The position numbers and the translations under genes are program-made. A DNA stretch of 24,229 nucleotides from Bacteroidaceae bacterium (GTDB lineage: Bacteria > Bacteroidota > Bacteroidia > Bacteroidales > Bacteroidaceae): contig JAFVTT010000002.1 of assembly GCA_017503065.1 (NCBI GenBank), forward strand, positions 1 to 24,229. The letters run 5' to 3'. Within the stretch, counting starts at the first letter, position 1. Each line of letters begins with the position of its first letter. A model generated the notes under the pieces. The model saw only the letters and a list, made by a program, of their open reading frames with translations, had not been told where the DNA came from and ran no database searches. Of the stretch, positions 1-24,229 are shown one piece after another.

Positions 1-366
1 ATGTGCGGAGAGCAGGGGAGAGAGTTCGCTCTCCAGGTTCTGCAATTCCGGTGTGGAGCATGAACGGCTGAGGCCGTAGAACACTCCGGCGGTGCGGTTC
101 AGCAACTGTCCCGAGCGGTCGAGGGCGGCAATGGTGTTCTGGAAAGTAGGAGCCTCGGCATTGTTCACGATGGCGTCAATCTCCTTCTTCTGCTCCTCCA
201 TGCCACGCAGGAAGGCCTCGCGATAGTTGTCGGTGGTAATCTTCTCGAAAGGTGGAATCTCATAGGGGGTGCTGTAGCGGCGCTCCAGCAATGGATTCGT
301 GCTTTGTGCCATGGCACTGAGTCCCATGCTCAGAGCCATAGTGGCGGCGATAATGGTTTTCTTCAT
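1..366 (-). CDS. dcp: Peptidyl-dipeptidase Dcp-like M3 metallopeptidase, N-terminal part only
   Basis: The visible 122 residues begin with a clear signal peptide (MKKTIIAATMALSMGLSAMA, then Q). The following segment contains NPLLERRYSTPYEIPPFEKI and DNYREAFLRGMEEQKKEIDA, which is the typical start of exported Bacteroidales M3-family peptidyl-dipeptidases. These enzymes are zinc proteases that remove dipeptides from peptide C-termini, and the signal peptide places this one in the periplasm. The zinc motif HExxH lies in the C-terminal half of the family, beyond the window edge, so catalytic integrity cannot be judged. The start ATG (364-366) is preceded by a promoter at 413-442. The gene is divergent from the sigma-factor fusion at 572. 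Family assignment rests on recognition of the N-terminal sequence; oligopeptidase A-like M3 enzymes are the main alternative. Confidence 0.82.
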   Translation of the reverse strand, partial: MKKTIIAATMALSMGLSAMAQSTNPLLERRYSTPYEIPPFEKITTDNYREAFLRGMEEQKKEIDAIVNNAEAPTFQNTIAALDRSGQLLNRTAGVFYGLSRSCSTPELQNLESELSPLLSAH

Positions 367-412
367 TGCAATTTGTATTAACGTGATTGTTTACTAGTAA
401 AGGTACATTTTG

Positions 413-442
413 CAAAGGTATGCTTTTTAATCAAATACCAAA
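413..442 (-). promoter_or_regulatory. Bacteroidetes-type promoter for the M3 peptidase
   Basis: On the minus strand TTTG (439-442) is followed after 18 bases by TACCTTTG (413-420), matching the Bacteroidetes TTTG / TAnnTTTG promoter. It lies about 47 bases upstream of the peptidase ATG. A related TACCTTTA lies slightly closer to the gene. Confidence 0.6.
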
Positions 443-529
443 GCGTACCACATGAATTATTAACTTTTTTTGCAAAAGTAGTTCATATAAAAGTTGATTG
501 TCATGCAGTCTTTTAATGTAAATAATATC

Positions 530-537
530 TATATTTG
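530..537 (+). promoter_or_regulatory. Probable -7 box for the sigma-factor/beta-barrel fusion gene
   Basis: TATATTTG fits TAnnTTTG and lies 34 bases upstream of the ATG at 572. No good TTTG is visible at the usual -33 distance. Its position inside the longest open frame (which opens at 494) is one reason to prefer the start at 572. Confidence 0.4.
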
Positions 538-571
538 TATGGATTGTACACAAAAACATCGCCAGTTGACA

Positions 572-2269
572 ATGGAAATACTCACAGTAGTAGAAAGAGC
601 AAAGGAAAATGATGTTAAGGCTTTTGAAATATTATACAGAACGTACCGTCAGAAGATGGTGGGGATATGCATGAACATCGTCAAGGAGGACAGGACCGTG
701 GTTGACGACCTCGTGCACGATGCGTTTATTCTGGCATTCGTGTCGATAGGGAATCTGAGGGACAATGGCAAGTTCAGCGAGTGGCTGACCACTATAGTAA
801 GGAATGTGTCTCTGAAACATGTGGAACAGAGGGACAGGATGCTCCTGTTGTCCATATCATCTGTCAGTGAGGAGGATACGTTGATGAAGGATTCAGTTTC
901 CTCGCCAGATGCCGACCTTAACTACAAGGAACTGCTCGAACTGGTGAACCTCTTGCCCGAGGGATACAGAAAGATATTCCATCTGTCGGTAGTAGAGGGC
1001 TTCTCACACAAGGAGATTGCAGACATGCTGGGCATAGAACCGCATAGTTCCTCGTCGCAATTGTCTCGTGCCAAGCGTATGCTCAGGCGTATGATAGAGA
1101 GCGGTGCAATCTGGGCGGTAATTGTATTGTTCGCTCCTCTGGCATGGTATTTCGTTTCCAGATATGGAGAGGAGCAAGGCAAGAGGATGGCTGATGTGGG
1201 ACAAGGGAATGAACGTCCCAACCGGGCGTTGAACGATAGTATTGTGGAGGAACCGCATCATGCACAGGACACCTTGCCGAGGCTATGCCCCATTGGGATA
1301 AAGGTTCAAAATACACTGGCCGAGGATAGGGAAGATATGGTGTTGCCGCACGATACAGATACCGTTGCGGTCGTTCTCCCGTCTGCTTCAGTCAATGAAC
1401 CCTTGGTTGCAGAAACAGAAGAGAGGGAGGCGCAGGATGTCCATGCCAGGGACTCAGTAGCAGGAACTGTCTCCATGCCTCGGAACAATAAGTTGGAACA
1501 GTTCATGGCGGAGGACACGAAGTGGCACTTATGCCTAACGGGTTCCCTCGGTTCAGCCTTGGCTCAGAATGGCTATCCGTTTATTGCCACAGACATGTCC
1601 CTTCTTCCAGAACAGGATGGGCCAATACCGGTGTTGCCAGAGCAAATTACCACATGGGAGGAGTATTCCAATTACGTCAGCCTTGTGCCTCCATATAATG
1701 TAACAGAGCGTATCCGTGTTCTCAGTGAGATTTCCGCGCACAACACGGGCAAGATTGAACAAAAGGAACAGCACTCAAGCCCAATTACATTCGGCGTGTC
1801 GTTGGCAAGGCCGCTCGGAAAGAGATGGGGAGTGGAAACCGGCATACAGTATTCTCTGCTCAAATCCACATTCTCCATGGGCGAGGGCGGATACTCCGTA
1901 GTGGATAAGCAGAGCGTGCATTATCTCGGCATACCGCTTCGTGTGTCCTATGATTGGGTATCATACAGAGGGCTTTCGGCATACACTTCCATGGGTGTAA
2001 CGATGCACATACCCGTATACGGAAAGACCAAGAGCGACTATATTGTTGACTGGCAGACGGTTCTGACGGAGAACTGCACCTTCACGCCCTCTCTGCAATG
2101 GCAGGTGGGTGTGAGTCTTGGAGTCCAGTACAGGTTTGCTCCGCACACCAGCATATTCGCTGAACCCACATTCAACTGGTTCATACCCTCTGGCGGTGAA
2201 ACACGTACCGTATGGACGGAACATCCTGTAATGTTCACATGTCCGTTCGGTATCAGGATTACCTGGTAG
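572..2269 (+). CDS. ECF sigma factor fused through a membrane helix to an outer-membrane beta-barrel
   Basis: This 565-residue protein combines two normally separate machines. Residues about 6-85 are sigma region 2 (AFEILYRTYRQKMVGICMNI, VDDLVHDAFILAF, FSEWLTTIVRN). Residues about 119-172 are region 4 with its helix-turn-helix (LPEGYRKIFHLSVVEGFSHK, EIADMLGI, LSRAKRMLRRM). A hydrophobic segment follows at once, about 178-197 (AIWAVIVLFAPLAWYFV). Next comes an acidic, low-complexity linker to about 317, then a beta-barrel domain of the type seen in Bacteroidetes anti-sigma/porin proteins (WHLCLTGSLGSALAQNGY, LGKRWGVETGIQYS, VHYLGIPLRVSYDW, GVSLGVQYRF, SIFAEPTFNW), ending in an aromatic residue as outer-membrane proteins do. 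The start at 572 is preferred because an upstream TATATTTG box would otherwise be coding; a longer start at 494 is possible. The frame is uninterrupted across the junction. Domain identities are fairly sure; how it works is inference. The 3' end overlaps the opposing glycosyltransferase gene. Confidence 0.85.
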   Translation: MEILTVVERAKENDVKAFEILYRTYRQKMVGICMNIVKEDRTVVDDLVHDAFILAFVSIGNLRDNGKFSEWLTTIVRNVSLKHVEQRDRMLLLSISSVSEEDTLMKDSVSSPDADLNYKELLELVNLLPEGYRKIFHLSVVEGFSHKEIADMLGIEPHSSSSQLSRAKRMLRRMIESGAIWAVIVLFAPLAWYFVSRYGEEQGKRMADVGQGNERPNRALNDSIVEEPHHAQDTLPRLCPIGIKVQNTLAEDREDMVLPHDTDTVAVVLPSASVNEPLVAETEEREAQDVHARDSVAGTVSMPRNNKLEQFMAEDTKWHLCLTGSLGSALAQNGYPFIATDMSLLPEQDGPIPVLPEQITTWEEYSNYVSLVPPYNVTERIRVLSEISAHNTGKIEQKEQHSSPITFGVSLARPLGKRWGVETGIQYSLLKSTFSMGEGGYSVVDKQSVHYLGIPLRVSYDWVSYRGLSAYTSMGVTMHIPVYGKTKSDYIVDWQTVLTENCTFTPSLQWQVGVSLGVQYRFAPHTSIFAEPTFNWFIPSGGETRTVWTEHPVMFTCPFGIRITW

Positions 2270-3317
2270 CATGTCTGCTGAGGTATTGTGTGGATATCGT
2301 GGAGCGTTCGTTGATGGAGAGGCGCAATGCCGTTGTCAGTTCCTCCCTTGGGCAATCCACGGCCTGCGCGAGCAGGTCGCGGTGCCTCACCTTCATGACG
2401 AAGACGCTCGGCCCTGTGGTGATACTCCCTACAAAAGAATGGCTTGATGGCAGCAGGTCTGCGGAGACGAGAAGGCGGCGGATGGCATCCTTCTTGCTGG
2501 AGGGGTCTTCATTGCAGAAACGCTGGTGACAATAGCCCTTCTCGTCCTGTTGGCATAGCGTCAGAATCCTCAGGTTGGGGAAATCCTCCTGAGCCTTCTG
2601 GTACTGGCGGTAGTCATCAGTAAGGATGAACAGGCAAGCCTCCTCACTCCCAAACTCCAATCTGCTTATAATGGTCTTTCCGTCTATCAGGCTCGTCTCC
2701 GTAATCTTGTCGCCACCCCTTATCTGCACAGCGGAGTAGACGGGCGGCAGACGTAGTTTGGCCTTGTAACTGTCTTCCAGTCGTATCATCTCCGGCGTAA
2801 ACCTCCAAACCATGCGTGCTACCATGCTGTATGCACTCATATAGTCGGCATCTATGCCAAGTTCCGGAACGCAGAACCTCTGCACCCCTTCCAAAGAAAC
2901 GTCCTGCGAAAGGAATACCGCTTCTCCGTAAGTCCACAGGGACGCCAACCTGCCAGTCAAGGTTTTCATGCCCGACTTCGCTTTCCAGGCAATCGCCCCC
3001 AGGGACTTCTGCCTGCGGCATAGCCTCAGGATATTGCGCCAGGACGGCAGCCTGTGGAAATTGTACTTTTGGTGGAACTTCTCATGCACCTCTTCGCAGA
3101 AGGGCAGGAAGTACTCTGTCCACCCGATGCCGGTGCCGAAATTGGCGTCCTCCGAATATATTTGGAACCTGATGCGGTGTGCCAGGCAATAGAGCATGGC
3201 ATTCACCATATAGTTCATCTCCACAAAGAACCCGCAATCCACGCCTATGCGATATACCATCCTTTTGCGGAATGAGGCATTTACCCTACGGTACGATTCG
3301 ATATCCAGTTTCTCCAT
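2259..3317 (-). CDS. Fucosyltransferase-like (GT23/O-FucT-type fold) glycosyltransferase
   Basis: The 352-residue protein has no signal peptide. Its N-terminal part (GFFVEMNYMVNAMLYCLAHR at about 29-48, then IYSEDANFGTGIGWTEYFLP) resembles the opening of bacterial fucosyltransferase-like enzymes. Residues 194-204 (YSAVQIRGGDK) match the H-x-R-x-G/T-D-K nucleotide-sugar motif of alpha-1,6-fucosyltransferases, with Gln where His is usual. LFILTDD (229-235) and SADLLPSSHSFVGSITTGPS (285-304) match the later donor-site motifs. A role in adding a sugar, perhaps fucose, to a glycan or glycoprotein in the cytoplasm is likely, but donor and acceptor are unknown. It stands alone rather than in a polysaccharide cluster. 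Its stop lies inside the last codons of the opposing sigma fusion gene, and no terminator separates them. Family confidence is moderate; substrate is not known. Confidence 0.6.
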   Translation of the reverse strand: MEKLDIESYRRVNASFRKRMVYRIGVDCGFFVEMNYMVNAMLYCLAHRIRFQIYSEDANFGTGIGWTEYFLPFCEEVHEKFHQKYNFHRLPSWRNILRLCRRQKSLGAIAWKAKSGMKTLTGRLASLWTYGEAVFLSQDVSLEGVQRFCVPELGIDADYMSAYSMVARMVWRFTPEMIRLEDSYKAKLRLPPVYSAVQIRGGDKITETSLIDGKTIISRLEFGSEEACLFILTDDYRQYQKAQEDFPNLRILTLCQQDEKGYCHQRFCNEDPSSKKDAIRRLLVSADLLPSSHSFVGSITTGPSVFVMKVRHRDLLAQAVDCPREELTTALRLSINERSTISTQYLSRHATR

Positions 3318-3397
3318 GCTATCATGTGCCGGTATGCGCTTTCCTTTTCACCCGACATCCATATAGATAGGATAGCATGCAGGATGACTGCACGGAC

Positions 3398-3434
3398 AAA
3401 AAAAGAAGGGACACTTCACAGTCGTGTCCCTTCT
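3398..3434 (-). terminator. Rho-independent terminator after the flavodiiron gene
   Basis: An 11-bp perfect stem (AGAAGGGACAC, 3404-3414, with 3424-3434) has a 9-base loop. On the minus strand it is followed by seven T (complement of 3398-3404). It lies 45 bases past the flavodiiron stop. A T5 run on the plus side could let it work in both directions. Confidence 0.88.
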
Positions 3435-3478
3435 GGCTTTTTGGCAGGTCTTGTGATGGCCGTTACCCTTTATTCTCC

Positions 3479-4651
3479 TTATTCGGCAAGCATGGCGTCC
3501 GCCAGGGCTTCCAGGGCGGGCTTGTCGGTTTCCTTCAGTTTGCCCCAGATGGTTACGGTGGGTTCCACTATCTCGCACTGCTTCATGCTCTCTATCATGT
3601 GGCGCATCACCTTGGCAGCCGTGGGAGCCCAGGTGCCGTTTTCCACAAGGCCGAAGCGGCGGCGCTGGTATGCCTTTATCTGCAGGTGGTGCAGGAAATC
3701 GTGCATGGGGGGGAACACTCCGGCATCGTAGGAGGAGGCAAGGCATACTACACGGGGATAGCGGAAGGCGTCCTCTATGACCTCTGCCATGTCGTCGCGG
3801 CTCAGGTCGCTGACCACCACCTTTGCGGCACCCTTCTGCTTCAGCACCTCGGCCAGATGGCGTGCCACCTGTGCCGTGTTGCCGTGTATGCTGGCATAGG
3901 CCAGGAGGATGCCGTCGCTCTCAGGTTCGTAGCGGCTCCAGAGGTCGTACAGGCGTATGGCTTCTGCCATGGCCTCGCCTTGAAGCACGGGGCCGTGCAG
4001 AGGCATGATGGCGCAGATTTCCAGGGTGGAAGCCTTCTTCAGCACGTTCTGCACCTGCATGCCGTACTTGCCCACGATGTTGAAGTAGTAGCGGCGTGCC
4101 TCGCATGCCCAGTCGTCCGTCTCGTTGCAGAGCGCACCGAACTTGCCGAAACCGTCGGCAGCAAAGAGAATCTTTTCGGTAGACTCGTATGTCATTATTA
4201 CCTCGGGCCAGTGCACCATGGGGGCGGCAATGAAGTTCAAGGTGTGTGTGCCCAATGGCAAGGTGTCGCCCTCTTTGACTACCATGATGCGTTCAGCAAA
4301 TGAGGCCAAATCAAAGTAGAATCCCAGCATCTTCACCGTCTGTTGTGAACATACGAGGGTGAGGGCGGGGTACTCCTGCATGGTCTTGCCTATGATGGCA
4401 GAGTGGTCGGGTTCCATGTGCTGGCATACGAGATAGTCGGGCGTGCGTCCCTCCAGGGCAGCAACGAGGTTGGCAGTCCATTCCTTTTCCTTGCGTCCGT
4501 CGGCGGTATCCATTACGGCAACCTTATCGTCCAGGATGACCCAACTGTTGTAACTCATACCCTCGGGCACGATATACTGGCTCTCGAAGAGGTCTATGTC
4601 CAGATCGTCCACACCGATGTAGCGTATGTTCTTGGAAATTTCGTTTGTCAT
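3479..4651 (-). CDS. Flavodiiron protein (FprA/Roo family)
   Basis: This is a two-domain cytoplasmic flavodiiron protein of 390 residues, the usual length. Residues about 1-245 are a metallo-beta-lactamase-like domain with all diiron ligands visible: H78, E80, D82 (QHMEPDH), H147 (MVHWPE), D166 (FAADGFG) and H219 (MPLHGP). Residues about 246-390 are a flavodoxin domain with the FMN phosphate loop at about 252-260 (YASIHGNTA). Family members reduce O2 to water or NO to N2O, using electrons from rubredoxin or related donors, which fits an anaerobe's defence against oxygen or nitrosative stress. No rubredoxin domain is fused and no rubredoxin gene is nearby. It lies 115 bp downstream of the acyltransferase gene, across a 9-bp tandem repeat, and ends at a strong terminator. 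O2 versus NO preference cannot be read from the sequence. Confidence 0.93.
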   Translation of the reverse strand: MTNEISKNIRYIGVDDLDIDLFESQYIVPEGMSYNSWVILDDKVAVMDTADGRKEKEWTANLVAALEGRTPDYLVCQHMEPDHSAIIGKTMQEYPALTLVCSQQTVKMLGFYFDLASFAERIMVVKEGDTLPLGTHTLNFIAAPMVHWPEVIMTYESTEKILFAADGFGKFGALCNETDDWACEARRYYFNIVGKYGMQVQNVLKKASTLEICAIMPLHGPVLQGEAMAEAIRLYDLWSRYEPESDGILLAYASIHGNTAQVARHLAEVLKQKGAAKVVVSDLSRDDMAEVIEDAFRYPRVVCLASSYDAGVFPPMHDFLHHLQIKAYQRRRFGLVENGTWAPTAAKVMRHMIESMKQCEIVEPTVTIWGKLKETDKPALEALADAMLAE

Positions 4652-4691
4652 ATTGTGTTGTGTTTGGTTTTAATCTTGTTGTTTTGGGGGG

Positions 4692-4741
4692 TAGGGTCTT
4701 TAGGGTCCTTTGGGTCTTTAGGGACCTTAGGGTCTTTAGGG
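4692..4741. repeat. 9-bp tandem repeat (GGGTCTTTA-type), five units
   Basis: GGG recurs exactly every 9 bases at 4694, 4703, 4712, 4721, 4730 and 4739. The units are GGGTCTTTA, GGGTCCTTT, GGGTCTTTA, GGGACCTTA and GGGTCTTTA, then a partial unit. The array sits between two co-directional minus-strand genes, about 40-90 bases upstream of the flavodiiron start. Confidence 0.9.
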
Positions 4742-4766
4742 AGTTTTCCGTTTTCACCTTTCCGTT

Positions 4767-7313
4767 TTATTCCCCTACTATTGCTTTACGCACGCGGTTG
4801 GCCAGGGTGTCGTAGTCCTCTTGTTCGGCCTTTGGCATGATGGGTTTGAGGTATTCCACCTTTACGGGTTTGGGCGAGGGCAGTTTCTTGCTTCTCGGCC
4901 AGGCCTCGTATGCACCGCTGATGCGCACGGGCACTATGGGGATGTTCAGTTCTGTGGCCAGGATGGCAAAGGTCTTTTTGAATTCGCCCACAAAACCGGT
5001 GCGTGTGCGCGTGCCTTCGGGGAAGATGACTAGGTTCTGTCCCCTCTTCAGCACAGATGCCATTTCCATGATGGATTCCTTCAGGCGTGCACGCTCCATG
5101 ATGATGACATTGTTGCGGCGTGCCAGGGTTCGGCGCAGACTTCCGCGTACGTGCTCCTCGGTGGCATAGAAGAAACTGTTCCTTATCTGTTCGGAGGTAA
5201 GTCCCGCCATGGCCACAGGTCCGTCCATGAAACTCTGGTGGTTGGGCGCCAGGATGAAGGGGCCCGAGGCGGGGATGTTCTCCTGCCCTACGATGGAAAG
5301 ACCGTTGTAGAGGCTTATGAAACCCTTCATCATCTTTGCCCACACGGACATGAGTGGTGAGGTGCGTCGTGTACACTGTTCGCACTCTGTATTGCTGTCC
5401 TCGGGGTTCTCAGGGAAGGAGAGCAATCTGTTCCAGTCGATTTCCTCCACCTCCATGCGTGTCTTGTTCTCCTGTATGTGAAGAGCCAGGGCACTGACGT
5501 CGCGGAACCCCAGGAGGCTCTCTGCGCTTACCTGCACTCCGAAGGTGTTCTCTATGAATGTCTGCAGGCTTATGCGGTCGAGCGAATCCATGCCAAGGTC
5601 CGTCTCTATGCGGTCGGTGGGGCGCAGGGTCAGTTTCTTCTCTCCCTCTATGTACTGCTTCAGTATGCGGTATTCCTCGCTGTCGGGTTCTTCGATGGGA
5701 GCCTCGTCGACGGGTTCTCCCGCATATTGTCCTTCCAGGATGTCCTTCAGGCGGAAGCGCTGGAGTTTCTCCAGTTTGGTGCGTGGCAGGTCGCCACGGA
5801 ATATGCACAGGGTCATCACCTTCTTGTACTGGGGCACGGAGTGGTTGTATGGTTCCAGCACCTCCTTCTTGATGATTTCCTCTGCCTGCTGGTCGGTAAG
5901 GTCCTTTGCCCACTCCTTCTGCGGTACGATGATGGCACAAAGCATGTCGCCCTTCTGCGTGATGGCAGCCTCGTGCACGTAGGTGGAGTACTTCTCTATC
6001 TTTGCCTCTATCTCGGCAGGTTGTACGTTCTTGCCGTTGGACAGGACGATGATTTCCTTGCACCGGCCGGTGATGTAGACACGTCCTGCCTCGTCAAAGC
6101 GTGCCAGGTCGCCCGTGTGGATGAAACCGTCCCCGTCTATGGTGGCTGCCGTTTCTTCGGGACGGTTGTAGTAGCCCTTCATCACATTCGGACCCTTGGC
6201 GCACAGTTCGCCCACCACCACACGGCCTTCCTCCATGGTTCCCATCTCGCTGGGGATTATCTTGCACTCCACAGAGGGCAGGGGCAGGCCCACGCAACCG
6301 GGTATGTAGTCTCCGGGACGTGTGAATGCTATGATGGGAGCCGTCTCCGTCATGCCATAGCCTTCCAGCAGGTTCAGGCCCAATGTTTCCAGCCCCCTGC
6401 CTATCTCGGCATCCAGTGCGGCACCACCGCTGACGCAGAACTGTATGTTGCCGCCCATCTTCTTGTGCACCTTCTGGAAGATGAAGCGCGACAGGGCAGG
6501 ACTTTTTGCCCATGCGCAGAAACGGAACAAGGCACGTGTTACGGCCTTGGCCTCAATCTGCTTCATGATGCCCATGTAGAGAGTCTGCCACAGGCGTGGT
6601 ACTCCCACGAAAATCGCCACCTTGCCACGGCACAGGGTGTCCATGATTTCGGGACCTGTCATACCCGGACTTATAGCTACACCGCCACCAAGCAGGATGG
6701 GTGCTATCATGCATCCCTGCAGGGGCAGGACATGATGCAGGGGCAGGAGAATGAGGGCACGGCGTTCGCTGTTGAAGATGCACACCTCGTCCGATACGCC
6801 CCGGATGTTGGCCATCAGATTTCCCAGGGTGAGCATGACACCCTTTGGCGAACCCGTTGTGCCGGAGGTGTAGATGATTACTGCCGTATCCTCCTCCCTT
6901 CTGCTCCAGGTGGAGGGTTCGGGAGCACCTTCTCCGCTCTCGGGTATGCCGGCGTTCTCGTAATTGTCGATATTCAGCATGCGCACCTGTGCCCCTGACA
7001 GGGAAATGGCCTCCTGCACTACCTGGATATGCTCGTCGGATGTCCAGATGCACTGGCTTCCGCTGTCCTTCAGTATGTATGCCAGGTCTTGTGCCGTGGA
7101 CGATGCATCCACGGGGATGGCAATGCCGCCGTTCTTCCAGATGGAGAAGAAGGCGTATATCCATCCTTCCCTGTTCTCCGAGAAAATGATGGTCTTTTTG
7201 TCCTCTCCCTTGGGAGTGTGTGTGGCGAAGTGGTCAATATGCTGAAGCATGGACCTGTAACTTATTTCGCCTTGCGACGTGACTATGGCTGTCTTCTTGA
7301 AATCCTTTATCAT
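4767..7313 (-). CDS. Acyl-ACP/acyl-CoA synthetase – acyl carrier – PlsC acyltransferase fusion
   Basis: The 848-residue protein has three domains in order. Residues about 10-525 form an ANL adenylating domain: YTSGTTGSPKGVML (148-161), GYGMTET (318-324), HTGDLA (399-404), GRCKE (416-420) and the C-terminal lysine segment LPRTKLEKLQR (509-519). Residues about 545-615 form an acyl-carrier domain with the phosphopantetheine serine in LGMDSL (S577). Residues about 670-848 form a 1-acylglycerol-phosphate-type acyltransferase with NHQSFMD (691-697, the HX4D motif) and FPEGTRTR (764-771). The likely chemistry is activating a fatty acid, loading it on the built-in carrier, and transferring it to a lysophospholipid or another hydroxyl acceptor, as in Aas-type phospholipid repair. 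No membrane helix is obvious. It has its own promoter at 7352-7383. The acceptor, and whether the carrier handles fatty acid only, are unknown. Confidence 0.88.
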   Translation of the reverse strand: MIKDFKKTAIVTSQGEISYRSMLQHIDHFATHTPKGEDKKTIIFSENREGWIYAFFSIWKNGGIAIPVDASSTAQDLAYILKDSGSQCIWTSDEHIQVVQEAISLSGAQVRMLNIDNYENAGIPESGEGAPEPSTWSRREEDTAVIIYTSGTTGSPKGVMLTLGNLMANIRGVSDEVCIFNSERRALILLPLHHVLPLQGCMIAPILLGGGVAISPGMTGPEIMDTLCRGKVAIFVGVPRLWQTLYMGIMKQIEAKAVTRALFRFCAWAKSPALSRFIFQKVHKKMGGNIQFCVSGGAALDAEIGRGLETLGLNLLEGYGMTETAPIIAFTRPGDYIPGCVGLPLPSVECKIIPSEMGTMEEGRVVVGELCAKGPNVMKGYYNRPEETAATIDGDGFIHTGDLARFDEAGRVYITGRCKEIIVLSNGKNVQPAEIEAKIEKYSTYVHEAAITQKGDMLCAIIVPQKEWAKDLTDQQAEEIIKKEVLEPYNHSVPQYKKVMTLCIFRGDLPRTKLEKLQRFRLKDILEGQYAGEPVDEAPIEEPDSEEYRILKQYIEGEKKLTLRPTDRIETDLGMDSLDRISLQTFIENTFGVQVSAESLLGFRDVSALALHIQENKTRMEVEEIDWNRLLSFPENPEDSNTECEQCTRRTSPLMSVWAKMMKGFISLYNGLSIVGQENIPASGPFILAPNHQSFMDGPVAMAGLTSEQIRNSFFYATEEHVRGSLRRTLARRNNVIIMERARLKESIMEMASVLKRGQNLVIFPEGTRTRTGFVGEFKKTFAILATELNIPIVPVRISGAYEAWPRSKKLPSPKPVKVEYLKPIMPKAEQEDYDTLANRVRKAIVGE

Positions 7314-7351
7314 CGTTCTCCTGTACCTTGTTATATATTACGGCAAACAGA

Positions 7352-7383
7352 GCAAATTTATTCTATTTTTGCCAATCTGCCAA
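7352..7383 (-). promoter_or_regulatory. Promoter for the acyltransferase fusion gene
   Basis: On the minus strand TTGG (7380-7383) lies 19 bases before TAAATTTG (7353-7360), followed by C. This fits the Bacteroidetes promoter with one -33 mismatch. It lies just downstream of the esterase terminator and 39 bases upstream of the ATG. Confidence 0.6.
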
Positions 7384-7394
7384 GGGAAGACATG

Positions 7395-7442
7395 AAAAAA
7401 GTTCCTGTTGGGCATCAAAAAGTCTTGCCCGGCAGGAACTTT
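7395..7442 (-). terminator. Rho-independent terminator after the esterase gene
   Basis: A 17-bp stem pairs 7398-7414 with 7426-7442, including two G-U pairs, around an 11-base loop. On the minus strand it ends in six T. It begins 25 bases beyond the esterase stop, so the receptor/esterase transcript should end here. Confidence 0.88.
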
Positions 7443-7466
7443 GTGCTAAAACTATATGACCTGTGC

Positions 7467-8555
7467 TTATTTTGTTAGCAGAGGAGTGGACTTCGGTACG
7501 GCTTTGCGGGCCTCGGCGATGCTGTCTGCCCTGGCGATGCTGTCCTGGATGTGTGCAAATTCTATGGCTTCAAGATGGCTGTGCCCATAGACCTCTCTGT
7601 TGCCGGAAGGCTTCAACTGTCCTCTGCGCCCCATTCGACGGTATGCCTCCGGTATGTTTCGGGGACCGATGTATATTTCCTTGTTCAGAGGGCGGTCGGC
7701 ATCGGTAAGCCTATGCGAGAAAAGCCAGTCGTATGTCTCATACATGTAGAACAGACGGCATGGTTGGCTATGGTTGTAGCCTTTCAGACGTGAGTATATG
7801 AGGCGCTGGGGTATGGAATCGCGTCTCATGGCCGCCACCACACGGTCACTGCAATTCACCGGAACTGCTGCGTCGGCCGTGCCGTGCAGAATCCACAGGG
7901 GTACCTTGTTCAGGTTGCCTATGGTCTTGCTTGTGGCGCCTCCGCAGATTGACATGGACGCGGCTATGCGGTCGGGGTATGCGGCAGGCAGGTCCAGGGC
8001 ACCGTATCCGCCAAGACTCATGCCCAGGACGTAAATGCGCGTGGTGTCTATGCCGGGATGTGTGCGCGATGCCCATTCCGCCAGGTTCATCAGTTTGTCG
8101 GGATCCCATGCCCCGCCCGGATTCTGCGGTGCGAGTACATAGGCATCAACCTCCAGACCTCTGTCCATGGCATCCAGTGTACCGTAACGCAGCACCTGCC
8201 TGAGGTCGTGTCCGCACAGGCTTGCCCCATGCAGGAAGATGACCAGCGGTTTCAGTTTCTCTATCCGCTTGGCCTCCTCTCTCTCCTTCCAGTGTTTCCA
8301 CTCGGCAGGCTTGGCATGGAAGAGTTGCTCCAAGTCTATGCGCCTCTGCATTTCCATGTCGTCATGGCGCATGGGTATCAGGGTGGGAGAGGGAGGTTCG
8401 GGGGAATAGAACCAGAAATGGTATCCTCCGGCAGCCAGGTTCTTGTAGGCATGAAGTTGCTGGCTCCATCCATCGGCACTTCCGCATATCAGGAGGCACA
8501 GGGAGAGTATGCCGTATAGTATCGTCTGCCTGAAGTGTGCTTTCTTCTTGGTCAT
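7467..8555 (-). CDS. Exported alpha/beta-hydrolase (esterase, PHB-depolymerase/feruloyl-esterase-like)
   Basis: The protein of 362 residues starts at the ATG at 8553-8555 (MTKKKAHF). A TTG two codons earlier extends the frame but is a poorer start. A signal peptide covers about the first 30 residues (hydrophobic ILYGILSLCLLICGSA). The hydrolase core shows the oxyanion region VIFLHGASLCG, the nucleophile elbow GMSLGGYG (Ser about 180), the acid in LHGTADAAVP (Asp about 228) and the histidine in GYNHS (His about 262). This is a complete Ser-Asp-His triad, numbered from the ATG. The layout resembles exported esterases that deacylate carbohydrates or cleave polyesters, but the substrate is unknown. 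A charged helical C-terminal tail of about 80 residues follows the core. It lies 51 bp downstream of the TonB-dependent receptor and ahead of a terminator, so the two are probably co-transcribed. Confidence 0.8.
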   Translation of the reverse strand: MTKKKAHFRQTILYGILSLCLLICGSADGWSQQLHAYKNLAAGGYHFWFYSPEPPSPTLIPMRHDDMEMQRRIDLEQLFHAKPAEWKHWKEREEAKRIEKLKPLVIFLHGASLCGHDLRQVLRYGTLDAMDRGLEVDAYVLAPQNPGGAWDPDKLMNLAEWASRTHPGIDTTRIYVLGMSLGGYGALDLPAAYPDRIAASMSICGGATSKTIGNLNKVPLWILHGTADAAVPVNCSDRVVAAMRRDSIPQRLIYSRLKGYNHSQPCRLFYMYETYDWLFSHRLTDADRPLNKEIYIGPRNIPEAYRRMGRRGQLKPSGNREVYGHSHLEAIEFAHIQDSIARADSIAEARKAVPKSTPLLTK

Positions 8556-8606
8556 GGGCAAGTGGTGGTTTGTCTATTGTATATAATATATAAGGTGTAG
8601 GTTCCG

Positions 8607-10865
8607 TTATCTCGGCAGGTTGAACCTCAGGCCGGCATAGAGCATCCATCCGTCTATGGGGCCCCATGTCATTGTGGGATCAAATTCTTTGCCCCAAGGC
8701 TGGTCAGCCGCAATGATGGGATTCTTCTGCGTGAAGTCGGTAAGGTTCTCTCCACCTATATATAACGAGAAATTCTTTCGAATATTGTATGTCACCTGCG
8801 CATTAAGTTGGGGGAAGGCCTTATACTCCTTGTCCCAGGACATGGTTCCGTCTGCCTTCAGATAGGGGTCTGGCATGCGCCCGGGACCGTTCAGTGCTAT
8901 GGTGGCATCGAACTGGAACATGTCCTTCGGTGTCTTGTATTGCAGGGAGCAAAGAGCCTTGTAGCGCGATGTCAGAGGGCGTTCCCTGAGGGCCTTGTTG
9001 CCCTGTGCGTCGATGAAGGTTGTCTTTGAGTCGGTATGGCGGTATGCCAGTGTGGCGTTGAATCCCTTGAAGAAAGGATAGGAAGCCTCCAACTGGAACA
9101 CGTGCGAACGGCTCTTTCCGTCCAGTTGGTAGATGTACACGGCATGAGGGTCTCTGTCCATGTCTATGACGGCCTGCTTCTGGAAGTCTGTGTAGTAGTA
9201 CTCGGCCGTGAAGTTCAGTTCCTGACCGAACAGGGTGGGCTTGAATATTACGGATGCTCCCACGTTCCAGTCCTCCTCGCGCTGTGTCTCGCTATCCATT
9301 ACAACATGTCGCGAACTTGACAAGAGGTAGTTGTTCTCGTCCAGGGTGAAGGAAGTCCTGTATCCCTTGCCTGCAGAGGCACGCACGTTCACCCATTCCG
9401 TGGGTGTCCATTTCATGTGTAGTCGGGGAGTGGCAAATGTGCCCCACAGGTTGCTGTAGTCAACACGTATGCCCGGCTGGATGAGGAACTTGCCGTCGTG
9501 TCCGTGGTCGTCAAAGATGGTGAATGTGTATTGCGCGTATCCGCCACCGGTTATCTCATGGCATGAGGGGTGGAGCATGGACAGGTCGAATGTCTGGTTG
9601 AGGTTGTCGTTGGGCTGGCGCTTGTATCCGTCGTAGTTCATGGAAAGGCCTACTGACAACTTGTGGCTGTGTGTCCACTGGTTTTCAAATATAAGCGAGG
9701 CATATGCCGTACTTTGGTCAACGTCGTAGTGCTTCTGTCCGAAATGGTTGTCCTGGCAATGGTAAGAGCCCGAGAGTATGAGCGCCAGGCTGCTCTCATG
9801 CTCGTTGTTCCACATGTATCCGTTCTTCATGAAACCCTCCACGCGGTTTGTCTCCAAGTGGATGAGGTAAGGGTTCTGCACCTTTGCCTCCAGCTGGCCG
9901 CTATGCCGGTTCTCGTTCAGGTAGCGGGCACCTATCTGGAACTCATAGGTGTCGGAAAGGAAGGTCCAGCGGTTCATCACGTTCACCTGCTCCGCCTTGG
10001 GCATGTCCTGGAAACCGTCGTTGTTCTCGTCGTGAGAGGTCAGGTCCTTGTCGTAATGTACCAGCAGGGTAGTACCCCAACGAGGGTCCTTCATCTTGAA
10101 CGTGGCATCGGCATTGCCCTCTATACGTCCCTTGCTGTTGCCGTACAGGTTCAGGTTTATCCAGTCGGCCTCGGGCATCTGTGGCTTGCGGTATTCTATG
10201 TTTATCTGTCCTGTCATGGCCTCGTAGCCCTGTTTCACGCTGGTAATGCCCTTGCTCACCTGTATGGATTGCATCCAGGGGCCTGGCACATAGCCAAGAC
10301 CGAATGGAGCGGCCACGGTGCGGAAGTTCGGGATGTTCTCCGTGAGCATCTGCACGTAAGTTCCGCTGAGTCCCAGCAACTTGATTTGCTTGGCACCTGT
10401 GGAAGCATCGGTGTAGTTCACATCCACGGCTGCCGTGCTTACGAAACTTTCGCCCAGATTGCAACATGCCGCATGTCTCAGGCCTGCGGCGGTAATCAGT
10501 TCGCTGTTCTCTGCCGTATGCCACATCTTCAGGCTCGTCTGCTTGCGTCCCAGCACTTCTGTCTCGTGCATTTCGGTGGCAATCTCCTGCAGGCGAATTA
10601 CCAGGAACTTTGCGCTATGCGTGCAGGTGGTATCGTTCTGGTATCCCATCATGCTGGTAACTATCTCATGCAGATGTCCGTTCTTTTTCAGGTGGAACTT
10701 GCCGTTGATGTCCGTAGTGGTACCCACGTTTGTGCCTTCCCATCGCACTGTTGCTCCCACAAGCGGTTCTCCGTGCTCGTCAATCACCTTGCCTTCTGCC
10801 TGTGCCATGGCGCCGATAGTCATCAACCCCATAGTCAGCAGACATGCTATTCTGTTCCTATTCAT
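8607..10865 (-). CDS. TonB-dependent outer-membrane receptor with N-terminal carboxypeptidase-like domain
   Basis: The 752-residue protein has a signal peptide (to about A22), then a carboxypeptidase-regulatory-like beta domain at about 24-95 (GKVIDEHGEPLVGATVRWEG, TTTDINGKFHL). A TonB plug follows at about 100-235 (AAGLRHAACCNLGESF, TGAKQIKLLGLSGTYVQML, GLGYVPGPWMQSIQVSKGI, GYEAMTGQINIEYR), then a 22-strand-type barrel to the C-terminus. It imports a ligand across the outer membrane with TonB energy. It is not a SusC type: there is no SusD partner and it is shorter. Plugs of this sequence type occur in Bacteroidetes receptors linked to metal or cofactor uptake, and His-rich loops are visible (for example CHEITGGG and FDDHGHDGKF). 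The ligand remains a guess. The promoter at 10900-10930 contains a perfect palindrome. Confidence 0.9.
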   Translation of the reverse strand: MNRNRIACLLTMGLMTIGAMAQAEGKVIDEHGEPLVGATVRWEGTNVGTTTDINGKFHLKKNGHLHEIVTSMMGYQNDTTCTHSAKFLVIRLQEIATEMHETEVLGRKQTSLKMWHTAENSELITAAGLRHAACCNLGESFVSTAAVDVNYTDASTGAKQIKLLGLSGTYVQMLTENIPNFRTVAAPFGLGYVPGPWMQSIQVSKGITSVKQGYEAMTGQINIEYRKPQMPEADWINLNLYGNSKGRIEGNADATFKMKDPRWGTTLLVHYDKDLTSHDENNDGFQDMPKAEQVNVMNRWTFLSDTYEFQIGARYLNENRHSGQLEAKVQNPYLIHLETNRVEGFMKNGYMWNNEHESSLALILSGSYHCQDNHFGQKHYDVDQSTAYASLIFENQWTHSHKLSVGLSMNYDGYKRQPNDNLNQTFDLSMLHPSCHEITGGGYAQYTFTIFDDHGHDGKFLIQPGIRVDYSNLWGTFATPRLHMKWTPTEWVNVRASAGKGYRTSFTLDENNYLLSSSRHVVMDSETQREEDWNVGASVIFKPTLFGQELNFTAEYYYTDFQKQAVIDMDRDPHAVYIYQLDGKSRSHVFQLEASYPFFKGFNATLAYRHTDSKTTFIDAQGNKALRERPLTSRYKALCSLQYKTPKDMFQFDATIALNGPGRMPDPYLKADGTMSWDKEYKAFPQLNAQVTYNIRKNFSLYIGGENLTDFTQKNPIIAADQPWGKEFDPTMTWGPIDGWMLYAGLRFNLPR

Positions 10866-10899
10866 ATATAATAATGTATATATCTATTATTGTTGGCCA

Positions 10900-10930
10900 C
10901 AAAGGTATGCAAATTAATTTGCAAGTGAAA
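10900..10930 (-). promoter_or_regulatory. Promoter for the TonB-dependent receptor/esterase transcript
   Basis: On the minus strand TTTC (10927-10930) lies 19 bases before TACCTTTG (10900-10907). The -7 box is perfect and the -33 box has one mismatch. It lies 34 bases upstream of the ATG. Confidence 0.65.
10908..10923. promoter_or_regulatory. 16-bp perfect palindrome in the receptor promoter spacer (candidate operator)
   Basis: TGCAAATTAATTTGCA is its own reverse complement and sits exactly between the -33 and -7 boxes. A dimeric repressor bound here would block RNA polymerase. No regulator gene is visible in the window, so the operator role is inferred from position and symmetry. Confidence 0.45.
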
Positions 10931-11182
10931 TGCAAAAAGAATTTTTAAATATTGTAGCTTATGCTAGTGAATAATGTACTTATGTTGCCATTTTTTTTCA
11001 TTTTTATAAAAAAAAACAGGAAATATGTATATAATTAGGAAAAAAGATGTAACTTCGCGTGGAAAAGTATTACTTTGTTGATTGTTGATAGTGTGATTTG
11101 ATGAATTATCGCGCTTGAGGTATAAAGCAAATACGAAGTAGCAAAAATTGACAAACAAGTGTTTTTAATAAAAAATTAGTTT
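10924..11182. other. AT-rich intergenic region between divergent genes
   Basis: The divergent gap (10866-11182, 317 bases) holds the receptor promoter on its left and must hold the promoter for the coiled-coil lipoprotein on its right. I see no gene. Long A/T tracts occur at 10988-11018, including a TTTTTATAAAAA core, and could bend DNA or act as an upstream activating element. Candidates for the plus-strand promoter are weak: TTACTTTG at 11070-11077, or TTTG near 11117-11120 with TATAAAGC 20 bases later. The last bases before the ATG are A/T-only, as is usual for highly expressed Bacteroidetes genes. Confidence 0.6.
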
Positions 11183-13714
11183 ATGAAAAAAAATGTTTTT
11201 TCTAAAATCCTCATGATGGCGTCTGTAGTTGCTGTTTTGAGTGGATTCAATTCTTGTAAGGATTATTCCGACGAAGTGAAATCTGACCTATTGGCCAAAC
11301 TGGAAAACCAAAACACGACTTTGCAGGAAGCTTTAGCTGCACAAAAGGAGGAGTTCATGCAGAAAATCGCCGAATTGGAGGCTGCTCAGGAGGCTTGCAA
11401 ATCGGAGTGTGCTAACAAGATGAAAGAGCTGGATGCAAAGTGGAACACAAATTTGGCGGCAGAAATTGCCAAGTTACAGAATGTGGATGCCAGTCTTCAG
11501 GATCAGATTAACAAAATTAATGCGTTGTTAGGCGCAGTAGATCCCAATAAGACCATTGCTGAACAGATTGCTGATGTAAACAAAATTGCTGCTGAAGCCG
11601 CAGCTAATGCTCAATCAGCTTTGGAACAACTCAAGACAGTAAATGCAACAACAAAAGATTTTGAGGAGCGAATAACCGCATTGGAGAATTGGCAGAAGGA
11701 AGTTAAGGATCTGATAGTTGCCTGGAGTGATCGTCTTACAAAGGTTGAGACAGATGCTGCTAAGGCACTTGCAGATGCTAAAGCTAATGCTGACAGAATA
11801 GAGATCATAGAAAAGTTGGCAGCTGCTCATGGAGTAAGACTTGATAGCATAGTTGAAGTATTGAAGGATTATGCTACAAAGGAGGAATTGGCAGAGGTTA
11901 AGACGCTTGCTGAAAATAATCTTGCCGCTGCAAAAGAGTATGCTGATTCTCAGGTTGCTGCTTTGACAGGGGGATACACAGGCACAATTAAAGACTTGGA
12001 AACAGAAATGCTTAAGGCAGATTCTCTATTGGCTGAAAGACTTGATGCTGTTGAAAATGCAGTAAACGAGATTAAGGATCAAGTTGCTAAGAATACTGTT
12101 GCAATAGACAATTTGACCGGTGCAATGAAGAAGCTGATTACCAGTGTGATTATTCAAGGTACTGAAAATCCTGTAATGGGATCAATTGCAACTCCTTTCA
12201 ATACGCGTTCAAACATCTTGGCTGCATATTACGGTAGCGTAGAGTCACAGGGTTTGGAATTCCCAACGGAATTGCCTAGATTCTATGTTGACAACGTGGT
12301 TTTGACAACAAAGGATATTGAAATGCTTGGCGTTTCTAGTATTACAGCAGAAGCTGGTTCAACACTGCTTGGTTCTGAAGGTAATGCTGGTACTTTGTAT
12401 TTGACAGTTAACCCCAACACTGTAGATTTCACAGGAACAACATTTACATTGGTTAACAGCCAGGACGAATTGGCAGGTGCAGAACTTGGTTCTATTGAGC
12501 TGTCAGATGAGGTTTTGAGTTTCGGTATAACTCGTGCCAAGAATAATGGTTTTTATGAAACAAAGGCTACCATTAAGGATGAAAATCTTGAAAAAGTTAA
12601 GTTAAACTTGAACTTTAATGAGATAAAGGATGTTGCAACAGACATATTTGATGGTGAAGGCGTTAACGTTACTCAGTTAGCTAATACAGTTGCAAACACA
12701 ATGTCTTCCTTTAATATGGAAGCAAATGGCGTTAAGGCTTCTTGGACTGATTCTGATGGTGAACATAGCACCTATTCACAATATGGTGTTGCTGTTGTTG
12801 CTGTCAAGCCTTTGTCTTTCACCTTTGGAAAGGATTTCAACTATCAAACAGTTCCTGGATATGAACGTCTAGAAGGTTTTATCGGAAAAATAACAGACAA
12901 GGTAAAAGCGGCAATTGCTAAGACCGATAAACTCCTTAATATTGATCTTATTGAAATTAAGGAAATTATTATACCAGAAACACCTGAAGTTGAAGATGTT
13001 CAGGTATCTGTAACAATACCTGGTCAGTGGATAGACAATGGCTACGGAAAACAAATTTGGGTAGATGCAAAAACTACATCTATCTATGTTCCCATTCAGG
13101 AGGTTGTTGATGATGTTTATGGAGATTTGGCTTCTTCATTCTCAGACGTTAATGCTATGTTGGATGATCTTAGAGGTATGATGAAACAGATTAATGATAT
13201 ACTGAAGGCAGGTAAGGATCTACAGGCAGAGGCTAATAGTTATGCAGACAGATTCCAGACTAAGCTTACAGACTATCTCAATAAGTTTAATAACAAGTTC
13301 TGTAATATAATCAACTCTACAAATAAGGCATTACGTCCAGTATTGCTTGTTAATACCAACAAGGGATTCCATAAAATCAGCCAGGCAGAAAATAATCCTA
13401 CTGTAATTACCGGCACAGAACTTGAATTGATTCCCACTTCCTATACAATGGAATACATTGCCCCTGCATATAAGAAACTGGTTGGTGTTACCAATGTCTA
13501 CAAGGATGGCGCGTCTGCACAGACTGGTAATCCTGCATGTATGGCAGCACTTAATAAGGTCAATGCCCAGAATGGTATTGCTGAGATTCTTGCAGGTAAT
13601 ACATATCAGGTTAGTGCAACTCTTGAAACCGGATTTGTTTATGAGATCGTTTATACAGCAGTCGATTTCTATGGTAAGGTTGATGCCAAGAAGTTCTATG
13701 TAACTGTTAAGTAA
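11183..13714 (+). CDS. Large coiled-coil outer-membrane/surface lipoprotein
   Basis: The 843-residue protein has a lipoprotein signal peptide ending at Cys25 (VLSGFNSC), followed by the charged KDYSDE typical of Bacteroidetes lipoproteins sent to the outer membrane or surface. Residues about 27-320 are rich in Ala, Glu, Lys and Leu with heptad-like spacing (KLENQNTTLQEALAAQKEEF, DRIEIIEKLAAAHGVRLDSI), predicting a long coiled coil. Residues about 325-625 look beta-rich. A second helical stretch near 650-710 (VNAMLDDLRGMMKQINDIL) precedes a C-terminal beta-rich region. Similar Prevotella/Bacteroides proteins are often annotated only as 'PL29 lyase N-terminal domain-containing', a label based on the coil; I see no evidence of lyase activity. 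It lies 39 bp upstream of ompA on the same strand and shares its AT-rich codon use. A structural or adhesion role at the surface is plausible but unproven. Confidence 0.8.
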   Translation: MKKNVFSKILMMASVVAVLSGFNSCKDYSDEVKSDLLAKLENQNTTLQEALAAQKEEFMQKIAELEAAQEACKSECANKMKELDAKWNTNLAAEIAKLQNVDASLQDQINKINALLGAVDPNKTIAEQIADVNKIAAEAAANAQSALEQLKTVNATTKDFEERITALENWQKEVKDLIVAWSDRLTKVETDAAKALADAKANADRIEIIEKLAAAHGVRLDSIVEVLKDYATKEELAEVKTLAENNLAAAKEYADSQVAALTGGYTGTIKDLETEMLKADSLLAERLDAVENAVNEIKDQVAKNTVAIDNLTGAMKKLITSVIIQGTENPVMGSIATPFNTRSNILAAYYGSVESQGLEFPTELPRFYVDNVVLTTKDIEMLGVSSITAEAGSTLLGSEGNAGTLYLTVNPNTVDFTGTTFTLVNSQDELAGAELGSIELSDEVLSFGITRAKNNGFYETKATIKDENLEKVKLNLNFNEIKDVATDIFDGEGVNVTQLANTVANTMSSFNMEANGVKASWTDSDGEHSTYSQYGVAVVAVKPLSFTFGKDFNYQTVPGYERLEGFIGKITDKVKAAIAKTDKLLNIDLIEIKEIIIPETPEVEDVQVSVTIPGQWIDNGYGKQIWVDAKTTSIYVPIQEVVDDVYGDLASSFSDVNAMLDDLRGMMKQINDILKAGKDLQAEANSYADRFQTKLTDYLNKFNNKFCNIINSTNKALRPVLLVNTNKGFHKISQAENNPTVITGTELELIPTSYTMEYIAPAYKKLVGVTNVYKDGASAQTGNPACMAALNKVNAQNGIAEILAGNTYQVSATLETGFVYEIVYTAVDFYGKVDAKKFYVTVK

Positions 13715-13753
13715 TACACGGACTTATTTATTAATCACCTAAAAGATTGTAAT

Positions 13754-14872
13754 ATGAAAAAAATGATAGTTTCTTTGATGCTTGCCATGGGAATCATGGC
13801 AGCATCAGCACAGGAACATCAGCCTAAAACCGAGAATGTATTCAATCCTCATTGGTATGTTCAGGTTCAGGGTGGTGCTCAGTATACTTTGGGAGAAATG
13901 GATTTTGGTGATCTCATTTCTCCAAATGTGCAGATTTCTGGCGGTTATAATTTTACGAAATTGTTTGGTCTTCGTCTTTCCGTAAATGCATGGCAAAGCA
14001 AAGCAGGAGGTAATTATAGCCGTGACTACTCTTGGAGTTGGAACTATGTTAATCCCAATGTCGATGCTATTCTGAATTTATCTAATTTAATAGCAGGATA
14101 TAATCCCAATCGCTTATTCAATGTTAGCGGTTATGTAGGCGTGGGTGTTAATGTTGCGTGGGGAAATGAGGAGGCTGCATCTGTTAAAAATTCCATCTAT
14201 GCAGATTACAATTATCCTTCCTATCACAGTTCTGCTGCTCTTGCAAATTTGTGGTATGGTACCAAGTCCTTTTTTAATGCTCGTGCAGGCTTGATGGGTG
14301 ACTTCCATATTACAGACAATTGGAGTGTTGGTTTGGAAGTAAATGCAAATGTTCTTTCTGATGCCTATAATTCTAAGAAGGCAGGCAATGCAGATTGGCA
14401 TTTTAATGCATTGGTAGGTGTTAAGTATGCTTTTGGCAAGACCAATACTACACGTGAAATTGCTCCTTGCTGTGAACCTGAGATTCGCTATGTTGAGAAA
14501 CCCATTATAAAGGAAGTTCCCGTAGAAGTTGTAAAGGAAGTGCTTGTAGAAACTCTTCGTCGTGATGTATTCTTTAGTTTGAATAGCACTAAGGTTTCTA
14601 ATGCAGAAATGTACAAGATCAATGAAGTAGCAGATTTTCTGAAGGCTAATCCTAAAGCAAAAGTATCTGTTGCTGGTTATGCAGATAAGGGCACAGGTAA
14701 TGCTTCTATTAATAAACGAATTTCAGAAAAACGAGCCAAAGTTGTAACTGACATATTGGTTAATAAGTTTGGTATTTCACAAGATCGAATTACGTCTGAT
14801 TCTTTTGGCGATGTTGAGCAGCCCTTCGAAATCAATTCTATGAATCGCGTATGTATCTGTATTGCTAAATAA
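13754..14872 (+). CDS. OmpA-family outer-membrane protein (barrel plus peptidoglycan-binding domain)
   Basis: The 372-residue protein has a signal peptide cleaved before Gln20 (MAASA/QEHQ). Residues about 30-230 form an OmpA-type barrel (HWYVQVQGGAQYTLGEMDFG, NWSVGLEVNANV, NALVGVKYAFGK). A linker with adjacent cysteines (C239, C240) and the charged IRYVEKPIIKEVPVEVVKEV follows. Residues about 268-372 are the OmpA C-terminal domain: DVFFSLNSTKV, VAGYADKGTG and NKRISEKRAKVV. Asp311 and Arg327 correspond to the pair that binds diaminopimelate in peptidoglycan. The protein anchors the outer membrane to the wall and probably is a major envelope protein. It is in tandem with the coiled-coil lipoprotein, suggesting co-expression. 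A hairpin lies 34 bases after the stop. Functional assignment is secure at family level. Confidence 0.93.
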   Translation: MKKMIVSLMLAMGIMAASAQEHQPKTENVFNPHWYVQVQGGAQYTLGEMDFGDLISPNVQISGGYNFTKLFGLRLSVNAWQSKAGGNYSRDYSWSWNYVNPNVDAILNLSNLIAGYNPNRLFNVSGYVGVGVNVAWGNEEAASVKNSIYADYNYPSYHSSAALANLWYGTKSFFNARAGLMGDFHITDNWSVGLEVNANVLSDAYNSKKAGNADWHFNALVGVKYAFGKTNTTREIAPCCEPEIRYVEKPIIKEVPVEVVKEVLVETLRRDVFFSLNSTKVSNAEMYKINEVADFLKANPKAKVSVAGYADKGTGNASINKRISEKRAKVVTDILVNKFGISQDRITSDSFGDVEQPFEINSMNRVCICIAK

Positions 14873-14905
14873 GTATTAAGTAAAATTTATAGGCAATTAT
14901 TAATT

Positions 14906-14946
14906 ACTCTGTCTCAAATATGGTCTCCATATAAGAGACAGAGTTT
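14906..14946 (+). terminator. Two-tier hairpin after ompA, just before the next start
   Basis: A 10-bp stem (ACTCTGTCTC 14906-14915 with 14935-14944) encloses a second 6-bp hairpin (ATATGG 14918-14923 with 14927-14932, loop TCT). Only a short T run follows. It could terminate the ompA transcript. It ends 13 bases before the ATG of the next gene, so it would also lie in that gene's leader. Confidence 0.6.
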
Positions 14947-14957
14947 ATGTTAAAATT

Positions 14958-16043
14958 ATGAAGAAGACAGTATTATTTATTTTTACTTTTATCTTTTCTC
15001 TGTTAACTAATGCTCAGTTCAGCGGAAATGGTTTTTATCGTGTGCAGAATTCTGGAACATTGCGCTATTTGACGGTTGTTGATAATAGAGCCAGTGTAAA
15101 TGTAGCTACTACCGAGCCTGATTTGGCGGCGATTCTTCCTATCCGAAAGTTCGAGCGTATTGTAGGTAATCCGGCTTCTGTTATATATATATATCATGCT
15201 GGTGGCAATAATTATTCTCTGCGTGCACAGAACGTTGATTCTTATGATATAATGGGAATTTATCTTAATTTAAGGAAATTGGATGATGGAACCTATTATG
15301 CTTGGGCAACAGCTAGAGGATTAACTAAGTATCTTTTTGATGAGAATTCAGGAAGAGATGATGGTTGGCTTGACACAAAAGGAGAAGAAACGAATAAAAA
15401 GTGGAATATAATTCCGCTAAATTCTTCTTCTGATAATTATTTTGCGGCAGTACCTGAATTTGAATTGAATGGGTACTATTACTCAACGATGTACTCTTCA
15501 TTTCCGTACAAGGCAAGTAGTGATGGCATTAAGATGTACTACGTTTCATTATTAACTAACAATATTGCCGTTCTGAAAGAAGTTGAGGATAATTTTGTGC
15601 CGGCAGCTTCTCCTGTTATTATTCAGTGTGCTTCTGCTGACTATGCTGACAATAGATTAGACGTATTGGAAACTGGAGGTTCAACTATTGTCAACAACTG
15701 TTTAAATGGAGTTTATTTTAATAACGGCAATGGTAAGCATATGAACCGGGTTGCTTATGATTCCATGACTATGCGCATTTTAGGTAAGACTAGTGATGGT
15801 TCGCTTGGGTTTATAACAGCAGATATTGATTATCTTCCTGCAAATAAGGCCTATTTAACTGTTCCCGCCGGTTCCGCAAAAGAAATAAAACTAATAACTG
15901 AAGAGGAATACGAAACAGGAATAGATGATATTAGGATTTCTGGTGGAGACAATAATGTATATTATGATCTTTCTGGAAGAAGAGTAGAAAGTCCCAGAAA
16001 CGGTGTTTATGTCTCTGCTAATGGAAAAAAGATCTGTAAATGA
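14958..16043 (+). CDS. Secreted protein with Prevotella-type C-terminal sorting-like tail, function unknown
   Basis: The 361-residue protein has a signal peptide (MKKTVLFIFTFIFSLLTNA, then Q). The mature start FSGNGFYRVQNSGTLRYLTV resembles the first repeat of ricin-type/RICIN-like carbohydrate-binding folds, but the remainder is not clearly repeated. The C-terminus NNVYYDLSGRRVESPRNGVY followed by VSANGKKICK matches the short conserved tail found on many Prevotella exported proteins, where a type IX-like or surface-anchoring role has been proposed. No catalytic motif is visible. It follows ompA after a hairpin and shares the AT-rich composition of this block. A surface lectin or adhesin is one possibility; I cannot assign a function. 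Confidence 0.72.
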   Translation: MKKTVLFIFTFIFSLLTNAQFSGNGFYRVQNSGTLRYLTVVDNRASVNVATTEPDLAAILPIRKFERIVGNPASVIYIYHAGGNNYSLRAQNVDSYDIMGIYLNLRKLDDGTYYAWATARGLTKYLFDENSGRDDGWLDTKGEETNKKWNIIPLNSSSDNYFAAVPEFELNGYYYSTMYSSFPYKASSDGIKMYYVSLLTNNIAVLKEVEDNFVPAASPVIIQCASADYADNRLDVLETGGSTIVNNCLNGVYFNNGNGKHMNRVAYDSMTMRILGKTSDGSLGFITADIDYLPANKAYLTVPAGSAKEIKLITEEEYETGIDDIRISGGDNNVYYDLSGRRVESPRNGVYVSANGKKICK

Positions 16044-16228
16044 TAATAACCCAATAAACTGGAATTTAATTAGAGTTATCTAATCTTGAAATTATTCGTA
16101 TTTTCAACGGGGTTATACATGCGAATTCCTATCTATTGAAATATGATCTTTCAAGATTGGGTTTAACTCTCTGTTAGATAGTATAAGTTATATAATAGAC
16201 TTCAATACTAATATCCGTATAATAATTA
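16044..16228. repeat. Non-coding stretch with long-range inverted repeats
   Basis: Between the convergent genes, AATCTTGAAA (16082-16091) pairs with TTTCAAGATT (16149-16158), and AGAGTTA (16072-16078) pairs with TAACTCT (16164-16170). An overlapping alternative pairs AACCCAAT (16048-16055) with ATTGGGTT (16156-16163). The sequence is AT-rich with no credible reading frame. It may be a structured 3' leader or trailer RNA, or an eroded small repeat element. Confidence 0.45.
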
Positions 16229-16272
16229 ATAGCAGCAACTACTTCAAGCGAGGTAATTGCTGCTATTGTTTT
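16229..16272 (+). terminator. Terminator downstream of the secreted protein
   Basis: ATAGCAGCAA (16229-16238) pairs with TTGCTGCTAT (16257-16266). After one mismatch the stem continues with TAC/GTA around a 10-base loop. TGTTTTAAT follows on the plus strand. It lies 185 bases after the stop, so the transcript would have a long 3' end, and it might also stop the opposing DPP III transcript. Confidence 0.75.
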
Positions 16273-16294
16273 AATATATTGCAAGTCAGGCAAA

Positions 16295-18295
16295 CTATTC
16301 CACGCTATAGTCCCTGGAATAACGCAGCATCTGCTCGGGATAGCCTTCTGTATAGTCTATGGTAACGTCGGTTATGTTGCCCTCGCTGTCCTTTACGGCC
16401 GTGTACACGGGGTTGATGAAACCCTTATAGGGTGCAATGTCCAGTGCTTCATAGCGGGCGAGAATTTCCCGGTGCAGGTCGTAGTTGATCTTCACGCCGT
16501 AGGTTTCAACCAAATCACGGGCAGCCTCGAAGTCTCCCGTTGACTTGATACGCTGGATCTCAGCAAGCAGTTGGCCGAAAAGGGTGCGCAGGGCCGTGTA
16601 GTCGTTGATGCGGATATAGGTCTTGCCGTCGCGCTTTACCATTTCTATTACGTCCTGTCCGTTCTCAGCCTTGCCCTTGCCGTGCTCGTATGCCCAGTGT
16701 GCTATGAGGGCACGGTTGCGCATGTGGGCCTCCTCTATCTGGTCGCCTAACTTTATGCGCACAATCTGTGTGAGTAGGCCGTTCTGCATCTGGCTGATGT
16801 AATTTGACTTGTATGCCTCTGTATCCGGCATAAGGCCAAGTTCCACCAACTTGGGGTCCGCAAGGTAATAGAGGGCGAACAGGTCGGCGCGTGCCTCTTC
16901 TATGGTGCTGCCATAGGCCTTCAATGCCTCGGAATCTACTCCTGGGAGGAGTTTGCCGCTGCCGTGGCCAAGGCATTCATGCAGGTCTGTGTGCAGGGCG
17001 TCGGTCACTTCGCCGTACTTGCGGATGAGTTCGGCCTCTTCCTCTCCATACACAAATTCGTCCAGCATGCCATTTCCCTTGGATGACTGGGCATAGGCAT
17101 TTGTCAGGTTGGCGATGGTGACGGACTTGCTGCCATGTTCTGCACGCACCCAATTGCTGTTGGGCAGGTTAATGCCTATGGCTGTGGAGGGATAAAGGTC
17201 GCCACCAAGAATGGCGGCACGGATAACCTTGGCAGAAACGCCCTTTACCTGTTCTTTCTTGAACTCGGGAGCGACGGGAGAGTTGTCCTCGAACCACTGG
17301 GCATTGGCACTGAGTTGCTCTGTGCGCTTTGTGGCATCCAGGTCCTTGAAGTTGACGATACTTTCCCATGATGCCTTCATGCCCAGAGGGTCGCCATAGG
17401 ATTCGGTAAAGCCGTTGACGAAATCAACCAGGGGCTCTGTGTTCTGCAACCATGCTATTGCGTATTGGTCGAAAGTGTGCAAATCGCCCGTCTCGTAGTA
17501 TTCCACCAGTTTGTCTATAACCTCCTGTTGCTTGGCATCTTCAGCATAGGGACGTGCAAGTTTCAGGTTCTCCACAACCTTCGTGAGGGACTTTCCGTAC
17601 TTGCCATTGGTGGTCCAACGCTCCTCGTATATGGTGCCGTCCTCTGCCTTGACAAGAGTGGAATTCATGCCGTGCATTACAGGGCGCTGCTGGTTTCCCT
17701 CGGCCTTTACCCTTGCATAGAAAGCCTCGGCCTCGACCTGTGTAACTCCCTGGTAGTAATTGCTGGCGCTGGTGACTACCAGGTCTTCACCCTGTGCCTG
17801 ATTTACCCGTTTGGGCATAACCTCAGGATTGAATATCACCTCGGCTATTTCATCGGAACATGAGGTTTGGGCCACGAACCATTCTCTGCTGAATTCAGGA
17901 GAGAACTTCTCGCTGCCGTAGTGATGATGTATGCCGTTGCTGAACCACAGGCGCTTCAGATAAACTTCAAAAGCCTTGAAATCGGCACATTCCCTGTCTC
18001 CGTCGTATTCCTGATAGAGTTTCTCCATCATACGCCGTATCTCCAGGTTGTAGCGTCCGTTCTGGTCGAACAGGATGTCACGTCCCCACAGGGCCGCTTC
18101 CTGAAGATAGTAGACAAAGGTCTTCTGTTGCAGGCTCAGGGCGTCAAACCCCTCCACATTGTAGCGCAGCATCTGTATGTCGGCAAAACGCTCGTCAATG
18201 TAATTGAAACCCTCTTCCTGCTGTTGCGTGCTGCCTACGCATGAAGCCAGCATGACTGAGGCAGGAAGAAGCAATGATCTGATAATTTTCTTCAT
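16295..18295 (-). CDS. Dipeptidyl peptidase III (M49), lipoprotein
   Basis: The 666-residue protein carries a lipoprotein signal (LLPASVMLASC, Cys19). The M49 zinc motif HECLGH is at 439-444 and the third ligand region TIEEARADLFALYYLAD at 464-480 (E467 by the spacing known for bacterial DPP III). The NGIHHHYGSEKF segment (120-131) is also typical. The family removes dipeptides from the N-terminus of peptides of about 4-10 residues. The lipid anchor places it at the cell envelope, where it would act in peptide use, together with the exported M3 peptidase at the window's left end. The length is usual for Bacteroidetes DPP III. It has its own promoter (18355-18385) after the terminator of the ribosomal-protein operon. 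Assignment is firm. Confidence 0.95.
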   Translation of the reverse strand: MKKIIRSLLLPASVMLASCVGSTQQQEEGFNYIDERFADIQMLRYNVEGFDALSLQQKTFVYYLQEAALWGRDILFDQNGRYNLEIRRMMEKLYQEYDGDRECADFKAFEVYLKRLWFSNGIHHHYGSEKFSPEFSREWFVAQTSCSDEIAEVIFNPEVMPKRVNQAQGEDLVVTSASNYYQGVTQVEAEAFYARVKAEGNQQRPVMHGMNSTLVKAEDGTIYEERWTTNGKYGKSLTKVVENLKLARPYAEDAKQQEVIDKLVEYYETGDLHTFDQYAIAWLQNTEPLVDFVNGFTESYGDPLGMKASWESIVNFKDLDATKRTEQLSANAQWFEDNSPVAPEFKKEQVKGVSAKVIRAAILGGDLYPSTAIGINLPNSNWVRAEHGSKSVTIANLTNAYAQSSKGNGMLDEFVYGEEEAELIRKYGEVTDALHTDLHECLGHGSGKLLPGVDSEALKAYGSTIEEARADLFALYYLADPKLVELGLMPDTEAYKSNYISQMQNGLLTQIVRIKLGDQIEEAHMRNRALIAHWAYEHGKGKAENGQDVIEMVKRDGKTYIRINDYTALRTLFGQLLAEIQRIKSTGDFEAARDLVETYGVKINYDLHREILARYEALDIAPYKGFINPVYTAVKDSEGNITDVTIDYTEGYPEQMLRYSRDYSVE

Positions 18296-18354
18296 ATTCC
18301 TTATATTTATATATTATATGTAATGTATGCGCGTCTATAGGCATAGCACCATGG

Positions 18355-18385
18355 CAAAGGTATGAATATTTTTTTGAATGGCAAA
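18355..18385 (-). promoter_or_regulatory. Promoter for DPP III
   Basis: On the minus strand a perfect TTTG (18382-18385) lies 19 bases before a perfect TACCTTTG (18355-18362). It is 59 bases upstream of the start codon, leaving an AT-rich leader. Confidence 0.78.
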
Positions 18386-18386
18386 T

Positions 18387-18417
18387 AAAAATCCCCAACC
18401 TGTCGCAGGCTGGGGAT
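18387..18417 (-). terminator. Terminator of the L28-L33-DUF4295 operon
   Basis: ATCCCCAACCTG (18391-18402) pairs with CAGGCTGGGGAT (18406-18417) with one mismatch and a 3-base loop. On the minus strand it is followed by TTTT and more A/T. It lies 35 bases after the DUF4295 stop. Its T run is next to the -33 box of the DPP III promoter. Confidence 0.88.
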
Positions 18418-18452
18418 AAATCTTTATTGGTAAAAGTACAAGGAGCAAGGGA

Positions 18453-18608
18453 TTAGTTCTTGAAGAAATCCTTTACGGCCTCGTTGGGGACCATGCGCTC
18501 GTCGAAAGAATAGGTACCAGATGCATTCTTGACCATCTTGATAACCTTTGTGTAGGAACGGCCATCTGTCTTACCTGTCTGCAGAGTAGCCACTGTTTTC
18601 TTTGCCAT
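18453..18608 (-). CDS. DUF4295 small basic protein, Bacteroidetes ribosome-associated
   Basis: This 51-residue protein begins MAKKTVATLQTGKTDGRSYT and ends VPNEAVKDFFKN, the pattern of the Bacteroidetes-specific DUF4295 family. It is Lys-rich and immediately follows L33 (31 bp gap) in an operon with two ribosomal proteins, so a place on the large ribosomal subunit is likely. From memory, structural work on a Bacteroidetes ribosome (Flavobacterium johnsoniae) reported such an extra subunit, named bL38; I cannot check this here. It is the last gene before the operon terminator. Confidence 0.85.
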   Translation of the reverse strand: MAKKTVATLQTGKTDGRSYTKVIKMVKNASGTYSFDERMVPNEAVKDFFKN

Positions 18609-18639
18609 AACTTAATCTGAGTGATTGTGTGTGTGTTAA

Positions 18640-18828
18640 TTACTTGATCTCCTTGTGCACAGTCATTCTCTTAAGAATGGGGTTGTACTTCTTGAGCTCC
18701 ATGCGCTCGGGAGTGTTCTTGCGGTTCTTGGTTGTCACGTAGCGTGATGTTCCGGGCAGACCACTCTCCTTCATCTCGGTGCACTCCAGGATAACCTGGA
18801 CGCGATTGCCTTTAGCCTTCTTTGCCAT
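18640..18828 (-). CDS. rpmG: 50S ribosomal protein L33
   Basis: The 62-residue protein starts [20 protein letters not shown] and includes [20 protein letters not shown] and [15 protein letters not shown], the L33 signature. Only one cysteine is present, so it is the zinc-independent (C-minus) form with no CxxC pairs. It lies 19 bp downstream of rpmB and upstream of DUF4295, the standard Bacteroidales order. An AGGAGG-like stretch precedes the start (18837-18842 on the minus strand), an unusually clear Shine-Dalgarno-like site for this phylum. Confidence 0.97.
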
Positions 18829-18847
18829 GTTTTAGTTCCTCCTGAAA

Positions 18848-19108
18848 TTAACCGATTACACGAATTGTTTTCCAATCACAAAAACCTTGAGCCACTGCAT
18901 TCTTCAGTGCTGCATCAAGACCCACCTTGTTGATGTAGCGCAGACCGCTGGCGCTGATGCGCAGGCTGATCCAGCAATCTTCCTCAACATAGTAGAACTT
19001 CTTGTGGAACAGGTTCACGTCGAAAGTGCGCTTTGTGCGACGCTTTGAGTGAGACACGTTGTTACCAACCATGGCTCTCTTTCCGGTAATTTGACAAATC
19101 TTAGACAT
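18848..19108 (-). CDS. rpmB: 50S ribosomal protein L28
   Basis: The 86-residue protein begins [20 protein letters not shown] followed by [13 protein letters not shown], the L28 signature. The C-terminal [18 protein letters not shown] is also typical. It lacks the CxxC zinc pairs, like its neighbour L33. It is the first gene of the rpmB-rpmG-DUF4295 operon, driven by the promoter at 19163-19194, and is separated from tsaD by that promoter. Confidence 0.97.
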
Positions 19109-19162
19109 TTCTAATCTTCCTTTCTTTTGTTACTTTTCCAATAACATCTTCCAAACAGGGCA

Positions 19163-19194
19163 CAAAGGTAGCGCCTTTTTGCGAATAATGCAAA
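19163..19194 (-). promoter_or_regulatory. Promoter for the L28-L33-DUF4295 operon
   Basis: On the minus strand TTTG (19191-19194) lies 20 bases before TACCTTTG (19163-19170). Both boxes are perfect. It leaves a leader of about 47 bases before the L28 start. Confidence 0.78.
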
Positions 19195-19262
19195 TATTTC
19201 CGTAGAAAAACTCCTTATATCAGGTATTTTCGCTTGTTTTGCTCCGGTGGTGGCATGCCCGG

Positions 19263-20276
19263 CTATATCTCCACTCTGGAATATGCGGGTTTGTCCATGG
19301 AGCAAAAGTCCCTGTCCTTGTATTTGAAGCATCCCGTCATGGCTATCATGGCCGCGTTGTCGGTGGTGTATCCGAACTTGGGGATGTAGACGGTCCATCC
19401 GAAACGGCGTGCATGGTCGTGGAAAGCCTCGCGAAGACCGGTGTTGGCGCTGACCCCTCCTGCCACGGCAACGTGCTTTATGCGGAGGTCCTTGGCGGCC
19501 TTGCGCAGTTTCTTCATCAGGATGTCCACGATGGTGTATTCCAGGGATGCGGCCAAGTCGGCCTTGTTCTTCTCTATGAAATCCGGGTCTCCGGCCACCC
19601 ATTCCCTGAGGTTGTAGAGGAAGGATGTCTTCAGTCCCGAGAAGGAATAGTCGTAATCGGGTATCTGGGGACGGGCAAACTGGAATGCCTTGGGGTTGCC
19701 CTGCCTTGCAAGGCGGTCGATAATGGGGCCTCCGGGATAGCCCATGCCCATCACTTTGGAGCACTTGTCTATGGCCTCGCCAGCCGCATCGTCTATGGTC
19801 TTGCCTATGATTTCCATGTCGTTGTAGGCACGCACCAGTATTATCTGGCTGTTGCCTCCGCTTACCAGCAGGCACAGGAAGGGGAAGGGCGGCGGGGTGT
19901 GAGCATCGCCTTCTTCACGTACGAAGTGTGCCAGGACGTGTCCCTGCAGGTGGTTCACCTCTATCATGGGAATGTCCAGGCTTGCCGCCAGGCCCTTGGC
20001 AAAACTTACTCCCACGAGCAGCGACCCCATCAATCCCGGACCTCGCGTAAAGGCTATGGCCGAGAGTTCTTCGCGCTCCACACCTGCCTTCTTGAGGGCC
20101 TGGTCAACAACGGGAACGATATTCTGCTGGTGGGCACGGCTGGCAAGTTCGGGCACCACTCCTCCGTAGGCCTCGTGTACGGCCTGCGATGCCGTTACGT
20201 TGGACAAGAGCACTCCGTCCCTGATCACCGCAGCGCTGGTATCATCGCAGGAGGATTCTATTCCAAGAATTATCAT
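19263..20276 (-). CDS. tsaD: tRNA N6-adenosine threonylcarbamoyltransferase TsaD
   Basis: The 337-residue protein has the Kae1/TsaD motifs: GIESSCDDTS (5-14), AFTRGPGLMGSLLVG (75-89), the metal ligands His109 and His113 (NHLQGHVLAH), LVSGGNSQI, FSGLKTSFLY and the late aspartate in YTTDNAAMIA. It transfers the threonylcarbamoyl group to A37 of tRNAs that read ANN codons, working with TsaB and TsaE, which are not in this window. Length is normal and all visible motifs are intact. It lies 43 bp downstream of map with no terminator between, so the two are probably one transcript. Confidence 0.97.
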   Translation of the reverse strand: MIILGIESSCDDTSAAVIRDGVLLSNVTASQAVHEAYGGVVPELASRAHQQNIVPVVDQALKKAGVEREELSAIAFTRGPGLMGSLLVGVSFAKGLAASLDIPMIEVNHLQGHVLAHFVREEGDAHTPPPFPFLCLLVSGGNSQIILVRAYNDMEIIGKTIDDAAGEAIDKCSKVMGMGYPGGPIIDRLARQGNPKAFQFARPQIPDYDYSFSGLKTSFLYNLREWVAGDPDFIEKNKADLAASLEYTIVDILMKKLRKAAKDLRIKHVAVAGGVSANTGLREAFHDHARRFGWTVYIPKFGYTTDNAAMIAMTGCFKYKDRDFCSMDKPAYSRVEI

Positions 20277-20319
20277 AACCTTAAACCTTATTCTATAATA
20301 TTAATGTGTGTGTCGTAAA

Positions 20320-21192
20320 TCAATGCGTAAGTATCTCCACACCGTTTTCCGTCATCAGGTAGGTGTGCTCCCACTGGGCGCTGGGCAGTTCGTCGTCTGT
20401 TATCACCTCCCATCCGTAGGGGTCTTCGTCGTCTATGAACACGCGCCATGTGCCGGTGTTTATCATAGGTTCTATGGTGAATGTCATGCCTGGAACCAGG
20501 AGCATGCCCGTACCCTTGTGGCCAAAGTGCTCCACCTCGGGTTCTTCGTGGAAACGGCATCCCACGCCATGGCCGCAAAGGTCGCGCACCACACTGAAAC
20601 CGTTGGCATGCGCATGCTTCTGGATGGCATTGCCCAGGTCGCCCACGAAGACATAGGGTTCGGAGCACACCTTTTCGCCCACCTTCAGGCATTCCCATGC
20701 CACATCCACCAGGCGCTGCTTCTGCTCCGTGGTCTTGCCTATGACAAACATACGGCTTGCATCGGCATAGTACCCGTCCAGAATGGTGGTGCAATCTACG
20801 TTTATGATGTCTCCCTCTTCCAGAATGACATCCTCGGAGGGGATGCCATGGCACACCACTTCGTTTATGCTGGTACAGCACGACTTGGGGAAGCCCTCAT
20901 AGTTAAGGGGCGCTGGAATTCCGCCATGCTTCACGGTGAAGTCATGCACTATACGGTTTATCTCCTCGGTGGACATGCCTTCGCGGATACGGTTGGCCAC
21001 CTCGTCCAACACGGCGGTATTCAATGCCCCGGCACGCCGTATGCCTTCAATCTGCACGGGAGTCTTTATCAGTTCTCGCGTAGGGCACAACTTGCCTCGG
21101 CTCTGGAACTCCAGTATCCGCAAGTCCATAGGTGTGGGAGCAATGCCGGGGATAAGTTTCCAGTTCTCCGTTATCTTGTTTTTCTTTGCCAC
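20320..21192 (-). CDS. map: Type I methionine aminopeptidase
   Basis: The frame can be opened by a TTG at 21217-21219, but that codon lies inside the promoter's -7 box. I prefer the GTG at 21190-21192, preceded by AAAGGAAAA, giving 290 residues (VAKKNKITENWK...). Metal and catalytic residues are complete in that numbering: H115 (VVCHGIP), D133 and D144 (INVDCTTILDGYYADAS), H208 (CGHGVGCRFHEEP), E241 (FTIEPMI) and E275 (AQWEHTYL). It removes the initiator methionine from new proteins in the cytoplasm. Compared with the shorter E. coli enzyme it has about 40 extra N-terminal residues. An ATG 21 codons further in is a less likely start. It is followed closely by tsaD, fitting a protein-synthesis operon. 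Confidence 0.95.
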   Translation of the reverse strand: MAKKNKITENWKLIPGIAPTPMDLRILEFQSRGKLCPTRELIKTPVQIEGIRRAGALNTAVLDEVANRIREGMSTEEINRIVHDFTVKHGGIPAPLNYEGFPKSCCTSINEVVCHGIPSEDVILEEGDIINVDCTTILDGYYADASRMFVIGKTTEQKQRLVDVAWECLKVGEKVCSEPYVFVGDLGNAIQKHAHANGFSVVRDLCGHGVGCRFHEEPEVEHFGHKGTGMLLVPGMTFTIEPMINTGTWRVFIDDEDPYGWEVITDDELPSAQWEHTYLMTENGVEILTH

Positions 21193-21216
21193 TTTTCCTT
21201 TTGTTATTTGCGTATG

Positions 21217-21247
21217 CAAAGGTACAATTTATTTCGGAAAACTCAAG
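21217..21247 (-). promoter_or_regulatory. Promoter for map-tsaD
   Basis: On the minus strand CTTG (21244-21247) lies 19 bases before TACCTTTG (21217-21224). The -7 box is perfect and the -33 box has one mismatch. Transcription would begin only a few bases upstream of the GTG start, giving a very short leader. Confidence 0.65.
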
Positions 21248-21277
21248 CGACAATGCGGATTAACGAAAATTTTTGAC

Positions 21278-21285
21278 TAACTTTG
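21278..21285 (+). promoter_or_regulatory. Probable -7 box for the sulfatase gene
   Basis: TAACTTTG fits TAnnTTTG and lies 39 bases upstream of the ATG at 21325. A TTG within it (21283) opens the longer frame, but that codon would not be transcribed. The -33 region shows no clear TTTG. Confidence 0.5.
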
Positions 21286-21324
21286 CCCGACAGAAACACT
21301 CATTACACAAACACTAACCATAAC

Positions 21325-22881
21325 ATGAACCATCTCCGTAATATCCTGTATGCTTCTGCATTGCTGACACCCGCTGCATCCTCCTTTGCCGGAGAAAAGC
21401 CTGCCGGCAACGACACGCGCCCCAATGTAATTCTCATAGTTGCCGACGATCTGGGATACGGCGACCTTGGCTGCTATGGCGCCCAGGACGTCAAGACTCC
21501 CAATGTGGACCGCCTGGCAAAGAACGGTATACGTTTCCTCAACTCCCATGCGGCGGCCGCCACAAGCACCCCGTCTCGCTATGCCCTGCTTACCGGGCAT
21601 TATTCATGGAGAAGGCCCGACACAAGGATAGCAGAGGGCAATGCCAGGATGATTATCCGACCGGAGCAGTACACCATGGCCGACATGTTCCGCCAGGCCG
21701 GCTACACTACGGCAGCCATAGGCAAATGGCATCTCGGATTGGGTGACAAGACCGCCGGACAGGACTGGAATGCTCCCCTGCCATGCGGACTTCAGGACAT
21801 CGGTTTTGACTATCACTACATCATGGCAGCCACCGGCGACCGCGTGCCCTGCGTGTTCATAGAAAACGGCTTCATCGCCGACTACGACCCCACGGCTCCC
21901 ATAGAGGTAAGTTACCGCCAGAACTTTGCTGGCGAACCCACCGGCAAAAGCAATCCCGAAATGCTCTACAACCTGAAACCGAGTCCCAACCACGGGCATG
22001 ACCAGTCCATCGTAAACGGCATCTCGCGCATAGGTTTCATGAAGGGAGGCGGCAAGGCTCTGTGGAAAGACGAGAACATAGCCGACAGCATCACCTCGCA
22101 TGCCGTGGAGTTCATCAGGAAGAACCACCGCGAACCCTTCTTCATGTACCTTTGCACCAACGACATACACGTTCCGCGTTTCCCTCATCCGCGCTTCCGG
22201 GGCAAGACAGACATGGGACACCGTGGCGATGCCATAGTTCAGTTCGACTGGACCGTGGGCGAGGTAATGAAAACCCTCAAGGACCTGAAAATAGACAAGA
22301 ACACCATCATAATCCTGACCAGCGACAACGGTCCCGTTGTGGACGACGGATATGCCGATGAAGCGGTGGCACGCCTTGGCAACCACAAACCGGCCGGTCC
22401 CCTGCGCGGCAACAAGTACAGTTCCTTCGAAGGCGGAACCAGAGTGCCCTTCATCGTATCGTGGCCCAATGGTATGGAAAAGGGCAACGACTCCAGGGCC
22501 CTGGTGTCCCAAATAGACCTTTTCGCCTCGTTTGCCCAAATGCTGGACGCACGACTGCCCGAAGGTTCCTGCCCCGACAGCCGCAGACACTGGGATGCCA
22601 TCACCGGCAAGGACACGCAGGGATGCGAGTACGTGATAGAGCAGAACCTGTGGAACGTCCTGTCCGTAAGAACGTCCGACTGGAAATACATTGAGCCAAG
22701 CAACGGTGCGCCCTACATGAAACTCACCGACATAGAGACAGGCAACAGTCCTCTGCCCCAACTCTACGACATGAGCAAGGAGGGTGAACAGGAGAACCTC
22801 GCCAAGGAACGCCCGGAAGTAACCGAGCGTCTGGCCAAGATTATCGACAACGAGCGCAAGCGGGGGAGCGGTGAAAGGTGA
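21325..22881 (+). CDS. Exported Ser-type sulfatase (family S1)
   Basis: The 518-residue protein has a signal peptide (LYASALLTPAASSFAGEK). NVILIVADDLGYGDLGCYGA (34-53) supplies the calcium-binding Asp pair D41/D42. STPSRYALLTG (81-91) is the formylglycine motif with Ser81 as the residue to be oxidised, so maturation needs a radical-SAM anSME enzyme, not seen here. Further active-site residues are GKWHLG (K134, H136), NDIHVPRFPH (H282) and TSDNGP (D334, N335). The family removes sulfate esters from host or algal glycans or aryl sulfates; the subfamily and substrate cannot be read. It is not in a polysaccharide-utilisation cluster here. A 7-bp tandem repeat spans its stop codon, and a terminator follows. 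The TTG start at 21283 was rejected because it is inside the -7 box. Confidence 0.93.
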   Translation: MNHLRNILYASALLTPAASSFAGEKPAGNDTRPNVILIVADDLGYGDLGCYGAQDVKTPNVDRLAKNGIRFLNSHAAAATSTPSRYALLTGHYSWRRPDTRIAEGNARMIIRPEQYTMADMFRQAGYTTAAIGKWHLGLGDKTAGQDWNAPLPCGLQDIGFDYHYIMAATGDRVPCVFIENGFIADYDPTAPIEVSYRQNFAGEPTGKSNPEMLYNLKPSPNHGHDQSIVNGISRIGFMKGGGKALWKDENIADSITSHAVEFIRKNHREPFFMYLCTNDIHVPRFPHPRFRGKTDMGHRGDAIVQFDWTVGEVMKTLKDLKIDKNTIIILTSDNGPVVDDGYADEAVARLGNHKPAGPLRGNKYSSFEGGTRVPFIVSWPNGMEKGNDSRALVSQIDLFASFAQMLDARLPEGSCPDSRRHWDAITGKDTQGCEYVIEQNLWNVLSVRTSDWKYIEPSNGAPYMKLTDIETGNSPLPQLYDMSKEGEQENLAKERPEVTERLAKIIDNERKRGSGER

Positions 22882-22897
22882 GAGGTGAGAGGATGAG
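22870..22897. repeat. 7-bp tandem repeat (GGTGAGA-type) across the sulfatase stop codon
   Basis: Four units run in tandem: GGTGAAA, GGTGAGA, GGTGAGA and GGATGAG. The sulfatase stop TGA (22879-22881) lies in the second unit. A change of one unit would alter the reading frame beyond the last residues. Confidence 0.8.
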
Positions 22898-22907
22898 CGA
22901 ATGAAAG

Positions 22908-22951
22908 GGCACAGAACCTATGTGAAAAACTGGTTCTGTGCCTATATTTTT
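22908..22951 (+). terminator. Terminator after the sulfatase gene
   Basis: An 11-bp perfect stem GGCACAGAACC (22908-22918) with 22932-22942 has a 13-base loop. It is followed by TATATTTTTA. It ends 115 bases before the next start. Confidence 0.88.
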
Positions 22952-23020
22952 ATCCCAGATTGGAGGGAGCATTACTAAGGCGGTGTGGAAGTGGCGGGAA
23001 ATATTACATCCTTTTTTTCG

Positions 23021-23028
23021 TATATTTG
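23021..23028 (+). promoter_or_regulatory. Probable -7 box for the second ECF sigma operon
   Basis: TATATTTG followed by C fits the Bacteroidetes -7 box and lies 38 bases upstream of the sigma-factor ATG. No standard -33 TTTG is visible, which could mean recognition by an alternative sigma factor, possibly its own product. That last point is speculation. Confidence 0.45.
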
Positions 23029-23066
23029 CACTTGACATTTGTCTGCCTTGTGCGTTATATTGATAG

Positions 23067-23555
23067 ATGACACAAACGGAGTTCGAACATAAACTGATAG
23101 GGATGCGCCCTCAGATGCTGAGGGTGGCCATGGATTTCTTCCACAACGAGGAGGATGCCGAGGATGTTGTCCAGGAGGTTTATGTAAGGATGCTGAAACG
23201 CGGGTGGCGACAGGGCGACAACGTTGAGGCCTTGGGCATAAGAGCGACAAAGAACCTGTGTGTCAGCGTGTGGAGGCGGCAACGATTGCGGGAATCCGAA
23301 CCATTGGAAAGCGTTCCGGAGTCTGCCGGACATGATTCCGCCGACACTCCGCTGCTAAACGGAGAACGGCATGCCGAGATAGAAAATGCCATACGAAAAC
23401 TTCCTCCGTCCGAGCAGAGGCTGATAAGGATGAAACATCAGGACGACATGCCTCTGGAGGAGATAGCAAAAAAGACGGGGATGAGCTGCCGTTCGGCCAG
23501 CACCATCATCAGTTCGGCAAAGAAACATCTACTAAAACTGATTAAAGACACATGA
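23067..23555 (+). CDS. ECF-family RNA polymerase sigma factor
   Basis: The 162-residue protein has sigma region 2 at about 5-72 (FFHNEEDAEDVVQEVYVRML, LGIRATKNLCVSVWRRQR) and region 4 at about 104-160 (AIRKLPPSEQRLIRMKHQDD, MPLEEIAKKTGMS, ASTIISSAKKHLLKLI). It directs RNA polymerase to a target regulon, typically envelope functions in this phylum. The next gene starts in its stop codon (ATGA, 23552-23555), and that gene encodes a single-pass membrane protein, the usual place for an anti-sigma factor. Unlike the fusion at 572-2269, this sigma factor is a separate polypeptide of normal size. Confidence 0.93.
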   Translation: MTQTEFEHKLIGMRPQMLRVAMDFFHNEEDAEDVVQEVYVRMLKRGWRQGDNVEALGIRATKNLCVSVWRRQRLRESEPLESVPESAGHDSADTPLLNGERHAEIENAIRKLPPSEQRLIRMKHQDDMPLEEIAKKTGMSCRSASTIISSAKKHLLKLIKDT

Positions 23556-24103
23556 TTGACAAGGAACTTATACGACAGGCAGCAGAAGACATTGACATCT
23601 TCGAGGCAGACCTCAGCCAGGAATATGACCGCATAGCACGTCAGCGCAAGCCGCTACGCCTATGGCCATGGGCGGCGGCCGCATGCCTGGTGATTGCGGT
23701 GGGCATATCTCTGCCAATGCTGGTGCGCACGGACAATGGCAACAGAAATACCATCGCTGAGGCAAAGATACAAACAGAGGGCGGACCTGTTGCCCAGCCA
23801 TCAGGGGTAGAGAGCGACGTTGCAATACCCGTACCACCTCCCCCTCCAGCCAGCGAAACCACAAATTTACGTTTGTCACAAACGGAAAAGATGCCGCCAC
23901 CTACGGCAACACCGGTAGAGGCTGAAGCAAAAACAAATCAAGAGTGCACGGAAGTTGACGAAATGATGTGCAATCTGCTTGACGAGATTACACAACAGAC
24001 AATTGCTGAGAAGAAATACGAGGAACATCTGTATTACACCCTGATGGAGGAAATCTGCACAAACGCATCTAACGAACATAACACACCGGAACTATCATTA
24101 TGA
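23552..24103 (+). CDS. Single-pass membrane protein, probable anti-sigma factor
   Basis: The 183-residue protein has an acidic cytoplasmic N-terminus (about 1-36), one membrane helix at about 38-57 (LWPWAAAACLVIAVGISLPM) and a periplasmic region with a proline run (VAIPVPPPPPA near 90-100). The C-terminal helical stretch begins near VDEMMCNLLDEITQQTIAEK. No zinc-binding HxxxCxxC is present in the N-terminal part, so it is not a ZAS-type anti-sigma factor. The assignment rests on topology and on 4-base overlaps with the sigma gene upstream and the exported-protein gene downstream. It could instead be a structural membrane protein co-regulated with the sigma factor. Confidence 0.6.
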   Translation: MIDKELIRQAAEDIDIFEADLSQEYDRIARQRKPLRLWPWAAAACLVIAVGISLPMLVRTDNGNRNTIAEAKIQTEGGPVAQPSGVESDVAIPVPPPPPASETTNLRLSQTEKMPPPTATPVEAEAKTNQECTEVDEMMCNLLDEITQQTIAEKKYEEHLYYTLMEEICTNASNEHNTPELSL

Positions 24104-24229
24104 AACACATTCTATCATCTATCATCCTTGCAACAATAACCATTGGTTGTTTTGCACAATCTGATTACAAACTTACCGGCAAGTCTGACAAGATAAGCCA
24201 TCTCATCAAGTTCATGTCTGCTGACAAGA
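24100..24229 (+). CDS. Exported protein, start only, function unknown
   Basis: Only 43 codons are in the window. They encode a signal peptide (MKHILSSIILATITIGCFA, then Q) and SDYKLTGKSDKISHLIKFMS. The start overlaps the stop of the membrane-protein gene as ATGA (24100-24103), so it belongs to the sigma/anti-sigma operon. A periplasmic or surface protein controlled with that system is likely. The family cannot be identified from this fragment. Confidence 0.65.
   Translation, partial: MKHILSSIILATITIGCFAQSDYKLTGKSDKISHLIKFMSADK

Follow-up and report, generated by a model that had tools for sequence, protein, structure and literature searches.

The window analyzed here (the whole stretch of 24,229 nucleotides) contains a single open reading frame that joins an ECF sigma factor, a membrane helix, and a predicted outer-membrane barrel in one polypeptide, an arrangement claimed in the original prediction and borne out by Pfam and by an AlphaFold2 model. 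We give a probability of about 0.58 to the reading that this protein is a Dma3-type trans-envelope sigma factor, freed by proteolysis, which transcribes itself and an adjacent surface-modification gene from a private promoter. The architecture, its conservation, the paired promoters, and the target families are computational observations. The private promoter, the paired targets, and the agreement of their -10 boxes are the new content, promoter and neighboring target gene having been added by this analysis to the original prediction. The fusion gene and its parts are:

572..2269, plus strand: Dma3-type sigma/helix/linker/barrel fusion gene, 565 residues without an internal stop.
578..844, plus strand: sigma region 2 (residues 3-91), from Pfam PF04542, model helices, and PDB sequence matches to ECF sigmas.
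923..1099, plus strand: sigma region 4 (residues 118-176), bearing the PHSSSSQLSRAK signature, from Pfam PF08281 and alignments.
1106..1171, plus strand: membrane helix (residues 179-200), from hydropathy and flanking charge in 80 relatives and a helix in the model.
1175..1510, plus strand: disordered linker (residues 202-313), kept in length rather than in sequence.
1526..2266, plus strand: predicted outer-membrane barrel (residues 319-565) with a C-terminal Trp, from Pfam PF13568, the model, and Foldseek.
1553..1783, plus strand: conserved insert within the barrel, after the first strand (residues 328-404).

The Met encoded at 572 is also the start in relatives, and two ATG codons (503 and 539) lie upstream in frame with the gene. 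In the fusion protein, Pfam detects Sigma70_r2 at residues 21-89 (6e-10), Sigma70_r4_2 at 119-171 (1e-13), and OMP_b-brl_2 at 396-530 (4e-7); by Pfam, PDB, and Foldseek, regions 2 and 4 are present without regions 1 and 3, which is the ECF layout. The AlphaFold2 model, computed from an 85-row alignment of full-length relatives (mean pLDDT 72.5, pTM 0.47), shows sigma region 2 helices at 3-91, region 4 at 118-176, one helix at 179-200, disorder at 202-313, and strands from 319 to 563, the pLDDT being 85-97 for residues 1-90 and 84-96 between about 361 and 560, with lower values in region 4 (57-80), the helix (71-79), and the first strand (60-63). The original prediction had region 4 ending about six residues before the helix; the adjacency stands and the distance is refined, with region 4 ending at 176 in the model and the helix beginning at 179. 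Also, the barrel expected after residue 318 is indeed predicted there, its strands starting at 319 and the first of them being modeled at modest confidence. A Foldseek search with the model gave seven PDB matches at E ≤ 0.001. One is a porin (9nh2), and the other six are sigma-like chains or belong to an RNA-guided transcription complex, with E. coli sigmaE (1or7) as the best; weaker matches to OmpA, OmpX, and OmpT structures come next (E 0.005-0.02, target TM-scores 0.37-0.54). Pfam finds no FecR-like periplasmic domain in the fusion protein, whose linker is disordered in the model, and an N-terminal anti-sigma segment is absent, region 4 running straight into the helix. On these features (model and charge), sigma, one helix, and a periplasmic part form an IutY-like layout. 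The insert at 328-404, mostly absent from the shorter Bacteroides-type fusions in the alignment, would face outward by analogy with OmpA topology, and a ligand for it is possible.

The architecture is conserved across species, with full-length relatives common in Bacteroidaceae. Among 7996 scored candidates sharing most words with the fusion protein, 2322 are homologues at E ≤ 1e-3, and 118 (counted by eye) of the 120 homologues among the matches listed align over 94% or more of the query. At least 75 of 399 Bacteroidaceae genomes hold an unbroken match from residue 7 or before to residue 563 or beyond, a lower bound obtained from rows picked by eye and recounted, with up to three candidates per genome scored; a match at E ≤ 1e-30, split halves included, is present in 181 of the 399. 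In an even sample of the order, 4 of 294 genomes have a match at E ≤ 1e-40 (up to four candidates per genome scored). Named carriers among 80 loci include Bacteroides faecis, B. salyersiae, B. nordii, and Leyella stercorea, together with assemblies labeled Prevotella, Muribaculaceae, and Porphyromonadaceae, and Parabacteroides goldsteinii is a further carrier. The P. goldsteinii and B. faecis fusions (P0142 and P0122) are 63% identical despite belonging to different families, which hints at gene transfer.

Topology was assessed in 80 of the 85 aligned relatives, five being dropped because the exact anchor motif was absent. A hydrophobic helix follows region 4 in 79 of the 80 and a C-terminal Trp is found in 78, while the linker measures 92-136 residues (median 116) and the mean net charge is +4.7 for the 15 residues before the helix and +0.6 for the 15 after it. 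Charge, hydrophobicity, and the terminal Trp fit a cytoplasmic sigma domain, as originally proposed, a periplasmic linker, and a BAM-inserted barrel. Pro occurs inside the helix in 74 of the 80, which is compatible with intramembrane cleavage and proves nothing. Identity of 84 relatives to the window protein is 55% in sigma region 2, 71% in region 4, 26% in the helix, 17% in the linker, 55% in the first strand, 39% in the insert at 328-404, and 56% in the rest of the barrel. By arithmetic, some 115 linker residues would reach about 39 nm when fully extended, exceeding what the periplasm needs.

Split sigma/Dma pairs exist, and in one genome (G083, locus L015, 1492-2984) a fusion copy is broken into two overlapping frames; these facts speak for the idea that a sequencing or assembly artefact joined two genes. 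Against it, full-length fusions occur unbroken in many genomes and metagenomes, and a single supported branch separates the fusions from the split forms. The conserved full-length relatives lead us to reject this explanation, whose probability is negligible, and with it the possibilities of an error near the junction and of homologues that are always two genes. The two L015 frames, which encode sigma plus helix (228 residues) and the barrel part (269 residues), adjoin a transposase-like gene.

The split systems bear on the earlier claim that sigma takes the place of the anti-sigma part, which holds: ten split Dma proteins have a cytoplasmic segment of about 45 residues ahead of the helix, and the fusion has none. 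In trees restricted to 65 fusions and 10 split pairs, the two forms fall on two sides of one branch, with supports of 100/99 for sigma (without outgroup) and 98/94 for the barrel, which is consistent with one fusion or fission event. Adding an outgroup to the sigma tree raises the changes required for the fused label to two, since the outgroup attaches among the fusions, a placement that is unsure given an outgroup branch length of 10. In two split pairs (L063 and L216), the order is sigma, Dma with its N-terminal cytoplasmic segment, and a methyltransferase, and the TGCAGTC promoter described below stands before both sigma and methyltransferase genes. An origin of the fusions from such methyltransferase-linked pairs is unsupported, as both kinds of split pair group together, apart from the fusions. 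The same target and the same promoter in fused and split forms suggest that the circuit was kept when sigma joined the barrel chain and the anti-sigma segment was lost.

The original prediction knew of no fusion of this kind as a studied system, and here it was mistaken: the same architecture has been described under the name Dma3, a kind to which the window protein adds a further member. Dma3 of Bacteroides thetaiotaomicron is a Dma protein with an N-terminal sigma domain (Pardue et al. 2026, PMC13088901, which cites Pardue et al. 2024), and it has been deleted and followed in transcriptomes. The dma3 locus (bt_2778-2779) is induced on deletion of dma1 or dma2, and deletion of dma3 leaves the vesicle profile of the dma1/dma2 mutants unreverted (PMC13088901); the same report states that very little is known about Dma3. 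BT2778 also appears in an iron-stimulon table with a 2.3-fold change (PMC10434189). No description of the promoter or targets reported below was found in open-access PubMed Central literature, and the parts of the Dma2 paper (PMC13088901) and of the iron paper (PMC10434189) that concern Dma3 name no target. The window protein resembles Dma3 in carrying an N-terminal sigma in a Dma chain (helix, tether, barrel) with no separate cognate sigma gene alongside, and it aligns over its full length, at 35% identity, with P0124, a probable B. thetaiotaomicron Dma3 copy. It can also be aligned full-length with the fusion of B. faecis, which has a methyltransferase downstream. B. faecis is the sister species of B. 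thetaiotaomicron. In contrast to Dma3-type genes followed by a co-directional methyltransferase, the window gene faces a convergent fucosyltransferase-like gene.

In the split Dma1/Das1 and Dma2/Das2 systems and in a pair from P. vulgatus, a barrel-tether-helix protein likewise controls an ECF sigma; however, these consist of two genes and have an anti-sigma segment, and the TGCAGTC promoter is absent save in the methyltransferase-linked L063 and L216, being missing from split pairs L060-L062. An antibacterial toxin elicits a response of the P. vulgatus pair (M0N98_03760-61), which makes the O-antigen longer and has been proposed as an envelope-stress sensor (Evans et al. 2022, PMC9308784). 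IutY of Pseudomonas putida is similarly an ECF sigma fused via one helix to a periplasmic part, and cleavage by Prc and RseP frees its active sigma (PMC9249621, PMC8999054), but that periplasmic part is a FecR-like anti-sigma domain addressing a separate receptor, with no barrel in the chain. E. coli sigmaE shares the sigma fold, 1or7 being the best structural match, and differs in having a separate anti-sigma factor, RseA, and no covalent outer-membrane link. The sigmaE/RseA system responds to an outer-membrane signal.

In the window, the fusion gene is flanked by the start of an oligopeptidase-like gene and by the fucosyltransferase-like gene, without an adjacent separate sigma gene. The putative promoters and target gene, with two further elements of the window, are:

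504..533, plus strand: putative ECF-type promoter ahead of the fusion gene (TGCAGTC, 15 nt, TATCTATA).
2259..3317, minus strand: convergent putative target gene (family E), 352 residues, FUT8/NodZ-like fucosyltransferase fold.
3362..3392, minus strand: second promoter copy, before the fucosyltransferase-like gene (TGCAGTC, 16 nt, TATCTATA).
3398..3432, minus strand: terminator-like hairpin with a T run, between the preceding gene and the 3362-3392 promoter, found by eye.
23067..24103: another ECF sigma gene (162 residues) and an overlapping gene (183 residues, with a hydrophobic stretch and without a Pfam match), which looks like an ordinary sigma/anti-sigma pair without a barrel.

The pattern TGCAGTC-N15/16-TATCTATA has two exact matches in the window versus none in 100 shuffles. 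The copy before the fucosyltransferase-like gene was located by reading the sequence, as a window scan for TGCAGTCTTT with one mismatch misses it; the hairpin has a 9-nt loop, outside the limits of the hairpin scan, and hence was unlisted. Elsewhere in the window, an 843-residue secreted-looking protein with a long, coiled-coil-like N-terminal half (11183-13714) is followed by an OmpA-like gene (13754-14872).

The family E protein is modeled at pLDDT 90, and the 29 best PDB fold matches of this model are all FUT8 or NodZ (query TM 0.47-0.57). At E ≤ 0.1, PF19745, the FUT8 Pfam model, matches 13 of the 61 family members in the alignment (best 9e-5); the member in the window has no Pfam match, PF19745 included, and no PDB sequence match. 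Across 127 loci with a fusion gene (a redundant set), four families recur downstream: A, radical SAM/SPASM proteins (55 loci); B, Gfo/Idh/MocA oxidoreductases (43); C, proteins of about 186 residues with a lipoprotein-like start and no Pfam match (35); and D, SAM methyltransferases (32, seven of them on the opposite strand). None of A-D lies downstream in 28 loci. In the window and in the nearest genome searched (G001), the convergent 352-residue family E gene stands in their place, and relatives of E in L019 and L024 are co-directional, downstream of the fusion.

Motif discovery by word-pair counts upstream of the fusion genes yielded TGCAGTC and a second box. The upstream set comprised 94 non-redundant regions out of 127, of which 122 belong to fusions and 5 to short forms (for instance, the split sigma of L063 and broken or cut copies). 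TGCAG[TCA]C is present in 84 of the 94, and the exact 10-mer TGCAGTCTTT in 65, versus 0.02 per 94 expected from shuffles. In 79 regions, the gap before the -10 box measures 14 nt in 11 cases, 15 nt in 49, and 16 nt in 19, a tally in which the core bases were fixed by the search pattern, the free counts being those of the exact 10-mer and of the base preceding the motif (below). Spacings of 14-16 nt are normal for ECF promoters, and the -10 box takes the forms TATC, CATC, or xxAC.

Across 95 non-redundant loci, 79 of 96 fusion genes and 73 of 93 genes of four neighboring families (A 31/43, C 24/27, D 16/21, E 2/2) have a site close to their start; under the rule used, it is absent from 17 and 20 genes, respectively. 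Family B has none in 31, as expected for the second gene after A inside an operon. Other neighbors have a site in 15 of 343 cases, eight of which lie directly downstream (8/27 there versus 7/316 elsewhere), among them a glycosyltransferase-like gene in L039. Moreover, all 47 sigma-target pairs share the -10 class, and 40 of them share the exact tetramer, which fits one sigma reading both promoters. These statistics are weakened by shared ancestry, the loci being related and not independent, and by the choice of the allowed -10 tetramers after the sites had been seen. TGCAGTC also stands before the fusion gene and before the methyltransferase gene of B. faecis, the second of these sites having a -10 variant uncounted under the rule. 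The two most divergent fusions (L139 and L141) lack the motif under this rule; there, it precedes a gene two places upstream, presumably of a C13-type peptidase.

At the genome scale, G001 (2.6 Mb, 88% complete) contains the strict N16 pattern twice, before the fusion and the fucosyltransferase-like genes, and none was found in the other ten genomes of the same search; a different contig of G001 has a looser form ahead of a methyltransferase gene. The TATC form is found in 17 of 21 carrier genomes versus 1 of 19 non-carriers (reversed-pattern control, 3 matches in 40 genomes), and the GGAC form in 18 of 20 carriers versus 3 of 19 non-carriers (reversed control, 0 in 39), and at two of these three non-carriers the site runs into a short fragment of a fusion gene. 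In each of 11 genomes, a fusion gene has a GGAC site on either side, the first before the gene and the second immediately past its stop. Reading 61 of the 69 site rows of both scans by script, with four repeated rows removed by hand, we found that 29 sites precede a fusion gene, a fusion fragment, or the split sigma L161, 12 precede C, 5 D, 3 A, and 1 an E homologue; the other 11, which include the sole site of one carrier (G328) and that of one non-carrier (G567), precede no sigma gene and no A, C, D, or E gene. At the start of one G001 contig (C2; L230, 140-2951), the barrel end of a second fusion-like gene is followed by a GGAC-type site at 804 and then by A and B genes, the other G001 sites being TATC-type. 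A purine (A or G) immediately precedes TGCAGTC in 84 of 85 cases, so the element can also be read as ATG/GTG CAG TCT, the possible start of a leader. This leader-peptide reading appears less likely, as a stop comes before the gene in 49 of 83 cases and the distance to the -10 box is not constant (14, 15, or 16 nt).

Based on these promoter pairs, we infer that this sigma reads the TGCAGTC promoter. In the preferred mechanism, the helix would hold the sigma domain at the inner membrane, and the length-constrained linker would continue to the small outer-membrane barrel. A disturbance of the barrel or of the outer membrane, or a ligand meeting the barrel, would trigger cutting of the linker, and an intramembrane protease would then free the sigma domain, after the example of IutY. 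The free sigma would read TGCAGTC, 14-16 nt, and a TATC, CATC, or xxAC box before its own gene and before the adjacent surface-modification gene, which would be fucosyltransferase-like here; at other loci its place would be taken by a methyltransferase, a radical-SAM/oxidoreductase pair, or a lipoprotein-like gene. The conjectural parts of this scheme are the tethering, the release, the signal, and the structure that the target modifies: the signal is suggested by the reported response of the P. vulgatus split pair, the tether would be the simplest brake in a protein without an anti-sigma segment, and for proteolytic release IutY is a strong precedent.

A membrane-bound sigma might instead be switched without cleavage, by tension or a shape change transmitted through the linker. 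The linker keeps its length (92-136 residues) and not its sequence (17%), as a mechanical tether would need, and no conserved cleavage site is visible in the alignment of relatives. We nevertheless regard this as unlikely, because the nearest tested fusion, IutY, needs proteolysis (PMC9249621, PMC8999054) and because simultaneous attachment to two membranes would make RNA polymerase access awkward. Alternatively, sigma could be held by a distinct anti-sigma factor from another locus, leaving the barrel as no more than an anchor or a location signal. This would account for the lack of an anti-sigma segment in the fusion and for the response of dma3 expression to the loss of Dma1 and Dma2 (PMC13088901); also, split Dma proteins with such a segment are frequent in the family in the same genomes. 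As far as tested, no recurrent neighbor family in the 127 loci is an anti-sigma by Pfam, and this arrangement seems improbable.

The TGCAGTC promoter could also belong to another sigma that controls the fusion gene and its neighbor, the targets of the fusion lying elsewhere. The data establish co-occurrence rather than binding, and TATATTTG at 530-537, which overlaps the -10 box of the fusion-gene promoter, resembles the Bacteroides housekeeping -7 box and is a possible second, housekeeping promoter. However, the motif is nearly confined to carriers, the -10 class agrees within all 47 pairs, and split pairs without the motif have other neighbors, often NigD-like in those examined, all of which makes another sigma quite unlikely. 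A self-transcribing Dma3-type sigma freed by proteolysis is the reading that we prefer.

Finally, it is about an even chance that sigma/barrel fusions form a family of insulated trans-envelope wires, each sensing the outer membrane and, through a co-evolved private -10 box, firing itself and one swappable surface-modification gene, with several side by side per cell. In G001, TATC-type sites before the fusion, fucosyltransferase-like, and methyltransferase genes coexist with the GGAC-type site before a radical-SAM/oxidoreductase pair. Almost nothing is known, according to the Dma2 report (PMC13088901), of what Dma3 senses or switches on; a predicted private promoter and a defined target gene, with the motif present in B. 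faecis as well, make a direct reporter experiment possible. A protein of the Dma3 type would connect the outer membrane to a promoter by the shortest route, and its predicted wiring suggests that these bacteria may readjust their surface sugars or lipids upon outer-membrane disturbance.
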